From Dehalogenimonas etheniformans (GTDB lineage: Bacteria > Chloroflexota > Dehalococcoidia > Dehalococcoidales > Dehalococcoidaceae): a stretch of 64,000 nt of DNA. Numbering within the stretch: the first letter of the stretch is position 1; the number at the start of each line of letters is the position of its first letter. Positions 1 to 64,000 of this stretch are shown here, one piece after another. Under the pieces are notes generated by a model. The model did not search any database. It was given only the letters and a program-made list of their open reading frames with translations, and had not been told where the DNA came from. The position numbers and the translations under genes are program-made. The stretch is taken from NCBI RefSeq assembly GCF_014672715.2, contig NZ_CP058566.2, forward strand, positions 1,488,001 through 1,552,000, read 5' to 3'.

Positions 1-212
1 TTCTCGGTCTGCTGAACCGCCTCCTGGGCGCGGTTTTCGGTCTGGTCATGGGCGCCTTATTCGTCGCCGCCGCGCTGGCTGTCTGGGCCCGGTATTTCGG
101 CACCGATTCTCTTTCGAATTCGGTGATGGCTACCTTCCTGCTCGATAAATTCCCGTTCGTGCTGAGCCTGTTGCCATCCCAATTCGACTCTATCAAAGAT
201 TTCTTTAAATAG
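1..212 (+). CDS. CvpA family membrane protein, C-terminal end (partial)
   Basis: The reading frame is open from base 3 to a TAG at 210-212; the start lies before the window. It encodes about 69 residues: a glycine-rich segment beginning LNRLLGAVFGLVMGAL, a hydrophobic span, then an amphipathic tail ending SIKDFFK. The D/NRLLGxxFGLxxG pattern is typical of the last membrane segment of CvpA-type proteins (colicin V production/DedA-like small membrane proteins), whose molecular role is poorly defined. The call rests only on this short tail. Confidence 0.6.
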   Translation, partial: LGLLNRLLGAVFGLVMGALFVAAALAVWARYFGTDSLSNSVMATFLLDKFPFVLSLLPSQFDSIKDFFK

Positions 213-255
213 ATTCAGCCCAAAACGGGTGATCATCGATCAATCCAACAGGCTA

Positions 256-284
256 TTGACAGCCTTCGAATGGACGCTTAAACT
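256..284 (+). promoter_or_regulatory. Sigma-70-type promoter of the zinc-ribbon/lemA operon
   Basis: A perfect -35 TTGACA (256-261) is followed after 17 bp by TAAACT (279-284). Transcription should begin near 290-292, leaving a leader of only about 5 nt before the ATG at 296. The promoter position excludes the in-frame TTG at 284 as start codon. Confidence 0.65.
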
Positions 285-295
285 TGACGCAAGTT

Positions 296-730
296 ATGAA
301 TTGTCCCAAAGACAGCAGCCCTATGATTGTGGTCGAACACGACCAGATCGCCCTTGATTATTGCCCAACTTGCCACGGAGTCTGGTTCGACCGCGGCGAA
401 TTGGAACTGGTAACCGAGCGGGCTTGCGGTCCTAAAGCCGAGATTTGCGTTGCCGACATCTTGACCCGACCCGACGCCTCCACCCCTGAGGCAAGCCGTC
501 GTTGTCCCATCTGTAATCGCAAAATGTTGAAGAAAAATGTGGGTACCTCTCCCGCCGTTATTATCGACGCCTGCGATCGTGGAGACGGCTTGTGGTTTGA
601 CGGCGGCGAGCTGCACCAGGTCCTTTCCAAGGCTGAGCCGGCTGAGGGCAGCGCCGTGGATACCGGAATGCTCTCATTTCTCAAGGATACATTGAAAGCG
701 GATATCTCAAATAAAGGAGGAGCTGAATGA
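296..730 (+). CDS. Zinc-ribbon (zf-TFIIB) protein
   Basis: The 144-residue protein has two zf-TFIIB-like modules. The first (about residues 1-40) has CPKD, then [16 protein letters not shown]. The second (about 66-110) has CPIC, then [16 protein letters not shown]. In each module one of the four usual cysteines is replaced (CPKD, and CDRGDG for the second knuckle), which is common in this family. Such proteins are thought to bind one or two zinc ions; no enzymatic role is known. The ATG at 296 is chosen over an upstream TTG because the promoter -10 covers the TTG. The stop overlaps the lemA start (ATGA), indicating translational coupling. Confidence 0.8.
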
Positions 731-1290
731 TACCACTGATCATCATCCTGGCCGTCATCGTCATCCTGTTCCTGATTTTCATCGGCATCTACAACGGCCT
801 GGTCGGGTTGAGGAACCAGGTCAAGAACGCCTGGGCTCAGATCGACGTCCAGTTGAAACGGCGGTACGACCTGATCCCCAACCTGGTCGAGACGGTCAAA
901 GGCTACGCCAAGCACGAGCGCGAAGTCTTTGAAAACGTTACCAAAGCCCGGAACATGGCCCAGCAGGTTGCCTCAGCCGGACCGGCTACCCGCGCTCAGG
1001 CTGAAGGCGAACTCACCGCCGTCCTCGGCCGCTTGATCGCGGTCGCCGAAGCTTACCCGGAACTGAAGGCTAACCAGAACTTCCTGGCTCTGCAGGAAGA
1101 GTTGTCCTCGACCGAAAACAAGATTTCCTTCTCCCGCCAGTTCTACAACGATTCGGTCCTGAACTATAACAACAAGATCCAGATGTTTCCATCCAACATC
1201 ATCGCCGGGATGTTCGGTTTCACTGTCAGCGAATTCTTCGAAGTCAAGGTCGAGGCTGAGCGGACCGCCCCAAAGGTTTCTTTCACTTAA
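727..1290 (+). CDS. lemA: LemA family protein
   Basis: The 187-residue protein has one N-terminal membrane segment (residues 2-22) and then the helical LemA domain with the motif [20 protein letters not shown] followed by [10 protein letters not shown]. The C-terminal FNDSVLNYN-type motif appears as [19 protein letters not shown]. LemA proteins are membrane-anchored with the helical body outside or facing the cytoplasm depending on species. They are often encoded next to HtpX-type proteases, as here. A GGAGG Shine-Dalgarno (715-720 region, AAAGGAGG) precedes the ATG. Function in envelope proteostasis is inference from the neighbourhood. Confidence 0.9.
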
Positions 1291-1308
1291 TGAGTCGATG
1301 GTTGAATC

Positions 1309-1336
1309 GTCGGGGCGCGATTTCTCGCGCCCCGAC
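1309..1336 (+). terminator. Perfect 12-bp hairpin between lemA and htpX
   Basis: The arms 1309-1320 and 1325-1336 are perfect inverted repeats, GC-rich, with a TTTC loop. No T-run follows, so it may be a weak terminator, an mRNA-stabilising 3' end for lemA, or a processing site. htpX appears to have its own start signals downstream. Confidence 0.5.
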
Positions 1337-1367
1337 TCAAGTGTAAAGATGGTTTTATCGTAACACT

Positions 1368-2576
1368 ATGTGGGAACAGATAAGCGCAAACCGCACCCGC
1401 TCGATCATCCTGGTGATTTTCATGGGAGCGGTGCTCATCGGAGTAGGCTTTGCCCTTGGCGACTATTTCTTCGGGACTCCTTACGGCGGAGTAGCCATTG
1501 CCGCGGTAGTCTGGATTATCATGACGCTGGTGGCATATTTCCAGGGCGATAGCATCCTTTTAGCCACAGCAGGCGCCAGGAAGATCGAGAAGAAGGATCA
1601 CCCGAGGCTCTTTAACGTCGTCGAGGAAATGACCATCGCCTGCGGCCTGGCCAAAATGCCGGATGTCTACATCATCGACGACCCGGCGTTGAATGCCTTC
1701 GCCACCGGCCGAGACCAGAACCACGCGGCCGTGGCTATCACCTCGGGACTGCTACAGAAACTTAACCGGGATGAACTCCAGGGCGTCATCGCCCACGAAA
1801 TGTCCCACGTCAAAAACCGGGACGTGCTGCTGATGTCAATCGCAGCGGTTCTCCTGGGCACCGTCGTCATCCTGTCATACTATTTCAGCCGGATGATCTT
1901 TTTCACCGGCGGCCGGGGTTCACGGCGATCCAGCGACTCGGGCGGCAGCGGCGGCGCCATTATTGCGATCGTCGGTATCCTCTTCATCATCCTGGCGCCC
2001 ATCTTCACTCAACTTTTGTATTTTGCCCTGTCCCGCCGGAGAGAATACCTGGCGGACGCCTCCGCAGCGCTTTATACCCGGTATCCGGAAGGGCTGGCTT
2101 CAGCACTGGAAAAACTGGCGGCTTCTACCAATCCTGTCGCCAAGGCCAACCAGGCTACCGCGCCGATGTACATCGTAAATCCGTTCCGCGACAAAGGCCG
2201 AGCGGCCACCGATTGGACCAGCACCCATCCGCCTATCTCCGAGCGGATCCGCATTCTCCGCCAGATGGGCCACAGCGCCTCGCTCAAGGCGTACGAAGAC
2301 GCTTACGAGAAAACAGCCCATTCCCACGTTCTGCCTCATTCCGCTCTGGCCGGCGCCGCAGCCGCGGTAGAAACCCGGGCGCCTTCTGCGGAAGGCGTCG
2401 TCGAAGAACCGGATCTGACCGCCCGCACCCGGGAAACACAGAACATGCTCTTCGGTATGGCCAATTACCGCAGGATCGATTGTTCCAACTGCGGCACCAC
2501 CCTCCGCCTGCCGCCGAACTTCACCGCGCCAGCCGTAAGATGCCCGCATTGCGGAACTATCAACGCGGTTAACTGA
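1368..2576 (+). CDS. htpX: Zinc metalloprotease HtpX (M48 family) with C-terminal zinc ribbon
   Basis: The 402-residue membrane protease has two N-terminal hydrophobic segments (about 14-35 and 40-60), the catalytic HEMSH motif (about residues 143-147), two further membrane segments (about 160-220) and the downstream glutamate ligand in RREYLADASAA. After the normal HtpX end an extension carries a C-terminal zinc ribbon, CSNCGTTLRLPPNF then CPHCGT, which ordinary HtpX lacks. HtpX degrades misfolded membrane proteins at the cytoplasmic face. No Shine-Dalgarno is seen; TATCGT ends 6 nt before the ATG, so the message may be leaderless. Confidence 0.92.
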   Translation: MWEQISANRTRSIILVIFMGAVLIGVGFALGDYFFGTPYGGVAIAAVVWIIMTLVAYFQGDSILLATAGARKIEKKDHPRLFNVVEEMTIACGLAKMPDVYIIDDPALNAFATGRDQNHAAVAITSGLLQKLNRDELQGVIAHEMSHVKNRDVLLMSIAAVLLGTVVILSYYFSRMIFFTGGRGSRRSSDSGGSGGAIIAIVGILFIILAPIFTQLLYFALSRRREYLADASAALYTRYPEGLASALEKLAASTNPVAKANQATAPMYIVNPFRDKGRAATDWTSTHPPISERIRILRQMGHSASLKAYEDAYEKTAHSHVLPHSALAGAAAAVETRAPSAEGVVEEPDLTARTRETQNMLFGMANYRRIDCSNCGTTLRLPPNFTAPAVRCPHCGTINAVN

Positions 2577-2616
2577 GATTCTCGCCGCCAGTACTACCCC
2601 CCATCTATAGCAACAT

Positions 2617-2645
2617 TTGTATCCAAGCAACTTTTCACGTATAAT
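2617..2645 (+). promoter_or_regulatory. Promoter of the DEAD-box helicase gene
   Basis: TTGTAT (2617-2622), a 17-bp spacer and a consensus TATAAT (2640-2645) predict transcription from about 2652. This leaves an untranslated leader of about 170 nt before the ATG at 2825. No ORF is seen in 2577-2824, so this leader is the main content of the gap. Confidence 0.6.
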
Positions 2646-2824
2646 TATATCAATTGGTAGGTTTTTCGGTTATCGCGTACCTTAACGCTCGGCCTCAGGT
2701 CAAACGGAATCTCTTCGGTTCGCTTCCTAACGACTCTTCAATTCTCTCAGCTCAGTGCACTTCAATTTTGACCATTTCCAACCAGACAGGCTAATCCACA
2801 AAAAAATAAAACCATAGGAATATT

Positions 2825-4081
2825 ATGACTTTCGAATCATTCAACTTTCATCCCGCTATCTTGAGCGGTATCAAAACGGTCGGTTACACCGAACCCACCC
2901 CCATCCAGGCTCAGGCTATACCACCCGCCCTGGAAGGCCGCGATCTTATCGGCCTGGCCCAAACGGGCACGGGTAAGACCGCAGCTTTTGTTCTGCCGAT
3001 GCTCCAAAAGCTGCTTCGAGGCCCTCGCGGCAAGCTTCGCGGATTGATCATCTCGCCAACTCGCGAACTCGCTGAGCAGATTTATGATGCTATAAAAGGG
3101 CTGTCGCACCACACTGGAATACGCAGCATGGCCATCTACGGCGGTGTCGGCATGGAAGCCCAAAAGAGCAAACTGCGCGTTGGCATTGACATTGTGGTGG
3201 CTTGCCCCGGACGCTTGTTGGATCACGTCTGGCAGGGATCCATTGACTTCACCGACGTCGAAACGCTGGTCATCGATGAGGCTGATCGGATGTTCGATAT
3301 GGGCTTCCTGCCTGATATCCGCAAGATCATGAAATGCCTGATGCATGAACGACAGACACTCTTATTCTCCGCCACTATGCCAGATGATGTACGCAAATTG
3401 GTGCGAGAATTTTTGAAGGATCCGGTGACAGTGCAGATAGGCACAGTGGCTCCGGCCAATACCGTGGCTCATGCCCTTTACCCCGTGCGCCAGGATCTTA
3501 AAACTCCTCTACTTAAAACGTTGCTCAAAGAAAAAGGCATGGACTCCGTACTAATCTTCACCCGTACCAAGCATCGCACCGAACGCGTTGCCCTGGCTCT
3601 AGGCCAGGAAGGCTATGCCGTGGCTTCCATTCAGGGCAATCTTTCTCAATATCGGAGACAAGCAGCTCTGGACGGTTTCAAGGACGGTACTTTTAAAGTG
3701 CTGGTCGCCACCGACATCGCATCCCGCGGCATCGATGTCTCTGATGTCTCGCACGTCATCAACTACGATATGCCGGACACCGCCGACGCCTATATCCACC
3801 GCATCGGCCGTACCGGCCGAATCGGCAAAACCGGAGATGCCTTCACCTTCGTTTCTGCTGAAGATGAGCCTATGGTACGAGCCCTGGAAAGACTGCTCAA
3901 ATCTCCGATTGAACGGCGCAGCCTCGAGCACTTCAAGTACGACGCCCCTGAGCCCGTTAAACATGAGTTTGCCCGCGGCCCCAGGCCTTCCCGTCCGACC
4001 CCCGCCGCACCAGGTGCTGGCGAACGCCGTCGGGTACCTTCATGGCGCAGACCGCCTGCAGCCTATCGCCAACCTGCCTAG
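2825..4081 (+). CDS. ATP-dependent DEAD-box RNA helicase (RhlE/CsdA type)
   Basis: The 418-residue protein carries all core motifs in order. These are the Q motif (FNFHPAILSGI...PTPIQ), Walker A AQTGTGKT (about 46-53), PTRELAEQ, the DEAD box in VIDEADRM (about 150), SAT, and the C-terminal helicase motifs TDIASRGID and HRIGRTGR (about 325). A short basic, proline-rich tail (PRPSRPTPAAP...RRRVPSWRR) resembles RNA-binding tails of RhlE-type helicases. It unwinds RNA duplexes in ribosome assembly or mRNA decay. AGGA lies 6 nt before the ATG. The long leader upstream resembles that of cold-inducible helicase mRNAs; that regulation is inference. Confidence 0.95.
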   Translation: MTFESFNFHPAILSGIKTVGYTEPTPIQAQAIPPALEGRDLIGLAQTGTGKTAAFVLPMLQKLLRGPRGKLRGLIISPTRELAEQIYDAIKGLSHHTGIRSMAIYGGVGMEAQKSKLRVGIDIVVACPGRLLDHVWQGSIDFTDVETLVIDEADRMFDMGFLPDIRKIMKCLMHERQTLLFSATMPDDVRKLVREFLKDPVTVQIGTVAPANTVAHALYPVRQDLKTPLLKTLLKEKGMDSVLIFTRTKHRTERVALALGQEGYAVASIQGNLSQYRRQAALDGFKDGTFKVLVATDIASRGIDVSDVSHVINYDMPDTADAYIHRIGRTGRIGKTGDAFTFVSAEDEPMVRALERLLKSPIERRSLEHFKYDAPEPVKHEFARGPRPSRPTPAAPGAGERRRVPSWRRPPAAYRQPA

Positions 4082-4101
4082 CCTGAATCCTTTCGTAATC
4101 C

Positions 4102-4135
4102 AAGCCCGCCCTCAACCGGCGGGCTTATCATTTAT
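4102..4135 (+). terminator. Terminator after the helicase gene
   Basis: A GC-rich 9-bp inverted repeat (4102-4110 with 4118-4126) is followed by a T-rich stretch. It lies 20 bp after the helicase stop. Confidence 0.7.
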
Positions 4136-4249
4136 TCTGATCGAAAACTCTTCATAATTATTTTAGCCGGCTTAAAAATAGTCGTAGCCATATGGGATTG
4201 ACTACGGTATACTTTAAACCTGATAGACTTTTTAATCAGGAGATCAGCC

Positions 4250-5098
4250 GTGGTCATCAAAATTGTCACTGACTCCACCGCCGACATCCCACTGGAACTT
4301 GCAACCCAACTTGGAATAACCTCGGTTCCGCTTTACGTCCAATTCGGCGGTCATTCATATAAGGATCGTATCGATATCACTGAGGATGAGTTTTATGCGC
4401 GCCTTCAGAGTGACTCGGTACACCCAACCACCGCCCAGCCCTCTCCTCAGGATTTTGCCAGAGTCTATGACAGCCTCGCCAAAGATACCGACGGCATCCT
4501 TTCAATCCATATCTCTGAGAAAATGAGTGGTACCATCAGCTCTGCCCACCAGGGCGCCAAGATGATGAAAAATCCCGTGCCCGTTGAAATTGTAGATTCC
4601 AAATACACTTCCATGGCCCAGGGGCTGGTGGTGGTGGCCACCGCGCGCCTGGCCAAAACCGGCAATGACCTTCAGACATTGGCAGCGGCAGCCCGAGGTT
4701 TCGTCGGCGATATTCACTTGCTGGTACTTTTCGACACCCTGAAATATGTTGCCCGCGGTGGCCGCATCGGCCGGGCTAAGGCATTACTGGGCTCCATCCT
4801 CAATGTCAAACCGCTTCTCGGCATCAAGGACGGTGAATTCATTCCCGTTGGTCAGGTCAGGAGCCGGGCTAAGGGAATCGAACGACTGTTTGAACTGGTC
4901 AAAGAAGCCGGGCATAACATCGCCGAGGCGACAGTTATCCACTCCACCACCCCTGACGAAGCCAAATCGTTAGCTGATCGCATTTCCGAATTCGTATCGC
5001 CGGACAAAATCTATATCGGGCGATTTGGCCCGGTTCTCGGGGTTCACGGCGGTCCAGGTGTCCTGGCAGTCGCCGTCAGGCTCAAAGCCCAAACCTGA
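4250..5098 (+). CDS. DegV family fatty-acid-binding protein
   Basis: The 282-residue protein opens with the hallmark KIVTDSTADIP and has the second signature GTISSAHQGA and the loop DTLKYVARGGRIG. DegV (FakB-like) proteins bind a fatty acid. In Firmicutes they present it to the kinase FakA; no fakA is in this window, so the partner here is unknown. Length matches the family. The start is GTG at 4250, preceded by a good AGGAGA Shine-Dalgarno at 4238-4243. A single gene with its own presumed promoter. Confidence 0.92.
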   Translation: MVIKIVTDSTADIPLELATQLGITSVPLYVQFGGHSYKDRIDITEDEFYARLQSDSVHPTTAQPSPQDFARVYDSLAKDTDGILSIHISEKMSGTISSAHQGAKMMKNPVPVEIVDSKYTSMAQGLVVVATARLAKTGNDLQTLAAAARGFVGDIHLLVLFDTLKYVARGGRIGRAKALLGSILNVKPLLGIKDGEFIPVGQVRSRAKGIERLFELVKEAGHNIAEATVIHSTTPDEAKSLADRISEFVSPDKIYIGRFGPVLGVHGGPGVLAVAVRLKAQT

Positions 5099-5106
5099 TC
5101 CTTCTT

Positions 5107-5136
5107 TTGACAGGTTATTAGATAAGGTGCTAATAT
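5107..5136 (+). promoter_or_regulatory. Promoter of the marR-MFS operon
   Basis: A perfect TTGACA (5107-5112) and TAATAT (5131-5136) are separated by 18 bp. The -10 lies inside the operator palindrome described separately, so repressor binding would block RNA polymerase. Confidence 0.7.
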
Positions 5137-5149
5137 ACTTAGCACCTTA
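5123..5149. promoter_or_regulatory. MarR operator palindrome
   Basis: TAAGGTGCTAA (5123-5133), a 5-bp spacer TATAC, and TTAGCACCTTA (5139-5149) form a perfect 11-bp inverted repeat. It overlaps the promoter -10 and start point, 10 bp before the MarR gene. This size, symmetry and position are typical of MarR dimer operators, so autorepression is the likely mode. Confidence 0.8.
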
Positions 5150-5158
5150 ATTTTATTA

Positions 5159-5593
5159 ATGAATGATCGTAAACAACAGGTCGAGCAGCTTATAAAAAAG
5201 CTGCATTCGCTCAAACGCCTGATGAATCCCGACGCTCAGTGCACCGGTGAGGAATTTTTGGCTCCCTCTCAATGGCTGGCGCTGTTTCTCATCAGCCGGC
5301 ATGAAGGCATCGGCATAAAAGAGTTGGCGTCCAAGTTGGGTATTTCATCCAGCGCCGCCACCCAGCTGGTTGACGGATTGGTTGACAAGGGCATGCTTCT
5401 GCGCCAACCTGCGCTCGAAGACCGACGAGCCCTTCGTCTCAGCCTGCCGAAAGAAAGCCGTAAAAAAATTGAAGCCCTGAAAGTCCAGCGTCTGGAACGC
5501 TTTTGCGCTGTCTTCAGTTCCCTCGATGACGAGGAGTTCCGGACCCTGATCGGGCTTTTGGATAAAGTAGTCACCCATTCCCCGACCAATTGA
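5159..5593 (+). CDS. MarR family transcriptional repressor
   Basis: The 144-residue protein has the winged-helix core of MarR: the recognition region is GIGIKELASKLGISSSAATQ followed by LVDGLVDKGMLLR, and the wing is DRRALRLSL. MarR dimers repress adjacent exporter genes and release DNA on binding a small-molecule ligand. The gene follows a perfect operator palindrome and precedes an MFS exporter by 10 bp, so it probably controls both itself and the pump. No Shine-Dalgarno is present; the predicted leader is about 16 nt. Confidence 0.93.
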   Translation: MNDRKQQVEQLIKKLHSLKRLMNPDAQCTGEEFLAPSQWLALFLISRHEGIGIKELASKLGISSSAATQLVDGLVDKGMLLRQPALEDRRALRLSLPKESRKKIEALKVQRLERFCAVFSSLDDEEFRTLIGLLDKVVTHSPTN

Positions 5594-5603
5594 AAGAGGT
5601 ATT

Positions 5604-7247
5604 ATGACCCACAAGCAAAGTACGCCCCTTATCCTGGCCGGCGTCATGTTGTCCATGATCCTGGCCTCGCTTGACCAGACCATTGTCGCCACCGCTATGC
5701 CTAAGATCGTCGAAGAATTCCAGGGCTTGTCGCACATTTCCTGGGTTTTCACATCGTACATGCTGGCTACAGCCGTTACTGTGCCAATCTATGGCAAATT
5801 AAGTGATGTTTTCGGCCGTAGGAACCTTGTCCTGCTGGCCATTATCATTTTCCTGGTGGGTTCCGCCCTTGCCGGTGCATCGCAAAATATGACCCAGCTC
5901 ATCTTCTGCCGCGCCCTCCAGGGTGTCGGTTCCGGCGCGATCATGGTTAATTCTTTCTCCGTCATCGGTGACCTGTTCCCGCCAGCCCAGCGCGGTAAAG
6001 TCCAGGGTCTTTTTGGTGCCGTGTTCGGCATCACCTCAGTGGCTGGTCCGCTCCTTGGCGGTTGGCTGACCGATAGTTTCTCCTGGCGTTGGATCTTCTA
6101 TGTCAACATTCCCGTAGGCATGGCTGCCCTGGCAGTCATCTTCGCTGGTGCGCCACCCAAGATCAGTAATCCTCACGAAGCTAAAAACCACTCTATCGAC
6201 TACCTCGGAGCGATTCTGCTTACCGCCACACTCGTGCCGCTTCTTCTTGCCCTGGTATGGGGCGGCAGCCAATATCCCTGGGGTTCCCCGGAGATCGTTA
6301 CTTTGCTCGTCGTCGCCCTTATCGCTCTGTTTGCCTTCATCTGGCGCGAAATTAGGGCTAAGGATCCGATCGTCTCACCCTCACTGTTTAAAAACCGGGT
6401 GTTCACCGTGTCCATCATCGCCACCTTCCTGGCTTCGCTGGGCATGTTCGGATCCATCCTGTTCATCCCGGTCTTCGCCCAGGGCGTCGCCGGATTTTCG
6501 GCCACCAATTCCGGTCTGATCCTGATGCCAATGATGATCTCGATCGTTGTCGGCTCCATGTTCGCCGGCCAGGTCATGTCGCGCACCGGCAACTATAAGA
6601 TCCTGGCCATCGCTGGTATGGTAATCGCCACCGTGGGAATGCTGCTTTTCTCCCAGATAAGCGAGACGACCTCGCAGTTCTCCCTGGTCCTGCGCATGAT
6701 CACTATGGGCATCGGCCTCGGCTTCACCATGCCGGTCTTCACCGTGGCGGTGCAAAACGCCTTTGCCCATAAACATCTCGGTGAGGTCACCGCCGGAATC
6801 CAGTTGTTCCGGACGGTCGGCGCCACGGTCGGCGGCGCGGTCCTGGGCGGCGTCATGAACGTCCAGCTCGCTGCCCGCCTTTCTAACATCCAGAGCGACC
6901 CGTTCATCGTCATGGCCAAGCAGGCTAACCCGAACATTCCGGTCAACATTGACAGCAACACCATCCAGACGTTCCTGAGCAACACCGGACAGGCGCAGAT
7001 CCGGGCCGGTTTCGAGCAGGCTCCTGCCGCCATCCGCGATGCGCTGACGAACGCCTTCAACAACTTCCTGGAAATCCTTAGGACGGCCTACAGCGACTCC
7101 ATCGACCGGGTGTTCATCATCGGCGCCATCCTGATGGCCGTCGCCGTTATCGCCACCATCTTCCTGCCGCAGATCGCCCTGCGCAAGAGCCATCACCCCA
7201 TGCCGGAAGAACTGGGTGTAGAACGAAGCATCGATGGGACAGTCTGA
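5604..7247 (+). CDS. MFS multidrug efflux transporter, DHA2 (14-TM, EmrB/QacA) family
   Basis: The 547-residue integral membrane protein has the TM1 signature LDQTIVATAMPKI (about 22-34) and the motif-A loop GKLSDVFGRRN. Motif C follows as GITSVAGPLLGGWLTDSFSWRW. About fourteen hydrophobic segments follow, with a soluble loop near residues 430-490 before the last membrane span. DHA2 pumps export hydrophobic drugs, dyes or bile-like compounds with proton antiport. AAAGAGGT lies just before the ATG. It forms an operon with the MarR gene, whose ligand is probably a pump substrate. Confidence 0.95.
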   Translation: MTHKQSTPLILAGVMLSMILASLDQTIVATAMPKIVEEFQGLSHISWVFTSYMLATAVTVPIYGKLSDVFGRRNLVLLAIIIFLVGSALAGASQNMTQLIFCRALQGVGSGAIMVNSFSVIGDLFPPAQRGKVQGLFGAVFGITSVAGPLLGGWLTDSFSWRWIFYVNIPVGMAALAVIFAGAPPKISNPHEAKNHSIDYLGAILLTATLVPLLLALVWGGSQYPWGSPEIVTLLVVALIALFAFIWREIRAKDPIVSPSLFKNRVFTVSIIATFLASLGMFGSILFIPVFAQGVAGFSATNSGLILMPMMISIVVGSMFAGQVMSRTGNYKILAIAGMVIATVGMLLFSQISETTSQFSLVLRMITMGIGLGFTMPVFTVAVQNAFAHKHLGEVTAGIQLFRTVGATVGGAVLGGVMNVQLAARLSNIQSDPFIVMAKQANPNIPVNIDSNTIQTFLSNTGQAQIRAGFEQAPAAIRDALTNAFNNFLEILRTAYSDSIDRVFIIGAILMAVAVIATIFLPQIALRKSHHPMPEELGVERSIDGTV

Positions 7248-7285
7248 CAAAAGGCACGAACCGGAGCTTTAGTAAAAGCGATGAA

Positions 7286-7326
7286 AAGAAGAGAGCCTCG
7301 AAATTCGAGGCTCTCTTCTTTTTCTG
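7286..7326. terminator. Strong bidirectional terminator
   Basis: A 17-bp perfect inverted repeat (7286-7302 with 7304-7320) ends in TTCTT and runs into more T residues on the plus strand. The minus-strand reading is also followed by a T-rich stretch. It sits between the convergent MFS gene and the secA operon and probably serves both. Confidence 0.88.
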
Positions 7327-7333
7327 GGATTTT

Positions 7334-8047
7334 TTATACCCCCAGCAACTGGTCCAAACCAGGGCTACCGCTCCTGCCGGGGAATTTCTTGAGCCGGGTC
7401 AGGGCTTTCTTGGTGTCTGAGGCGACACGGGCTTTATCGGTGTGCTTCAGCCGGTACTTGAACAGCCAGTAGGTGAATTCCCTCATCTCAGAAAGCTTGA
7501 GCGACCGGCTGGTGCGCTCTCCCCGGTCGCGCCGGAACATCTTCAGGAGTTCGGATCGAGGTTGGTCGTAGATCCGGACGAAACTCTCTTCGATGGTATC
7601 GAATTCCTTGATCACCAGCGACCGCTGGTCCTTGCGGACTTCTTCCTGGACCGCCAGGATCAGCGCTTCCTCAACGGTGATGCCATAGAAATAATTGAGG
7701 TGCTGCTGGTAGCGCGTGTCGCCCATCAGGCGGCGCATTTCACCGGGGGAAACTTCCAGGGGCGCCTTGGAATTGAACAACAACGCCACCCGTTCCTGTT
7801 CCGGGATCAGGTCACGAGCGGTCTCGGTAAGCCTCTCCGCCAGCAGCAGAAAATCCAGCGCCTCGCCTTCTATAAGGTATTTGTAAACCCGCCCGTCGAC
7901 GCATTCTTCATCTGCCTGCCACATGCCGATGGCCTCCAGGAGCGCCAGATACCAACGCGCCCCGGCTTGTATAGCCGAGCGCAGATGCTGTATCGCTCTG
8001 TAAGAACTTTCAGCCAATCCGGTCGTGTTGCAGGTTTCTTCCACCAT
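7334..8047 (-). CDS. Conserved-looking protein of unknown function downstream of secA
   Basis: The product is about 237 residues, starting at the ATG at 8047, only 7 nt after the secA stop codon. I do not recognise a family. It is soluble, helix-rich and basic towards the C-terminus (FRRDRGERTSRSLKLSEMRE, then YWLFKYRLKHTDKARV). It has no signal peptide or membrane segment. The longer open frame reaching into secA is rejected because its extra residues merely mirror the secA 3' end. Close spacing and a shared terminator put it in one transcript with secA; a role in secretion is only a guess. Confidence 0.7.
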   Translation of the reverse strand: MVEETCNTTGLAESSYRAIQHLRSAIQAGARWYLALLEAIGMWQADEECVDGRVYKYLIEGEALDFLLLAERLTETARDLIPEQERVALLFNSKAPLEVSPGEMRRLMGDTRYQQHLNYFYGITVEEALILAVQEEVRKDQRSLVIKEFDTIEESFVRIYDQPRSELLKMFRRDRGERTSRSLKLSEMREFTYWLFKYRLKHTDKARVASDTKKALTRLKKFPGRSGSPGLDQLLGV

Positions 8048-8054
8048 CAACTGA

Positions 8055-11000
8055 CTACGCCCCACAGCACTTTTTGTATTTTTTGCCGCTGCCGCAAGGG
8101 CAGGGATCGTTGCGGCCGACCTTGTGGCCTTCGGCGTCCTTAGCGGCGTGACTGACATTAGCGCCCGCTGCCGCCGCCTGCATTGGTGAAGTTGCCCCCG
8201 CCTTTAGCGCAACCGTTTCGGCGGCGGAACTGACTGCCGCTCCGACAGCCAGCGGCGCCTGTCTGGCCTGGATCCTTTGAGGAGCCGCTCCGGGGGCTCC
8301 CTGCCTCACTACCTGGACCTTGAAAATGGTATGGACTACGTCATGTTTAATGCCATCAAGTAGGTCCTCGAAGGCTCGATACCCTTCGTTTTTGTAGGCG
8401 TCCACCGCCTTGACCTGCCGCAGCGTCTGCCAACCGGCTTCCAGCCTCAAGTGTTCCACGAAAGTTAGGTGCTCGATCCAGAGGGTGTCGATGACCCGGA
8501 GCATCAGATGGCGTTCGATCTGCCGAAGTATCTCAGGGCTTATTTCCTGTTCTTTTTTGGCATATTGCTCTTCAGCCCAGCACTTCAACCGCTCGGCGAC
8601 TTCGTCTGCTGACAGTCTCTGGATTTCTTCCGCGGTCAGGTCCGCCGGAATCGTCATAAACGCGCCGATATCGGTCAAGAGTCCGGCGGTGTCCCAGTCC
8701 TGGTAGTCCAAACCTGCCAGCCGGTCGGCGACGATTGCATCGATGGTTTCTTTGACCATGTTCAGGATGTTGCTTCTGAGGTCGGCTCCTTCCAGGATTT
8801 TCTTTCTTTCGCCGTAGATGATTTCGCGGTGCTTGTTGACCACGTCGTCATACTCGACCAGGTTCTTGCGGATGTCGAAGTTGAAACCCTCAACCCGTTT
8901 CTGCGCGTTTTCGATCGACTTTGAGATCATGGAGTTTTCGATCGGCGTGTTCTCATCGAAGCCAAGCCGCTCCATCAACCCCCTGACCATATCGCCGCCA
9001 AAACGGCGCATGATGTCGTCTTCCAGCGAGACGAAAAAGCGTGACGAACCCGGATCGCCCTGGCGCCCCGAACGGCCGCGGAGCTGGTTATCGATGCGGC
9101 GGGCCTCGTGGCGCTCGGTGCCGATGACGTGGAGGCCACCGGCCTTCACGACAGCAACATAGCGTTCCAGCCATTCATTGAAGCGCTTTTTCTCTTTATC
9201 CAGCACCGACTGGCAACGCCCGGTGTCGATACGGCATTCCATTTTCTTGGGATTGGCGGGCTGTTCGTTGGCCATATCGCCAATCCACTTGCCATAAACC
9301 GTCATATAGTGTTCGGCAACAGCCTTGAGCATCCGCTCATGTTCGTCGATCTCGGCCAACTTGCCGCTTTGGACCGCGGCTGCCGGGTCGGTCTTTACCT
9401 CCTGAATGTACTCCAGTCGCAGGGTGTTGATCTGGCCCTGGAGCCGGGTGATCTCGGCTTCCTCCGCTTCGATGCCCTTCTCGAACTCGGTGAGTTTCTC
9501 TCGGTCGACGGTGGTTTTGGAGAGTTCTTCGGCCAGGAAAGTTTTCAAATCCCCCATGGGGTCATAGCTTTCAAGCCTGCCGCCCAGGATGATGTCAACG
9601 CCGCGGCCGGCCATATTGGTAGCAACGGTCACCGCCCCCGGCTTACCTGCTTCGGCGACGATGGCGGCTTCCCGTTCATGCTTCTTGGCGTTCAGCACCT
9701 CGTTCGGGATGCCTTTTTTCCTGAGCATCTCGGAAATGAGATCAGAGTTTTCAATGGACACCGTGCCCAGGAGCACCGGCCGTCCCGCCGCCCGCATCTC
9801 TTCTACCTCACGGACGACAGCCTTGAACTTGGCGTCAACATCTTTGTAGATCTGGTCGGTTTCGTCGTCGCGGATCATCGGCCGGTTGGTCGGGATAGCC
9901 ACCACTTCCAGCTTGTAGATCCTGGCGAATTCCTCGGCCTCGGTCAGGGCGGTTCCGGTCATGCCCGCTAGTTTGTCGTACATCCTGAAATAATTCTGGA
10001 TGGTGATGGAGGCGTATGTCTTGGATTCCTCCCGGACTCTTACGCCTTCCTTAGCCTCGATAGCCTGGTGTAAACCTTCTGAGTAGCGCCGCCCGACCAT
10101 CTTGCGGCCGGTGAACTCGTCGACGATGACGATGCCAATTTGCCCGTCTGGGTCTCGGTCGACGACGTACTGGCGGTCTTTGAGATAAAACTCCTTGGCC
10201 GAGAGGGCGTTTCTGAGCTGGCGCATCAGGTGGGAGTTCTGGGGATCGTACAGATTATCGGTCTTCATCAGGCCTTCGCGTTTTAGCAGACCTTCGATCT
10301 TGACCCAGCCATCCTCGGTAGGCTCAGCCTGGCGTTCCTTGATCTTGACCTCGTAGTCCGTTTCCGGTTTAAGTTTTAGAACCAGGCGGGCGAACGTCTG
10401 ATAGAGCTTGCCGGCTTCCATATCCGGGGCTGAGATGATAAGCGGCGTCCTGGCTTCATCGATGAGCAGGTTGTCGACTTCATCAACGATGGCGAAGTAA
10501 GGCCCGTCCGGCCGCTGGACGCACTGCTTCAGGTCGATGACCATGTTGTCGCGGAGGTAGTCGAAGCCGAATTCCGCCGAAGTGCCATAGGTAATGTCGG
10601 CATCGTAAGCCTCCTTGCGCGGCACCGGCCTGTAGTGTTTCCAGGGGTCGTTCTCCTTGCCCGAGTTGTAAGCCGGATCGAACAAACGCGACGGCTGGTG
10701 CTCGTCCGGCGTCTGCATCGGGTAGATGGAGGCCACCGAAATGCCCAGGGCGTGGTAAACGGGTCCCATCCAGTAGGCGTCGCGGCGGGCCAGGTAGTCG
10801 TTCTGGGTGATCAGATGGGCGCCTTTGCCCAGGAGCGAGTTGAGGTAGAGGGGCAGGGTGGCTACCAAAGTTTTGCCTTCGCCGGTTTTCATCTCGGCGA
10901 TGTGCCCTTCGTGCAGGACGGAACCGCCGATGAGCTGGACATCGTAGTGTCTCAGTCCCAAAGCTCGACGGGAGGCCTCGCGCACCGCCGCAAAAGCCTC

Positions 11001-11300
11001 GTGCAGGATTGTATCGAAGCATGAATTCTCTAGGGTAATGATCTTGTCCTTGAGCTTGTTGCGGTCCTCCGGGCTGACGGTGACAGCCAGTTGTTCACGC
11101 AGATTGTCGATATCACCCATGAGTTCTGCGTACTCCGCGGCCACCTTCGTTTTGAACTCTGCAGTCTTTCCTTTGAGTTCCTCATCAGTAAGCTTCATAT
11201 ACTCGGGTTCAAGCGCATTTATCCGCGCAACCAGCGGCTGTAACCGTTTGATCTCTTTTTCATTAGAGTCGCCGGCCACTTTGCTGAGCCATTTGAACAT
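8055..11300 (-). CDS. secA: Preprotein translocase ATPase SecA (enlarged)
   Basis: The 1,081-residue motor drives proteins through SecYEG. Visible features in order are the N-terminus MFKWLSKVAGDSN, Walker A MKTGEGKT, DEVDNLLIDEARTPLIIS, the second nucleotide-binding domain with NMAGRGVDIILGG, GTERHEARRIDNQLRGRSGR, and a C-terminal SEC-C zinc motif CPCGSGKKYKKCC. Bacterial SecA is usually 800-950 residues. Much of the excess is an extra charged helical stretch of about 150 residues between the NMAGRG and GTERHE motifs, including a Cys pair (MECRIDTGRC). The ATG at 11300 is chosen because AGAGG lies 9 nt upstream; a TTG at 11309 abuts the Shine-Dalgarno. Confidence 0.97.
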   Translation of the reverse strand: MFKWLSKVAGDSNEKEIKRLQPLVARINALEPEYMKLTDEELKGKTAEFKTKVAAEYAELMGDIDNLREQLAVTVSPEDRNKLKDKIITLENSCFDTILHEAFAAVREASRRALGLRHYDVQLIGGSVLHEGHIAEMKTGEGKTLVATLPLYLNSLLGKGAHLITQNDYLARRDAYWMGPVYHALGISVASIYPMQTPDEHQPSRLFDPAYNSGKENDPWKHYRPVPRKEAYDADITYGTSAEFGFDYLRDNMVIDLKQCVQRPDGPYFAIVDEVDNLLIDEARTPLIISAPDMEAGKLYQTFARLVLKLKPETDYEVKIKERQAEPTEDGWVKIEGLLKREGLMKTDNLYDPQNSHLMRQLRNALSAKEFYLKDRQYVVDRDPDGQIGIVIVDEFTGRKMVGRRYSEGLHQAIEAKEGVRVREESKTYASITIQNYFRMYDKLAGMTGTALTEAEEFARIYKLEVVAIPTNRPMIRDDETDQIYKDVDAKFKAVVREVEEMRAAGRPVLLGTVSIENSDLISEMLRKKGIPNEVLNAKKHEREAAIVAEAGKPGAVTVATNMAGRGVDIILGGRLESYDPMGDLKTFLAEELSKTTVDREKLTEFEKGIEAEEAEITRLQGQINTLRLEYIQEVKTDPAAAVQSGKLAEIDEHERMLKAVAEHYMTVYGKWIGDMANEQPANPKKMECRIDTGRCQSVLDKEKKRFNEWLERYVAVVKAGGLHVIGTERHEARRIDNQLRGRSGRQGDPGSSRFFVSLEDDIMRRFGGDMVRGLMERLGFDENTPIENSMISKSIENAQKRVEGFNFDIRKNLVEYDDVVNKHREIIYGERKKILEGADLRSNILNMVKETIDAIVADRLAGLDYQDWDTAGLLTDIGAFMTIPADLTAEEIQRLSADEVAERLKCWAEEQYAKKEQEISPEILRQIERHLMLRVIDTLWIEHLTFVEHLRLEAGWQTLRQVKAVDAYKNEGYRAFEDLLDGIKHDVVHTIFKVQVVRQGAPGAAPQRIQARQAPLAVGAAVSSAAETVALKAGATSPMQAAAAGANVSHAAKDAEGHKVGRNDPCPCGSGKKYKKCCGA

Positions 11301-11476
11301 CTTATCCAACCTCTTTTAAGCCCCCGAGGGGACGGTATCATTCTGTATAACGCGCGAAGGCGTTCTTTGTATTGTACCACATAGAGGAAAATCTGTGGGG
11401 AAGATGAATTGGAAACAAAAGGAATATGCCATTATCGGCGAGGATTTGACGCTCGGATCCCGGGACGGGATAAAAA

Positions 11477-11857
11477 TTAAAGCGTTTTGGGGGTCTTGAG
11501 GGCAAACCAGAAAATTACACCATATACCAACACGGCAGCAAAGAGTACCGGATTGTAGATGCCGCTCATATTCACAGTAAAACTATCTATGAAAGCAATA
11601 AGCGTAATGACGGTAAATATCGCGCCCGCGACGATATTTATCGTCCTGTTGTTATTGCCTTTAAGCACAAAAGATAGGAGGGCGAACAGGAGAGCCACCA
11701 AAGAATAGCCGATCAGGTCGCCTGCGCGAACCAGGGCAAGGTTATTGTAGTTCTCCGCGGTCTCGACAGTGGCCAACGCGGCATAAAGCAGAACAGCCAA
11801 AATCCCCACAATCCACAGTATCGTAGTACGGAGGTACCGTCTGTTGAGTTTTTCCAT
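11477..11857 (-). CDS. Small four-helix membrane protein of unknown function
   Basis: The 126-residue protein has four hydrophobic segments (about 12-31, 45-63, 74-92 and 100-119) linked by short charged loops. A basic N-terminus (KLNRRYLRT) suggests a cytoplasmic start. No family is recognised with confidence. CAGGGGG lies 8 nt before the ATG. It sits alone between secA and the divergent hisA. Confidence 0.75.
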   Translation of the reverse strand: MEKLNRRYLRTTILWIVGILAVLLYAALATVETAENYNNLALVRAGDLIGYSLVALLFALLSFVLKGNNNRTINIVAGAIFTVITLIAFIDSFTVNMSGIYNPVLFAAVLVYGVIFWFALKTPKTL

Positions 11858-11975
11858 TGGAAATACCCCCTGCGGATAATTTCGAGAAAATTATTGGCCG
11901 GGCCAACACTCATGTCAATAAGTTCAAGCGAAATATTTTTGGGATTATTTCCGATTAGCTCCAATATTGTCACAA

Positions 11976-11984
11976 TGGTATAAT
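11976..11984 (+). promoter_or_regulatory. Extended -10 promoter of hisA
   Basis: TGGTATAAT is a TGn-extended consensus -10 (TATAAT at 11979-11984); no clear -35 is seen, which extended -10 promoters do not need. Transcription should begin near 11991, 18 nt before the TTG start at 12009. Confidence 0.6.
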
Positions 11985-12008
11985 CTTTTTCATTCTCAAA
12001 ATCCGACA

Positions 12009-12740
12009 TTGGAGAAAACCATCGAAATTATCCCCGCGATAGACATCCGAGGCGGCCGCTGCGTCCGGTTGGTGCAGGGGGATTATTCCCGCGAAACAGT
12101 CTATTCCGACAATCCGGTCGACATGGCCCTCAAGTGGCAGTCGATGGGCGCCCCCCGCCTCCACATCGTCGACCTTGACGGTGCGGCCTCGGGGGAGATG
12201 ATTAACCTCAGCGTCATCAGCCAGATCGCCCAGGCCGCCCAGGTCCCGGTGCAGCTCGGCGGCGGTATCCGGGACATCGGGCATATCAAGAAACTTCTTT
12301 CAGCAGGAATCGACCGGGTCATACTGGGAACAGCGGCCGTCGAAAACCCGGCATTGGTCCAGGAGGCCTGCGGCAAGTACGCCGAATCCATCATCGTCAG
12401 CCTGGATGCCAGAAACGGCAAGATGGCGGTCAAAGGCTGGAAAGAGGAGACCGATTTGCCGGTGTTGGCATTCGCCCGGCAGATGATGGGACTGGGCGTA
12501 CGGCGTTTCGTTTTCACCGATATTTCTCGCGACGGGATGCTGACCGAACCCAATTTCACAGCTTTGTTCGACCTCATGCAAGCTATAAAAGCACCGGTGA
12601 TCGCTTCAGGCGGCATTGCTTCGATCAGCCATCTCCAGATACTGAAACTAGTCGGAGCCGAAGGGGCGATACTGGGCAAGTCCATCTATTCGGGGGCTAT
12701 CGACCTGAGACAAGCCCTGAAAACAATCGATAAATCCTGA
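12009..12740 (+). CDS. hisA: Phosphoribosylformimino-5-aminoimidazole carboxamide ribotide isomerase HisA
   Basis: The enzyme opens the aminoaldose ProFAR to the ketose PRFAR, the fourth step of histidine synthesis. The TIM-barrel signatures are IIPAIDIRGGRCVRL with the catalytic aspartate, GGGIRD, and the second-half motifs DISRDGM and ASGGI. A TTG start at 12009 gives 243 residues, the usual family length. The frame stays open further upstream, but that stretch holds the promoter -10. hisI follows 82 bp downstream; the other his genes are outside the window. Confidence 0.93.
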   Translation: MEKTIEIIPAIDIRGGRCVRLVQGDYSRETVYSDNPVDMALKWQSMGAPRLHIVDLDGAASGEMINLSVISQIAQAAQVPVQLGGGIRDIGHIKKLLSAGIDRVILGTAAVENPALVQEACGKYAESIIVSLDARNGKMAVKGWKEETDLPVLAFARQMMGLGVRRFVFTDISRDGMLTEPNFTALFDLMQAIKAPVIASGGIASISHLQILKLVGAEGAILGKSIYSGAIDLRQALKTIDKS

Positions 12741-12800
12741 TTTCCAATTTCCAATATCTAAATAATTTCAAATCTCAAAGTACCAAAATCCAAAACATCG
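12739..12800. repeat. Low-complexity AT-rich spacer element, reverse orientation
   Basis: The hisA-hisI gap is filled by degenerate short units such as ATTTCCAATTTCCA and CCAAAATCCAAAAC. Its reverse complement resembles the GGATTT/GAATTT-type spacers at 32069-32108, 49161-49215, 57101-57171, 61379-61420 and 63788-63845. Confidence 0.6.
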
Positions 12801-12822
12801 AAAAAAAGGAGAAGGAAGGTTC

Positions 12823-13173
12823 ATGGCAGTCAAGGACAAGGGATTAAAACTGGATGACAAAGGGCTGGTCGCGGCCATCGTGCAGGACGTCAAGACCGGC
12901 CAGGTATTGATGCTGGGTTACATGAACAAGGAATCGGCCAAACTGACCCTGGAGACCGGCAGCGTCTGGTTCTACAGCCGATCGCGCCAGGAACTCTGGA
13001 ACAAAGGCGCCACCTCCGGCAACAAGCTTATCGTCAAGGAAGTTTGGTTGGACTGCGACAACGATGCCATCCTGGTTAAGGCCGAGCCAGTGGGTCCCAC
13101 CTGCCACACCGGCGAGACCAGTTGTTTCTTCGAGCCACTCACCATGGAATACGTTGCCGCAACTAAGGAATAG
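12823..13173 (+). CDS. hisI: Phosphoribosyl-AMP cyclohydrolase HisI
   Basis: The 116-residue enzyme hydrolyses the purine ring of PR-AMP in histidine synthesis (third step). It carries the metal-binding set WFYSRSRQELWNKGATSGN, LDCDNDAILV and GPTCHTGETSCFF, with the zinc and magnesium ligands of the family intact. It is monofunctional: no HisE (PR-ATP pyrophosphatase) domain is fused, so hisE should be elsewhere. GGAGAAGGAAGG lies before the ATG. Probably cotranscribed with hisA. Confidence 0.95.
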   Translation: MAVKDKGLKLDDKGLVAAIVQDVKTGQVLMLGYMNKESAKLTLETGSVWFYSRSRQELWNKGATSGNKLIVKEVWLDCDNDAILVKAEPVGPTCHTGETSCFFEPLTMEYVAATKE

Positions 13174-13190
13174 AAACATTCAGTTAAACA

Positions 13191-13228
13191 AACGACCCCG
13201 CCACAATTTTTTGGCGGGGTCGTTTTAA
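13191..13228. terminator. Terminator after hisI, possibly bidirectional
   Basis: A 13-bp perfect stem (13191-13203 with 13212-13224) around a T-rich loop is followed by TTTT. It lies between the convergent hisI and DUF1385 genes. Confidence 0.85.
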
Positions 13229-13245
13229 TTTATTCGACGAATCAG

Positions 13246-14205
13246 CTAAGTCAGCGGCTCGGCGTCCGTCACCGGCTCAGTTTCAACGGGAATCTCGACC
13301 GTCACCGGGGCCGGGTACAATTCGGCTTCCATTTCCGGATGATCAATAACGATCGCTTTCTTTAACGCGGCAATGCCGACTTCGAGCTGGGCTAATTCCG
13401 GAACGCGTGTGCTCAACCCTTGCAGCCACAAGCCTGGGCGGGTGAGTCCTTTTACCAGGGCGTTATCGCCGTGACCGGCGGCGTAACGGGTGAATTCGTA
13501 GGAAATCCCGGCGATAACCGGCAAAAGCAGAATCCGTGACAGGATCATCATCCACAAAACCGGTTTGCCGATAAGGGAGAAGACGAATATAGCGATGACC
13601 ATGACCGCCAGCAGGAAACTGGTGCCGCAACGGGTATGAGCGGTAGAAAATTCGCGAACAGTTAACGGTTCAAGTTTTACGCCGTGCTCAAAGGCATTGA
13701 TACTCTGGTGTTCCGCGCCGTGATAGGCGAACATCCGCTTGATATCAGCCATCCCGCCGACCAGCTTCAAATAGCCGATAAACAGGGCCATGCGGATGAA
13801 GCCTTCAACCAGGTTGAACAGGACTGCTGATTCCAGCCAGCGGTTGAAGATGCTGGTGACCAATAGCGGGGTCAGAACGAAGATGGCGATCGAGGCGGCA
13901 AGGGAAAAGCCGACGAAACCCCAGAGAAGCCAAGGCGACACTTTCTCGGTTTCTTCCTCCTGAATCGCCACTTCGGCCGAGTGCATCAGCGTCTGCATGC
14001 CGAGGAACATCGCCTCGAGGAGAACGATGACGCCGCGGATGAAAGGTATCTGCCGGAGTTTGCCGGTGTAGATGCTGGGCAGCGGTTGTGCCTCAACGAG
14101 GATATCCCCTTGTGGCCGCCTGACGGCCGTAACCAGCGATTTCTGTCCGCGTATCATCACCCCTTCGATGATCGCCTGGCCGCCGTAATAAAATTTCTGT
14201 GCCAT
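13246..14205 (-). CDS. DUF1385 (YqhQ-type) membrane protein
   Basis: The 319-residue protein matches the DUF1385 pattern. It has the N-terminal YYGGQAIIEGVMIRG, the central AYHGAEHQSINAFEHG, and TAHTRCGTSFLL leading into membrane helices; four to five hydrophobic segments lie between residues 95 and 250. The conserved His/Cys motifs look metal-binding but the function is unknown. Members often lie near rpmE/prfA, consistent with rpmE just upstream here. A weak TAAGAT ends 6 nt before the ATG, and a terminator on the same strand precedes it, so it may have its own promoter. Confidence 0.9.
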   Translation of the reverse strand: MAQKFYYGGQAIIEGVMIRGQKSLVTAVRRPQGDILVEAQPLPSIYTGKLRQIPFIRGVIVLLEAMFLGMQTLMHSAEVAIQEEETEKVSPWLLWGFVGFSLAASIAIFVLTPLLVTSIFNRWLESAVLFNLVEGFIRMALFIGYLKLVGGMADIKRMFAYHGAEHQSINAFEHGVKLEPLTVREFSTAHTRCGTSFLLAVMVIAIFVFSLIGKPVLWMMILSRILLLPVIAGISYEFTRYAAGHGDNALVKGLTRPGLWLQGLSTRVPELAQLEVGIAALKKAIVIDHPEMEAELYPAPVTVEIPVETEPVTDAEPLT

Positions 14206-14237
14206 CGTTGAATCTTACTCCAATAATTCGCCGGGTA

Positions 14238-14275
14238 ACAAAAAAGGAGCGGTGTTCAGCCGCCCCTTTTGTATC
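14238..14275 (-). terminator. Terminator of the L21-L27-L31 operon
   Basis: Read on the minus strand, AAAAGGGGCGG, a 7-nt loop and CCGCTCCTTTTTTG form an 11-bp stem with one mismatch and a six-T run. It lies just past rpmE. Confidence 0.8.
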
Positions 14276-14287
14276 GGTTGCTAGTGT

Positions 14288-14497
14288 TTATTTGTCCTTG
14301 AGGCCGTAGCGCTGCTTGAAGCGGTCGACGCGCCCTGCCGTGTCCACCATGCGCTTTTCGCCGGTGTAGAACGGGTGGCACTTGTTGCAAAGCTCAACTT
14401 TGATCGTGGGGGTGGTCGAACCCAGGAGGAAAGTGTTGCCGCAGGAACAGGTCACCTTGGCTTCGGGGAAATATTTGGGATGCAGTTTTTCTTTCAT
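14288..14497 (-). CDS. rpmE: Ribosomal protein bL31, zinc-binding type
   Basis: The 69-residue protein has the bL31 core with the zinc ligands CSCG and CNKCHPFYTG (C+ form), then the basic tail DTAGRVDRFKQRYG. It forms an intersubunit bridge at the central protuberance of the ribosome. It is the last gene of rplU-rpmA-rpmE. Zinc-containing bL31 is often swapped for a zinc-free paralogue under zinc starvation; none is in this window. Confidence 0.97.
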   Translation of the reverse strand: MKEKLHPKYFPEAKVTCSCGNTFLLGSTTPTIKVELCNKCHPFYTGEKRMVDTAGRVDRFKQRYGLKDK

Positions 14498-14502
14498 AAT
14501 CG

Positions 14503-14757
14503 TTAGACCGACTTTACAGTGGCCATCCTCCTGCTGTTAGCCGTCGGTTTGAACTCCACCACTCCGTCTGCCAGGGCAAACAGGGTGTGGTCTCTGCCGA
14601 TGCCGACATTTTCGCCCGCTTTGATGGGGGTGCCGCGCTGCCGCACGATGATGGTCCCGGCCAGGACTTTTTCGCCGGAATAGCGCTTGACGCCCAGCAT
14701 CTTAGGCTTGGAATCTCGTCCGTTACGGCTTGAACCGCCGCCTTTCTTATGAGCCAT
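14503..14757 (-). CDS. rpmA: Ribosomal protein bL27
   Basis: The 84-residue protein starts [16 protein letters not shown] and includes [22 protein letters not shown], split here by the family's turn. The N-terminus begins directly AHKKGGG, so there is no Firmicutes-type cleaved extension. bL27 reaches the peptidyl-transferase centre of the 50S subunit. It lies 5 bp upstream of rpmE and 18 bp downstream of rplU. Confidence 0.97.
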
Positions 14758-14775
14758 TTGATCTAATCTCCTAAA

Positions 14776-15099
14776 TTATTTGGGGGCTACGATACTTTCG
14801 ATCTTTAGCCGGGTGAACACTGCGCGACCGCCAGTGCGGGTGTGAGCGCGGGTCTTGGCTTTGAACCGGAGTCCGCGTACCTTCTCGCCCAAGCCGGTAC
14901 CTTCAGCCTTGGCGACGACCTTGGCGCCTTCGACGACTGGTTTGCCGGCTATATTGTTCGTACCGTCGGAAAAGAACAGCACCCGGTCGAGTTCGATCGT
15001 GGCGCCGTCTTCAACGTTCAAATGATCAACATCGAGAGATTGTCCCTCGGTTACCTTATATTGCTTGCCGCCAGATTCAACTATCGCGTAAATTGTCAC
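14776..15099 (-). CDS. rplU: Ribosomal protein bL21, start codon unusual
   Basis: The product is bL21 (about 105 residues): YAIVESGGKQYKV, then the typical HVRGLRFK-like region and a C-terminal FTRLKIESI. Family members begin M-Y-A-I-V. Here the codon before YAIV is ATT (15093-15091), which sits exactly 7 nt after a clear GGAGG (15105-15101). The only standard start nearby, GTG at 15099, is 1 nt from that GGAGG, too close for normal initiation. A TTG at 15117 has no Shine-Dalgarno. I give the GTG boundary conservatively, but ATT initiation fits better. Confidence 0.93.
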   Translation of the reverse strand: MTIYAIVESGGKQYKVTEGQSLDVDHLNVEDGATIELDRVLFFSDGTNNIAGKPVVEGAKVVAKAEGTGLGEKVRGLRFKAKTRAHTRTGGRAVFTRLKIESIVAPK

Positions 15100-15166
15100 A
15101 CCTCCAGATAAAAACAACTTGCCATTATACCAATCTGCACGACCTCGCGCAAGTGGTGGGGGTCAT

Positions 15167-15196
15167 TTTACCCCTCCCCCACCCCCATGCTACACT
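15167..15196 (+). promoter_or_regulatory. Promoter giving a leaderless dut/dcd mRNA
   Basis: TTTACC (15167-15172), an 18-bp spacer and TGC-extended TACACT (15191-15196) are followed by 7 nt and then ATG at 15204. Transcription would begin at or next to the start codon. The same TGCTACACT-7-ATG arrangement precedes nnr at 61458. Confidence 0.65.
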
Positions 15197-15203
15197 TCCC
15201 GCC

Positions 15204-15716
15204 ATGACCTGCATCGCCAAAGAAGAACTCCTGCGCCTCATCGAAAACAAACCGTCGTTAATAACCGATTACCTGTGCTTGCAGGATCAGGTGCAACCTA
15301 ACGGAATCGACCTGACCCTGAAAGAAGTCTTCAACATCGATGGACCCGGCGTCATCCCTGTCGACAACGCTCAACGCAAACTATCGAGTCTTTCGCCGTT
15401 GCCCTTTGATGGTAAAGATCGAATCCACCTTAAACCGGGTGATTACCTCATCACCTACAACGAGGTCGTCAGCCTGCCCAAGGACGTCATGGCGCTGGGT
15501 AGGACGCGTTCCAGCCTGCTTCGATGCGGCGCCGCCATCCACACTGCCGTCTGGGATGCGGGCTATTCAGGTCGATCGCAGTCCCTGGTCGTGGTTTACA
15601 ACAAGGACGGCATCATCTTGGAAAAGAATGCCCGCCTTCTGCAATTGGTGTTTTTCCGGCTTGGCTCGGAGACTGAAGGCTATAGTGGCATCTACCAGAA
15701 CGAAAATATTCGTTAG
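15204..15716 (+). CDS. dUTP diphosphatase / dCTP deaminase superfamily enzyme (archaeal-like Dut)
   Basis: The 170-residue protein has the trimeric dUTPase-fold motifs PNGIDLTL, LGRTRSSLLRCGA and TAVWDAGYSGR, and a C-terminal LLQLVFFRL strand. The TAVWDAGYxGR motif is, as I recall, nearer to archaeal-type dUTPases than to bacterial Dcd. The glutamate that activates water in dCTP deaminases is not evident. It should keep dUTP low and supply dUMP for thymidylate. The ATG at 15204 follows the -10 by 7 nt without a Shine-Dalgarno; the frame is open upstream but that part is promoter. Confidence 0.83.
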   Translation: MTCIAKEELLRLIENKPSLITDYLCLQDQVQPNGIDLTLKEVFNIDGPGVIPVDNAQRKLSSLSPLPFDGKDRIHLKPGDYLITYNEVVSLPKDVMALGRTRSSLLRCGAAIHTAVWDAGYSGRSQSLVVVYNKDGIILEKNARLLQLVFFRLGSETEGYSGIYQNENIR

Positions 15717-15784
15717 CCGCTTAGTAGAGGTTTGATCTCTCCGTCTTCCTCAAAACCCGCGGCACGGCGGGCTAAATCCACCCT

Positions 15785-15904
15785 TCAACCTCTCCCCCTT
15801 TTGCACCAGTCTTCGCATTGCTGAGCCAGCGCTTCTTCGAGGTAGGCGAACCCGCATTCGCCGCAGATGAAATAGTTCTTCCCGTTCTGCTTAATTTCTT
15901 TCAT
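15785..15904 (-). CDS. Very small cysteine-rich zinc-ribbon-like protein (39 aa)
   Basis: The short frame encodes a 39-residue peptide with MKEIKQNGKNYFICGECGFA and a second cysteine cluster AQQCEDWCKRG. I recall a family of small proteins with YFxCEECGFAYxExxWAxxCExWC, usually a little longer and ending in a further Cys. This copy may be truncated by a few residues. The four cysteines suggest one bound metal. It stands alone in the 467-bp gap between dut and the RibD_C gene; the rest of that gap holds nothing else I can support. Confidence 0.55.
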   Translation of the reverse strand: MKEIKQNGKNYFICGECGFAYLEEALAQQCEDWCKRGRG

Positions 15905-16139
15905 GATGCCTATTTATGCAGCGCCCAGATCCAACTGACCGAATTCGAGCGGTATTCAGCTTTCAACCTGCCGTTGGAGAATGTACCGGTCATCGGATAT
16001 GATGCCCTGTCGTTGGTGTGGGTTTCCCAATGGCGGATTAGAGGTTGCCGAAATGCTATTCTTCGCAGGTTTAATTGTCAACAACTCAGGGTGTAACATA
16101 ATGTGAAAAAAGGCCTCGGCATAACCCGGTCGCAGGGTT

Positions 16140-16176
16140 TATAATTCCCGCGAGTTAGTTCAATTTATTGGAGGAT
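16140..16176 (+). promoter_or_regulatory. -10 element and Shine-Dalgarno of the RibD_C gene
   Basis: TATAAT at 16140-16145 would start transcription near 16152. A GGAGGA at 16171-16176 lies 7 nt before the ATG at 16184. No good -35 is seen. Confidence 0.45.
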
Positions 16177-16183
16177 TGCACAA

Positions 16184-16867
16184 ATGATGAAAACTCCAGA
16201 TTTGGTTATCATGCACAATACAGTGACCCTGGACGGTGCATTCACGGGTTTTGATGTGAATATGGGTCTCCATTATGAAATAGCAGGCAAGTATAAAACT
16301 CAAGCCACTTTAATTGGCTCAGACACGATTGCAAGCGGAATCGAAACATACGGCGGCGTTCCTGAGGAAAAAGAACTGGACTTTGTTAAGCCGAGCCGGA
16401 ACCAAGATTTACCGTATTGGATAGTAGTCGACACCCATGGCAAAACGAAAGGCATGCTTCATGCCTGCAGGTCGTTCGAATTTTGCAGAGATATCATCGT
16501 CCTGGTATCCGAAAAAACGGGTGAAGATTTTATTCGATATCTCGAGGCTAGGGATTACGATTATCTGGTTTGCGGAAAAGATCATGTAGATTTCAAAACC
16601 GCATTTGAAATGCTTGCTTCCAAATACACTCTCAGGAGCTTTTTGGTTGACTCGGGGCCGACATTGAACAGCGTGCTTATCGCTCAAGGATGGCTGGATG
16701 AGATCAGCCTGATTATTTCGCCGGCTCTGGTAGCGGGAAGTTCCCAACGTTTTCTAAACCAGCTAAATAAGACAAACCAAACGATTCCCTTGAAGCTCCT
16801 CCAATGTGAACAAATAGGAGATGGACTCGTACTCCTCAGATACCAGGTTTTGAAACAGCGTTCCTGA
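16184..16867 (+). CDS. Dihydrofolate reductase / RibD C-terminal domain family protein
   Basis: The 227-residue protein has the fold pattern of the RibD reductase domain: an N-terminal strand with VTLDGAFTGF, then LIGSDTI, PYWIVVDTHGK, and the late motifs LVDSGPTLNSVLIAQGWLDE and SPALVAGSS. Family members use NAD(P)H to reduce pteridine- or aminouracil-type substrates. It lacks the deaminase domain, and no riboflavin genes are nearby, so the substrate is unknown. It has a good Shine-Dalgarno, unlike its neighbours, and slightly lower GC. Confidence 0.8.
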   Translation: MMKTPDLVIMHNTVTLDGAFTGFDVNMGLHYEIAGKYKTQATLIGSDTIASGIETYGGVPEEKELDFVKPSRNQDLPYWIVVDTHGKTKGMLHACRSFEFCRDIIVLVSEKTGEDFIRYLEARDYDYLVCGKDHVDFKTAFEMLASKYTLRSFLVDSGPTLNSVLIAQGWLDEISLIISPALVAGSSQRFLNQLNKTNQTIPLKLLQCEQIGDGLVLLRYQVLKQRS

Positions 16868-16915
16868 TTGAACTCGGTAACCCTTGTATCCTTCGCCCGT
16901 GACTGGCTGTCGGCG

Positions 16916-16921
16916 TATAAT
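16916..16921 (+). promoter_or_regulatory. -10 element giving a leaderless patB mRNA
   Basis: A consensus TATAAT ends 6 nt before the ATG at 16928, with no Shine-Dalgarno between. A weak TTCGCC lies 18 bp upstream (16892-16897). Confidence 0.6.
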
Positions 16922-16927
16922 AACCCC

Positions 16928-18136
16928 ATGAAATACGATTTCGATCGCCTAATCGACCGTACTGGGACCAACTGTGTCAAATGGGACATGCGCCGCGAGG
17001 TTTTCGGTACGGATGACCTCATCCCGATGTGGGTGGCAGACATGGATTTCGCCGTCGCCGAACCAATCACCGCCGCCCTCCGTAAACGCACCGCGCACCC
17101 TATCTATGGCTACACCTCTCCCAGCCCCTCCCTCATCGAGGCGGTGGTTGATCGTCTGCGACGCAAATACAATTGGAAAGTCAATCCGGAGTGGGTGGTC
17201 TTCACCCCCGGCGTTATCCCGGCCATCGCCGCTGCTCTTAAAGCTCTAATTCATCCGGGCGATTCTGTAGTCATCAACGATCCGATCTATCACCCCTTCT
17301 GGGCATTGGTAGCCGGCGCCGGGTGCCGCGTTGCTGCCAGCCCGATGAAGTTTGAGGGCGGTAGGTATGAGATGGATTTTGGCGACTTAAAACGCCTCTT
17401 CTCCACCCCCCACCCCGGTTTCATGGCTCCTCCGCAGCCCAAAGCAAAGATCCTTTGTAACCCCCACAACCCGGTTGGCAGGGTCTACACGCCGGATGAA
17501 CAGAGAAAGATCGGCGAGATTGCTATCGATTCGGGGGCGATTGTTATTTCAGATGAAGTTCACTGCGAGCTTCTCTTCGACGGCACAAAGCACACGCCTT
17601 TTGCTACGCTTTCCGAGGAATTCGCTCAGAACTCTATCACCTGCATGTCGGCATCCAAGACCTTCAACCTTGCCGGACTTGCCGCCTCGGTCATCATTAT
17701 CCCAAACGCCCACCTCCGCGCCGATTTCCAAACCGCCCGTGCCGGAATCATGCCTCAACCTGATTCGATGGCGCTTGCCGCGCTGGAAGCTGCCTTCCGC
17801 GACGGCGACGAATGGTTGCAACAGCTTTTAGCCTATCTTCAGGGTAACCTTGATTTCCTGGTGGATTTCTTCGAGAAGAGGATCCCAAAAATCAAGGTGG
17901 TGCGCCCGCAGGGTACATATCTGGTTTGGCTGGACTGCCGCGGTCTTGGATTGGATTCTAAGGCGCTGCGTAATTTTTTTATCCATCAAGCGAGGGTTGG
18001 ATTAGATGAAGGTTGTCGGTTTGGACCGCATGGCGAGGGATTCATGAGAATGAATATTGCTTGTCCAAGGAGTACGTTGGAGGAAGCATTAACAAGGATC
18101 GAAAAAGCGGTCAACGGGCAGGTACAAAGCCTTTAG
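16928..18136 (+). CDS. PatB/MalY-type pyridoxal-phosphate C-S lyase or aminotransferase
   Basis: The 402-residue fold-type I PLP enzyme opens YDFDRLIDRTGTNCVKWD, typical of the PatB/MalY group. It has PMWVADMDF, NPHNPVGRVY, the DEVHCEL strand, the PLP lysine in SASKTFNLAGL, and the C-terminal arginine in FMRMNIACPR. PatB/MalY proteins cleave cystathionine or cysteine to pyruvate and ammonia and can transaminate. The ATG at 16928 is preferred over the open frame upstream because a consensus -10 lies just before it. The stop overlaps the convergent lipid kinase stop by 4 bp. Confidence 0.9.
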   Translation: MKYDFDRLIDRTGTNCVKWDMRREVFGTDDLIPMWVADMDFAVAEPITAALRKRTAHPIYGYTSPSPSLIEAVVDRLRRKYNWKVNPEWVVFTPGVIPAIAAALKALIHPGDSVVINDPIYHPFWALVAGAGCRVAASPMKFEGGRYEMDFGDLKRLFSTPHPGFMAPPQPKAKILCNPHNPVGRVYTPDEQRKIGEIAIDSGAIVISDEVHCELLFDGTKHTPFATLSEEFAQNSITCMSASKTFNLAGLAASVIIIPNAHLRADFQTARAGIMPQPDSMALAALEAAFRDGDEWLQQLLAYLQGNLDFLVDFFEKRIPKIKVVRPQGTYLVWLDCRGLGLDSKALRNFFIHQARVGLDEGCRFGPHGEGFMRMNIACPRSTLEEALTRIEKAVNGQVQSL

Positions 18137-19050
18137 ACTATCACGCTCAATGCCCCGGGTAGCAGGGAGAACCTGAACGCCCCCTCCCCGATGATCTCCC
18201 CATCCGCTTGAAGCAAAAGTCTTTCGATTGAGGAAAGATCGACTTTGGAAGCGCGTTCCACCTTGACCTTGGGGTGGGTAATGTGGGTGCCCTTGTAGAC
18301 TCTTGGGAATGCCTGTACCAGTTCGAACTTCCCGATATCGCCGATGGTCAGTACTTCAAAGAGTTGGTCGCCCAGTTCCGCGGCCGGGGCAACTTTCATG
18401 CCTCCGCCAAAATACTTCCCGTTCGCCACGATAACCGAGAGCACTTTCTTGTGTCTCTCATCGGTTTCGTCGAGTTTTATGTTGATGCGTTTGTTCCGGT
18501 AAGCCACCAGGGTCTTGAAAACACCCACCACATACGAAACAGGTCCCCGAAAAATCCTGGGTAAGTTACGGCGTGTCTCGGTGGCCTCGGCGTCAAAGCC
18601 CACACCTGCGGCGTTTACAAAATAGCGGCGCCCGGCCGTTCCGTTAATGCCCCATTCGATGACGCCGACATCCACCTTAATCCTTTTATCGGACAAAAGA
18701 TGGTGGCAGGCGCGATCGGGGTCGCGGGGAATGCCCAGCGAGCGGACGAAATCAGAACCGGTGCCGGTATTCACCACGCCAAGGGCGACGTTGTGCCCCG
18801 GGACAGCTAAAAGACCGTTGACAACCTCGTTTATGGTGCCGTCGCCGCCGACCGCCACAATATAGTTGTAGTGACCCTTGGCGGCTTCCCTGGCGAGTTC
18901 GATGGCGTGGCCGATTCTCTCGGTGAAGACGACGTCGTACTTGATGCCGAGTTTTTCAAGCTGACGCTTTATATGCGGCCAGTGCTTCGCGGAGGCGCCG
19001 CAGCCCGCGGCGGGATTGACGATTACCTTGGCGATAACCTTGTTGGGCAA
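18133..19050 (-). CDS. Diacylglycerol/sphingosine-type lipid kinase (DagK, YegS/BmrU family)
   Basis: The 305-residue soluble kinase has the nucleotide-binding motifs VNPAAGCGAS, VGGDGTINEVVNGL and NTGTGSDFVRSLGIP, followed by a beta-sandwich domain with NGKYFGGGMKVAP and a C-terminal QADGE loop. It phosphorylates a membrane lipid such as diacylglycerol with ATP. The TTG start at 19050 has AAGGAG 8 nt upstream. It ends in a 4-bp overlap with the convergent PatB gene. Confidence 0.9.
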   Translation of the reverse strand: MPNKVIAKVIVNPAAGCGASAKHWPHIKRQLEKLGIKYDVVFTERIGHAIELAREAAKGHYNYIVAVGGDGTINEVVNGLLAVPGHNVALGVVNTGTGSDFVRSLGIPRDPDRACHHLLSDKRIKVDVGVIEWGINGTAGRRYFVNAAGVGFDAEATETRRNLPRIFRGPVSYVVGVFKTLVAYRNKRINIKLDETDERHKKVLSVIVANGKYFGGGMKVAPAAELGDQLFEVLTIGDIGKFELVQAFPRVYKGTHITHPKVKVERASKVDLSSIERLLLQADGEIIGEGAFRFSLLPGALSVIV

Positions 19051-19185
19051 GAACCGGCTCCTTTTTTGACTTTACTATTCTACCATGTTATGTCTATGAG
19101 GAGAGCCCCGTTTTAATTCAAGTGACGCTCCTGACATTATGACAATTAGTCCGTTACTACTATCGAACAAGCCTTTTCGGGGCTG

Positions 19186-19194
19186 TGGTATAGT
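19186..19194 (+). promoter_or_regulatory. Extended -10 promoter of the ECF sigma operon
   Basis: TGGTATAGT is a TGn-extended -10 (TATAGT at 19189-19194), 34 bp before the sigma-factor ATG. It looks like housekeeping-sigma recognition rather than an ECF-type AAC/CGTC promoter, so autoregulation is not evident. Confidence 0.5.
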
Positions 19195-19228
19195 AATTTA
19201 AAATCCGTCGCATAGTCCCGAGAGGCCG

Positions 19229-19741
19229 ATGCAAAGATCAGACTCGCTAAAAGAAAAAGAGAATAAGCTCGCCGGTCTCTTTGACGAATATTACGACCGC
19301 ATCGCCCGCTATGCCTACGCCCGCATCGGCGACCAGCGGGAAGGCGAAGACATCGCCTCGGAAGTATTCGTCAAGGCTCTGAAATCCCTGGACTCCTTCG
19401 AGGAGCGGGGTCTACCGATGGGGGCCTGGTTGTTCAAGATCGCTCACAACTTAGTAGTGGACTACCATCGTAAGAACAGCCAGTTGAAAAAGATTGACTT
19501 GGAAAAAGTGGAGATAGAATCCGGCAGCGACCCGGTGATTGACACCGAGAGAAAAATCCAGGTGGAATTGGTGCAACTAGCGATGCAGGACTTGACCGAA
19601 GATCAACGGGAGATTATCCAAATGAGGTTCTTCGGCGGATTATCCTCGGCGGAGGTCGGAAAAATGCTCGGCAAGAGCGACGGCGCGGTCCGTGAAGCCC
19701 AGTCCGCGGCGCTTAAAAAACTCAGGATCAAGTTGAATTAG
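19229..19741 (+). CDS. RNA polymerase ECF-type sigma factor
   Basis: The 170-residue protein has sigma region 2 (LFDEYYDRIARYAYAR, then EDIASEVFVKAL and GAWLFKIAHNLVVDYHR). Region 4 follows with DLTEDQREIIQMRFF and the HTH GGLSSAEVGKMLGKSDGAVRE. Region 3 is absent, as in ECF factors. GAGAGG lies 4 nt before the ATG. The next gene, a membrane protein with an anti-sigma-like cytoplasmic end, starts on the base after the TAG, so the two are surely cotranscribed and probably form a sigma/anti-sigma pair. Target promoters are unknown. Confidence 0.93.
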   Translation: MQRSDSLKEKENKLAGLFDEYYDRIARYAYARIGDQREGEDIASEVFVKALKSLDSFEERGLPMGAWLFKIAHNLVVDYHRKNSQLKKIDLEKVEIESGSDPVIDTERKIQVELVQLAMQDLTEDQREIIQMRFFGGLSSAEVGKMLGKSDGAVREAQSAALKKLRIKLN

Positions 19742-20584
19742 ATGAACAAAGATATGAAACCAATGGATTTGAATACGGTCCTGGACATTTGCGTCGACCG
19801 GGTTGTGCGCGGCGGAACTATTGAATCATGCCTGGCCGACTATCCTGAATACTCCGATGAGCTGAAACCTGCTCTCGAGGCGGCAGCGGGGATCTCATGC
19901 GTTTCCTATTTCAAGGTTTCCGACCAGTCCCGGCGGGAGGCTCGAAAACGGCTGTTTGACGCCATCGAAAAGCGGCATAAACCGTCATTCTGGGCGCAAT
20001 TCGCCGCAAAGGCTCCGGCTTGGGGCACTGTAGTCAGCGTTTTCCTCATCGTTGCGATTGGGTTGGTGGGTTTAAACTCCGCCGCTACCGGGTCTATCCC
20101 GACTGTGGTAGCTACTGTTCCTCAGCCCGGCATCAGCAACTTCCGCTTCCTGGTCAGCGACGCGCCGAATGACATCGCCGATTTCAGCAGTCTAGTGGTC
20201 ACGGTGGACCACGTGGCTATGCTTAAAAAGAGCGGCGGCGACGCTCTGGTCACCTTCACCCCGGAAGTGAAGCAGTTCGACCTGGTCAAACTGCCCGGCG
20301 ACCTTACCCAGCAGCTTTGGCAAGGCAATGTCCCCGAAGGTCAATACACAAGAATCGAGCTTTATGTCAATGAAATAGTGGGTACGTTGAAAGACGGTCA
20401 AGCCGCCGAGGTAAAATTACCCAGCGACAAACTCCAGATTTCCATTCCGTTCGTCGTCGGCGGTGATACGCTGACTGCTTTCACCTTCGATATCACGGCT
20501 AACAAAACGGGGGAGGGCTCCGGCAAATACATCCTTAATCCGCAAGCCGGCGATAGTGGCGCGGTCTACGAGCCAAAGAAATAA
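19742..20584 (+). CDS. Membrane protein: anti-sigma-like N-terminus plus external DUF4382 domain
   Basis: The 280-residue protein has three parts. Residues 1-85 are cytoplasmic, with the LNTVLDICVDRVVRGGTIES pattern that I recall from Chloroflexota proteins encoded after ECF sigma genes (often annotated DUF5667). One membrane span covers about 97-117. From about 135 onward is a DUF4382-type beta domain (FRFLVSDAPNDIADFSSLVV, then a QYTRIELYVNEI strand). Such topology suggests a receptor that holds the sigma factor and senses an extracytoplasmic signal. No classical zinc anti-sigma HxxxCxxC motif is present. The same DUF4382 domain recurs in the lipoprotein at 21214. Confidence 0.8.
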   Translation: MNKDMKPMDLNTVLDICVDRVVRGGTIESCLADYPEYSDELKPALEAAAGISCVSYFKVSDQSRREARKRLFDAIEKRHKPSFWAQFAAKAPAWGTVVSVFLIVAIGLVGLNSAATGSIPTVVATVPQPGISNFRFLVSDAPNDIADFSSLVVTVDHVAMLKKSGGDALVTFTPEVKQFDLVKLPGDLTQQLWQGNVPEGQYTRIELYVNEIVGTLKDGQAAEVKLPSDKLQISIPFVVGGDTLTAFTFDITANKTGEGSGKYILNPQAGDSGAVYEPKK

Positions 20585-20612
20585 CTGCCAGAGCTTTTCG
20601 TTTCCCCTAAGA

Positions 20613-20783
20613 CTACCCCCACCAGTGGCCGGTGAGCACCCTGAATGCCGCGCCGATGATAAATAGGATCAAGAATATCCAGAAAAGTACGATCGCCAGC
20701 CCTGTGATTGCCGCTGCGATGCCGCCGAATCCAAAAATTGCGGCGATAATCGCCAAAATAAACAGTAACACTACGAGTCCCAT
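20613..20783 (-). CDS. DUF1328-like small membrane protein (56 aa)
   Basis: The 56-residue product is nearly all hydrophobic with the DUF1328 hallmark IAAIFGFGGIA between two membrane segments (about 3-18 and 28-47). Such proteins are common, often stress-associated, and of unknown function. A GGAGGGA Shine-Dalgarno lies 6 nt before the ATG. It follows the DUF3008-like gene by 18 bp on the same strand and is convergent with the DUF4382 membrane protein. Confidence 0.85.
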   Translation of the reverse strand: MGLVVLLFILAIIAAIFGFGGIAAAITGLAIVLFWIFLILFIIGAAFRVLTGHWWG

Positions 20784-20801
20784 TTTTAATCTCCCTCCAT
20801 C

Positions 20802-20966
20802 CTATTTCTTTTCCACGGGGGTTTCGCAGAACTCTTTGAGTTGTTCTTCGCTCATGCTCCGGGCTATTTTCGCTCCCTGCCTGCTGTAGCTGGCTGGTGT
20901 TTTCCCCCTCTTAATAGACTCGGCGATACACATGACCTTTTGCTGTCTTTTTGACGTGCTGGGCAT
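20802..20966 (-). CDS. Small basic DUF3008-like protein (54 aa)
   Basis: The 54-residue product starts MPSTSKRQQKVMCIAES and continues to RSMSEEQLKEFCETP. The MPxxSKxQQxxM opening and MSExQLxEFA-like end match the small DUF3008 group found widely in bacteria, function unknown. AGGAGG lies about 10 nt before the ATG. It is probably the first gene of a two-gene unit with the DUF1328-like gene. The 247 bp between this gene and the lipoprotein at 21214 hold only a possible TGGTACGAT (21126-21134) and the lipoprotein Shine-Dalgarno. Confidence 0.75.
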   Translation of the reverse strand: MPSTSKRQQKVMCIAESIKRGKTPASYSRQGAKIARSMSEEQLKEFCETPVEKK

Positions 20967-21213
20967 TCAACCATCACCTCCTCATGGGTTTCTATCCTAC
21001 ATTTAAGCCGATATATTTCGACATGGTAATTCGTAAATCTACTTGTCCTGGGAGAAATCTATGCCTATTTTATCGAGAGTTTACTACGTAACGTCGGAAG
21101 CATTCGGGCTTATCTCACAAAAGCCTGGTACGATAGTAATGTAGGTTAGGCCTGACAAATTTCGTCTTATCCCGTTCTTATATTTGTAATCACCTGAAAA
21201 GGAGAACGGAAAA

Positions 21214-22617
21214 ATGAAACCACGCTTTTTGGCAAAACTGGCAGCCTTGATCGCCATCTCGGCGGTCGTACTCACCGGCTGCGCTCAACTCGGCATACCG
21301 AATCCCGGAGGCTCAGATCAGACCACCGGCGCCACCACAGGCCGCCTGGAAGTCCGGGTCACCGACGCGCCGCCTGAAAAGAAAGTGACTGCGGTAAACG
21401 TAACCGTCGCCTCGGTAGAGATCAACAAGAGCGGCGGAGAGAACGGCGAAAACGGCTGGCAATCGCTTGCATTAACCGGCGCCACCACCTTCGACCTTTT
21501 AAAGGTCCAGGGTCTGGAACAACTCTTGGCCGTTAAAGATCTGGCTCCCGGTACCTATAATCAGATCCGCATGGAAGTCACCAAAGTTGCCGTTTCACAT
21601 GAAGGCGAACAGCAGCCAGTAGAAGCAAAACTACCCTCTGGAAAACTTAAATTCATCAAAGGTTTTGAAATCGCCGCCGGCAAGACTACCGTCCTTTTAT
21701 TCGACTTCGATGCCGCCAAATCCATCCATACCGCCGGTAATTCCGGCCAGGTAATCTTCCAGCCGGTAATCAAGATCAACGCCACCTTCGCCCCCGGCGC
21801 CCTGGGCATCACCACCGCATCCCTGCCCAACGGTATGGTCGGTGTTCCTTATACTGCCACTCTGGCCGCCATGGGCGGGCAGACCCCATATACCTGGAGC
21901 ATCACTGGAACCTTGCCGGCCGGTTTAACCCTTGATCCTGCAACCGGCGTCATTTCGGGTACTCCAACAACTGCCGGCGATGTCACTTTCACTGCTAAGG
22001 TTGAAGACAGCTTCGCTGTAAAGAAGACAGCTGAAAAATCCTTCACCGTCAGCATTGCCGCTGCCGACGCTGTCCAGATCGTGAACACCAGTTTGCCTGA
22101 CGGTACTGCCGGCAGCGCTTACACCGCCACTTTGACCGCGCTGGGCGGCACCGCACCGTTGACCTGGGCGGTCACCGTCGGTACTCTGCCCGCTGGTTTA
22201 AGCCTGGCTCCGGCAACCGGAGTCATCTCCGGTACGCCTACGGGTGTTGGTGACACCACTATCACTGTAACCGTTACCGATTCGACGACTCCCGCCCCTG
22301 CCAAGACTGACTCGCAGGTCCTGACCATCCATGTCGCCGCGGCTCCGGCTCTCCAGATCACTACGACCACTCTGGCTAACGCCACGCTGAACACGCCGTA
22401 CACCGCCACCGTCGCCGCAACCGGCGGAGTTGCCCCGTTAACCTTCGCGGTAACTGCAGGAACGCTTCCTGTCGGATTAGTCCTCAATACAAATACCGGA
22501 GTCATCTCCGGTACACCGACAGCTGCCGGTGATTCTTCCTTCACGGTAACCGTGACTGACGGCGCTACCCCAACCCACCTGACTGCTGCCCAGGCGCTTA
22601 CCATTCACGTCGCCTAA
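21214..22617 (+). CDS. Lipoprotein with DUF4382 domain and three Ig-like (He_PIG) repeats
   Basis: The 467-residue protein has a lipoprotein signal ending VVLTGCAQ (lipobox cysteine about 23). A DUF4382 domain covers about 45-190 (GRLEVRVTDAPPEKKVTAVN, then GTYNQIRMEV). Three tandem Ig-like repeats of about 90-95 residues follow, each with the refrain LPxGLxLxxxTGVISGTPT. These repeats are Thr/Ala-rich cell-surface modules. The DUF4382 domain is shared with the presumed anti-sigma protein two genes upstream, so this may be a ligand, co-sensor or sigma target. AAAGGAG lies 9 nt before the ATG. Confidence 0.85.
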   Translation: MKPRFLAKLAALIAISAVVLTGCAQLGIPNPGGSDQTTGATTGRLEVRVTDAPPEKKVTAVNVTVASVEINKSGGENGENGWQSLALTGATTFDLLKVQGLEQLLAVKDLAPGTYNQIRMEVTKVAVSHEGEQQPVEAKLPSGKLKFIKGFEIAAGKTTVLLFDFDAAKSIHTAGNSGQVIFQPVIKINATFAPGALGITTASLPNGMVGVPYTATLAAMGGQTPYTWSITGTLPAGLTLDPATGVISGTPTTAGDVTFTAKVEDSFAVKKTAEKSFTVSIAAADAVQIVNTSLPDGTAGSAYTATLTALGGTAPLTWAVTVGTLPAGLSLAPATGVISGTPTGVGDTTITVTVTDSTTPAPAKTDSQVLTIHVAAAPALQITTTTLANATLNTPYTATVAATGGVAPLTFAVTAGTLPVGLVLNTNTGVISGTPTAAGDSSFTVTVTDGATPTHLTAAQALTIHVA

Positions 22618-22641
22618 ACTGCGGTTATTGTCTTCGGGATA

Positions 22642-22675
22642 GAAAGAGGGAGCTTCTGGGCTCCCTCTTTCGTTT
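22642..22675 (+). terminator. Terminator after the DUF4382 lipoprotein
   Basis: A perfect 12-bp stem (22642-22653 with 22660-22671) and a 6-nt loop are followed by GTTTG. It lies 25 bp after the stop codon. Confidence 0.8.
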
Positions 22676-22775
22676 GATCACAACCACAAAAACCAGCCAT
22701 TAGGCCAGTTTCAAAACCCGGCTTACGGGGATTATCCTCGCAAGTTCTATCGTAGTATATTATCGATGAAGTTTC

Positions 22776-22804
22776 TTGACACTCAGGTTAGACCGCTATA
22801 GTAT
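22776..22804 (+). promoter_or_regulatory. Candidate promoter of the HIT-ABC operon
   Basis: A perfect TTGACA (22776-22781) is followed by TAGTAT at 17-bp spacing (22799-22804) or TATAGT at 15 bp (22797-22802). In the leader, TTTCGGT and ACCGAAA form a short inverted repeat around a 12-nt loop. Confidence 0.5.
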
Positions 22805-22848
22805 TTCGGTGATTGGCGAAATACCGAAAAATAGAATGAGAGGTGGCA

Positions 22849-23325
22849 ATGGAACAGATCTGGGCTCCCTGGCGAATGCAGCTCATTGAGGGACCGAAAA
22901 AAGACGGCTGCATTTTTTGCGACCTGCCGGGTGAAGGCGAGGACAGGAAAAATCTCGTGCTGCATCGCGGAAAACAAGCCTTCGTCATAATGAATGCGTT
23001 CCCCTACACCGCCGGTCATCTCATGGTCGCGCCCTTCCGTCACGTCGCCCGGCTGGCCGACCTGACCCCCGGCGAGAAAGCCGAACTTATGGATCTCGTC
23101 GCCAAGTGCGAGACAGTTTTAAGCGACGCAATGCGGCCGGAAGGGTTCAACGTCGGCTTCAACCTGGGCAGGGCGGCCGGCGCCGGAGTAGACAAGCACC
23201 TCCATTGCCACATCGTTCCGCGCTGGGTCGGCGATACCAACTTCATGCCGGTGCTTGGCGAAACTCGCGTCATCAATGAGGCTTTGGATAAAACCTACGA
23301 AAAATTGAAGGAGTATTTCAAATGA
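22849..23325 (+). CDS. HIT family nucleotide hydrolase/phosphorylase
   Basis: The 158-residue protein opens MEQIWAPWRM and has GCIFC, PYTAGHLMVAP and the catalytic histidine triad in HLHCHIVPRW. This subgroup acts on dinucleoside polyphosphates such as Ap4A. GAGAGG lies 5 nt before the ATG at 22849. The stop overlaps the next ATG (ATGA), so it is coupled to the PLDc_N gene, though its link to the ABC transporter is not obvious. Confidence 0.92.
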   Translation: MEQIWAPWRMQLIEGPKKDGCIFCDLPGEGEDRKNLVLHRGKQAFVIMNAFPYTAGHLMVAPFRHVARLADLTPGEKAELMDLVAKCETVLSDAMRPEGFNVGFNLGRAAGAGVDKHLHCHIVPRWVGDTNFMPVLGETRVINEALDKTYEKLKEYFK

Positions 23326-23558
23326 ACGATCTGGGAACCGCCCTGCTTCTGGCCATTCCGATCCTGATCATCGAGATCATCCTCATCGTTATCTCGTTGG
23401 TCGACCTCTCCAAGAGGAAGAAAGTCCAATTCGACAACAAAATCATCTGGGTTGTTATCATCGTTTTCTTAAATCTGATCGGCCCGATCTTGTACCTCGC
23501 CTGGGGCCGGCACGCGGAAGACAAGGAGATTGGCAATGGCTCCGGCGATAAAGACTGA
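23322..23558 (+). CDS. Small membrane protein with PLDc_N domain
   Basis: The 78-residue protein has two membrane segments (about 8-28 and 42-62) and the PLDc_N pattern SLVDLSKRKK, then WVVIIVFLNLIGPILYLAWGR. In Bacillus subtilis the similar YxlE is encoded next to an ABC ATPase and permease (YxlF, YxlG) in the sigY operon. The same order appears here. By analogy it may be an accessory or regulatory subunit of the ABC transporter. It overlaps genes on both sides. Confidence 0.85.
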   Translation: MNDLGTALLLAIPILIIEIILIVISLVDLSKRKKVQFDNKIIWVVIIVFLNLIGPILYLAWGRHAEDKEIGNGSGDKD

Positions 23559-24471
23559 AGGCCTGACCAAGCGCTTCGGCGACGTCGTAGCCGTCGATAA
23601 GCTCGACCTCTCCATCGACGAGCGGGCGGTCTTCGGCTTCCTCGGCCCTAACGGTGCCGGTAAGACGACCACCGTCAAAATGCTGACCGGCCTTTCGGCG
23701 CCGACCGAAGGCAAGGCTTACATCTGCGGTCAGGAAGTCACCCAGGGCTCGGTCGAGGTCCGCAAGAACTTCGGCTTTCTGCCCGATGTCCCTGCCTTCT
23801 ACGATTGGATGACCGGCGAGGAATACCTGCGCTTCGCCGGCGAGCTTTACGGTATGACCTATCCGGGCATCAACAAGCGCGCCGCTGAACTGCTCGAGCT
23901 GGTCGAACTCAAAAAAGCATCGAAGCGCAAGGTCGGTGGTTATTCCCGCGGCATGAAGCAGCGCCTCGGCATCGCCCAGGCTATGCTTAATCACCCGAGG
24001 GTCCTCTTTCTCGACGAGCCGACATCGGCGCTCGACCCCATCGGCCGGCGTGACGTGCTGGACCTCATCGGCAGGCTCAAAGAGGAAGCCACCGTCTTCA
24101 TGTCCACCCATATCCTGTCCGACGTCGAGAGGGTCTGCGATGGCGTCGCCATCATTGATAAAGGCAAGTTGCTGGTTACTTCGACAGTGGAGGAGTTGAG
24201 GCATAAATACTCGCGCTCGACGTTCGAGATCGAGTTCGATGAGGACGGCCAGGCTTTTGCCGATTCCCTTCAATCGAAGCCGTGGTTCGTCAAGTCCGAA
24301 AAGGAGAATGTCAACGGCAACCCCACCCTGCGGATAACCGCCCGCGACATCGGCTTAGCCCGTAAAGAACTGCCCCACTTAATCGCCGGGAGCGGCCTGA
24401 CGCTGGTGCGGTACGAGTTGGTGCAACCCAGTCTTGAGGACATCTTCGTCGAGGTGGTGAACGGCAAATGA
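23536..24471 (+). CDS. ABC transporter ATP-binding protein (YxlF-like)
   Basis: The 311-residue ATPase has Walker A GPNGAGKTT (about 37-45), the Q loop, the signature YSRGMKQRLGIAQAM and Walker B VLFLDEPTSALDP, followed by the H loop STHILSD. The C-terminal 90 residues form the extra domain common in ABC-2 exporters. AAGGAG lies 7 nt before the ATG at 23536. It overlaps the PLDc_N gene upstream and the permease downstream. The substrate is unknown. Confidence 0.95.
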   Translation: MAPAIKTEGLTKRFGDVVAVDKLDLSIDERAVFGFLGPNGAGKTTTVKMLTGLSAPTEGKAYICGQEVTQGSVEVRKNFGFLPDVPAFYDWMTGEEYLRFAGELYGMTYPGINKRAAELLELVELKKASKRKVGGYSRGMKQRLGIAQAMLNHPRVLFLDEPTSALDPIGRRDVLDLIGRLKEEATVFMSTHILSDVERVCDGVAIIDKGKLLVTSTVEELRHKYSRSTFEIEFDEDGQAFADSLQSKPWFVKSEKENVNGNPTLRITARDIGLARKELPHLIAGSGLTLVRYELVQPSLEDIFVEVVNGK

Positions 24472-25229
24472 ACGGTTTTAAGACGCTTCTGTTTAAAGAA
24501 TTGAAGGAGCAATTCCGCACCTACCGGCTGCTCATCGTCAGCGGCGTGTTCCTGTTCTTTGGCTTGAGCACACCTCTCATGCTGAAATACCTGCCCGAGA
24601 TCATTAAGCTTTCGGGTCAGGATATCACCGGTATCCCGCTTCCTGCGCCGACCGCGCTGGAATCCTTGACCGAATATTCGGGGACGGCTTTGCAGATCGG
24701 TCTCCTGGTGGTAGTTCTGATCGCCATGGGTGCCATCGCCGGTGAACGGAGCCGCGGCACCGCGGTGATGACCCTTTCAAAACCGGTTGGTATCGGCGCC
24801 TTCGTCACCGCTAAATTGGTGGCCATCAGTTCGACCTTCATCGCCGGACTGACGCTCGGCGCTATCGGCGCATACGGCTATACCGTGATCCTTCTCGGCG
24901 ATGCCAACCTGGGCGGGTTTATCGGCCAGACCCTGCTGCTCGCCGTTTTCATGGTCTTCTGTGTCGCCACCACCCTGGTTTTTTCGGCGATATTCCGCAA
25001 TTCCCTGGCGGCAGGCGGCATCTCCATCGCCGTCCTGATCACGGGCGCCGCCATCACCCAGATACCGTGGGTCGGTCGGGTTATTCCCAACTCTCTGACC
25101 AGTTGGGGCAACCACCTGGTAGCCGGACAGAGCGGCGGGACGGAATGGTTGGCGCTGGCGGTAACTGTGGCTCTCATCGGGCTTGGAGCCTATCTTGCCA
25201 CCGCGATCTTGAGGAGGAAGGAAATCTAG
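24468..25229 (+). CDS. ABC-2 type transporter permease
   Basis: The 253-residue membrane protein has about six hydrophobic segments and the ABC-2 pattern: FKELKEQFRTYRLLI at the N-terminus, and AIAGERSRGTAVMTLSKPVG before the second helix pair. It should dimerise with the preceding ATPase, whose stop overlaps its ATG by 4 bp. The gene order with PLDc_N resembles yxlEFG. The transported compound cannot be told from sequence. Confidence 0.92.
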   Translation: MNGFKTLLFKELKEQFRTYRLLIVSGVFLFFGLSTPLMLKYLPEIIKLSGQDITGIPLPAPTALESLTEYSGTALQIGLLVVVLIAMGAIAGERSRGTAVMTLSKPVGIGAFVTAKLVAISSTFIAGLTLGAIGAYGYTVILLGDANLGGFIGQTLLLAVFMVFCVATTLVFSAIFRNSLAAGGISIAVLITGAAITQIPWVGRVIPNSLTSWGNHLVAGQSGGTEWLALAVTVALIGLGAYLATAILRRKEI

Positions 25230-25276
25230 GCTTCCTCCACAAAAATAACATATTCGGTTTTGCACCGTTTCAAGCG

Positions 25277-26101
25277 ATGCCCGCAATTGTGGGTCTGATG
25301 CTTTTGTCGACCCTGTTTTCAGTCACGTCCTGCAACTCGGGGACAACTGGAGCCCAGGGACCGGCCGGTCCCGCCGGCGCCGCCGGGTTGAGCGTGTCTT
25401 CGGCTTCAGTTAATACCAGCGGTCACCTTATTCTCACCATGTCGAACGGTCAGATCATCGATGCCGGCAGCGTGATCGGTCCTCAGGGCATCTCGACCGG
25501 GTCAGCCGGCGATTCTTTCGCCAGCGTCATCGCCCAGGTAGAGCCCAAGATCGTGCGTATCGACTGCACCGTTCAGGGCGGACTGGATTCAGGTTCCGGC
25601 ACCATCATTGACGCCCGCGGCTACATCCTGACCAATGCTCATGTAGTCTCCGGGGCAACAGCCATCAAAGTGACTTTGATGGACGGGACGATTCTTCAGG
25701 CGACCACCATTGCCGCCGATACCGCAAAAGACATGGCTATCATCAAGCTGACCACCACCCGCACCGATTTCCCCGTGATGACCCTCGGTTCCATGTCGGA
25801 TTTCGCGGTCGGAGATGAAGTCGTCGCCGGCGGCTTCCCGCTTGGCACCCAACTCCCCGGCCCGGCCACTTTCAGCCAGGGCATGGTTTCAGCGATGAGA
25901 ACTTATGATAGCGCCAACTGGATCCAGATCGACGTGCCCATCAACCCCGGTAACAGCGGCGGCTGCCTGTTCACCCAGTCCGGCAGGATGATCGGAATCC
26001 CCAGCGCCGGGATCGACCCGGGCCAGGACTTTGAGATGATCAACCTGGCTATCCCGATCAACCTGATTACCGCCTACATTTCCGCAAACGTTCCCAAGTA
26101 G
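25277..26101 (+). CDS. HtrA-like trypsin-fold serine protease lipoprotein with collagen-like linker
   Basis: Taking the ATG at 25277 gives 274 residues. A hydrophobic segment ends in a lipobox-like SVTSC (cysteine 19), then a short Gly-X-Y run (GAQGPAGPAGAAG), then a trypsin-like domain. Its catalytic triad is visible: His in LTNAHVV, Asp in AKDMAIIKL, Ser in NPGNSGG. There is no PDZ domain, unlike DegP/HtrA. It probably acts outside the membrane. The frame is open further upstream inside the permease gene, but that part is shadow. The usual positive charge before the hydrophobic segment is missing, so the start is uncertain. Confidence 0.85.
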   Translation: MPAIVGLMLLSTLFSVTSCNSGTTGAQGPAGPAGAAGLSVSSASVNTSGHLILTMSNGQIIDAGSVIGPQGISTGSAGDSFASVIAQVEPKIVRIDCTVQGGLDSGSGTIIDARGYILTNAHVVSGATAIKVTLMDGTILQATTIAADTAKDMAIIKLTTTRTDFPVMTLGSMSDFAVGDEVVAGGFPLGTQLPGPATFSQGMVSAMRTYDSANWIQIDVPINPGNSGGCLFTQSGRMIGIPSAGIDPGQDFEMINLAIPINLITAYISANVPK

Positions 26102-26119
26102 AGTTTTATCCGCCGATAA

Positions 26120-26158
26120 GAAAGGAGGACTTCAAGATGAAGCCCTCTTTTCTTTACC
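26120..26158 (+). terminator. Imperfect terminator hairpin after the protease gene
   Basis: AAGAAAGGAGG and CTTC pair with GAAG and CCTCTTTTCTT with three mismatches; the 3' arm itself is T-rich. Confidence 0.6.
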
Positions 26159-26189
26159 CGCGATTCTCTATATTCTCATCGGATCTTTT

Positions 26190-26262
26190 CGTTCCGTTCG
26201 TGGTGAGCTTAGCCTGCCCTGAGTTTATCGAAGGGAACCCTGAGCGGAACGCAGCTTTTGGG
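26190..26262. repeat. Dispersed intergenic repeat (GTGGTGAGCTT / CCTGAG type)
   Basis: The 3' gap contains TCGTGGTGAGCTT, also found at 56164-56176, joined to CCCTGAGTTTATCGAAGGG and a second partial copy, CCCTGAGCGGAACG. Such units recur between genes in many unrelated bacterial genomes. Confidence 0.55.
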
Positions 26263-26285
26263 ATCCAACCCGATAAGCACGTTTT

Positions 26286-27668
26286 TTATAATTCGAAACT
26301 TTGGCCATAAGCCGGAACGGTAACCTGCCAACCGGTGCTGGCTTTGAGCGCCTCCGCAAAAGATTTCGCGGAATCCTCCTCGCTGTGGGCGATAAAAACG
26401 TTCCGCGGAGTCTTGCCCAATTTCGTTACCCATTCCAGGAGTTCGGAGCGTCCGGCATGTGCTGAGAGGCCTTGTAGCTGTTCGATCCGAGCTTTGACTT
26501 CGTATTCCTGCCCCAGTATGCGAACTGGATTTACTCCGTCGGTTATTACCCTGCCCAACGTGCCTCTCGACTGATAACCGACGAACAGGATGGTGCACTC
26601 CGGGCGAGAGATGTTGTTCACCAGGTGGTGTTTGATGCGGCCGCCCGTCGCCATGCCGGATCCAGCGATGATAATGCAGGGTTTGGGATCATGGTTGATA
26701 GCTTTCGAGTCCTCCACCGACCCCGTCAGCTTCAGCCCCGGGAATCCAAACGGCGCGCTTTCACCCACCTCCCCTCCCAGCAACTCCGGGTGTTTGGAGA
26801 ATATCGCCGTAAGTTCGATCGCCATCGGGCTGTCGACATAGACCGTCAATTTCGGGATTTTTCCGTCAGTCAGCAGATTTTTGATGTAAAACAGCAGTTC
26901 CTGGGTCCGTTCGAGCGCAAAAGCCGGGATGACCACGTTGCCGCCCTTTTTCACCGTGTCGTTGATCACTGAGGCCAGCGACTCTTCGACTTCCCCTACC
27001 GGCGGGTGTTCCCGGTCGCCGTAGGTGGCTTCCATCACTAGGTAGTCCGGGGCCGGTGGCGGCGGCGGCGCGGGTAGAAGCGGACTGACCGGCCGTCCGA
27101 TGTCCCCGGAGAACAAGATGCTGCGCCCCTGCCCGCCGTACTGGCACTCGAGGTAGACCATCGCCGATCCCAGCACATGTCCGGCATCTTGAAGGGTGGC
27201 TTTCACCCCATCGAATTCGATGGTCTGGCCGTATTCCGCAGTCTGGAAAAGTGGAAAGGTATTATGGGCATCCTCGACGGTGTAGAGCGGCACCTCGGGG
27301 AATAGCCCCCGGCGTCCTTCGCGCTCGTGACGCCGTTTTTTAAATTCAGCGTCCTCTTCCTGTATACGGGCGGAATCAAGCAGCATCACTTCAGCCATTT
27401 CGAGGGTCGCGCCCGTGCCGTAGACCTTGCCCCGGAACCCGTCACGGACCAGTTTCGGCAGTAGTCCGCAGTGGTCCAGGTGAGCGTGGGTCAGGATGAC
27501 CGCCTCTATCTCGGAGGGTTTGAGAGGTGAGGGGTCCCAGTTGCGAGAACGGAATTCGCGCTCCTGGTACAAACCGCAGTCAACCAGGAGTTGGATTTTA
27601 ACGCCTTCAAACAGATATCGTGAACCGGTGACGTTGCCCGCTGCGCCGAGGAAAGTTAGTTTAGGCAT
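26286..27668 (-). CDS. Metallo-beta-lactamase/beta-CASP RNA nuclease (YSH1-like)
   Basis: The 460-residue protein has the MBL zinc motif THAHLDHCG, the second ligand region DAGHVLGSA and FSGDIGR. Its beta-CASP domain has IPAFALERTQELLF, MATGGRIKHHL and the C-terminal RIEQLQGLSAHAGR, then NVFIAHSEE. Relatives include archaeal and bacterial CPSF-like nucleases acting on RNA ends. It is distinct from the RNase J at 32107. The ATG at 27668 follows TTGCCC-17-TATCGT with 6 nt and no Shine-Dalgarno, so a leaderless mRNA is likely; an upstream in-frame TTG lies within that promoter. Confidence 0.93.
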   Translation of the reverse strand: MPKLTFLGAAGNVTGSRYLFEGVKIQLLVDCGLYQEREFRSRNWDPSPLKPSEIEAVILTHAHLDHCGLLPKLVRDGFRGKVYGTGATLEMAEVMLLDSARIQEEDAEFKKRRHEREGRRGLFPEVPLYTVEDAHNTFPLFQTAEYGQTIEFDGVKATLQDAGHVLGSAMVYLECQYGGQGRSILFSGDIGRPVSPLLPAPPPPPAPDYLVMEATYGDREHPPVGEVEESLASVINDTVKKGGNVVIPAFALERTQELLFYIKNLLTDGKIPKLTVYVDSPMAIELTAIFSKHPELLGGEVGESAPFGFPGLKLTGSVEDSKAINHDPKPCIIIAGSGMATGGRIKHHLVNNISRPECTILFVGYQSRGTLGRVITDGVNPVRILGQEYEVKARIEQLQGLSAHAGRSELLEWVTKLGKTPRNVFIAHSEEDSAKSFAEALKASTGWQVTVPAYGQSFEL

Positions 27669-27729
27669 ATCTATACGATAGCCCAAACCTGAGCTTCGGG
27701 CAATTTGTCATTGGATCTTCGATGAATGC

Positions 27730-30027
27730 CTATCGAAGGAGCGTGTCGTCGTCCGCGGGTACTTCCGCCCCGCCGTCCTCAGTGTCCTGTCCCAGGGCTT
27801 CCTTGACCTCATCGGCAAGCCTGGCTGCTCGGGGATAACCTATGTGGAGCTTGCGTTGCAGGAAAGAAGCAGAGATATTGCCTGATTCTTGGGCCAGTTG
27901 CATCGCCGTGTCGAACAAACTGTCGCGCGGCTGGGTGCCGCCGAGGATGCCGGGCGTCTGGGCTGTCGCCAGTTCCTCCACCTTGAGCATCGGAGAGTTG
28001 GCCTCCGGGTGCTGTCCGTTCCAGAAATAGACCATCCGCTCCGTTTCCTGGTCGGAGACGTAACAACCCTGGAGGCGCTTTGGTTTGGCGGCATCGGTCG
28101 GCATGTAGAGCATGTCACCCCGCCCCAGCAGTTTTTCAGCCCCAACAGAGTCAAGGATAGTTCGAGAGTCCACCTGTGAGGTTACGGCAAAGCTGATACG
28201 GGTGGGGAAGTTGGCTTTAATCAAGCCGGTGATAACATCCACCGAAGGCCGCTGGGTGGCCACCACCAGGTGAATGCCCACGGCGCGGGCCATCTGCGCC
28301 AGGCGGCACAGCAGGTGCTCAACGTCGTCGAAGCCGGCCATCATTAGGTCGGCCAGTTCGTCGATAACCAGCACCAGGTAAGGCATCTTTTCGATGCCGG
28401 GCTTCTTGTTATACGCGTCGATGTTGCGCGCCGTCACCTCGGCCATCTGCTTGTAACGCCGATCCATTTCGCCCGCCAGCCATTTCAAGGCGCCGATAGC
28501 TTTGTCCACATCAACGATAACCGGCGCCGCCAGGTGCGGCATTGAGTTATAAGGTGTCAGTTCGACCCGCTTCGGGTCGACCATGATGAAACGGACATCG
28601 TTAGGCGTGTTGTTCATCAGCAGGCAGCAGATTAGCGCATTGAGACATACCGTCTTGCCGGAGCCGGTAGCGCCGGCGATAAGCAGGTGAGGCATCTTCG
28701 CTAGGTCGCCGACCACTGCTTCCCCGCCCGCCCCTTTGCCCAGGGCCACCGCCAGGGGCGCTTTGGCTTTGAGCTTTTGGAAGGCCGTTGTCTCGATGAC
28801 GGACCTCATGCTGACGCTGCCCAGCATCGTGTTGGGCACCTCGATACCCACCAGCGATTTGCCGGGAATTGGCGCCTCGATGCGGATGGAAGGGGCTGCC
28901 AGCGCCAGTGCCAGGTCATTTGAAAGTGATGAAATCCGGTCAACCTTAACCCGGGTCCGCCCCGTCTCCACCTGCTTGGTTACCGGGTTGCCGTCCTTGT
29001 CTTTTTCCTTGACCTCTTTGACCCTCCGGTCCCAGCCCGGTTCGACGCCGAATTGGGTGACCGTGGGACCGGCGTTGATCTGCACCACCGCCGCCTCTAC
29101 GCCGTAGCTGCCCAGCGCTTCCTCGATCATGCGGGCGCGTTCCTGGTTGTCGGCCTCGCCGTATTCGATCTCAGGGGTGTAGTCGAGAATTTCAACCGGC
29201 GGCAAACGCCAGCCGTCGGCGGTGAGCAGCGTCGCTGTTTCGCCGTACTTTTTCCAGACGTCCTGCGACACCTGCTTCAAATCGCGGGGTTCTTTGGCGT
29301 CTTTGTCTGTTTTGGCCGCCGCTTCCTTTTCAACAGAGGGTTTTTCCTCAGCCTGGACCATCGTCGAGGCGGGGACGGCAGTTTCGGCGGCTGGCTTCCG
29401 TTCGAGAACAGGGCGATCGCCTATCATTGATTGCCTGAGCGGCGGCCGATTGCCATTGAGGCCCGGTTGATAAGTCCCTTCTGCGCCCGGCCGCTCTTTG
29501 TCAACTCTGAACGGTCGGGTGATCCCCCCGAACAGCCACTTGGTGACGGCCCATCCCGCCGCCGGGATTATCAGCACTAGAGCCAGGATGAACAACCCGG
29601 TGACGCGGAGAAAGCCGCCGAACCCGGTATCCGAATTGATAATCGAGTTGCCTACCACCCCTCCCGTCCCCATGATCCCCAGCAGCCCCCACACCGCCCC
29701 TACGAGGACGATGGCTCCCAGCCACCGGTACCAGTAGATGAACGTCGTTTTCCGCGCAAATTCAAGAACGGCTTCCCGCTTGAAAACAGCGACGGCTACG
29801 GTGATGCCCAGGACTAAAAGGATCAAACCGAAGCCGAAGACCGCCCCGATGGTCTGCCACTGCGAAATAATAAGGGCGATGATCCCCAGGCCGATGACGA
29901 CTTTGATGATCGTCCCGGCAGCATCGGATGTTTTGGATGATGAAGCTCGGGACGGTCTGGATTTTGACTTGCCACCCATCCCTCCCCGGCTGTTGATGTT
30001 GAGTTTACTTTTTTTCTTAATTGACAT
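27730..30027 (-). CDS. ftsK: DNA translocase FtsK/SpoIIIE
   Basis: The 765-residue protein has a basic N-terminus (SIKKKSKLN), four membrane segments (about 45-180), a charged linker and the alpha domain (GPTVTQFGVEPGWDRR). The RecA-like motor has Walker A GATGSGKT (about 446) and Walker B LVLVIDELADLMM. The C-terminal gamma winged helix reads ISASFLQRKLHIGYPRA and is present, so it can read KOPS-like sites. It moves chromosomal DNA through the division septum and helps dimer resolution. The ATG at 30027 is preferred to an in-frame GTG six codons upstream because of an AAGG before it. Confidence 0.96.
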   Translation of the reverse strand: MSIKKKSKLNINSRGGMGGKSKSRPSRASSSKTSDAAGTIIKVVIGLGIIALIISQWQTIGAVFGFGLILLVLGITVAVAVFKREAVLEFARKTTFIYWYRWLGAIVLVGAVWGLLGIMGTGGVVGNSIINSDTGFGGFLRVTGLFILALVLIIPAAGWAVTKWLFGGITRPFRVDKERPGAEGTYQPGLNGNRPPLRQSMIGDRPVLERKPAAETAVPASTMVQAEEKPSVEKEAAAKTDKDAKEPRDLKQVSQDVWKKYGETATLLTADGWRLPPVEILDYTPEIEYGEADNQERARMIEEALGSYGVEAAVVQINAGPTVTQFGVEPGWDRRVKEVKEKDKDGNPVTKQVETGRTRVKVDRISSLSNDLALALAAPSIRIEAPIPGKSLVGIEVPNTMLGSVSMRSVIETTAFQKLKAKAPLAVALGKGAGGEAVVGDLAKMPHLLIAGATGSGKTVCLNALICCLLMNNTPNDVRFIMVDPKRVELTPYNSMPHLAAPVIVDVDKAIGALKWLAGEMDRRYKQMAEVTARNIDAYNKKPGIEKMPYLVLVIDELADLMMAGFDDVEHLLCRLAQMARAVGIHLVVATQRPSVDVITGLIKANFPTRISFAVTSQVDSRTILDSVGAEKLLGRGDMLYMPTDAAKPKRLQGCYVSDQETERMVYFWNGQHPEANSPMLKVEELATAQTPGILGGTQPRDSLFDTAMQLAQESGNISASFLQRKLHIGYPRAARLADEVKEALGQDTEDGGAEVPADDDTLLR

Positions 30028-30115
30028 AACCGGCCTTCGCGCCACAGTTTAACAGGCATTTTTATCGAAGTAAAGAGTACTATTTACCATTAAAACGCCC
30101 CAGCCAGGATGTTTG

Positions 30116-30631
30116 TCAGCAGTCGAAAACCGACCAGCATATGGCATTTCGTAACCGCTCGTCTTCCAACACCAGATCGCTAATCGATACAGGTAGCCGA
30201 TCGCGCTGCCAGCGGCACTCAAGACGACCGGCAAGCTCTGCTCTACCTTCAGGAGCGGCAGCCCTGGCGGCTTTGATTGCATACGCCGCAGCGCCGAGTT
30301 CATGCGCAGCCACGTGCGCCGTCACGGCCGCCTGGCCGGCGGCGTATGCCGCCCACCTCGCCGCACCTTTCAGATTCCTGGCCGCCCCCATCGCGTGTCC
30401 CCCCGCCGCCCGGGCTTCTGTCATGGTTATTTCGCCTCCCGCCCAGGCTCTGGCTTGCTCAATCGCCTGGCGCGGCCGGAAATCCGAAGGTCTTTCGGCC
30501 TCAAAGAAGTGCAAAACATGCTCGGCGCAATTTGCAGCCCATAGGGCGAGGAGATAATGATCAGAATCCGTGAGCGTCCCACCGCGACGGACGGTGATAA
30601 AGCGGGGATCTCGATCTTTGGGGAGGATCAT
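30116..30631 (-). CDS. Putative immunity protein (Imm5-like)
   Basis: The 171-residue protein is alanine- and histidine-rich: RPRQAIEQARAWAGGEITM, then AAGQAAVTAHVAAHELGAAA, and a terminal NAICWSVFDC. This pattern matches proteins commonly annotated as putative immunity protein (Imm5-like), found either with polymorphic toxins or alone. No toxin gene is visible here, so its role is unknown. GGGAGGATC precedes the ATG closely. GC content is high relative to the AlkZ-like neighbour. Confidence 0.75.
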   Translation of the reverse strand: MILPKDRDPRFITVRRGGTLTDSDHYLLALWAANCAEHVLHFFEAERPSDFRPRQAIEQARAWAGGEITMTEARAAGGHAMGAARNLKGAARWAAYAAGQAAVTAHVAAHELGAAAYAIKAARAAAPEGRAELAGRLECRWQRDRLPVSISDLVLEDERLRNAICWSVFDC

Positions 30632-30644
30632 TTGAAGTTACAAA

Positions 30645-30845
30645 TCAGCGCTTTGTGTTTCCGGACGGCCTGCCGGATTTGAATAATGTGTACCCAATCT
30701 GGATCATCGCTAGGCCGCCAATAGCCAACACAAATCTGCTGACCGTATTCTCAATGACAGAAGAGAGATAGGACGCCTGAACAACAATGCTCGCCAGCAA
30801 AATCGCCCCGGCTATTCCGATGATGACGCCAAAAACCATTTTCAT
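30645..30845 (-). CDS. Small two-helix membrane protein
   Basis: The 66-residue product from the ATG at 30845 has two hydrophobic segments (about 2-24 and 33-53) and a basic tail (KSGRPSGNTKR). No family is recognised. AGAGGTG lies 4 nt before the ATG, which favours this start over the in-frame upstream codon. Confidence 0.6.
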   Translation of the reverse strand: MKMVFGVIIGIAGAILLASIVVQASYLSSVIENTVSRFVLAIGGLAMIQIGYTLFKSGRPSGNTKR

Positions 30846-30893
30846 GTGGCACCTCTGAAACCGGCAAATCCGGAGTACCAAATAATATCAGAA

Positions 30894-31964
30894 TTACTGT
30901 TTCGATATCTCTACGGGTAACCCAAAAAACCTTCCGTAGTCTTTTACGACCTTTTGGACTGCCTCTGCGTTTTGTTCACTGAGCTTGTCAAAGGGAGATA
31001 ATTCAACCTTTATCCCCTTACGATCAATTGACCGTTTCCACGTTCCTGCAACCTTTCCATCGACGATGATGAGAGATGTCAGCAACGCATTGCCGACAGG
31101 GAGTTTTCGCTTATATTTTTCATCGATGAGATCGCTTCGGTCAGCATAACTTATGAAATACTCGTCATAAACCGACAATAAAAAAACATCTGCCACGTCT
31201 GTTTGGCGATATTTCTGTTCGGGAGAAAACAAATATATTTTGTCGCCCATTTTCACGCTTTCAAATTTGGAGCGGATCATGTCCACTCCATTTGTTGCTT
31301 CTTTTACCGACAAACCTGACCACCAGGCAAAATCTTTGATTTGGGCAGGACCGTGGCTTGTAAAATATTTTTCTGTGAGCCTTGCCAGAGATTCATCTCT
31401 GGTCATTGTCCTTGCTTGAGGAACCCGTTTGTCCAGTAGAGCGTACGTTAACTCTTTCCCTCGTCTTGGACCGCTGGTAATGATGCAATCGATTTCCGCA
31501 TTGGCAACAATATGTCCCAATCGTTGCACGTCAGTCTCGATCCCTTCACGATTGAGAATTGTTTTAATCTCTTGTCGAGTTAGATAAGTATGCTCAACAA
31601 GCGCTTGAGTGATAATGTTATTCGTTTGTTTGAATACGGCCTCAGTTAACCCGAGTTTATTCGCGTAATATTTTGTGACTCTTTTTATCCTCGGTGAAGT
31701 GAGCTCAAGGAACCCTCGAATATCTTCCGGCGAAACAAAATGCCACGTCGGCCGTAACACGTGGGTCCTGAGGATCTTTCCTTCGTTGAGTGCCCGCTCG
31801 ATTGTTTCGTCGTGTGCATTTTCGAGGCGGAGTCCCACAGACCATTTAGCCCCAGCATAATCCTGCGATTGTACTGCTCCGAAGTACGCCACCACGTCTT
31901 CAGGGTTGGCAAACTTTTTACCTACCAACCGCTGATTTGAAAGGCGTAATGCTAGAAGGTCCAC
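30894..31964 (-). CDS. Winged-helix DNA glycosylase-like protein (AlkZ/YcaQ, HTH_42)
   Basis: The 356-residue protein has the HTH_42 pattern: LRLSNQRLVG, then FGAVQSQDYAGAKWSVGLR, RPTWHFVSPEDI, and a C-terminal VDGKVAGTW with KVELSPF. The QSQ triad is the catalytic QxQ motif described for AlkZ enzymes, which excise bulky or interstrand-crosslinked alkylated bases. Substrate here is inferred. The start is GTG at 31964 with TATAAT ending 6 nt upstream, so a leaderless mRNA is likely. GC is visibly lower than its neighbours, suggesting a different history. Confidence 0.88.
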   Translation of the reverse strand: MDLLALRLSNQRLVGKKFANPEDVVAYFGAVQSQDYAGAKWSVGLRLENAHDETIERALNEGKILRTHVLRPTWHFVSPEDIRGFLELTSPRIKRVTKYYANKLGLTEAVFKQTNNIITQALVEHTYLTRQEIKTILNREGIETDVQRLGHIVANAEIDCIITSGPRRGKELTYALLDKRVPQARTMTRDESLARLTEKYFTSHGPAQIKDFAWWSGLSVKEATNGVDMIRSKFESVKMGDKIYLFSPEQKYRQTDVADVFLLSVYDEYFISYADRSDLIDEKYKRKLPVGNALLTSLIIVDGKVAGTWKRSIDRKGIKVELSPFDKLSEQNAEAVQKVVKDYGRFFGLPVEISKQ

Positions 31965-31970
31965 TTAGAA

Positions 31971-31976
31971 ATTATA
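31971..31976 (-). promoter_or_regulatory. -10 element giving a leaderless alkZ-like mRNA
   Basis: Minus-strand TATAAT lies 6 nt before the GTG start at 31964; no Shine-Dalgarno fits between. No convincing -35 is seen. Confidence 0.6.
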
Positions 31977-32106
31977 CGATTAAAATCCTGATAAGGCGAT
32001 GAACTGAAGAGCCGTGCCGGGAAATCCGGCCACGATCTTTTCATTGTCCAATCCTGGAATTCGGCCGCTTGGTCGGTTTTCGGATTTCGATACTCGTGAT
32101 TCGTGT

Positions 32107-33867
32107 TTACACGGTCACTAGCACCGGCAGCACCATCGGCCTCCGGCGAGTCCGATCGTAGTAGAACTTGGACAATACATCGCGTACCCTTGTGTTAATT
32201 ACCGCCGAGTCCGAAATCCGTTGCTTTTCTTCCGCGAACATGCGGCTGACGATATCCTTGCTCTCGTCGAGGAGTGCCCTCCCCGCCTCCGGGTCCACGA
32301 AGCCCCTCGAGACGATATCCGGCCTCACCGCCATCTGTCCTGTAGCGGCATCGAGCGTGATGATGGCAACGACGATGCCGTCCTGAGACAACATCTTACG
32401 GTTGCGCAGGACAACACCATTGATGTCCCCCACCGACACCCCGTCGACATAGACGTTCGACGACGGGACGCGGCCGGTAACCCTGCCGCCGTTGGATGAG
32501 AGTTCGAGGATATCACCGTCCTCCAGAATGAAGATGTTCTCCGGATCCACCCCCATCCCCTCCGCCAGTTGGGCATGGAGCTTTAGATGTCTGTATTCGC
32601 CGTGCACCGGCACAAAATACTGCGGACGGATGAGGCTTTGGAGCAGCTTCAACTCCTCCTGGGAAGCGTGGCCGTGGACGTGGACCTTGGCGATGCGGTC
32701 GTAATAGACCATGGCGCCCTGCTTGAACAGACTATCGATGGTCTTCGAAACGACTGATTCGTTTCCCGGAATCGGCGAGGCGGAAATGATGACAGTATCT
32801 CCGTGTTTGATCTGCACCTCGCGGTGCTCGCGGTTGGCGATGCGGACAAGGGCTGATGTCGGTTCGCCCTGGGAGCCGGTGGTGACCATGGCGATGCGGT
32901 TCGGCGGCAGCCTGTGCATCTCGGATAGCTCGCCGATGAGCCCGTCTGGGGCCCTGAGGTAGCCCATCTTGAGCGCCATCTTGACGATATCATTCATGCC
33001 GCGCCCGGCGATGAACACCTTTCGGTTGTACAAAACCGCCGCGTCCATCACCTGTTGGATGCGGGACACCAGGGAGGCGAAGGTCGTCACCAGCACCCTG
33101 CCCTTGGCGGCGCCCATGATCGTCGAGATCGTCTCGCCGACCACCTTCTCTGAAGGCGTATATCCCGGCAGTTCGACATGGGTGGAGTCGGCCATGAGCA
33201 GCAAAACGCCCTCGGCACCGATCTGGCCTAGCCGCCCCAGGTCGGTCGGCCGGCAATCCACCGGGGTGTAGTCCAGCTTGAAATCGCCGGAGTGGACGAT
33301 CGTCCCTACCGGAGTCCTGATAACCAGCCCGGCCGAATCCGGTATGGAGTGGCACATGGAGATGAATTCGATATTGAACGGCCCCAGGTCGATTCTCTCA
33401 CCCGGTTTGACGGCGTGGATCTTGGCGTTGTGGACGTGTGATTCCTTGAGTTTGACCTGGATCAGGCCTTGGGGCAGTGGAGCGCAGTAGATTGGGACGT
33501 TGAGCTGGGGCAGGATGTAAGGTAGAGCCCCGATATGGTCTTCGTGGCCGTGAGTTATGACGATGCCGAGGATTCTATCTTTGCGTTCCTGCAGATAGCT
33601 GATGTCCGGGATAACAAGGTCGATTCCCGGCATGTCTTCTTCCGGGAACATCAGGCCGCAGTCGATGATGATAATGTCGTCGTCGTATTCGACGACCATC
33701 ATGTTCTTGCCGATCTCGCCGAGTCCTCCAAGCGGCACGATGCGGATCTTTGAACCCGGGCCTCGGCGCGGAGGCTGAGGCTGGGGTTTAGAAGCCGAAG
33801 AGGTTGAGCTGGCGGGCCTCCTGTGGCGGCGGCTTTGCTGGGATTGGGACTGGGGTTGGTTGTTCAC
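32107..33867 (-). CDS. rnj: Ribonuclease J
   Basis: The 586-residue enzyme has an unusual Gln/Ser/Arg-rich N-terminal tail (about 1-42), then the RNase J core: IVPLGGLGEIGKNMM, the zinc motif THGHEDHIGALPY, MCHSIPDS, HSGDFKLDYTP, the beta-CASP motifs TTGSQGEPTSAL and VHGHASQEEL, and PVHGEYRHL. RNase J is both an endo- and a 5'-exoribonuclease in mRNA decay and rRNA maturation. The GTG start at 33867 places its first 80 nt inside the UDG gene in another frame. No good later start exists before the conserved core, so the overlap is probably real. Confidence 0.95.
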   Translation of the reverse strand: MNNQPQSQSQQSRRHRRPASSTSSASKPQPQPPRRGPGSKIRIVPLGGLGEIGKNMMVVEYDDDIIIIDCGLMFPEEDMPGIDLVIPDISYLQERKDRILGIVITHGHEDHIGALPYILPQLNVPIYCAPLPQGLIQVKLKESHVHNAKIHAVKPGERIDLGPFNIEFISMCHSIPDSAGLVIRTPVGTIVHSGDFKLDYTPVDCRPTDLGRLGQIGAEGVLLLMADSTHVELPGYTPSEKVVGETISTIMGAAKGRVLVTTFASLVSRIQQVMDAAVLYNRKVFIAGRGMNDIVKMALKMGYLRAPDGLIGELSEMHRLPPNRIAMVTTGSQGEPTSALVRIANREHREVQIKHGDTVIISASPIPGNESVVSKTIDSLFKQGAMVYYDRIAKVHVHGHASQEELKLLQSLIRPQYFVPVHGEYRHLKLHAQLAEGMGVDPENIFILEDGDILELSSNGGRVTGRVPSSNVYVDGVSVGDINGVVLRNRKMLSQDGIVVAIITLDAATGQMAVRPDIVSRGFVDPEAGRALLDESKDIVSRMFAEEKQRISDSAVINTRVRDVLSKFYYDRTRRRPMVLPVLVTV

Positions 33868-34429
33868 GTTTTTTTATATCCTCGAGTATTTTAGGTAATT
33901 TAAGCACGTCCGCTTCTATAGTGGCGCGGAGCGATCCCTGGTGCAGCGCCGCCGCCGGGTGGTACATCGCGAAACAGGTGTATTCCCCACATTTTTGGGA
34001 TTGGCCGTGGATGCGGGAGATGGTGACGCCCGGGAAAAACCGGGCCATCGAATACCTGCCCAGCGTGACGATTACTTTAGGCTTGATGATCTCCAGTTGA
34101 CGGTCGAGCCAGGGTTTGCAGGCTTCTATCTCCTCCGGCAGCGGATCGCGGTTGCCAGGCGGCCGGTGCTTCACGATGTTGGTGATGTAAACATCCTCGC
34201 GCTTGAGGCCGATCGATGTGATGAGCTGGGTCAGGAAATTTCCCGCCGCGCCGTAGAACGGCCTCCCCGTCTGGTCTTCGTTGAAACCCGGTCCTTCTCC
34301 GATGAACATGATTTGGGCGTGAGGGTTGCCCTCACCGGGGACGGCGCGGGTGGCGGTTTTGTAAAGCCCGCAGCGCTGGCAGGCGCAGATGTCCTTGGCA
34401 AGGGCGTTCAGGTCGGCGGATTCAGGCAT
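33788..34429 (-). CDS. Uracil-DNA glycosylase, family 4 (Fe-S), with sliding-clamp motif
   Basis: The 213-residue enzyme removes uracil from DNA. It has the Fe-S ligands C17-x2-C20 (ACQRCGLYK) with the later cysteines in EEIEACKPW and KCGEYTC, the active-site motif GEGPGFNEDQTGRPF, and YHPAAAL. After a Pro-rich linker the protein ends RQLNLFGF. QLNLF (207-211) matches the bacterial beta-clamp-binding pentapeptide QLxLF, implying recruitment to DnaN. This tail lies in the 80-nt overlap with the RNase J gene. Confidence 0.95.
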   Translation of the reverse strand: MPESADLNALAKDICACQRCGLYKTATRAVPGEGNPHAQIMFIGEGPGFNEDQTGRPFYGAAGNFLTQLITSIGLKREDVYITNIVKHRPPGNRDPLPEEIEACKPWLDRQLEIIKPKVIVTLGRYSMARFFPGVTISRIHGQSQKCGEYTCFAMYHPAAALHQGSLRATIEADVLKLPKILEDIKKREQPTPVPIPAKPPPQEARQLNLFGF

Positions 34430-34561
34430 TGCAGTTACGATGAAGTCTCATTCGATGGCATATTAACATTGGATGCATTGTGAGTCAATCGTACGTATGC
34501 CGCATTTCCAATACCCGCTTGTTCCTGTTGCCAAAATAAAGTAACGCAACCTTAAAAATTT

Positions 34562-34596
34562 AAGGAGTCAACCTTAAAAAGGTTGACTCCTTTTTC
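34562..34596. terminator. Strong terminator between the UDG and PRC-barrel genes
   Basis: A 14-bp perfect stem (34562-34575 with 34579-34592) around a 3-nt loop has T-rich flanks on both strands. For the minus-strand PRC-barrel gene it lies 60 bp after the stop. Confidence 0.88.
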
Positions 34597-34655
34597 AGAC
34601 TCGGTTTGGCCGCCGAACCTCTAACAGCCGAACGGTTCCTCTTTCCAATAAGAAT

Positions 34656-35354
34656 TTACATTTTGATTTCGGTCAGGTCTTCAACACTCGCAGTTTCGGC
34701 GTTCATCATGACGGATTTGATCCCGTCCATCGCTCCGGCTCTGCTTTTGTAACCTTCCGAGGCAAGAATAGGCTCACCGTTGCTTGCAACCAATCTAAAT
34801 CTGAATTCTCCGGATTTGTCCATGAAGATCTCGAATTTGCCGGCTCTCCTGGCTTCTTTCTTCGGTGCCGGCATCTCGGTTTTATCGGACATCATCGGCT
34901 CCATTTTTGCCGCGGGCATTTCGGTTTTAGCCAGCATCATGGGATCGGTTTTAGCCATCGCCATCTCAGGTGCAACCATCATTTCTCCGGTGTCATTCCC
35001 CCAGTAAGGCTTGCAGCTGTAATGTTCATAAAGATCATCCAGCCAGCCCGTGTCGCTCTCCATGTAGTGATCGGGCCACATTTTTTTATCGATCCCGGGT
35101 GCTTGCATCATCACCTCTGGTTTAAGATCAACTGTGAACTTCTTACGTTCCGGGGTCCAGCATAAAGCTTCGAAAGGCATTGCGATCCATTTGTCCGTGA
35201 ACCCCAATGTACCCCCGTAAGCAACCACCGCGTATGCAACCCGCCCGTTTGTCATGTCGATCATAAATTCCTGAACTTGACCAAGATCCTGGCCTGCGTT
35301 ATTTACCACGTCATAGGCTTCTAATCTCCTAGATGGCACCAGGTACTTTTTCAT
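34656..35354 (-). CDS. PRC-barrel protein with Met-rich linker and C-terminal YegP/DUF1508-like domain
   Basis: The 232-residue protein has an N-terminal PRC-barrel (about 5-80: RLEAYDVVNNAGQDLGQVQE, then WIAMPFEAL). A middle stretch (about 118-165) has repeating MAKTDPMM / LAKTEMP / SDKTEMPAP units rich in methionine. The C-terminal domain (about 172-222: GKFEIFMDKSGEFRFRLVA, then SEGYKSRAGAMDGI) has the YegP/DUF1508 pattern. Such a fusion is unusual. Methionine-rich repeats can bind copper(I) or act as oxidant sinks, but nothing here proves that. A purine-rich AGGAGAGGA stretch precedes the ATG. Confidence 0.8.
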   Translation of the reverse strand: MKKYLVPSRRLEAYDVVNNAGQDLGQVQEFMIDMTNGRVAYAVVAYGGTLGFTDKWIAMPFEALCWTPERKKFTVDLKPEVMMQAPGIDKKMWPDHYMESDTGWLDDLYEHYSCKPYWGNDTGEMMVAPEMAMAKTDPMMLAKTEMPAAKMEPMMSDKTEMPAPKKEARRAGKFEIFMDKSGEFRFRLVASNGEPILASEGYKSRAGAMDGIKSVMMNAETASVEDLTEIKM

Positions 35355-35706
35355 GTCGTTGTCCTCTCCTTTTTTTCGCGCGGTTTTGGATATCTTTAAA
35401 AAACCTTTAAACCCTGGCGATTCTCGGAATTACCAACATTATTTTACCGATGGTTCATTTCGTGGTGAATAGGTATTTCTACTCGTTTTAGGGAATTCGG
35501 ACACCTAAAAATATTATCGTAGCTGGCGCCCCAGGTCGTTTTCTGACGTTAGTGGAGGGTTTTAAAACCGTTAAAAGAAAACGGTCACTTAAGTCCGGCA
35601 AAAGTTGGGTACTAGGCCCAGTTAGCATCCAATATTTATGATTCAGTTACAGTTCGGGATGTGTAAATATTGAACGTTGATTCCCGAGCAATTGGGTTCC
35701 TGATTA
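35355..35706. other. Gene-poor gap with no recognised element
   Basis: The 350 bp between the PRC-barrel and GIY-YIG genes are AT-rich. A small CCGTT/AACGG inverted repeat near 35571-35587 is the only structure noted; no supported ORF or RNA was found. Both flanking genes are on the minus strand. Confidence 0.4.
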
Positions 35707-36045
35707 TTAATACTCCGTACCAACGACCTTCTCCCCCCACATCCCCTTCAACGTCTTCAAGTCCTCGATAAACTCTTTCTGGGACTGGTCTTTCTTCTTT
35801 TCGAGTGAATCCAAAACCTCGAACCTGAATGCCTGGGCTCCGAACTCTTTCCAGTCCTTGTCCATCTTATAATCGAAACTTGCGTTGGTCGTCACCATAA
35901 AATTGAAGCTGTTCTGCTTTGCCTGCAAATCGGTCGCGTAGTCCAGCAGGAACTTACCGTTCTTGGTATTGACTACCCTGAACACCCCTCCCACGACTTT
36001 GCGTTGCTTATATTCGTTGATCAGTTCCTTTTTGCTTTCGTTCAT
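35707..36045 (-). CDS. GIY-YIG nuclease-like small protein
   Basis: The 112-residue protein resembles the short GIY-YIG-type proteins of Firmicutes that have lost much of the nuclease signature: ELINEYKQRKVVGGVFRVVN, TKNGKFLLDYATDL, and DWKEFGAQAFRFEVLD. In place of GIY...YIG it reads GGVFRV, and the catalytic Arg/Glu are not obvious, so it may not cut DNA. It has a good Shine-Dalgarno (CAGGAGAT) before the ATG and stands alone. Confidence 0.7.
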   Translation of the reverse strand: MNESKKELINEYKQRKVVGGVFRVVNTKNGKFLLDYATDLQAKQNSFNFMVTTNASFDYKMDKDWKEFGAQAFRFEVLDSLEKKKDQSQKEFIEDLKTLKGMWGEKVVGTEY

Positions 36046-36099
36046 GTCCCGTCGATCTCCTGAAAATCCTCGTTATCGTTTTTAAGTGAAATGTGGGAT

Positions 36100-36918
36100 T
36101 CACCCTGTGATAGTCTTTGTGAATTCTGCCGTGTCCGCTGCAAATCGGGCCGGTTCTTCCCAATAGAGGACGTGCCCCGCGAAAGGATATTCTATCAATC
36201 GCGAATCTTCGATTTTCCCAATCATTATTTCCATGTCTCCAAGCGGGATAATCGTATCCTTACCACCCCAAACGATGAGGGTTGGGACTTTGATCTTATC
36301 GAGTTCTTTCTCTGAGTCATCCTCTAAAAAGCCCTTCAAGGTATCCTTCCAGACCCGCGCCGGTACCTTCAGGTTTTCCTTCAACATCGTTTCCAGAAAT
36401 TCCCGCGGGACTTCTTGGGCTATACTGCCCATCATGAACCCGCGAGCGAAATCGGGATCGATCGGGTCTTCCAATTTAGAAATGGTGGAATTCCACAATT
36501 GCAGTACGCTTGGCTTGCACAAGGTAAGGGGCGAACCGGCAAGTATTAATCCTGCTGTTCGGTTGGGATGCTCTGTGGCAAAGCGCCTGGCGATTATCCC
36601 CCCACTGGAACCACCCGCAATTACACCAGCCTCGAGACCCAGCAAGTCCATGAATTCAAGTAAATCATTGGCGAAGTTGCGAGGGCTGTACCCGCCTTTG
36701 GGATGGTTGGCGTTGCCGTGTCCCCTCTGCGTCACGGCAATTGTGTGAAGGGAACCCGGAAGGTGGGGCAGAACGAGCTCAAAAGAATGCCACGAATCGA
36801 CATAGCCATGGAGCAAGATCAATGTGACGCCCTTCGGCTCCCCTTGCTCGAAATATTCGAGTCTTGCGTGATTCGAAAGCTCAACAGTATTTACCCTGGT
36901 CTTCATCGCGTTTTCCAC
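36100..36918 (-). CDS. Alpha/beta hydrolase
   Basis: The 272-residue protein has the alpha/beta hydrolase core: oxyanion HGYVDS, nucleophile elbow GGSSGG (serine about 105), acid DTIIP in LIVWGGKDTIIP, and catalytic histidine in FAGHVLYWEEP. No signal peptide is present. The substrate is unknown; esterase or epoxide-hydrolase-like activity is possible. The GTG at 36918 has TATTAT ending 5 nt upstream; an in-frame ATG four codons later is the alternative start. Confidence 0.88.
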   Translation of the reverse strand: MENAMKTRVNTVELSNHARLEYFEQGEPKGVTLILLHGYVDSWHSFELVLPHLPGSLHTIAVTQRGHGNANHPKGGYSPRNFANDLLEFMDLLGLEAGVIAGGSSGGIIARRFATEHPNRTAGLILAGSPLTLCKPSVLQLWNSTISKLEDPIDPDFARGFMMGSIAQEVPREFLETMLKENLKVPARVWKDTLKGFLEDDSEKELDKIKVPTLIVWGGKDTIIPLGDMEIMIGKIEDSRLIEYPFAGHVLYWEEPARFAADTAEFTKTITG

Positions 36919-37025
36919 AATAAATAATACCTCAGGTCACAGCCAATAGTCTGCTTAAAAATGGTAGAGAATCCGAAATATCGATCGCCGGCTGCTTTTG
37001 TTTCTACTATCGCCGATTGCCCATG

Positions 37026-37031
37026 TACAAT
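37026..37031 (+). promoter_or_regulatory. -10 element giving a leaderless yihY mRNA
   Basis: TACAAT ends 6 nt before the GTG start at 37038 and no Shine-Dalgarno is present. Confidence 0.5.
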
Positions 37032-37037
37032 TGATTT

Positions 37038-38000
37038 GTGACTATTAAGCAGACCATCGCCAAACTGAAGAAGAAATACAACCCGGCTTACGAGCGGTGG
37101 CTTGCCAAGCCTTTCATCCAGTTGATCGTCAGGATCGCCAACCAGGCTGGCAATACCGCCGCCGGAGACCTGGCCGGAAACGTCTCTTTCAATATCATTC
37201 TGTCCATACTGCCCCTGTTCTTCGGCGCCCTCGCCCTTTTTGCCTACTTTTTCAACACCGCGGACGTTCAAACTCACCTGATCAATTATTTCTCCGCGAA
37301 CTTCCCGTCCCTGGTAGATAATCTGCAATCGAACCTGGACCGGGTAGATAACGCCAAGGCTGCCCTGGGATTGGTCGGGGCGCTTGGAAGTGTCTGGACC
37401 GGCATCAACGTTTTCGGCAGCCTCGACGATGCCGTCAACCGGGCTTGGGGAGTCAAAAAGTTTCGGCCATTGTTCCACGCCAAGCTCGTTGAACTCGGCA
37501 TGGCTATTGGCTGCGGCCTCCTATTCCTTGTGTCTATCGGTTTTTCAACAATACTGGAATTTTTCCCAAATATCGCACTTCTGAAAAATCACGTTGTCCA
37601 GGGCGGCGGCTATGTTATCTCCTTCGGCTTGATGTTCATGCTTTTCTCGCTCATGTATAAAATCTTTCCAAACGTCAAAACCACGTGGCGCGAGGTTTTT
37701 CCCGGCGCGATTTTTGCCGCCGTTGCCTTCGAGCTAGCCCGCCAGTTGTTCTTCGCCTTCGCCGGAAATTCCACGCGTTTCGAGGTCATCTACGGCAGTC
37801 TTTCAACAATGGTCTTGTTCATCACCTGGGTTTACTACGCCTCGATGGTTGCCATTATCGGGGCTATTTTTACCGTGGAGTACAATGCCTTACGTAAAGA
37901 ACGACTCGAAGGAAACTATCACGTCATAAAGCCCGGCGAGTCCCACAACGCTCACGAAGAAAAAGTATTTCTAAACAAGACCCGCGAAAATCTCAGGTAG
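37038..38000 (+). CDS. YihY/BrkB family inner membrane protein
   Basis: The 320-residue membrane protein has about six hydrophobic segments and the YihY pattern: GNVSFNIILSILPLFFGALA, then GLVGALGSVWTGINVFGSLD, DAVNRAWGVKK, PNVKTTWREVFPGAI and a final helix with ITWVYYASMVAIIGA. Function is not established; it was once misassigned as RNase BN. A hydrophilic C-terminal tail of about 45 residues follows the last helix. The start is GTG. Confidence 0.92.
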   Translation: MTIKQTIAKLKKKYNPAYERWLAKPFIQLIVRIANQAGNTAAGDLAGNVSFNIILSILPLFFGALALFAYFFNTADVQTHLINYFSANFPSLVDNLQSNLDRVDNAKAALGLVGALGSVWTGINVFGSLDDAVNRAWGVKKFRPLFHAKLVELGMAIGCGLLFLVSIGFSTILEFFPNIALLKNHVVQGGGYVISFGLMFMLFSLMYKIFPNVKTTWREVFPGAIFAAVAFELARQLFFAFAGNSTRFEVIYGSLSTMVLFITWVYYASMVAIIGAIFTVEYNALRKERLEGNYHVIKPGESHNAHEEKVFLNKTRENLR

Positions 38001-38039
38001 ATCCCACTTTAACCTTGCCTATCGCTTCCGAACAATATC

Positions 38040-38170
38040 CCCGGAAATGTAGGGGCGAACTGCCGGTCGCCCGCCCCGGAGGGTTATACCGTTCACTCCC
38101 TAATCTGTCTTTGCGAGGACTGCCTTGAATGGCAGTCCGTGGCAATCGTCCTCCCTCGCCACCAATCAAA
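38040..38170. repeat. Dispersed intergenic repeats in the yihY-pentapeptide gap
   Basis: Two units are visible. GTAGGGGCGAACTGCCGGTCGCCCG (split here by its loop) near 38049-38075 resembles 54611-54636. The second is the TTTGCGAGGACTGCC...GGCAGTCCGTGGCAATC type near 38110-38150, with an internal inverted repeat. No gene is seen in 38001-38208. Confidence 0.5.
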
Positions 38171-38208
38171 AATTCCGTCCGTAACGATTTGGAAGAGAAT
38201 CCTCGATC

Positions 38209-38784
38209 CTATTCTATGATGACATCCAGGCCGTTCAGCAACGATAAAGCCTCCGGCATCGAAAATTTCGTCTTTTTTAGCGTGTTGGTCCTGGCGTCGA
38301 TGAAATAGTTCCTGGCTCCCTTGAAATCGGCACCAGTCAGGTTAGTCTTGAAAAACCGGCTGTTCTCAAAATCCGTTCCCGTAAACACTCCTCCGGCCAA
38401 ATCGGCTTCGATAAAATCAGCTTCTTTGACTTCGCACTTTATCATTTTTAGCCTCGGCGGCTTGAGCATCCGGAAGTTGGAGTAATTAAGCTTGCATCCA
38501 GTAAATTCCAGTCCCTCGAGTGCGTCGGCTTTGGTCCAGTCGATGCCGATCAGTTGCGAATTCAATAATTTCACCTCGACAAACCGGCAGTGAGGCAGTT
38601 TGTCGGCGCTGAACCGGCATTCGATGATCTTGCAGTCAAGAAATTTGCACCCGTCGAAAGTGCAATTCACGAAACTGCATTTATTGAACTCACACTCCTC
38701 GAATTCAACACTCTCGATCGTTTCATTTTCGAGTGACAACGAAGTGAAGGTTTCCAGGTAAAATGCTTTTTTCTTGAAATTCAC
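38209..38784 (-). CDS. Pentapeptide-repeat protein (Qnr-like fold)
   Basis: The 191-residue protein has successive A(N/D)LxF-type pentapeptides: CEFNKCSFVNCTFDGCKFLD and later ADFIEADLAGGVFTGTDFE, then FFKTNLTGADFKGA, forming a right-handed beta-helix. The end DARTNTLKKTKFSMPEALSL resembles Qnr-type proteins, some of which protect DNA gyrase from quinolones; that function is not shown here. The start is GTG at 38784 with a TATAAT ending 6 nt upstream, so leaderless translation is likely. Confidence 0.88.
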   Translation of the reverse strand: MNFKKKAFYLETFTSLSLENETIESVEFEECEFNKCSFVNCTFDGCKFLDCKIIECRFSADKLPHCRFVEVKLLNSQLIGIDWTKADALEGLEFTGCKLNYSNFRMLKPPRLKMIKCEVKEADFIEADLAGGVFTGTDFENSRFFKTNLTGADFKGARNYFIDARTNTLKKTKFSMPEALSLLNGLDVIIE

Positions 38785-38790
38785 GATGAG

Positions 38791-38796
38791 ATTATA
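38791..38796 (-). promoter_or_regulatory. -10 element giving a leaderless pentapeptide-protein mRNA
   Basis: Minus-strand TATAAT is separated from the GTG start at 38784 by 6 nt; no Shine-Dalgarno fits. Confidence 0.6.
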
Positions 38797-38888
38797 CTCT
38801 TTCCTTAGTCATGATGATTGGATAAATATTTCTTGATTAGTCCCAATTTGTGGAATAAAATTCATCAATTTATTTCAGAGGAGGCGCT

Positions 38889-39305
38889 ATGTCCTGGTAC
38901 CTCGCAGCCTTAAAGAAATATGCAGTTTTCGATGGTCGGGCCCGTCGTAAAGAATACTGGTTTTTCGTCCTGTTCAATTTCCTCATTGCCGTAGGTTTAT
39001 CGATAGTTGGCGTTCTTCTCGGTGTCGCCATCGGCGGTTTCGATGCCGATTCGTTCCCTTTCATTGCCGTGACTCCCGTGGTCCTTTACGGGCTCGCTAT
39101 GATCATTCCCTCGATCGCCGTAACCGTCCGCCGGTTGCATGATATCGGTTTTTCCGGATGGTGGTACCTGATTACGCTTGTTCCCGGCGGATCAGTTGTC
39201 CTTTTCATCTTTGCCCTTTTGGACACTAAAGCAGGCGCCAACCAGTACGGACCGGACCCGAAAGCTGCTGAACGGGCACCTGCCGTGTCCTCAACTGTAC
39301 AATAG
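38889..39305 (+). CDS. DUF805 family membrane protein
   Basis: The 138-residue protein has the DUF805 signature: WYLAALKKYAVFDGRARRKE then YWFFVLFN, three to four membrane segments, and AVTVRRLHDIGFSGWWYL. The C-terminal GANQYGPDPK is also typical. The family is widespread with unknown function. GAGGAGG lies 5 nt before the ATG. Single-gene unit. Confidence 0.95.
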   Translation: MSWYLAALKKYAVFDGRARRKEYWFFVLFNFLIAVGLSIVGVLLGVAIGGFDADSFPFIAVTPVVLYGLAMIIPSIAVTVRRLHDIGFSGWWYLITLVPGGSVVLFIFALLDTKAGANQYGPDPKAAERAPAVSSTVQ

Positions 39306-39313
39306 AAGACTGT

Positions 39314-39345
39314 CTTTCTGAGCAAAGCGAAGAATCTCGGTCATA
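39314..39345. repeat. Dispersed intergenic repeat (TTCTGAGC..AAGCGAAGAATCTC type)
   Basis: The unit CTTTCTGAGCAAAGCGAAGA continuing ATCTCGG is related to that at 47558-47600. It occupies part of the 179-bp gap before the histidine kinase; the rest shows no gene. Confidence 0.55.
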
Positions 39346-39471
39346 CCCTGAGTCAAATGCGTCCGTTCACTTTATTGCCATTCTGAGTTTCTTGGTGCGC
39401 CTATCTATTGTAAGCGGCAGCAACTGTCAGCTTAATTGACTTTATGACGATTACAAGAGATAATTTTCCGT

Positions 39472-39477
39472 TAGAAT
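39472..39477 (+). promoter_or_regulatory. -10 element close to the kinase start
   Basis: TAGAAT ends 7 nt before the ATG at 39485 without a Shine-Dalgarno; a TTACAA lies 15 bp upstream. A leaderless mRNA is possible. Confidence 0.45.
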
Positions 39478-39484
39478 CTCATTA

Positions 39485-41818
39485 ATGACGGCAACCCACT
39501 CTGACAGATATATGTCCAAAACCAGAGTCTTCGCTCTTGTCGCTCTAGCCGTCCTCATCGGGATCGGTTCTTACCTGGTAGCCAAGTCTGACTACCTTCT
39601 CTTCCACAGCTTCGCGGACATGATCACAGTGTTCATCGCCGCCAGCGTCTTTGTGGTGGCATGGAACGGCCGGAAGCGCCTTGATAATGACTACTTCCTC
39701 TTTGTCGGTATCGCTTTCCTCTTTTTTGCTTTCGTCGATTTCATGCACCTGCTTGGCAACAAGAACATGGGCGTTTTCACCGGATACGGAAACCTGGGTC
39801 CGCCGTTCTATATCGCCAGCCGATATCTCCTCGGCATTTCTTTGCTCATTGCGCCCCTGTTCATGAAGCGCCGGCTCAATGTCCCAGTGACCTTAGCGGT
39901 TTACGCAGCCGTCTCCGCGGCTGTGGTTTTGTCAATTTTGGTATGGCGCAATTTCCCCACCACCTTCATTGATGGCGTCGGACTGACGCCGTTCAAGGTC
40001 ATCTCAGATTACGTTATCTGCGGTCTGCTTGCCGCGGCAATCGGCGTTCATTTCTTAAACCGGAAAACCCTGGAGCCGAGGGTTTTCAAGCTCCTGACCT
40101 TGGCCCTTGTATTGGCCATTGCTACCGGGTTAGCCTTCACTCTCTACACCGACCCGTTCGGCATTACCAACATGGTCGGCCACTTCTTCCAGATCGGTAC
40201 TTTCGGCGTGGTCTTCGCAGTGTTCGTTGAAATCGCTCTGAACCGGCCGCAGGACATACTCTACCGGGATCTGAGGTTGAGCGATGAACGTGTCCGGAAC
40301 TTAAATACTCAGTTGAACCAGGAAATTACTCAGACCAGAGATGCCGAGCAGGCGCTGCGTCACAGCAACGAACGTCTTCAGAGGGTGTTGGACAACGAGA
40401 CCGTCGGCGTCATGTTCTGGGACTTGACAACAGGCCGCATGACTGATGCCAATGACACCTTCCTGAAACTTATGGGATACAGTCGATCCGAGGTGGATGC
40501 CGGTGAACTTACCTGGCAAAAGTTGACTCCGCCGGAATACGTTGAAACGAGTCTCGCGGAGATCGAGAAATTTCATGCGAGCGGGCGCATTGGTCCATAC
40601 GAGAAAGAATATTTCCAGAAGGACGGCGCCAGGAGGTGGCTCCTGTTTGCCGGCAGCTCCCTGGTGGCTGATCAGTGCGTGGAATTCTGTGTCGATATCT
40701 CCGAGCGCAAACAGGCTGAAAAGGAGTTGCGTGAAAGCGAGCAGCGGCAGGTCGGTGTCCTTGAGAGCATGCCGGATGCCTTCGTCGCATTTGATCGTAA
40801 CCTGCGATACACCTACCTCAATTCAAACGCCGCCCGGATTCAAAACGTAAAACCCGAGGACCTTTTGGGCAAGGACGTACGGCAGGTTTATCCCGATGCC
40901 GAATCGTACAAGACCATCAGCCTGTACGAGCGGGTAATAGCCGAGCAGAAACCTGTTACCGCGGTTACACACCATTCAGGCTTTGGCTTGTGGACCGAGG
41001 TTCGGGCTTTTCCGACCCCGGATGGCGTTTCGGTCTTTTTTAAAGACGTTACGGAGCAGGTAAAAGCGCGCCAGACACTCGTTAATCTTAATGAAGAACT
41101 CGAGAAACGGGTGCAGATCCGGACCGAGGAACTTACGAGATCTCAGGAAAGCCTACTTAAAGAACTTAGATTGAGATCTCAGGCTGAGGCTTCTCTGCGC
41201 TCCCTTTCCGCCCAGCTTCTGACCGTCCAGGAAGAGGAACGCGGCACCATTGCGATGGAATTGCATGACCAGATAGGCCAGAGCTTGACTGTGTTGAAAC
41301 TGATGCTGGCCAGGATCACCCGGGACGCGCCGGAATCGCTTAAGCCACAGCTCTTCAATGTCTCCGATTCTGTATCCGAGACTATGCAGGCGGTTCGGAG
41401 TTTGTCGCTGTCATTGCGCCCGGGAGTGTTGGATACTCTTGGCCTTGTTCCTGCTCTCGAGTGGCTGTTCGACGACCTGAACAAGAGGGCCGGACTGGAT
41501 ATCCATTTTGTTCACGATGCCGCCTTGGATATACCTCATAATGTGGGTACGACGGTTTATCGCATCACCCAGGAAGCCATGACCAATATCATGCGCCATT
41601 CGGGCGTCAAAGAAGCCTGGGTCAGGCTTGAAATCCGTGACGGTAAGCTGGATTTGACCATCGAGGACCATGGCCGGGGTTTCGATATCGCCTCTCTCGG
41701 GCGCACCACAGGAATCTCCGCTATGCGCGAGCGCGCCGCCCTTCTCGGCGGCGTCTGCCTCACCGAATCCGAGATCGGCCGCGGCACCTCCGTCAAAGTC
41801 TCGTTGCCGTTATCCTAG
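39485..41818 (+). CDS. Sensor histidine kinase with MASE3 membrane domain, two PAS domains and HisKA_3
   Basis: The 777-residue kinase has an N-terminal membrane sensor of about seven helices with the MASE3 pattern (HSFADMITVFIAASVFVVAW, then FVDFMHLLGNKNMG). Next come two PAS domains (about 285-410 and 420-535) and a coiled coil. A HisKA_3 dimerisation domain carries the phosphorylated histidine in AMELHDQIGQS (about 592), and the HATPase has EAMTNIMRHSG and DHGRGFD. It belongs to the NarL-partner group, yet no response regulator gene is adjacent, so it is an orphan here. Similar MASE3 kinases accompany reductive dehalogenase genes in Dehalococcoidia; none is in this window. Confidence 0.93.
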   Translation: MTATHSDRYMSKTRVFALVALAVLIGIGSYLVAKSDYLLFHSFADMITVFIAASVFVVAWNGRKRLDNDYFLFVGIAFLFFAFVDFMHLLGNKNMGVFTGYGNLGPPFYIASRYLLGISLLIAPLFMKRRLNVPVTLAVYAAVSAAVVLSILVWRNFPTTFIDGVGLTPFKVISDYVICGLLAAAIGVHFLNRKTLEPRVFKLLTLALVLAIATGLAFTLYTDPFGITNMVGHFFQIGTFGVVFAVFVEIALNRPQDILYRDLRLSDERVRNLNTQLNQEITQTRDAEQALRHSNERLQRVLDNETVGVMFWDLTTGRMTDANDTFLKLMGYSRSEVDAGELTWQKLTPPEYVETSLAEIEKFHASGRIGPYEKEYFQKDGARRWLLFAGSSLVADQCVEFCVDISERKQAEKELRESEQRQVGVLESMPDAFVAFDRNLRYTYLNSNAARIQNVKPEDLLGKDVRQVYPDAESYKTISLYERVIAEQKPVTAVTHHSGFGLWTEVRAFPTPDGVSVFFKDVTEQVKARQTLVNLNEELEKRVQIRTEELTRSQESLLKELRLRSQAEASLRSLSAQLLTVQEEERGTIAMELHDQIGQSLTVLKLMLARITRDAPESLKPQLFNVSDSVSETMQAVRSLSLSLRPGVLDTLGLVPALEWLFDDLNKRAGLDIHFVHDAALDIPHNVGTTVYRITQEAMTNIMRHSGVKEAWVRLEIRDGKLDLTIEDHGRGFDIASLGRTTGISAMRERAALLGGVCLTESEIGRGTSVKVSLPLS

Positions 41819-41923
41819 CGCCTTGCTTTTCAAGGAAATCGCGGTCTTTCTGCATTTGACATTGGCCATTATGCGTGGTGCTTATCCCGAACGTAAACGC
41901 CGGCGCAACCAATTTCCTCGTTA

Positions 41924-41945
41924 ACCATTTTCCTGTTAAAATGGT
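41924..41945. promoter_or_regulatory. Perfect 8-bp inverted repeat before the CPA2 antiporter gene
   Basis: ACCATTTT and AAAATGGT are separated by CCTGTT in the 193-bp gap between the kinase and antiporter genes. No strong T-run follows, so an operator is as likely as a terminator. No other element is seen in this gap. Confidence 0.4.
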
Positions 41946-42011
41946 CGCGAGTTTTCAATCTGTTTTCAAGCCTGCCTCGGTATTCAAGACCATAAAATCT
42001 TTGGGGGACCC

Positions 42012-43250
42012 TTGGAATTTTCTACCGAAGTCATCGCCGATTTCGCCGTAATTATGACCGTCGGCGCCATCGCGACTTTCATCTTCCACCGTTTGAAGCA
42101 ACCGTTGATCCTGGGGTACCTCATCGCCGGCATTATCATCGGTCCGTATACCCCTCCGTTCGGTTTCATCAACCGGCCAGAGGTGCTTGAGGCCTCGGCG
42201 GAACTCGGCGTTATCCTGCTTTTGTTCGGCATAGGGTTGGAATTCCCTCTCAAAAAGCTTATGTCGGTCGGACTTAAGGCTTACGCGGTCATTTCAATCA
42301 TCGAAATTGTCTGGATGTTCGTCTTAAGTTTTTTCATCGGCCTACTCTTGGAATGGCCAGTCATGGATTCGCTCTTCTTAGGCATGGCATTGGCCTCAAG
42401 CTCTACCGTGGTTATAGCTAAAGTCTTGTCAGATATGGGCAAATTACAGGATACTTCTGCGCTGGTGATGATGGGTGTATTGGTGGTTGAGGATCTAATC
42501 GTGGTGCTGGCGCTGGGACTGGCGACCTCGGTCATCGACGCAGGCTCTATAAGCTTTCTGGACCTCTCGTTTTCGGTCGGGCGGATGCTCCTGTTCGTGA
42601 TCGGCTCCCTTGTCATCGGCCTTCGCTTCATCCCCCGGATCATCGACTGGATCAACCACCCGGAGGAAGGTGAGGGCTACACCGAACACGACGAGGTGAT
42701 AGTCCTGACCGCTCTCGGGTTCTGCTTCGCTCTTTCGGTGATTGCCAATTTCTTGGATCTTTCTATGGCCATCGGAGCGTTCCTGATGGGCGTCATTATC
42801 GCCAGCGCTCGGTCAGCTCACCGCATATCCTTCCTGACTCTTCGGATTAAAGAAATGTTCGGGGCGATGTTCTTCGTTTCCATCGGAGCTCTGATCGATA
42901 TAACTCAGTTCACCACCTTCTTCCTGCCGGGACTGCTCGTAATCGCCACGATGCTTCTCGGCAAGGTTGTCGGATGCGGCCTCGGCACCCGGCTCATGGG
43001 TTATGACCTTTCGACATCCCTCAAGGTGGGTCTCGGTATGGGTCAAGTCGGAGAATTCGCGTTGATCGTGGCCAAGAGCGGCCAGGATCTGGGTGTGACC
43101 AGCCCTTTTCTGTTTCCCATCATCGGCATGGCGGTTGGCGTCACCGCTTTTATGACGCCGTATCTCATCAGGTTCAGTTACCGCCTCAATCCCGAATGGA
43201 TATCCAACGCCTGGGGCAAGGACCGTTGGAATAGACCCGGCGATAAATAG
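42012..43250 (+). CDS. CPA2 family cation:proton antiporter (no TrkA domain)
   Basis: The 412-residue protein has about twelve membrane segments and the CPA2 pattern: FHRLKQPLILGYLIAGIIIG then GPYTPPFG, LGVILLLFGIGLEF, LASSSTVVIAKVLSD and GAFLMGVIIASA. It ends after the membrane domain, without the nucleotide-binding TrkA-N domain of KefB/KefC. It should exchange Na+ or K+ for H+. The start is TTG at 42012 preceded by GGGGG. A second, full-length CPA2 antiporter lies at 45642; the DUF1538 module lies between them. Confidence 0.92.
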   Translation: MEFSTEVIADFAVIMTVGAIATFIFHRLKQPLILGYLIAGIIIGPYTPPFGFINRPEVLEASAELGVILLLFGIGLEFPLKKLMSVGLKAYAVISIIEIVWMFVLSFFIGLLLEWPVMDSLFLGMALASSSTVVIAKVLSDMGKLQDTSALVMMGVLVVEDLIVVLALGLATSVIDAGSISFLDLSFSVGRMLLFVIGSLVIGLRFIPRIIDWINHPEEGEGYTEHDEVIVLTALGFCFALSVIANFLDLSMAIGAFLMGVIIASARSAHRISFLTLRIKEMFGAMFFVSIGALIDITQFTTFFLPGLLVIATMLLGKVVGCGLGTRLMGYDLSTSLKVGLGMGQVGEFALIVAKSGQDLGVTSPFLFPIIGMAVGVTAFMTPYLIRFSYRLNPEWISNAWGKDRWNRPGDK

Positions 43251-43273
43251 GATATTGACTCTTAGTCCCGGTT

Positions 43274-43301
43274 TTGACCAAACAAACTTGTCTCCTAGAA
43301 T
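43274..43301 (+). promoter_or_regulatory. Promoter of the DUF1538-P-II operon
   Basis: TTGACC (43274-43279), a 16-bp spacer and TAGAAT (43296-43301) predict a start near 43308, 29 nt before the TTG start at 43337. It separates the module from the antiporter gene upstream. Confidence 0.55.
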
Positions 43302-43336
43302 GTTATTGGTGCCCATATCAAGACGGAGCGACGCGT

Positions 43337-44032
43337 TTGACGAAACTGCTTAAAGATACAGTCCTTGAAGTAGTCTGGGCGGCTGGCCCCCTCGTCGGGG
43401 TCATCATTATTCTGCAGTTTGTCCTTGTCAGGGCGTCGGCAGCGGTATTTATCCAGTTCCTGGTTGGCACCCTATTCGCCATTGCTGGTATAACACTGTT
43501 TCTCATCGGTATCGAGGTTGGTATCTTGCCTGCGGGCAAAGCGGTCGGGGCTGGCTTGGTCCAACGGCGGTCTTTCTGGCTTATCGTAGGCATCGCTTTT
43601 CTCATCGGTTTCGCCACCACCATTGCCGAACCGGACGTGCTCGTGTTAGCCGACCGGGCGCAAGACATTTCCGGGGGTGCCGTTTCCCACCAGAACCTCA
43701 TCTACATTATAGGAATCGGCGTGGCATTTTTTGTGGTCATGGCCATGCTGCGTATCCTGCGCGGTATCCCTATTGCCTACCTCCTGACCGCCGGCTACCT
43801 CATCGTAATCGCGCTCTCCATGATGACCCCCGCGGATTACGTCTCGCTGGCGTTTGATTCCGGTTCCGTGACGACAGGGGCGCTCACCGCCCCCATCATC
43901 ATTTCCCTGGGCGTCGGTTTCAGTTCAGTTCTCGCCGGCCGGTCGAGCGTTGGCGACGGTTTCGGCATCATCGGGCTAGCGTCGATAGGGCCGATAATCG
44001 GAGTGCTCGTTATGGGAATTTTTCACTCATGA
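43337..44032 (+). CDS. DUF1538 membrane protein, first copy
   Basis: The 231-residue protein has about six to seven hydrophobic segments and the DUF1538 pattern: an N-terminal helix, FAIAGITLFLIGIEVGILPA, then GKAVGAG, TTIAEPDVLVLADRA and ITPADY-like MTPADYVSLAFDSGSVTTG. Repeating helix-loop motifs with conserved TxAEP and DSGxVTTG suggest a transporter, but no substrate is known to me. The TTG start at 43337 has GGAG 8 nt upstream. It overlaps the second copy by 4 bp. Confidence 0.85.
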   Translation: MTKLLKDTVLEVVWAAGPLVGVIIILQFVLVRASAAVFIQFLVGTLFAIAGITLFLIGIEVGILPAGKAVGAGLVQRRSFWLIVGIAFLIGFATTIAEPDVLVLADRAQDISGGAVSHQNLIYIIGIGVAFFVVMAMLRILRGIPIAYLLTAGYLIVIALSMMTPADYVSLAFDSGSVTTGALTAPIIISLGVGFSSVLAGRSSVGDGFGIIGLASIGPIIGVLVMGIFHS

Positions 44033-44763
44033 ACGGGCTCACTATCTTCGACGGCTTGCTGGAGACAGCCGGAAGCGTGATCGAAGCCTTCGTGCCGCTG
44101 CTTTTCGTTCTATTGATATTCCAGGTATTCTTCCTGAAACTGCCCCCCACCTACATTATGAAACTGCTCAAAGGCACGCTCATCGCCTCTGCCGGTCTTG
44201 TCCTTTTTTTGCAGGGCGTCAAGGGCGGATTCCTGCCGTACGGCCATGCCATTGGGGTCTCGCTAGGAAACCTGGACCCGAAATGGCTGGCGGTCCCGTT
44301 CGGGCTGCTTCTTGGTTTCTTGACCGCCCGTAGCGAACCGGCGGTAAGGGTATTGTGCGATCAGGTAGAAGAAGCCTCTTCGGGATCTATGCGCAAGTCC
44401 ACCGTGCTGGCAGCCATTTCTATCGGCGTAGCGATCTTCGTTGGTCTGGGGATGGCCAGGATAACCTATTCCATCCCGCTGTTGTATATTCTGATCCCCG
44501 GTTACCTGTTAGCGTTAGTCCTCGCCTACTTGAGCCCCAGGGAATACACGGCGGTAGCTTTTGACGCCGGGGGAGTGGCCACCGGTCCGCTCGCCAACAC
44601 CTTCCTCTTGAGCTTGGGTCTAGGTATGTCGGCGGCCATCGGCGGGCAAGATGGCGCCATCTATGGATTCGGGCTGGTATCTTTTATTGCACTTGCCCCG
44701 CTCATTTCAGTCATGATTTTGGGAGTATTAGTACGTACGGTTCCAAGAAGGAGGAAACCATGA
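44029..44763 (+). CDS. DUF1538 membrane protein, second copy
   Basis: The 244-residue paralogue of the preceding gene shares its layout: LLKGTLIASAGLVLFLQGVK, then GGFLPYGHAIG, LTARSEPAVRVLCDQVEEAS, and YLSPREYTAVAFDAGGVATG. The two probably form a heterodimer or one pseudo-symmetric channel. Stop and start codons overlap on both sides (ATGA with the P-II gene), implying tightly fixed stoichiometry. Confidence 0.85.
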   Translation: MNGLTIFDGLLETAGSVIEAFVPLLFVLLIFQVFFLKLPPTYIMKLLKGTLIASAGLVLFLQGVKGGFLPYGHAIGVSLGNLDPKWLAVPFGLLLGFLTARSEPAVRVLCDQVEEASSGSMRKSTVLAAISIGVAIFVGLGMARITYSIPLLYILIPGYLLALVLAYLSPREYTAVAFDAGGVATGPLANTFLLSLGLGMSAAIGGQDGAIYGFGLVSFIALAPLISVMILGVLVRTVPRRRKP

Positions 44764-45116
44764 AGTCCGATGTTTCGCTCATCATCACCATCGTCAGAAA
44801 GGGCTGGGCAGACAAGGTGCTGGAGAATTCGATGAAGGCCGGCGCCGAAGGAGGCACCATTCTCATGGGGCGGGGAGTGGGTATCCATGAGAAAAGTCAA
44901 AGCATCATGGGTATCCCCATCGAACCGGAAAAGGAAATAATCCTCTCGGTGACGTATCCTGACAAGACCGATGTGATCCTTCAGCAGATCGTCGATTCTT
45001 GCGACTTGGAAGACCCGGGCGCCGGGATCGCCTTCGTTGTGCCTGTGGAACGTGTCGTTGGCGTGTGTCATCGGATTAACCACCATGGCGAAGCTCCGCA
45101 ATCGGAAAAACCGTAA
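44760..45116 (+). CDS. P-II-like signalling protein linked to DUF1538
   Basis: The 118-residue protein has the P-II fold pattern: an N-terminal beta-alpha-beta with VRKGWADKVLENSMKAGAEG, then GGTILMGRG where GlnB has its T-loop base, and PVERVVGVCH near the end. The T-loop region (GIHEKSQSIMGIPIE) lacks the tyrosine uridylylated in GlnB. P-II-like proteins bind nucleotides and dock on membrane transporters; here the obvious partner is the DUF1538 pair, whose reading frame overlaps its start. The effector is unknown. Confidence 0.85.
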   Translation: MKSDVSLIITIVRKGWADKVLENSMKAGAEGGTILMGRGVGIHEKSQSIMGIPIEPEKEIILSVTYPDKTDVILQQIVDSCDLEDPGAGIAFVVPVERVVGVCHRINHHGEAPQSEKP

Positions 45117-45145
45117 GTCCGGATATTTAACAAAGGGAGGCGACA

Positions 45146-45607
45146 ATGAAAACCGAAGTTTTTGTCGGTGATGTATTTTCGTTACACGGCACTTCAAGTG
45201 TGACCCTCGATCAAAATGAGAGCATGGTCAATGTTGTTAAGGTTTATGCCAAAGAGCCACAGGTTAAGGGCGTGTTCCTTGTAGATGCCGATAACCGGTT
45301 TGCCGGTTTGATTTCCCGTTTGGCGATACGGAAGTGGGCGGAATTCCAGTTGATCGGCAAATGGGAAGCCGACGGAACGTGTTCCGCATTGAATGACACC
45401 ATCAAATCAACTCTTGCCAGGACCCTGGCTCGGGGCGACCGGGCGTCGTTCGGGCTGAAGAAAACAGATACTTTGCGGCAGGCTTTTCAACAGATGCTGA
45501 GACTGGATGAGGATATATTGCCCGTTGTCGACGATGGTGGGAACGTGATTGGCGACCTGAGTCTTTCTGAGATCCTGGTGAAAACACTGGACGAAGACTG
45601 CGCCTGA
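45146..45607 (+). CDS. CBS-domain protein
   Basis: The 153-residue protein has two CBS-like halves: LDQNESMVNVVKVYAKEPQV then KGVFLVDADNRFAGLISR, and KKTDTLRQAFQQMLRLDEDI then LPVVDDGGNVIGDLSL. CBS pairs bind adenine nucleotides and often gate transporters. It is 29 bp after the P-II-like gene with a GGGAGG Shine-Dalgarno, so it is likely the last member of the DUF1538 operon. Confidence 0.85.
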   Translation: MKTEVFVGDVFSLHGTSSVTLDQNESMVNVVKVYAKEPQVKGVFLVDADNRFAGLISRLAIRKWAEFQLIGKWEADGTCSALNDTIKSTLARTLARGDRASFGLKKTDTLRQAFQQMLRLDEDILPVVDDGGNVIGDLSLSEILVKTLDEDCA

Positions 45608-45641
45608 ACAAACCTGCCTGTTTGGCTGGCATCTGAGAAAA

Positions 45642-47336
45642 TCAGCTCATCTTCCCGCCTCGTAGTGAATTGAGGATAAACTCGATTTCGACGATGCTGA
45701 GACCGTAGCGGCGAAGAGCATGCCTGGTAATCTCCAGACCGGCTTCAAATTGAGGTTTTACCAGTTCATTGACATTTACTTTTCTCAGGGTTACCTCATC
45801 GCTATCGCGCTCGACCCTGACAATTATGTCCAATTTCGGATTGATGCTCCGCGCGTTTTCCACTGTCAGCTGTATGTCAAGGAAACTCGGGAATGTGCAA
45901 ACCAGCAATTTGGCCTTTTCCAGGAAAGCTCCATGGAGTACCTCGAATTTGCTGGCATCCCCATACAAACAGGGCACCCCTGTCTTACGAGATCGTGAGA
46001 TGACTTGCGGATCCAGGTCGATGATCAGATATGGCAGATTTCGCCTCGAAAGGATTTTGATCAGACTCGAGGCTGCCCGGCCGCCGCCACAAATCACGGT
46101 GTGCCCGCCCATTGAACTTAGCGCGTGAGGTTCGGTCTCTGGGCGAATGCTTAGAATGCGCTTTCCAATAACGGTACTTTTGAGACGGTTATATAAATGA
46201 TTGGTGCCGGAAAGCAAGAATGGGGTTTGTACCATAGTTACGATGGCGGATCCCAGGATCAACGCATAAGTCCCGTCGCTGAGTATTCCCGAAGCCACGC
46301 CGACCCCGGCCAGCACAAAACTAAACTCTCCTATTTGAGCCAGACAGGTACCCGTTATGATCGATGTTCTGGCATTAAACCCGAAAACCCATGGAATTCC
46401 AGTGTAAATTATGAATTTTGTGATAAAAATAAAAACGACAACGCCAACGAGAAGAGCCACGTTGTTTGTCAAGAACCTTGAATCTACGAGAGTTCCGAGG
46501 GACACGAAGAATAAGGCACCGAAAGCATCACGGAAAGGTACGATATCGGCGAGGGCTTGACGGGCAAAAATTGAACGGCCGGTGAGCAACCCGGCAATGA
46601 AAGCTCCGATCGCGGCTGAGACGCCGAACAGTTGGGAAGCAATGGCAGCCGCCAGTGTTATTGCCACCACTGAAATTAGGAACAACTCTTTTGAACGGGT
46701 CCCGGCGATACGGTTCAAAACTCTAGGTAAAAACAACAGTCCCGCACCAATCATGATGATAATGAATCCTATCGCTTTTCCTCCGGCTTCAAACAGAGCA
46801 GGAAAAACCTCAGTTCCGGAAGTGCCCAGGGTGGGCATGATGATCATCAACGGGATTACGAATAGATCCTCCACCAGGAGCAGACCGATCATTACCCGCC
46901 CGTGCACGGAGTCGAGTTCATTGCGGTCAAGCAGCAGCTTGAGTACCACAAGGGTAGAACTCATGGTGAGCACCAGGCCGAAAAAGATGGCTTCGGGAGT
47001 CGCCCAGCCCAGCACCTTACCGAATAAAGTGCCTGCGCCGCCTGTCAGGATCACTTGAGCGATCCCACCGAAAACAGCCACCTTCCCTACCCGGCGCAGT
47101 TCATCGAAAGAGAACTCCAGCCCCAGCGTGAAAAGGAGCATTATGACGCCGATATTCGCCAGATTTTCTATCGCCGCAATATCCTGAACCAAACCCAAGC
47201 TGTAAGGGCTGACGATCATGCCGGCAATCAGATAGCCCAGCAGAACAGGCAATTTCAGCCGGTTGGCTAAAAAACCTCCGGCTAAAGCCGCAAGCAGAAC
47301 AACAACAACATCAAAGCCAAGACCCAAATTTTCCAA
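45642..47336 (-). CDS. CPA2 cation:proton antiporter with TrkA-N domain (KefB/KefC-like)
   Basis: The 564-residue protein has a 12-13 helix CPA2 domain (ANRLKLPVLLGYLIAGMIVS, then LGVIMLLFTLGLEFSFDEL written here as NIGVIMLLFTLGLEF, and GAFIAGLLTGRS). A cytosolic Rossmann TrkA-N domain follows (about 410-530: HTVICGGGRAASSLIKIL, then YLIIDLDPQ). A PQFEAGLEI segment ends the protein. It should move K+ or Na+ against H+ under nucleotide control. The start is TTG at 47336 with AGGAG 6 nt upstream. It converges with the CBS gene. Confidence 0.92.
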   Translation of the reverse strand: MENLGLGFDVVVVLLAALAGGFLANRLKLPVLLGYLIAGMIVSPYSLGLVQDIAAIENLANIGVIMLLFTLGLEFSFDELRRVGKVAVFGGIAQVILTGGAGTLFGKVLGWATPEAIFFGLVLTMSSTLVVLKLLLDRNELDSVHGRVMIGLLLVEDLFVIPLMIIMPTLGTSGTEVFPALFEAGGKAIGFIIIMIGAGLLFLPRVLNRIAGTRSKELFLISVVAITLAAAIASQLFGVSAAIGAFIAGLLTGRSIFARQALADIVPFRDAFGALFFVSLGTLVDSRFLTNNVALLVGVVVFIFITKFIIYTGIPWVFGFNARTSIITGTCLAQIGEFSFVLAGVGVASGILSDGTYALILGSAIVTMVQTPFLLSGTNHLYNRLKSTVIGKRILSIRPETEPHALSSMGGHTVICGGGRAASSLIKILSRRNLPYLIIDLDPQVISRSRKTGVPCLYGDASKFEVLHGAFLEKAKLLVCTFPSFLDIQLTVENARSINPKLDIIVRVERDSDEVTLRKVNVNELVKPQFEAGLEITRHALRRYGLSIVEIEFILNSLRGGKMS

Positions 47337-47505
47337 CTTGGCTCCTAAAATTCATGGAAGTCTGTAATTTTATCACAGGTAAGCCAAACGCTCTAGCTGA
47401 TTGAAACACATCAGGCGCTGTTAGATTATCGCTCGGCGCTTTCTTGCGGACTTATTGCGAAAAAGTGACATAACAAAATATCCTTCCAAAAACGACACGA
47501 CACGC

Positions 47506-47537
47506 TTGACAACCTAATCGTACAGGCGTGCTATAAT
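47506..47537 (+). promoter_or_regulatory. Strong extended -10 promoter far upstream of glyA
   Basis: A perfect TTGACA (47506-47511) and TGC-extended TATAAT (47532-47537) are present, but 20 bp apart. A transcript from here would run about 370 nt before glyA. A second TGCTATAAT lies nearer the gene. Confidence 0.5.
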
Positions 47538-47557
47538 ATTGACATCATGCCCTCATC

Positions 47558-47840
47558 TGTCATTCTGAATCCGAGCGAAGCATCGGGGAAGAATCTCTAT
47601 GCGTCCCCTTTTGAGAACTGCCATTCATGCAGTCGTTCCCAAACGCCGAGTTGTTTCTGCAACCCGACCCTTGAAATCGGGGGGGGTTGAACGTAAAAAT
47701 GGAGTCGTTTCGGTCGATCTTGTTCTACGCAAAGAAACAAATCAATCCATCAAAGGGAGGAAGATTCGTTTCCTTCGTTTCACCCCACGCGAGACTCACA
47801 ACTCACGACTCACAACTTCCTTCGCGGGACGCGCGCCAAA
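47558..47840. repeat. Repeat-rich leader region upstream of glyA
   Basis: The 574-bp gap 47337-47910 holds no credible gene. It has TCATTCTGAATCCGAGCGAA continuing into a GAAGAATCTC repeat unit (compare 39314) and a GGGGGGGG tract near 47681. Alternating ACTCACAACTCACGACTCAC units lie near 47791-47815. All look like dispersed non-coding repeats. Confidence 0.45.
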
Positions 47841-47845
47841 GGTTT

Positions 47846-47854
47846 TGCTATAAT
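47846..47854 (+). promoter_or_regulatory. Extended -10 promoter proximal to glyA
   Basis: TGCTATAAT (TATAAT at 47849-47854) would start transcription near 47861, 50 nt before the GTG start of glyA. Confidence 0.55.
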
Positions 47855-47910
47855 GACCTCTGCTTCCTGCCGCCCAAAGCAACGGCTGGAACGTTTATGA
47901 AAGGATTGAA

Positions 47911-49158
47911 GTGACCAGACTGCGTTTTGATGATCCCGATATTTACAATGCCATCGCCGCCGAGGATAAACGGCAGCAGGAAACGATCAACCTCATTGCC
48001 TCGGAGAACTACGCCTCCCGCGCCATCCTCCAGGCGCAGGGCTCTTCTTTAACCAACAAGTACGCCGAAGGCTACCCCGGCAAACGCTATTACGGCGGCT
48101 GCCACAACATGGACACCATCGAGACCATCGCCATCGATCGCTGTAAAGAACTTTTTAAGGCCGAACACGCCAACGTCCAGCCCCACTCGGGCGCTCAGGC
48201 TAACATGGGCGCCTATTTCGCCCTGATCAAGCCCGGCGACACCATCATGGGCATGAGCCTGTCCCACGGAGGTCACCTGACCCACGGCGCCAAGGCCAAC
48301 TTCACCGGAAAGATGTATAACGTCGTCGCCTACGGCCTCGACCAGGAGACCGAGCGCATCGACTACGCCGCCATGGAAAAGCTGGCCGACGAATCTCAAC
48401 CGAAGATCATCGTCGCCGGAGCATCCGCCTATCCCCGCGTCATCGATTTCGAGCGCATCCGCAGGATCTGCGACAAGGTCGGCGCCAAAATGATGGTCGA
48501 TATGGCCCATATCGCCGGACTGGTTGCGGCAGGCGTTCATCCCTCTCCTGTCCCCTACGCCGATGTCGTCACTTCGACTACCCACAAAACCCTGCGCGGC
48601 CCGCGCGGCGGTTTCGTCCTTTGCAAAGCGGACCTGGCCCACGCTATCGATTCCGCGATGTTCCCCGGCATCCAGGGCGGGCCGCTGATGCATGTCCTGG
48701 CCGGCAAGGCTGTCGCCTTCCGCGAAGCCGCCACCCCTGAGTTCGGCGACTACGCCCGGCAGATTTTGGCCAACTCAAAGACGCTCGCCCGCGAGCTCCA
48801 AAAGCACGGCTTCCGCCTTGTTTCCGGCGGCACCGATAACCACCTGGTATTGCTCGACCTCACCGCCACCGGCGTCAACGGCAAGGACGCCGAGGAGGCT
48901 TTAGGCCGCTGCAACATCGTGGTCAACCGCAACACCGTGCCTTTCGTCGCTACGCAGAAGGCCACCGCCCCCAATGGCATGCGCCTGGGCACCCCGGCGG
49001 TTACCACCCGCGGCTTCGGTGAAGCGGAAATGGTCCGGATCGCCGCCTGGGTCCACGAGGTCATCAAGAATTTCGGCAATCCCGAGGTCGAGGCCCGCAT
49101 CGCTGCGGAAGTCAGAACCCTGACCGAGAAATTCCCCGTCCCTGGCATCACCGACTAG
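47911..49158 (+). CDS. glyA: Serine hydroxymethyltransferase
   Basis: The 415-residue PLP enzyme interconverts serine and glycine with tetrahydrofolate. It has [41 protein letters not shown], the PLP lysine in [14 protein letters not shown], and the C-terminal [12 protein letters not shown]. It is full length. The start is GTG at 47911, preceded by AAAGGA. prs follows 66 bp downstream, suggesting a joint one-carbon/nucleotide supply unit. Confidence 0.97.
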
Positions 49159-49159
49159 A

Positions 49160-49217
49160 AAATTTCGAATTTTGGACTTGTTTTCGAATTTCGGATTTCG
49201 TGCTTCGGATTTGGAGA
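49160..49217. repeat. Low-complexity GAATTT/GGATTT spacer element
   Basis: The glyA-prs gap consists of alternating units such as TTTCGAATTTTGGAC and TTTCGGATTTCG, the same class as at 32069, 61379 and 63788. Confidence 0.6.
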
Positions 49218-49224
49218 CTGAAAA

Positions 49225-50169
49225 ATGGATGAGATGAAGGTTTTCACCGGCAACGCCCACCCGGCTTTGGCAAAAGCTGTGGTCGATTATCTCGGCATTC
49301 CGATGGGCAACAGCCAGGTCTTCCAGTTCTCCAACGAGAACATTTTCGTCAAGATATTAGACAACGTTCGCAACCGCGATACCTTCGTCATCCAGCCCTT
49401 TTCGACCCCTGTAAATCAAAGTATCCTCGAGATGCTGATCATGATCGATGCCCTTAAAAGGGCTTCGGCTGGCCGTATTACGGCGGTCGTCCCCTACTAT
49501 GCCTACGGCCGCACCGATAAGAAAGACCAGCCTCGCGTCCCCATCACCGCCCGCCTCCTGGCCGACCTGATCACCACCGCCGGGGCTAACCGGCTGCTCA
49601 CCGTCGACCTCCACGCCGCCCAGATCCAGGGCTTTTTCAACATCCCGGTCGACGAACTTTCAGCCATCAGCTTGCTCACCACCTATATCAAGAAAATGAA
49701 CCTGTCGCCGCTGGTGGTCGTTGCCACCGATATCGGCATTAGCAAGCGCGCCCGAGACTTCGCCGCCCGGCTGAACGCCCCCCTGGCCATCATCGAAAAG
49801 CGCCGCCTCGGCAATGAAGACAAGACCGAGACCTTGAATATCATCGGCGACGTAAAAGGACGCATTGCCCTCACCGTTGACGATGAGATCGATACCGCCG
49901 GCTCTCTCACCAACTCGGTGCAAACGCTACTGAACAACGGAGCTACCGAGGTCTATGCCTGTTGTACCCACCCGGTGTTGTCCGGTCCCGCCATCAAGCG
50001 CATCGAAGGCTCGGCGGTTAAAGAGGTCATCGTTACCGACACCATTCCGGTGGCTGATGAGAAACGGATCGATAAGATCACCGTCCTATCGGTGGCATCT
50101 CTCCTCGGCGAGGCCATCCACCGCATCCACACCGGCCTATCCGTCGGCGCCATGTTCCAGCAGGAATAG
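49225..50169 (+). CDS. prs: Ribose-phosphate pyrophosphokinase
   Basis: The 314-residue enzyme makes PRPP from ribose 5-phosphate and ATP, feeding histidine and nucleotide synthesis. Motifs include TGNAHPALA, RDTFVIQPFSTPVN, PYYAYGRTDKKDQPR, DLHAAQIQGFF and the PRPP-binding loop LTVDDEIDTAGSLTN. GGAGACTGAAAA precedes the ATG. It ends 5 bp before the convergent DUF2277 gene. Confidence 0.96.
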   Translation: MDEMKVFTGNAHPALAKAVVDYLGIPMGNSQVFQFSNENIFVKILDNVRNRDTFVIQPFSTPVNQSILEMLIMIDALKRASAGRITAVVPYYAYGRTDKKDQPRVPITARLLADLITTAGANRLLTVDLHAAQIQGFFNIPVDELSAISLLTTYIKKMNLSPLVVVATDIGISKRARDFAARLNAPLAIIEKRRLGNEDKTETLNIIGDVKGRIALTVDDEIDTAGSLTNSVQTLLNNGATEVYACCTHPVLSGPAIKRIEGSAVKEVIVTDTIPVADEKRIDKITVLSVASLLGEAIHRIHTGLSVGAMFQQE

Positions 50170-50174
50170 TGGAA

Positions 50175-50447
50175 TTATCCGCCGCCGAACCTCTCGACCG
50201 CCCTAGCGTGTCGTTTGGCGGCTTCGGCCTCTCGGTTTTTCGGCTGCGCTTCGGTCACCAGCGAATCTAACAATTTCGAAGTCGCCTTCGAAACCTCTTT
50301 GATTGCCCGATCGAAGGCTGCGTGATTGGCAGCTGAGGGAATGGAAAAGCCGCTAACTTTTCGGACGTATTGCTGCGCCGCGGCGTTTATTTCATCTTCT
50401 GTAGCTGGCGGATCGAAGTTGAACAGCATGTGGATATTGCGGCACAT
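50175..50447 (-). CDS. DUF2277 family protein
   Basis: From the ATG at 50447 the 90-residue protein starts MCRNIHMLFNFDPPATEDEI and continues with QYVRKVSGF and SLVTEAQPKNREAEA, the typical DUF2277 pattern; its function is unknown. GGGAGG lies 7 nt before the ATG, and the start overlaps the last base of the upstream gene's TAA. An in-frame upstream codon is rejected because it runs into that gene. Confidence 0.9.
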   Translation of the reverse strand: MCRNIHMLFNFDPPATEDEINAAAQQYVRKVSGFSIPSAANHAAFDRAIKEVSKATSKLLDSLVTEAQPKNREAEAAKRHARAVERFGGG

Positions 50448-51253
50448 TATGCAGCCTCCCGAACGTGATTCTTGGCCATCGCCTGATAATACCTGACCAA
50501 CAGGAGACAATTTTGCTCTACGATGTCGATCCTTGAGTCGCCGTCAGACCCTGCGGCAAAACCGGTCAACATGCTGTCGTTGAAATATGCCTTTGGAAAT
50601 GATTTCCTCAGAACATCGACCAGGGTGCTGAAATTGCCCGCCGCTGTCGGCCCCATTCTTCCTCCGAGGAAAGAATAATCAAAGTCGAACTGGCATATTT
50701 CGATAGCCGGCGCGATCGATTTTTCACCGTAGAGCCGGATGAACTGCTCGGTGATTGTCTGAGCTTCCCGCCCTTTGGAAACGATCCGTTTCATCAGCGG
50801 GATACCGCCGCTCAACAAAGTTGCCGGCACATTCACCTTCATCATGGTCTTTTCAGACGTGCCCTCTTCGACCACGCTCGTTCTGCGGGCGGCGAGTATC
50901 ATGAAAACATCGGAGCCGGTTAGGCTCTCTGTGTTTCCGTTCCGGCTGGAAAAACTGGTCCTATCATTTTCAGAGCTTGCCGAATGAGCTACCAGCTTGG
51001 GAGAAACCGGCTGCCTAAGTTCTGATTCGGATACTACAAACGCGGTCAATCCCAATGCCGACAATGATCTGGTTGCCGCGATTGCCGCATCTTCGTTTCT
51101 GAAATGCCCGATCATTCGAGGTAGACGCCCGGCGAACTGGAACCGGATCTGATAGTCCGGTTGGGCGACGGCATTGGCAATCCTGGTGATGAGTTCCGAG
51201 GACAACTCGGCTGGGGGCATTGCCGCCACGTGGAAAACTTCGTCTCCGATCAT
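50447..51253 (-). CDS. Soluble protein of unknown function, coupled to DUF2277
   Basis: The 268-residue protein has no membrane segment and no recognised family. An N-terminal region (about 1-85) has an ACT- or ferredoxin-like alternation (DYQIRFQFAGRLPRMIGHF, then AAIAATRSLSALGLTAFVV). A Ser-rich linker (about 95-112) and a helical C-terminal half with one cysteine pair region (EICQFDF, QNCLLLVRYY) follow. Translation is coupled to the DUF2277 gene downstream. TATACT ends 6 nt before the ATG and no Shine-Dalgarno is seen, so the mRNA is probably leaderless. Confidence 0.75.
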   Translation of the reverse strand: MIGDEVFHVAAMPPAELSSELITRIANAVAQPDYQIRFQFAGRLPRMIGHFRNEDAAIAATRSLSALGLTAFVVSESELRQPVSPKLVAHSASSENDRTSFSSRNGNTESLTGSDVFMILAARRTSVVEEGTSEKTMMKVNVPATLLSGGIPLMKRIVSKGREAQTITEQFIRLYGEKSIAPAIEICQFDFDYSFLGGRMGPTAAGNFSTLVDVLRKSFPKAYFNDSMLTGFAAGSDGDSRIDIVEQNCLLLVRYYQAMAKNHVREAA

Positions 51254-51259
51254 GACTTC

Positions 51260-51265
51260 AGTATA
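51260..51265 (-). promoter_or_regulatory. -10 element giving a leaderless mRNA for the 50447-51253 gene
   Basis: Minus-strand TATACT is 6 nt from the ATG at 51253; a weak TTGTGT lies 16 bp upstream of it. Confidence 0.55.
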
Positions 51266-51367
51266 TTACACTGATCATCGGACACAATAATTGAAACGAA
51301 GTGATCGGCTTAAGCCGGCCAAATATGAAGTCCTGGTCCGATAAATGACTTTACACGTGTGTACTCG

Positions 51368-51373
51368 TATAAT
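51368..51373 (+). promoter_or_regulatory. -10 element giving a leaderless zinc-ribbon mRNA
   Basis: TATAAT ends 7 nt before the ATG at 51381. This position rules out the in-frame ATG at 51345 as start. Confidence 0.6.
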
Positions 51374-51380
51374 TCTGAAC

Positions 51381-51527
51381 ATGGAAACTGCCAAACGTCA
51401 TTTGTTTAGATGCAAAGTTTGCGGCTACATTTGGGTGCAATATCTTAAAGAAGGCGACCCCAGCCCAGGCAATTGTCCCAAATGCAGTTCACCGGATTGG
51501 AATAAAGCTAGAATTCCCCGGCCATGA
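51381..51527 (+). CDS. Small rubredoxin/zinc-ribbon-like protein (48 aa)
   Basis: The 48-residue protein has two CxxC knuckles, FRCKVCGYIW and GNCPKCSSPDW, 22 residues apart, with aromatic residues as in rubredoxin-type or zinc-ribbon folds. It could carry one iron (electron transfer) or zinc. It stands alone, and the start is set by the -10 element just upstream. Confidence 0.75.
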   Translation: METAKRHLFRCKVCGYIWVQYLKEGDPSPGNCPKCSSPDWNKARIPRP

Positions 51528-51576
51528 ACCAGAGTACATTAGACTTTCTAAATTGGTCGGAATTGCGGGGAAAAAA

Positions 51577-51611
51577 GGTGGCGGCGGGTAGATTTGAACT
51601 ACCGCCCAAGG
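51577..51611. repeat. Duplicated tRNA 3' end (att-like direct repeat)
   Basis: The 35 bp match 51962-51996, the 3' half of the tRNA(CAU) gene, with one mismatch (51605). The copy covers two bases of the CCA end, the acceptor strand and the whole T-arm in the same orientation. Such copies mark integration sites of tyrosine-recombinase elements. The repeat flanks the 102-residue membrane protein gene at 51633. Confidence 0.75.
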
Positions 51612-51632
51612 TGCTGGTTGCTGAACAGCTTT

Positions 51633-51941
51633 CTAGAATATCTTGATGTTAAGACCACCGATTAACAGGGATATTGCCGCGGCGTAAGTGACCAGTATTA
51701 ATAAGATAAAAATTGCCGCTAGAACTATCAACAGTTTTGAGCGTCTTGATATCCCAAACCCCAATAACCACGAGGCGAATCCGATAGTAGCAAGGTCGAC
51801 AGCGGCCACTGCCAGTCTATTCAACGTGAAACCATCGGACATGCCGACCCCGACTGCAAATGCCAGGACGGGTAATGACAATACAACGAATGTTATCCAA
51901 CCTAATACGGTACCTCGGGGTAACTTGGATTGTTGATTCAT
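51633..51941 (-). CDS. Small membrane protein of unknown function between tRNA-end repeats
   Basis: The 102-residue protein has three hydrophobic segments (about 13-33, 43-62 and 69-95) with short polar loops (GISRRSKLL). No family is recognised and no Shine-Dalgarno is seen. It is the only ORF between the two tRNA 3'-end copies, so it may be cargo or debris of an integrated element. Confidence 0.6.
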   Translation of the reverse strand: MNQQSKLPRGTVLGWITFVVLSLPVLAFAVGVGMSDGFTLNRLAVAAVDLATIGFASWLLGFGISRRSKLLIVLAAIFILLILVTYAAAISLLIGGLNIKIF

Positions 51942-51960
51942 AACAATGCTGAAGGGAAAG

Positions 51961-52035
51961 TGGTGGCGGCGGGTAGATTTGAACTACCGACCAAGGGCTT
52001 ATGAGTCCCCTGCTCTGCCGCTGAGCTACGCCGCC
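51961..52035 (-). tRNA. tRNA with CAU anticodon (elongator tRNA-Met, or tRNA-Ile2)
   Basis: Reading the minus strand from 52035, a 7-bp acceptor stem (GGCGGCG with CGCCGCC), D-arm GCTC/GAGC, anticodon loop CTCATAA, T-arm GGTAG/CTACC with TTCAAAT loop, discriminator A and an encoded CCA form a full cloverleaf of 75 nt. The base pair closing the anticodon loop is an A-G mismatch. The CAU anticodon fits elongator Met; tRNA-Ile with lysidine is possible. It lacks the initiator's mismatched first acceptor pair. Confidence 0.93.
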
Positions 52036-52129
52036 ATACTGAACTTAAAACGCGACAGGCAGTAATTCTATAATCCCCGCCCGAGACTGTCAATTCACAC
52101 CCATACTATATCCTAAGTTCTAGTCATTT

Positions 52130-52158
52130 TTGACTGAGTTCAAAAGGAGCAGTACAAT
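52130..52158 (+). promoter_or_regulatory. Promoter of the double-cubane reductase operon
   Basis: TTGACT (52130-52135) and TACAAT (52153-52158) have an ideal 17-bp spacer. Transcription from about 52165 gives a leader of about 290 nt. Confidence 0.7.
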
Positions 52159-52199
52159 TATGTAAGTTAATCATCTTGCTCAAGAGGGAGGTGATAAGC

Positions 52200-52232
52200 A
52201 TGTCCAGGACCCCCTTCCACCGCCGCACTTGA
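52200..52232 (+). CDS. Leader mini-ORF (10 codons)
   Basis: ATG at 52200 follows GGGAGGTGAT, which is nearly the full anti-16S complement, with 4 nt spacing. It encodes MSRTPFHRRT and ends at TGA 52230-52232. The strength of the ribosome site and its ability to be paired away suggest that ribosome occupancy here influences the downstream structures. No single amino acid is repeated enough to point to a classic attenuator. Expression is unproven. Confidence 0.4.
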   Translation: MSRTPFHRRT

Positions 52233-52335
52233 CGGAACATTAATAGCGCGGGTACCGCGCCCGGGACTGCTTATGCCTCCCATACGTCAGGTTTTTTCGG
52301 CTAGTTAGTCGAAATCTCCATTATTCAAACGTGAC

Positions 52336-52364
52336 GGTGGAGGCAACTCCGCCTTCTTTCTTTT
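52336..52364 (+). terminator. Terminator-like hairpin inside the leader
   Basis: GGTGGAG (52336-52342), a GCAA loop and CTCCGCC (52347-52353) are followed by TTCTTTCTTTT. It lies 90 bp before the reductase start, so it should act as an attenuator rather than end a gene. Confidence 0.6.
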
Positions 52365-52454
52365 GACGTCCTCGCGACGATCATCGAATTTCGGCCGCAG
52401 TCCCCTCGAAAACAGCCAACGATCAAGCACCAATAATTTCGAGAGGATTTTGAC

Positions 52455-53729
52455 ATGGTTTTAACCGAAAACGAGCAAATGTGGGCCGACCTCGGCATCG
52501 ACCTCAAGTCCCACGGCCAGTTGATGAACGCCCTGGGACCGATCTACAGGGACATCTATCTCAGCCAGCAGAACCGCCCCAAGGGCATGGGCTTTTACGA
52601 TTTCGTCGTCGGCGATATCCACGGCATCCGGGTCAAGGAACTGCGGGAGCACGCCAAGGCCGGCGGCAAGGTGGTGGCCACCTACTGCGTCTTCGTGCCG
52701 GAGGAGTTCTGCTGGGCCACGGGCGCCATCCCCATCAGCCTGTGCGCCGGCACCGCCTTCTCCATCCCCGCCGCCGAAGAAGTCCTGCCCAGGAACACCT
52801 GCGCACTCATCAAGTCATCGTTCGGCTTCAAGCTGGGTAAGCTCTGCCCTTACGTTCAGGTGTCCCACCTCATCGTCGGCGAGACCACCTGCGACGGCAA
52901 GAAGAAGATGTTCGAATTACTCGCCGAGCACCAGCCGGTCTACGTAATGGAGGTACCCAACAAGCGCGGACCCGCCGGTCGTAACCTGTGGCAGCAGGAA
53001 GTCCGCGACTTCAAGGCTAAAATCGAGGAATTGACCGGCAACCAGATCACCGCCGAAAATCTCGGCGAAGCCATCAAGAAGGTCAATGCCCGCAGACGTG
53101 AGTTCAAGCGGCTTTCGGCTTTACGAGCCGCCGACCCGGCGCCCATCTCCGGCAAGGACGCGCTACTCGCTACCCAGGTCTCGATGTACGACGATGTCGA
53201 GCGCGAGACCCAGATCATGAAGGCCTTGAACGATGAACTCGAGGAGCGGGTAAAGAAGGCCGAGGGAGTATTCCCCAAGGGCGCCAAGCGTATCCTCATC
53301 TCCGGCTCGCCCATGGCCATCCCCAACTGGAAGCTGCACCACCTCATCGAGAGTGCCGGTGCGGTGGTCGTCGGCGAGGAGTCCTGCACCGGCAGCCGCT
53401 TCTTCAACGAACTGGTACCCGAGGGCATTACCCATCTTGACGAGATGGTTACGGCGCTGGCCGATCGCTACCTCAGAACCAACTGCGCCTGCTTCACCCC
53501 CAACTGCGAGCGCCTGGATGACATCATCGGCATGGCGAAGGCGCTCAAGGCCGACGGTGTCATCCACTACAACCTGCAGTTCTGCCACACGTATGCCAAT
53601 GAAGCCATCCAGGTGGACAAGGCGCTGGAAAAAGCCGGCATCCCGCTGCTTCGCATCGAGACCGACTACTCCGACGAGGACTCCGGCCAACTAAAGACCC
53701 GCATCGATGCCTTCCTGGAGACTTTGTAA
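52455..53729 (+). CDS. Double-cubane-cluster anaerobic reductase / 2-hydroxyacyl-CoA dehydratase subunit family protein
   Basis: The 424-residue protein belongs to the HgdB/FldB-like group. Early cysteines are C78, C86, C97, C116, C131 and C146, with later ones in GEESCTGSRFF and NCACFTPNCERL. In the single-subunit members (YjiM/DCCP type) cysteines bind an unusual [Fe8S9] double-cubane cluster that reduces small substrates at very low potential, driven by an ATP-hydrolysing activator. The activator gene follows at 53815. The true substrate is unknown. The ATG has GAGAGGA upstream. Oxygen-sensitive chemistry implies strict anaerobiosis. Confidence 0.9.
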   Translation: MVLTENEQMWADLGIDLKSHGQLMNALGPIYRDIYLSQQNRPKGMGFYDFVVGDIHGIRVKELREHAKAGGKVVATYCVFVPEEFCWATGAIPISLCAGTAFSIPAAEEVLPRNTCALIKSSFGFKLGKLCPYVQVSHLIVGETTCDGKKKMFELLAEHQPVYVMEVPNKRGPAGRNLWQQEVRDFKAKIEELTGNQITAENLGEAIKKVNARRREFKRLSALRAADPAPISGKDALLATQVSMYDDVERETQIMKALNDELEERVKKAEGVFPKGAKRILISGSPMAIPNWKLHHLIESAGAVVVGEESCTGSRFFNELVPEGITHLDEMVTALADRYLRTNCACFTPNCERLDDIIGMAKALKADGVIHYNLQFCHTYANEAIQVDKALEKAGIPLLRIETDYSDEDSGQLKTRIDAFLETL

Positions 53730-53734
53730 TAATC

Positions 53735-53785
53735 CAACCTCCCTCTCCCTCAATGAGAGAGGGATAAGAGGGTGAGGGTGAAATG
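53735..53785. repeat. Dispersed CCTCTCCC...GAGAGG...GTGAGGG repeat unit
   Basis: The gap between reductase and activase holds CCTCCCTCTCCCTCAATGAG continuing into AGGGATAAGAGGGTGAGGG. Related units are at 54556-54598 and 55265-55320, so all three gaps of this operon region carry one. Confidence 0.6.
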
Positions 53786-53814
53786 CCGCCCAAAAGCAAA
53801 TTGAGGTTTTGCAG

Positions 53815-54552
53815 ATGATCACCGCCGGCCTCGACGTCGGTTCCCGCACCATCAAGCTGGTGCTCTTCGATGGCAATATCATCCATTCCGTTGTCGCCGA
53901 TAGCGGCCTGAAGCCCGTTGACCGCTGCCGCCGGTTGCTCGAAGGCCGCTCATTCGACAAATTGATGGTGACCGGCTACGGCCGAGATTTGGTGGCCCTG
54001 GAGCTATCCGGGGCCACCATTTCCGAGATCTCGGCACAAGCAGCCGCCGCCCGCTACCTCTACCCCGACGCCGCCAGTGTCATCGACATTGGCGGCCAGG
54101 ATTCCAAGGTCATCCGCCTTTCGGCGACGGGCGTCCGGAAGTTCGAAATGAACGACCGCTGTGCTGCCGGCACAGGCAAGTTTTTGGAGATCATGGCTCG
54201 CGCCCTGGAGCTTTGCATCGACGACTTCGCCAAAACAGCCCTCGATGCCGAACGCTCGGTGACCTTGAATTCCCTCTGTACCGTCTTCGCCGAGTCCGAG
54301 GTCATCTCCCTCATCAATAAGGGCGAGGATGCTCATGCCATCGCCCTCGGTCTGCACCAGGCTGTCGCTTCCCGTGTTGGCGCCATGGCTAAACGAGTCG
54401 GTATGGCGGACAGATTGGTCTTTTCCGGCGGCGGCGCTAAAAACCCCTGCCTAGTTAAGTTGCTGGAGGAAAAGTTAAGCCTTAAAATCACCGTGCCCGA
54501 AGAGCCTCAGATAACCGCTGCCCTCGGTGCCGCCATTATCGCCTCTCGTTAA
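53815..54552 (+). CDS. Acyl-CoA dehydratase/double-cubane reductase activase (BadF/HgdC ASKHA ATPase)
   Basis: The 245-residue ATPase has the ASKHA motifs AGLDVGSRTIKLVL, DIGGQDSKVIRL and VFSGGGAKNPCLV. The Fe-S cysteines lie in MNDRCAAGTGKFLE and SLCTVFAESE; each subunit of the dimer gives two ligands to one [4Fe-4S] cluster. It transfers single electrons, with ATP hydrolysis, to the partner reductase encoded upstream. ATG at 53815 with GAGG 8 nt before it is preferred to an in-frame TTG. Cognate donor ferredoxin is not in the window. Confidence 0.93.
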   Translation: MITAGLDVGSRTIKLVLFDGNIIHSVVADSGLKPVDRCRRLLEGRSFDKLMVTGYGRDLVALELSGATISEISAQAAAARYLYPDAASVIDIGGQDSKVIRLSATGVRKFEMNDRCAAGTGKFLEIMARALELCIDDFAKTALDAERSVTLNSLCTVFAESEVISLINKGEDAHAIALGLHQAVASRVGAMAKRVGMADRLVFSGGGAKNPCLVKLLEEKLSLKITVPEEPQITAALGAAIIASR

Positions 54553-54683
54553 TTTTCCTCCCCCTCGATGGGAGATGAATTAGAGGAGAGGGTGGATGGG
54601 CGGTGCAGTGTGGGGCGTAGGGGCGACGGGTGCGTCGCCCGCTGTATGTATAGAAAACTGAAAACTGCTAACTAGGAGAAAAC
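54553..54683. repeat. Dispersed repeats between activase and yedF
   Basis: The gap holds a CTCCCC...GGGAGA...GAGAGGGTGGA unit (54556-54598) and GTAGGGGCGACGGGTGCGTC with GCCCGC (54618-54641). A GAAAACTGAAAACTGCTAAC run follows (54655-54674). The yedF Shine-Dalgarno AGGAG follows. Confidence 0.55.
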
Positions 54684-55262
54684 ATGCCTGAGATCATAGA
54701 CGCCCGCAGCAAGCCCTGCCCCCAACCCGTCCTCCTGGCCGCCGAGGCCCTGAAAAAATCAGACGATGTCACCGTCATCGTCGATAATCCCGGCTCGCAG
54801 CAAAACGTCGCCAAATTCGGCAAGACCCAGGGCTGCAGCGTGACGGTTGAGGAAAAAGCTGATGGTATCTACATCCACCTGACCAAGATGGCTGTGGCTT
54901 CGAAAACCGAGGCACCCAAGGCCAGCGGTATCGTCGTTTTCATCGGCTCCGACGTCATCGGCCGCGGCGAGAACATCGAACTCGGCAGCTTGTTGATGCA
55001 GAGTTTCCTGAATACCCTCCAGTCCTTACCCAACCGCCCGGAAACCATCTTATTCATGAACAACGGCGTGAAATTGGTAGCCGAGGGCTCTCACGTCATC
55101 GGCGAACTCAAGCAGCTTGCCGATTCCGGAATCGAACTCCTGGCCTGCGGCACCTGCCTGTCGCGCCTCGGCCTGTCTAACAAGATCGCCGTCGGCCATA
55201 TCTCCAACATGTTCACCATCGCCGACACGATGATGCGGGCATCAAAGGTTATTAGTCTTTAG
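54684..55262 (+). CDS. yedF: YedF: TusA-like/DsrE-like sulfur-selenium transfer protein
   Basis: The 192-residue fusion has a TusA-like N-terminal domain (about 1-72) with the persulfide cysteine in SKPCPQPVL. Its DsrE-like C-terminal domain (about 82-192) has VVFIGSDVIGRG, MNNGVKLVAEGS and LLACGTCLSRLG. This matches the group annotated as sulfurtransferase-like selenium metabolism protein YedF. It often accompanies YjiM/YjiL-type reductase and activase genes, as here. Whether it handles selenium or sulfur in this organism is unknown. AGGAG lies 7 nt before the ATG. Confidence 0.9.
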   Translation: MPEIIDARSKPCPQPVLLAAEALKKSDDVTVIVDNPGSQQNVAKFGKTQGCSVTVEEKADGIYIHLTKMAVASKTEAPKASGIVVFIGSDVIGRGENIELGSLLMQSFLNTLQSLPNRPETILFMNNGVKLVAEGSHVIGELKQLADSGIELLACGTCLSRLGLSNKIAVGHISNMFTIADTMMRASKVISL

Positions 55263-55324
55263 TTGATGAATCTCCCCTCCCGCGGCTTCGCGGGAGAGGG
55301 CTAAGCTGAGGGCGAGGAGATATC

Positions 55325-55353
55325 TTGACCACCCGCCCCCTCCCTGTTACAAT
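55325..55353 (+). promoter_or_regulatory. Promoter of the enoyl-CoA hydratase gene
   Basis: TTGACC (55325-55330), a 17-bp spacer and TGT-extended TACAAT (55348-55353) form a strong promoter with predicted start near 55360. Confidence 0.72.
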
Positions 55354-55362
55354 GCCGCCGTC

Positions 55363-55376
55363 TGAACGTTCGTTCA
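55363..55376. promoter_or_regulatory. TGAACG-TT-CGTTCA operator-like palindrome
   Basis: The perfect 6-2-6 inverted repeat lies just after the predicted start point and 11 bp before the ATG. Its form resembles operators of TetR-type acyl-CoA-responsive repressors such as FadR/PaaR, which suits an enoyl-CoA hydratase gene. No TetR gene is in the window. Confidence 0.6.
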
Positions 55377-55386
55377 ACGGAATTAC

Positions 55387-56148
55387 ATGACGATAGATTT
55401 CATCACGCACGGCGCCGTCGCCATCATCACCTTGAACCGCCCCGAGGCTTATAACGCCCTCGACCTCGCCAGCCTCCGCGGCCTTTCCGATGCCGTTGCT
55501 CGTTTCGAATCTGACGGGAATCTCCAAGTTGCCATTATCACCGGTACCGGCAAAGCCTTCTGCGCCGGCGCCGATATCGATGAAACCCTTCCATATATGA
55601 AAGAACACGGCACCAAAACCCTGCCCCCGACGATCATGCGCGGCCAGAACTGTTCAAAACCTCTCATCGCCGCTATCAACGGGTTGGCTTTGGGCGGAGG
55701 ACTGGAACTGGCGTTTGCCTGTGACATTCGAATCGCTGCAGCGTCTGCAAGGCTCGGCTTTCCGGAGATCGGCTTAGGTCTTATCCCGGGTTGGGGTGGC
55801 ACTCAGCGTCTGGCTAGGCTAGTTGGCCTTGGGCGGGCATCAGAAATGATTCTCACCGGACATGCCATCAATGCCTCGGGAGCTGAACGTATCGGTCTGG
55901 TCAACAAGGTCGTCCCGGACAGCGAGTTGATGACCTCCGCGTTCGAAATGGCCCATGCCATCGCCGAAAAATCGCCGGAAGCGGTTAGAATCGCTAAAGA
56001 AGCCCTTCGTAAAGGTTTCGACCTACCTCTGAACGAGGCCCTTGACCTCGAAGCAGGTCTCGAAGATGCCGCTCTTCACACTGCCGGTTTTGAAGAAGGA
56101 ATGCTGGCATACCGCGAAAAACGGCGGGCACACAAAAACAAATCTTAG
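55387..56148 (+). CDS. Enoyl-CoA hydratase/isomerase (crotonase family)
   Basis: The 253-residue protein has the crotonase motifs VAIITLNRPEAYNALDL, KAFCAGADID, the oxyanion-hole loop INGLALGGGLELAFACDIRI (written as its two halves INGLALGGGLE and LAFACDIRI) and FPEIGLGLIPGWGGTQRL. Both catalytic glutamates of hydratases (E in GGGLELA and in FPEIGLG) are present. It hydrates trans-2-enoyl-CoA. With the dehydrogenase 71 bp downstream it makes a two-step interconversion of enoyl-, hydroxy- and ketoacyl-CoA. A GAACGTTCGTTC-type operator suggests acyl-CoA control. Confidence 0.93.
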   Translation: MTIDFITHGAVAIITLNRPEAYNALDLASLRGLSDAVARFESDGNLQVAIITGTGKAFCAGADIDETLPYMKEHGTKTLPPTIMRGQNCSKPLIAAINGLALGGGLELAFACDIRIAAASARLGFPEIGLGLIPGWGGTQRLARLVGLGRASEMILTGHAINASGAERIGLVNKVVPDSELMTSAFEMAHAIAEKSPEAVRIAKEALRKGFDLPLNEALDLEAGLEDAALHTAGFEEGMLAYREKRRAHKNKS

Positions 56149-56155
56149 AATAAAA

Positions 56156-56195
56156 TAGCCATTCGTGGTGAGCTTGTCGAACCATAACGGTGGGT
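56156..56195. repeat. Dispersed GTGGTGAGCTTGTCGAACC repeat unit
   Basis: ATTCGTGGTGAGCTTGTCG and AACCATAACGG lie between the hydratase and dehydrogenase genes; the first half matches 26193-26206. Confidence 0.55.
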
Positions 56196-56219
56196 TAGAA
56201 CAAGGGGGATTTTTCACCA

Positions 56220-57074
56220 ATGTCAATCAAAAAAGTCGGTGTGGTAGGTTTCACCGGCGTCATGGGTGCCGGCATTGTTCAGCTCTGCGCACAGTCCGGT
56301 TATGAAGTCGTCGGCTTCAGTCGCAATCCGGAGCGCACCAAAAAAGCCGTCGCCCTTATCGAAAAACACCTTAGCCGACTCGTAGAAAAGGAAAAAATCT
56401 CTGCATCCGATAAGGCTGCCGCCCTGGCTCGCATTTCCACCGCTGATAATATGAGCGCTCTTGGCGATTGCGACCTCGTCATCGAGAGCGTCGTCGAGAA
56501 CATGGACCTCAAAAAGAGCATCTTCGCTGAACTCGATGCCGCCTGCCACCCCGATGCCATCCTGGCCACCAATACCTCATCGCTTTCGATTATCGACCTG
56601 GCTATGGCTACCCGCCGCCCCAACCAGGTGCTCGGGCTCCACTTCTTCAACCCCGCACCTTTAATGCCACTGCTTGAAGTGGTGAAAACCATCGCCACTT
56701 CCGATGAAACTCTGGCCATAGGTAAAGGTTTCGGCGAGACCCTGAACAAAACGATTATCGTTGCCCGCGATGCGCCCGGCTACATCGTGAATACCCTTCT
56801 GATTCCCTATTTACTTAACGCCATCCGCATGCTTGACCGCGGCCAGGCGGCGCGTGAGGATATCGATACGGCGATCAAGTCCGGTTTGAACTACCCGATG
56901 GGACCGCTGCAAGTGGCTGACTATATCGGGCTGGACGCGCTCCTCTTTATCGCCAACATCATGTACGAGGAGTCCAAGGAACCGCAGTACGCCGCGCCGC
57001 CTCTATTAAAGAAAATGGTCACCGCAGGTTGGCTGGGCCGGAAGTCCGGCAAGGGCTTCTACGAATACCGATAA
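56220..57074 (+). CDS. 3-hydroxyacyl-CoA (3-hydroxybutyryl-CoA) dehydrogenase
   Basis: The 284-residue protein has the NAD-binding start VGVVGFTGVMGAGIVQLCA, NTSSLSIIDLA, the catalytic histidine in GLHFFNPAPLMPL, the DAPGYIVNTLL strand and a C-terminal dimer helix with YPMGPLQVADYIGLD. It oxidises (S)-3-hydroxyacyl-CoA or reduces the ketoacyl form. Length matches short-chain HBD/FadB2 enzymes. The first glycine loop reads GFTGVMG instead of the more common GxGxMG, a mild variation that could alter cofactor affinity. Likely cotranscribed with the hydratase. Confidence 0.93.
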   Translation: MSIKKVGVVGFTGVMGAGIVQLCAQSGYEVVGFSRNPERTKKAVALIEKHLSRLVEKEKISASDKAAALARISTADNMSALGDCDLVIESVVENMDLKKSIFAELDAACHPDAILATNTSSLSIIDLAMATRRPNQVLGLHFFNPAPLMPLLEVVKTIATSDETLAIGKGFGETLNKTIIVARDAPGYIVNTLLIPYLLNAIRMLDRGQAAREDIDTAIKSGLNYPMGPLQVADYIGLDALLFIANIMYEESKEPQYAAPPLLKKMVTAGWLGRKSGKGFYEYR

Positions 57075-57091
57075 ATAACCAATTCACTACA

Positions 57092-57171
57092 CACAAATTT
57101 CAAGGTTTGGATCTTGATTTGGTGTTTGGTTATTGTTTGGTTCTTGTTTCTTGGTTATTGGTTATTTGGCT
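57092..57171. repeat. Low-complexity TTTGGTTATT-type spacer element
   Basis: The gap is built from degenerate units of GGTTTGG, TTGGTTATTG and TTCTTG on the plus strand, much richer in T and G than flanking DNA and with hardly any C. Confidence 0.6.
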
Positions 57172-57531
57172 TTAGCCTAAGCGCCAGGCTAATTCCCAGA
57201 ATTGGTGCAAAATGTCGGGGTTTTCGGTGCCCAATAGTCGGCTCACTTCACCGTCGACATCATGGCTCAGCCTCAACCGCCACTTGGTCATTTGTCTTGA
57301 ATTGGGCATGACCAACCCATGTTCCCATCTCTCGAGTTCATCCTCGGAGATTCCTAGGTTCGTCGCGATGTCGCACCGGGTTTGACCGATCTGTTCTCGC
57401 AGTTTACCAAGCGACGGGCCGTCTCCATTCCTTATGAGGGAAATCAGCCCGCTGACTTTGCTGAAATCGACTTCTCCTGTGTTCACCTTGGCAGAACTCC
57501 TGCGATATACCCGAAAAATTATTGGGTTCAT
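57172..57531 (-). CDS. HTH (XRE-like) DNA-binding protein, unclassified
   Basis: From the ATG at 57531 the 119-residue protein has a central helix-turn-helix of XRE type, LREQIGQTRCDIATNLGISE then DELERWEHGLVMPN, followed by a helical tail. The HTH is divergent but keeps the Q..IA..LGIS pattern. It is divergently transcribed from a TSUP permease gene, sharing an 80-bp intergenic region, so it could regulate that gene. Start is uncertain; the open frame reaches 57606. Confidence 0.65.
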   Translation of the reverse strand: MNPIIFRVYRRSSAKVNTGEVDFSKVSGLISLIRNGDGPSLGKLREQIGQTRCDIATNLGISEDELERWEHGLVMPNSRQMTKWRLRLSHDVDGEVSRLLGTENPDILHQFWELAWRLG

Positions 57532-57594
57532 CTTACGCGGGTAATAACAGCCTTGCAACAGGAGGATAATTTCCCCTTCAAAGCAAAAAGGTTT

Positions 57595-57600
57595 TATACT
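57595..57600 (+). promoter_or_regulatory. -10 element of the TSUP permease gene
   Basis: TATACT ends 11 nt before the ATG at 57612, giving a predicted leader of about 5 nt and overlapping the alternative TTG start at 57600. Confidence 0.45.
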
Positions 57601-57611
57601 TGTCACCGCTT

Positions 57612-58400
57612 ATGGGCGAATCGATTATAAACGGTGCCTGGGTTCTGCCGGCACTCCTCGCGCTGGTCGGGCTGGTTGTGGGTGCGTACGGAACGCTTAT
57701 CGGCGTCGGCGGCGCTCTGGTACTGGTGCCCCTGCTGTTACTCCTGTATCCCCACGCCACCCCCCAAGCGATTACCGCTATCTCTCTCGTCATCGTGCTG
57801 GTTAATTCGGTCGGCGGCACGATCGCCTACGCCCGCCAAAAACGCGTCGATTACCGCAACGGACTGATTTTTGCCTTTGGGACGGTGCCGGGAGTCCTGC
57901 TCGGCATATGGACCTTGCAGTACGTTTCGAGAAATCTCTTCGCCCTCATCTTCGGAATTGTGATGATCGCGATTTCAGCATTTCTGATAATTCGGGCGGA
58001 ACCGGCTAACACCGCTAAATCGGTCAACGGGCATTATAGCTGTAACCGGCCGCTTGGATTCACCTTAAGCATGGTAGCAGGTTATCTGGCGGGGTTACTG
58101 GGCATAGGCGGCGGCATCATCCATGTCCCGGTGATGGTGTACATCATGTGTTTCCCCACCCACGTCGCCACCGCCACCTCCCATTTTATCCTGATCTTCA
58201 CCGGCGCCACCGGTACCTTGACCCATTTGGGTCAAGGTACTTTCGGCTCGGACTGGTCGGTCATTATTTGGCTGGCCCTTGGAGTTGTCCTCGGATCGCA
58301 GATAGGCGCCCGACTCTCAAAACGCGTTCACGGTAATGTGCTCATCCGTTTGCTTGCGGTAGCTTTGGCTATCACGGGGTTGAGATTGGTGCTAGGATAG
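57612..58400 (+). CDS. TSUP (TauE/SafE) family anion permease
   Basis: The 262-residue membrane protein has about eight helices in two related halves, each with the TSUP glycine motif: GTLIGVGGALVLVPLLLLL and GLLGIGGGIIHVPVMVYIM. TSUP carriers export or import sulfite, sulfoacetate or related organosulfur anions. Substrate here is unknown; no sulfur-metabolism gene is adjacent apart from yedF 2.3 kb away. The ATG at 57612 is preferred over a TTG inside the promoter. Confidence 0.9.
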   Translation: MGESIINGAWVLPALLALVGLVVGAYGTLIGVGGALVLVPLLLLLYPHATPQAITAISLVIVLVNSVGGTIAYARQKRVDYRNGLIFAFGTVPGVLLGIWTLQYVSRNLFALIFGIVMIAISAFLIIRAEPANTAKSVNGHYSCNRPLGFTLSMVAGYLAGLLGIGGGIIHVPVMVYIMCFPTHVATATSHFILIFTGATGTLTHLGQGTFGSDWSVIIWLALGVVLGSQIGARLSKRVHGNVLIRLLAVALAITGLRLVLG

Positions 58401-58450
58401 TCGAGTTATGTTAAAATTGGTCAGCGCAATGGTTCATCGAGGCTGATCGT

Positions 58451-59401
58451 ATGGTCATGGCACAATCACAAAAACTGCCCCCAAAGCTAAGGATGGAAAC
58501 CGTCGAGTTCGGCGGCCTGACCTGGTACGACATCGAAAGGCCTTCCGAAACCGAGACGACCTACCTTGCCCAGAATTTCCCCTTCCATCCCCTCGACCTT
58601 GACGACGTTCTCTCCAAGCGCCAGCGCCCCAAGATCGACGAATATAAAGACTATCACTTCATGGTGTTCCATTTCCCGGTTTACAATAAGGTCGAAAAAC
58701 TGCTGACACCTTCCCAGCTTTCCGTTTTTATCGGTTCCAACTACCTGATCACCCTTCACGCGGGCCTGCTTAGGCCCCTGACCAGGCTGTTCCGTGAATG
58801 CGAAATGGATGATGAGTGTCGGAAAGAATTCCTTACCCACGGACCCGGCTACCTGCTCTACCGGATCGTCGACCGCCTGGTGGACTACTGCCAGCCCATC
58901 GTCAACAAGATCCTGGAGAATATGGACCGGATCGAGGACGAAATTTTCGCAAAACACCGCGCCGGTACGGTCAAGGAAATTTCCGTGCTCCGGCGTGATA
59001 TCATCACCTTCCGCCGCACGATCTGGCCAATGCGCGCCGTCATTGCCGGCCTGGAGCCCAAGCTCAAGCGTTACATAGACACCGACCTCAATGTCTACTT
59101 CGGCGATCTGATCGATCACACCGACAAGATCTGGGATAGTCTCGACGAGTGCAAGGAAGTTATCGAAGCGCTGTCAGCAACGTTCGATTCGATGTCATAC
59201 AACAACTACAACGCCGGCATCCGCACCCTCACTATCTTCGCCACTATCACCCTGCCGCTGCTGCTCGTCGCCAGCGTTTATGGCATGAATATCCCCTTGC
59301 CCGGCCAGAATACAGCGCACCCCATCATCATCGTCCTATTGATAACCCTCGGCGCCACCATATTCACCGGCCTTGTCCTTAAGCGATTGAAAATCATTTA
59401 G
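58451..59401 (+). CDS. corA: CorA family magnesium/cobalt transporter
   Basis: The 316-residue protein has a large cytoplasmic alpha/beta domain, a long stalk helix and two C-terminal membrane helices. The signature YGMNIP (about 276-281) lies at the end of the first, followed by the periplasmic loop PGQNTAH. It forms a pentameric Mg2+ channel. Length and the GMN motif are normal. GAGG lies 8 nt before the ATG at 58451; an ATG two codons later is possible. Confidence 0.95.
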   Translation: MVMAQSQKLPPKLRMETVEFGGLTWYDIERPSETETTYLAQNFPFHPLDLDDVLSKRQRPKIDEYKDYHFMVFHFPVYNKVEKLLTPSQLSVFIGSNYLITLHAGLLRPLTRLFRECEMDDECRKEFLTHGPGYLLYRIVDRLVDYCQPIVNKILENMDRIEDEIFAKHRAGTVKEISVLRRDIITFRRTIWPMRAVIAGLEPKLKRYIDTDLNVYFGDLIDHTDKIWDSLDECKEVIEALSATFDSMSYNNYNAGIRTLTIFATITLPLLLVASVYGMNIPLPGQNTAHPIIIVLLITLGATIFTGLVLKRLKII

Positions 59402-59423
59402 CCTCCCCGAAAGGAACCTTTTC

Positions 59424-60101
59424 TTGCGCATTTCTCCGCGTTTAATGGTAATCGCCGCTCTGTTTGTCACTTGCCTTATCGCGGCCAACATTATCGCCGT
59501 CAAGCTTATCTCCGTCGGTTCCAATATCGTCTTGCCGGCGGCTATTATCATCTTTCCCTTGAGCTACATCATCGGCGATATCCTGACCGAAGTCTATGGC
59601 TTTGCCTGGGCTCGGCGCGTCATCTGGCTCGGCTTCTTATGTAATTTCATCTTCGTTTTCTTTGCCTGGATCGGCGGCTTGCTCCCCGGTGCGTCATTCT
59701 GGCAGGGCCAATCAGCATACGAAACAATTTTGGGCTACACCCCTCGCCTTCTGTTGGCTTCCTTCAGCGGATACCTTTTGGGCAGTTTCGCCAACGCCGC
59801 GGTCCTGTCCAGGATGAAAATCTGGACAAAGGGACGGTATCTCTGGACGCGGACCATGGGTTCGACCATTGTCGGTGAGGGTCTTGACTCGGCGGCTTTT
59901 ATCACCGTCGCCTTCATCGGCACTCCCGCTTTCGCCCTGATGCTGATCGTCTATCATTGGGCCGCTAAAACGCTCATCGAAGCCGTGGCGACTCCCGTGA
60001 CCTATGCCGTGGTCAATTACCTCAAGAGGGTTGAAAAGACCGACTCTTTCGACCGCGGTGTAAACTTTAATCCATTCAAACTGGCGGACGCCAAGCCATG
60101 A
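59424..60101 (+). CDS. Queuosine precursor transporter (YhhQ/VUT family)
   Basis: The 225-residue protein has six hydrophobic segments and the family pattern LIAANIIAVKLISVG, then FPLSYIIGDILTEVYG and a C-terminal EGLDSAAFITVAFIG. Family members import 7-cyano- or 7-aminomethyl-7-deazaguanine for queuosine in tRNA. The start is TTG at 59424 with AAAGGA upstream. It overlaps the MBL gene by 4 bp. Confidence 0.9.
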   Translation: MRISPRLMVIAALFVTCLIAANIIAVKLISVGSNIVLPAAIIIFPLSYIIGDILTEVYGFAWARRVIWLGFLCNFIFVFFAWIGGLLPGASFWQGQSAYETILGYTPRLLLASFSGYLLGSFANAAVLSRMKIWTKGRYLWTRTMGSTIVGEGLDSAAFITVAFIGTPAFALMLIVYHWAAKTLIEAVATPVTYAVVNYLKRVEKTDSFDRGVNFNPFKLADAKP

Positions 60102-60871
60102 AAATCAAATTCCTGGGCGCTCACAACTGCGAGACTGCCACTACCGGGATGATGTGCATTTTGGTCGATGACCGGATCGTCGTTGACGCCGGTGCTCTCA
60201 CCCGTAATATGACGCTCGATGAAATGTTCAAAATAAAGGCTCTCTTCTTGACCCACGGCCATTTGGATCATTTCCGTGATATCGCCACATTGGGCATGAA
60301 CCTGTTTCTGAACGGGCGGACTCTCGACGTCTACGGTAGCGAGGAAACCCGTGCCGCCATCTCGGAACATATTCTCAACGGCGCCATCTATTCAAAATTT
60401 TTCGACAGTCCGCAAAATAACCCAACTCTTAGGTTTAATCTCGTCAAAGCCGGCGAATCTTTTAAAATCGATGATTATGAGGTAATGCCTCTCGCCCTGC
60501 CCCACCCCGTACCCGTCCTGGGCTATCAATTGACCGATGCATGGGGTAAAAAGTTCTTCTACACCGGCGACACCGGGACCGGGATGTCGCGCGCCATCGA
60601 ACAAATTTCGCCGGATTTCATGGCGGTAGATGTCACGGCTTCTTCGCGATACACGGCGTTCTTCTCGGTACGCAACCAGCACCTGACTTCAGAGACATTG
60701 GGCGATGAGTTGAAGACTTTCAGGGAACTCAAAGGCTATCTTCCGCCCGTCGCATGTGTCCATATGAGCCCTTTCGGCGAACCGGAGATCGCCATTGAGA
60801 TCGATGCCCTTTCGGCCTCCTTGTGCAGCCCCGTTTACCTCGCCCGGGAAGGTCTTGTAGTCGAGCTCTAG
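60098..60871 (+). CDS. MBL-fold metallohydrolase (class II cAMP phosphodiesterase-like)
   Basis: The 257-residue protein has FLGAHNCETATTG, the zinc motif THGHLDHFRD, the LPHPVPVLGY segment and FYTGDTG. The pattern resembles class II phosphodiesterase/lactonase-type MBL proteins; its substrate is unknown. The coupling by a 4-bp overlap to the queuosine transporter gene may be functional or only economical packing. Confidence 0.85.
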   Translation: MKIKFLGAHNCETATTGMMCILVDDRIVVDAGALTRNMTLDEMFKIKALFLTHGHLDHFRDIATLGMNLFLNGRTLDVYGSEETRAAISEHILNGAIYSKFFDSPQNNPTLRFNLVKAGESFKIDDYEVMPLALPHPVPVLGYQLTDAWGKKFFYTGDTGTGMSRAIEQISPDFMAVDVTASSRYTAFFSVRNQHLTSETLGDELKTFRELKGYLPPVACVHMSPFGEPEIAIEIDALSASLCSPVYLAREGLVVEL

Positions 60872-60880
60872 GTTGTTCCG

Positions 60881-61357
60881 ATGGAATTGCCCCGGTTCAT
60901 CGTAGATCAAAATGTCGGCAAACTGGCGCGGTGGTTGCGGCTCTTGGGCTACGACGCCGTCTTTTTCACCGGTGAGGATGACACCCGGATGGTCAAGCAG
61001 GCGCTCGCCGAAAACCGCATCCTCCTCACCCGCGACACCGCCATCCAGCGCCGGCGGGTGGTCACCTCCGGTAGTCTCAAAGTTATGACCTTCGAGACCG
61101 AGGATGCCGAAGTCCAAATGGGGCAACTCCTCGCTCAGTTCCAACTCGTAGGCCTCAGCCACCCTTTCCCCCGGTGTTTGGAGGATAATTCGTTACTTCG
61201 CCCGATCGACAAACTAGCTATCGAAAAACGAGTGCCCCGATACACCTTCGAGTCTCAGGAGGAATTCATGGAATGCCCGATGTGTGGGCGCGTTTATTGG
61301 CGCGGCACTCACTGGCAAGCCCTCAAACGTCGTCTCGCCGGGTTTCGTAATCAGTAA
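60881..61357 (+). CDS. Mut7-C RNase domain protein (DUF82)
   Basis: The 158-residue protein has the Mut7-C (PIN-like) core: FIVDQNVGKLARWLRLLGYD, ENRILLTRDTAIQRR, then the C-terminal zinc ribbon. Family members have two knuckles, RCxxCN and CPxCGRVYW; here the second (ECPMCGRVYWRGTHW) is intact but the first reads RCLEDN, with one cysteine missing. Metal binding may be weakened. The family is predicted to be a ribonuclease. It starts 9 bp after the MBL gene stop. Confidence 0.9.
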   Translation: MELPRFIVDQNVGKLARWLRLLGYDAVFFTGEDDTRMVKQALAENRILLTRDTAIQRRRVVTSGSLKVMTFETEDAEVQMGQLLAQFQLVGLSHPFPRCLEDNSLLRPIDKLAIEKRVPRYTFESQEEFMECPMCGRVYWRGTHWQALKRRLAGFRNQ

Positions 61358-61378
61358 CCTCGATTATTTGGTCATGCG

Positions 61379-61420
61379 AGTTTGTTTCGGATTTCGATAT
61401 TCGAATTTCGTATTTGGGTC
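61379..61420. repeat. Low-complexity TTTCGGATTTCG spacer element
   Basis: TTTCGGATTTCGATATTCGA and AATTTCGTATTTGGG fill the gap before the nnr promoter. The first part is close to 32077-32096 (TTTCGGATTTCGATACTCG). Confidence 0.65.
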
Positions 61421-61421
61421 A

Positions 61422-61450
61422 TTGACCGCCACTATTTCCACTGCTACACT
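61422..61450 (+). promoter_or_regulatory. Promoter giving a leaderless nnr mRNA
   Basis: TTGACC (61422-61427), an exact 17-bp spacer and TGC-extended TACACT (61445-61450) are followed by 7 nt and then ATG at 61458. This is the best-formed of the leaderless-type promoters in the window. Confidence 0.75.
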
Positions 61451-61457
61451 CAATGCC

Positions 61458-63029
61458 ATGAAACTTGTAACTTCCACCGAAATGAATCTCCTCGAAAAAC
61501 GCGCCGTGGAATCTGGGATAAGCCTTGCGGATTTAATGCGCAACGCCGGCCAGGCCGTGGCGACTGAAATCTGCGGCCTCTTCGATTCCTTCCCCGGAAA
61601 AAAGGCGTTGGTCCTCATCGGACCCGGCAATAACGGCGGTGACGGATTGGTGGCTGCAAGGTCGCTCAAGGATGCCGGGGCTATTATCAGTGTCTATCTT
61701 CTTTCGCCTCGAGATCCTGAGGACTTCGCATACAAGCAGGTTTTGGAAGCTGATATAAACCCCATTGACGTTCAATCGGATGCCGGTTTTTCAAAACTGC
61801 GAAAAATCCTGGACGAGACTGACCTCGTCCTCGACGCAGTTTTCGGTACGGGTCTGTCTCGTCCTGTTACCGGTGCTCCAGCCGCGGCTTTGGCCCTCGT
61901 CGCCGAAGTCCGTGAAGAACGCCCCGAGATGATTGTCATTGCCCTTGACCTCCCCTCAGGGCTCAACCCCGATACCGGGGAGGTGGATGATTCAACCCTC
62001 GCCGTTGATTACACCATTACTCTAGGCTACGCCAAGCGCGGTTTTTTCCTTTTCCCCGGCGCCGATTACACCAGACAGATCCTGGTTGCCAATATCGGCA
62101 TCCCGGAGGGCCTGGACGATGACATTCTGTCCGAAGTGATCGATGAACACGATGTTCTGGCCATCTTACCCATCCGTCCTTCCGACGCCCACAAAGGTTC
62201 ATTCGGCAAAGTCATGGTCGTTGCCGGCTCCGCCGAGTTTATCGGCGCCGCCACCCTTGCTTGTCAGTCCGCCGCGCGCGCCGGCGCCGGTCTGGTGACC
62301 CTTGCCGCTAGGCGAAGCCTTCACCACATATTTGCTGCCAAACTGATCGAAACGACTCATCTGCTCCTACCTGAAACGATGCATAATGAGCTTGCCCCTG
62401 AAGCCGCGGAGGTTGCGTTATCGAAACTGACCAAATACGACGCCGCCGCCGTTGGTCCCGGTTTGGGCCAGGCACCTGAAACTGTTGAGTTTATACATCG
62501 ACTGCTGTCGGGCATTTCGGAGAACACAAAATTGGTGCTCGACGCGGACGCTTTGAATGCTCTGTCCTTAACCCCGGATTGGTGGAAAGTTTTCGATCGC
62601 CGGGCTGTACTGACCCCTCACACCGGCGAATTTGCCCGCCTCAGCGGTTTGTCAATCGGGGAAATCCTGGCCAACCGGATGGAGGTCTGCCGCAAGAAAG
62701 CCGCTTTATGGGGCAAGGTCGTCGTACTTAAAGGTGCTCACACCGTTGTCGGCTCACCAGACGGACGGATCGCCGTCTCGCCCTCAGCCAACCCGGGACT
62801 TGCCAGCGGCGGTACCGGCGACGTTTTAACCGGAATCATCGCATCCCTCCTGGCTCAAGGACTGGATGAGTTTGACGCCGCCCGTGCCGGCGTTTACATC
62901 CATGCCATGGCCGGAGAGGCCGTCCGCGGCAACATCGGAGATGCCGGCATGATCGCCTCCGATCTCCTGATCCAGATTCCTCGAGCGATAAAATCAATCA
63001 AGGAACATGACCATGCTTCTTGTCATTGA
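61458..63029 (+). CDS. nnr: Bifunctional NAD(P)H-hydrate epimerase / ADP-dependent dehydratase Nnr
   Basis: The 523-residue enzyme repairs hydrated NADH and NADPH. The N-terminal YjeF_N epimerase domain (about 1-215) has MNLLEKRAVESGI, GPGNNGGDGLVAAR and DLPSGLNPDTG. The C-terminal ribokinase-like dehydratase (about 230-520) has KGSFGKVMVVAGS, LTPHTGEFARL and NPGLASGGTGDVLTG. The long open frame reaches upstream to 61284, but the promoter at 61422-61450 fixes the ATG at 61458. It overlaps coaX by 17 bp. Confidence 0.95.
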   Translation: MKLVTSTEMNLLEKRAVESGISLADLMRNAGQAVATEICGLFDSFPGKKALVLIGPGNNGGDGLVAARSLKDAGAIISVYLLSPRDPEDFAYKQVLEADINPIDVQSDAGFSKLRKILDETDLVLDAVFGTGLSRPVTGAPAAALALVAEVREERPEMIVIALDLPSGLNPDTGEVDDSTLAVDYTITLGYAKRGFFLFPGADYTRQILVANIGIPEGLDDDILSEVIDEHDVLAILPIRPSDAHKGSFGKVMVVAGSAEFIGAATLACQSAARAGAGLVTLAARRSLHHIFAAKLIETTHLLLPETMHNELAPEAAEVALSKLTKYDAAAVGPGLGQAPETVEFIHRLLSGISENTKLVLDADALNALSLTPDWWKVFDRRAVLTPHTGEFARLSGLSIGEILANRMEVCRKKAALWGKVVVLKGAHTVVGSPDGRIAVSPSANPGLASGGTGDVLTGIIASLLAQGLDEFDAARAGVYIHAMAGEAVRGNIGDAGMIASDLLIQIPRAIKSIKEHDHASCH

Positions 63030-63780
63030 CATCGGTAACACCTCCATCTCCCTCGGCCTGTACGATGGCGAAAAACTGAAGGTCAGCCTCAGGGTCGCCA
63101 CCGTCCTTCACCGGATGCCAGACGAGTACGCCTCATTATTGCTCCATCTGCTCGAGATAAATGGCATCGATCGTAAATCGATCGATAAAGTCGCCCTCTG
63201 CTCCGTCGTGCCGCCACTCACCGCCACCTTTGAAGACTTATGCCGCAAGTATTTCAACACCGACCCGCTCACCATCGGCGTGGGCACCAAAACCGGGGTC
63301 AAGATCCGCATGGACAACCCCCGCGAGGTCGGTGCCGACCGTATCGTCAATTCCGCCGCCGCCTTTCATCTCTACCGTTCAGCTTGCATCGTCGTCGATC
63401 TCGGCACCGGTACCACTTTCGACACCGTATCCTCGTCCGGCGATTTTATCGGAGGAGCCATCGCCCCCGGCATCAACATCGCCGCCGAGGCGCTCACATC
63501 CCGAACATCGATGCTACCAAGAATCGAACTCCACGCGCCGGAGAAAGCCATCGGCACTTCCACCGTCAAAGCCATGCAGTCGGGCATGGTCTTCGGTTAT
63601 GTCGGTCTCATCGAAGGCATCGTCGGCAGGATTCAAAAAGAGTTGCCTTCCCCTGCCAAGGTCATCGCCACCGGCGGCTACGCCGAACTCCTGGCTTCTC
63701 AAACCAGAGTTTTCGATGTCGTCAGCCCCGATCTCACTCTCTACGGACTCCGCCTGATTTATTACATGAACCGGGCGTGA
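63013..63780 (+). CDS. coaX: Type III pantothenate kinase
   Basis: The 255-residue enzyme phosphorylates pantothenate, the first step of coenzyme A synthesis. It has the ASKHA start LLVIDIGNTSISLGLYDG, the SVVPPLT loop, ADRIVNSAAAFHLYR, the DLGTGTTFDTV phosphate-binding motif, GGAIAPGINIAAEAL and FGYVGLIEGIV. AAGGA lies 8 nt before the ATG at 63013; the ATG two codons upstream is too close. The product fits CoA-dependent pathways encoded nearby. Confidence 0.95.
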   Translation: MLLVIDIGNTSISLGLYDGEKLKVSLRVATVLHRMPDEYASLLLHLLEINGIDRKSIDKVALCSVVPPLTATFEDLCRKYFNTDPLTIGVGTKTGVKIRMDNPREVGADRIVNSAAAFHLYRSACIVVDLGTGTTFDTVSSSGDFIGGAIAPGINIAAEALTSRTSMLPRIELHAPEKAIGTSTVKAMQSGMVFGYVGLIEGIVGRIQKELPSPAKVIATGGYAELLASQTRVFDVVSPDLTLYGLRLIYYMNRA

Positions 63781-63787
63781 TCCTGTT

Positions 63788-63845
63788 GGGAATTTTGGAT
63801 TTTGATATTTGAATTTGCTCAGAAATTGGGATTTAGGATTTAGCA
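63788..63845. repeat. Low-complexity GGATTT/GAATTT spacer element
   Basis: GGAATTTTGGATTTTGATAT continues into TTGAATTTG and GGGATTTAGGATTTAGC after coaX. It is the most regular copy of this class. Confidence 0.6.
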
Positions 63846-63911
63846 TTTTCTGACTGCGGTCTCATCGTTTCATTATTTTTTCGGAAGTATTATAAATTTC
63901 CACCAAAGGCG

Positions 63912-64000
63912 TATAATAATCTGCGAATTTGTGCTCTCTTTGTGAGTCGTTAGCCGAGCGAATGGACACGGTGCGGGTCGGATAATTTCCGCTTAAGGAG
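63912..64000 (+). promoter_or_regulatory. Promoter -10 and leader of a gene beyond the window
   Basis: TATAAT (63912-63917) is followed by about 75 nt of GC-rich leader that ends with TAAGGAG, an evident Shine-Dalgarno for a gene starting just past base 64000. No ORF lies in this stretch. Confidence 0.5.

Follow-up and report, generated by a model that had tools for sequence, protein, structure and literature searches.

The leader that precedes the double-cubane reductase/activase/YedF operon of Dehalogenimonas etheniformans is probably a ribosome-mediated transcription attenuator which, judging from comparative sequence evidence, would read selenium status through the decoding of a UGA codon as selenocysteine (Sec). 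The window analyzed, a stretch of 64,000 nucleotides, is part of a genome of 2,068,322 bases, and all features given below lie on its forward strand. Between a promoter located by consensus scan (52130-52158, with TTGACT at 52130-52135, a spacer of 17 nt and TACAAT at 52153-52158) and the ATG of the reductase gene (52455), the leader contains a Shine-Dalgarno (SD) sequence, a mini-ORF, a GC hairpin, an anti-SD segment that we have called the hub, two terminator-like structures and a hairpin covering the reductase SD. The promoter could be aligned as TTGAC[CT] / TA[TC]AAT in seven of the eight Dehalogenimonas genomes, the -35 box of G005 being degenerate. The leader RNA folded with a z-score of -3.2, and only 1 of 200 dinucleotide shuffles folded as well or better.

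An earlier note on this DNA had proposed a switch-like attenuator leader with a mini-ORF before this operon, and our comparison with other genomes supported that view. The promoter, the strong SD with its 10-codon ORF, the pairing of this SD with 52269-52281 and the second, GCAA-looped terminator that it had described were all recovered in the sequence. Its statement that no known class applies agreed with the Rfam search, in which the leader had zero matches at gathering scores and, at E ≤ 10, just two lncRNA matches at chance level. None of the metabolite riboswitch classes in Rfam was matched. A T-box, suggested by GGTACCGCG, was rejected: the T-box model of Rfam was matched neither at the gathering score nor at E ≤ 10, and the GGTACCGCG stretch forms a single hairpin in whose loop one base varies. 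Conservation and compensated pairs ruled out a chance origin, and the single copy per Dehalogenimonas genome ruled out a repeated or mobile element. The leader is thus very likely a real, conserved, structured and attenuator-like element. What the earlier note overlooked is the UGA as a candidate Sec codon, the SECIS-like hairpin, and the occurrence of the same RNA before other selenium genes.

The operon opens with the double-cubane-cluster reductase gene (yjiM-like, 52455-53729; NF040772, 493.7 bits, cut-off 350), followed by the activase gene (yjiL-like, 53809-54552; TIGR00241, 217.7 bits, cut-off 125.4), and ends with the gene of YedF, a sulfurtransferase-like selenium metabolism protein (54684-55262; TIGR03527, 186.8 bits, cut-off 110). 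A small ORF (51345-51527) upstream of the leader and of a tRNA gene gave a sub-threshold match to an FmdB zinc ribbon. YedF, activases and 2-hydroxyglutaryl-CoA dehydratase (HGD-D) proteins have been associated with SelD, SelA or SelB (PMC5322559). The genes found 3' of leader copies across the class include the double-cubane reductase and the putative selenium transporter YedE (TIGR04112, 479 bits, cut-off 200), as well as an OsmC protein and an ArsP_1 permease, whose nearest models, OsmC_like_Se and the NCBIfam model SaoE, respectively, scored below cut-off. YedE was not found in Dehalogenimonas. This gene set makes a relation of the leader to selenium very likely. The ArsP_1-type permeases downstream of five leaders (L104, L106, L107, L109 and L113) have ~450 aa and a PFCSCC motif, and are candidate selenium-linked transporters. 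In G238 (L090), a membrane protein that looks YedE-like by eye is encoded directly upstream of the double-cubane reductase, so that the two genes are linked there without a leader.

The machinery for Sec insertion accompanies the leader within the genus, tRNA-Sec (68-72 bits) and SelB being present in 8/8 Dehalogenimonas genomes; for D. alkenigignens it has been published (PMC4918011). Two Dehalococcoides genomes that were tested had neither tRNA-Sec nor SelB, and three that were searched had neither the leader nor the reductase gene. In the class, SelB was found in 20 of the 22 leader-bearing genomes versus 253 of 393 overall; SelB being this common, the co-occurrence alone is weak. SelB was not found in G035, which has tRNA-Sec, nor in G419 (72% complete), and most SelB-bearing genomes of the class are without the leader.

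The leader occurred once in each of the eight Dehalogenimonas genomes, and a DNA search of other relatives found it in none. In other families and orders, seven leaders with an SD, a short ORF, UGA-NNN-UGA, a hairpin, an anti-SD hub and a terminator precede orthologues of the reductase gene. A covariance model built from these seven only, with no Dehalogenimonas leader included, recovered 8/8 Dehalogenimonas leaders at the exact position (search space of 25.7 kb, E-values between 2e-5 and 0.15). Hence, on this sequence and structure match, the Dehalogenimonas and class-wide forms are very probably homologous. When genomes were scanned with this model, more copies came up, both in other orders of the class and elsewhere in the phylum. 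Such a structure model was needed for the class-wide copies because their peptides differ: a search of 85k genomes for the exact mini-ORF pattern gave six scattered matches, about the number estimated beforehand by hand. Two weak, decayed-looking second matches (L115 and L116) lie in genomes with a YedE leader, before genes of HdrC/TfrB-like Fe-S proteins.

The SD of the mini-ORF, GGAGGTGA (52187-52194), which is also the 5' strand of helix P1, is identical in 8/8 members of the genus and near-identical in the class-wide copies. It is followed by the mini-ORF MSRTPFHRRT-UGA (52200-52232), whose UGA (52230-52232) is the candidate Sec codon. The consensus in Dehalogenimonas is M-S/N-R/G-x-P/S-FHRRT-UGA; FHRRT is invariant in the eight genomes and the codon changes within it are all synonymous. 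A strong SD and a peptide conserved through synonymous changes suggest that the ORF is translated, as in a ribosome-mediated attenuator. Outside the genus the peptides end in a similar R-x-F-T and the leaders mostly carry UGA-NNN-UGA, so that two Sec insertions would be needed in most of them. In L017-L020, L087, L089 and L096, two in-frame UGAs stand six nt apart before the hairpin, an arrangement explicable only if both can be decoded. UGA was the first in-frame stop in 26/26 intact leaders versus 15/49 long ORFs of the window, a conservation that is partly by construction, as some of the copies were retrieved with a model that itself included the UGA. The 27th leader, a weak second match in G388, is degenerate and was left out of this count.

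Downstream of the UGA lies a SECIS-like hairpin, GCGCG-GGUAC-CGCGC (52246-52260), with an MFE of -10.5 kcal/mol and the GGU of its loop at nt 22-24, the U of UGA being nt 1. The published model of bacterial SECIS elements has a UGA followed by a hairpin with an upper stem of 4-16 bp and a loop of 3-9 nt, a G at loop position 1 or 2 (mostly as G[G/U]), a UGA-loop spacing of 16-37 nt and an MFE ≤ -7.5 kcal/mol (PMC13188914). The leader hairpin agrees with this model in its position after a UGA, stem and loop size, loop G, spacing and MFE. In its strict form, with an RGU loop, the hairpin was found in 21/27 leaders versus 7 of the 2211 UGA triplets of the window. The leader loops read AGUUU, GGUUC, GGUAC, GGUGC or GGUCU and in most copies start 22-25 nt from the last UGA; the distance is 36 nt in the YedE leaders, which form one clade. 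The strict form is not kept in G004, whose loop (CUUGC) has no RGU. The FdhA genes of the same genomes have an in-frame UGA and genuine SECIS loops (AGUUU or GGUCU) at nt 22-26, with AGU/GGU at nt 22-24. The leader element thus has in common with bacterial SECIS elements (those of E. coli fdhF and Dehalogenimonas FdhA) a hairpin past the UGA, a G at one of the two leading positions of the loop and, in most copies, a loop 22-25 nt from the UGA. It differs in sitting in a mini-ORF instead of a selenoprotein gene and in the often doubled UGA, and the bulged U of the fdhF element (U17) is not evident in the leader hairpins. From these features, the UGA is likely read as Sec by means of the hairpin.

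Further leaders depart from this pattern. Those of family f107 (L105, L108, L111 and L112) precede YedE and an OsmC-like gene and contain an additional hairpin. Their SECIS-like loop lies at a distance of 36 nt from the first UGA, and their hub-complementary arm is not followed by a T-run. In G492 the leader (L113) has kept UGA-NNN-UGA and its hairpin is without the RGU loop; a search for SelB in this genome (91% complete) gave no match, and the leader may be one that is decaying after loss of Sec.

The frame past the UGA is open, and its first TAA or TAG falls at codon 23-33, shortly after the hub, in 23/26 leaders versus 9/52 in the other two frames (Fisher p of 1e-9, or 3e-7 without Dehalogenimonas, both optimistic because the leaders are related). 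In the window this frame is closed by a TAG at 52302-52304, just beyond the hub. The distance from UGA to hub in Dehalogenimonas is 33 or 36 nt in 8/8 genomes, always a multiple of three, with the hairpin shifting by 0-3 nt between species. Across the class the hub takes two phases relative to the UGA, and the amino-acid sequence encoded past the UGA is therefore not conserved. On these grounds, we ruled out that the UGA is followed by a conserved selenopeptide.

These observations bear on an alternative sensor, in which hairpin-bound SelB-GTP-Sec-tRNA would itself control folding or translation and the UGA would be an ordinary stop. Such a sensor would fit the RGU hairpin and the selenium gene set, and the SECIS-like element in the leader of E. 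coli selAB is a precedent for it (Thanbichler and Boeck 2002, as cited in PMC8124441). It leaves unexplained, however, why all leaders have the UGA, why the spacing is 22-25 nt, why the read-through frame is open and ends at a set place, and why, in Dehalogenimonas, the UGA-hub distance is a multiple of three. We regard it as unlikely. Less credible still is an ordinary leader-peptide attenuator in which FHRRT (elsewhere R-x-F-T) or the run of Arg codons stalls the ribosome, perhaps together with a small ligand, the UGA and hairpin being incidental. The synonymous changes in the Dehalogenimonas peptide and the similar R-x-F-T ends across the class would be expected of it, but genus and class peptides differ, the FT-UGA end is explicable by complementarity to the SD, and neither the RGU loops at SECIS spacing nor the selenium-gene neighbors would be accounted for.

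The hub, GGGACTGCTTATGCCTCC (52263-52280), can pair with three partners: the SD of the mini-ORF (P1), the 5' arm of the terminator, through GCCTCC, or 52397-52404, through GGGACTGC. In P1, two pairs are changed on both strands, in each case in G002. The long-range partner GCAGTCCC (52397-52404), the complement of GGGACTGC, had 98% of cells paired and one doubly changed pair (C-G to U-A in G002). Shuffling controls for the pairings, with eight related sequences, were moderate only (39/500 and 58/500). Closer to the operon, CCCCTCGAAA (52402-52411) pairs with the reductase SD region TTTCGAGAGG (52437-52446); the inner pairs of this stem (52402-52446) are kept in 8/8 genomes, with a G-C to A-U change in G001, and the outer pairs are lost in several species.

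The intrinsic terminator, GGTGGAGGCAACTCCGCC with a T-rich tail (52336-52364; stem 52336-52353, GCAA loop), keeps its position and stem in 8/8 Dehalogenimonas genomes. Its GGAGGC (52339-52344) is complementary to GCCTCC of the hub (52275-52280), and in 14 class-wide leaders the pairing of each hub with the terminator arm of the same leader was better than with swapped partners (0/20000 permutations). Hence the hub would serve as antiterminator strand as well as anti-SD, and the leader pairings comprise mutually exclusive terminator and antiterminator structures. The earlier note had also described a possible first terminator (52228-52297), in which 52228-52234 pairs with 52285-52291 before a T6 run (52292-52297). 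Its 5' arm includes the UGA. This stem is present in the window, but this part of the proposal is weak because the pairing is kept in only 5/8 Dehalogenimonas species, with no covariation; as a key switch it was ruled out for lack of conservation. The covariation check that the earlier note had suggested for homologous leaders thus yielded conservation and some covariation, this stem being the exception.

The earlier note had named both attenuators and riboswitches. A metabolite riboswitch (sensing, e.g., a selenium compound) in which the mini-ORF is mere decoration would fit the mutually exclusive pairings before genes of one metabolism, but is highly improbable given that sequence conservation is in the SD, ORF, hairpin loop and hub, with no multi-helix junction, large conserved pocket or Rfam match. 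The UGA, the SECIS-like hairpin and the presence of the same RNA before selenium genes together make mediation by ribosome and SelB likelier.

In the Sec-decoding attenuator that we favor, the ribosome would translate the mini-ORF as far as the UGA, where the downstream hairpin would act as a SECIS element recruiting SelB with Sec-tRNA. If Sec-tRNA is scarce, the ribosome would pause or terminate at the UGA and hold the SD off the hub; the hub could then pair with the 5' arm of the terminator, and transcription would run into the reductase/activase/YedF operon. If Sec-tRNA is plentiful, the UGA would be read through with insertion of Sec, the hairpin would be melted and the hub covered by the ribosome up to the TAG, allowing the terminator to form. 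With no ribosome, SD-hub pairing would block initiation at the mini-ORF, and the terminator would again be free. Folded at the stage at which the 3' arm of the terminator has yet to emerge, the transcript had a mean of 6.8 expected hub:terminator pairs when free; a ribosome placed at the UGA raised this to 9.2 and one covering the hub lowered it to 1.0, with 2/22 leaders showing the opposite direction. This modeling favors a pause or stop at the UGA as the on state and Sec read-through as the off state. In full-length equilibrium folding the terminator was stable in nearly every state and the switch was not clearly shown, the folding of the truncated transcript showing it in part; a switch of this kind would thus need kinetic control.

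The E. coli selAB element and the Dehalogenimonas leader have in common a SECIS-like hairpin in the mRNA leader of a selenium-metabolism gene, to which the latter adds a UGA mini-ORF, an anti-SD hub and an intrinsic terminator. The selAB element reportedly represses translation upon binding of SelB and Sec-tRNA and has no Sec mini-ORF. With the trp and his attenuators, the leader shares a short translated leader ORF and mutually exclusive hairpins before an operon, the supply of a charged tRNA being, here presumably, read through the position of the ribosome; it differs in that sensing would take place at a stop codon recoded for Sec, SelB and SECIS being the sensor. E. coli tnaC likewise has a leader peptide ending in UGA and stop-codon events that decide termination. 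There, tryptophan induces inhibition of RF2, and Rho takes part. The Dehalogenimonas leader differs from tnaC in its RGU hairpin past the UGA and its intrinsic terminator. We know of no bacterial regulator that gauges the supply of Sec-tRNA by decoding. A literature search, which reached few subscription papers, found no report of a Sec-codon attenuator, the selAB element being the nearest precedent.

On balance, we lean toward the wider view that a set of selenium genes across the class Dehalococcoidia is under Sec attenuators of this kind. The sensor would be the competition between SelB/Sec-tRNA and RF2 at the UGA of the mini-ORF, often doubled for a steeper response, with the expanded genetic code serving as a selenium gauge. 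If true, stop-codon recoding would have been put to regulatory use, in a selenium sensor of an unreported kind. It would also offer a way into unassigned genes, namely those of the double-cubane reductase, YedF and the SaoE-like permease, as a set responding to selenium in organohalide-respiring bacteria of environmental importance.
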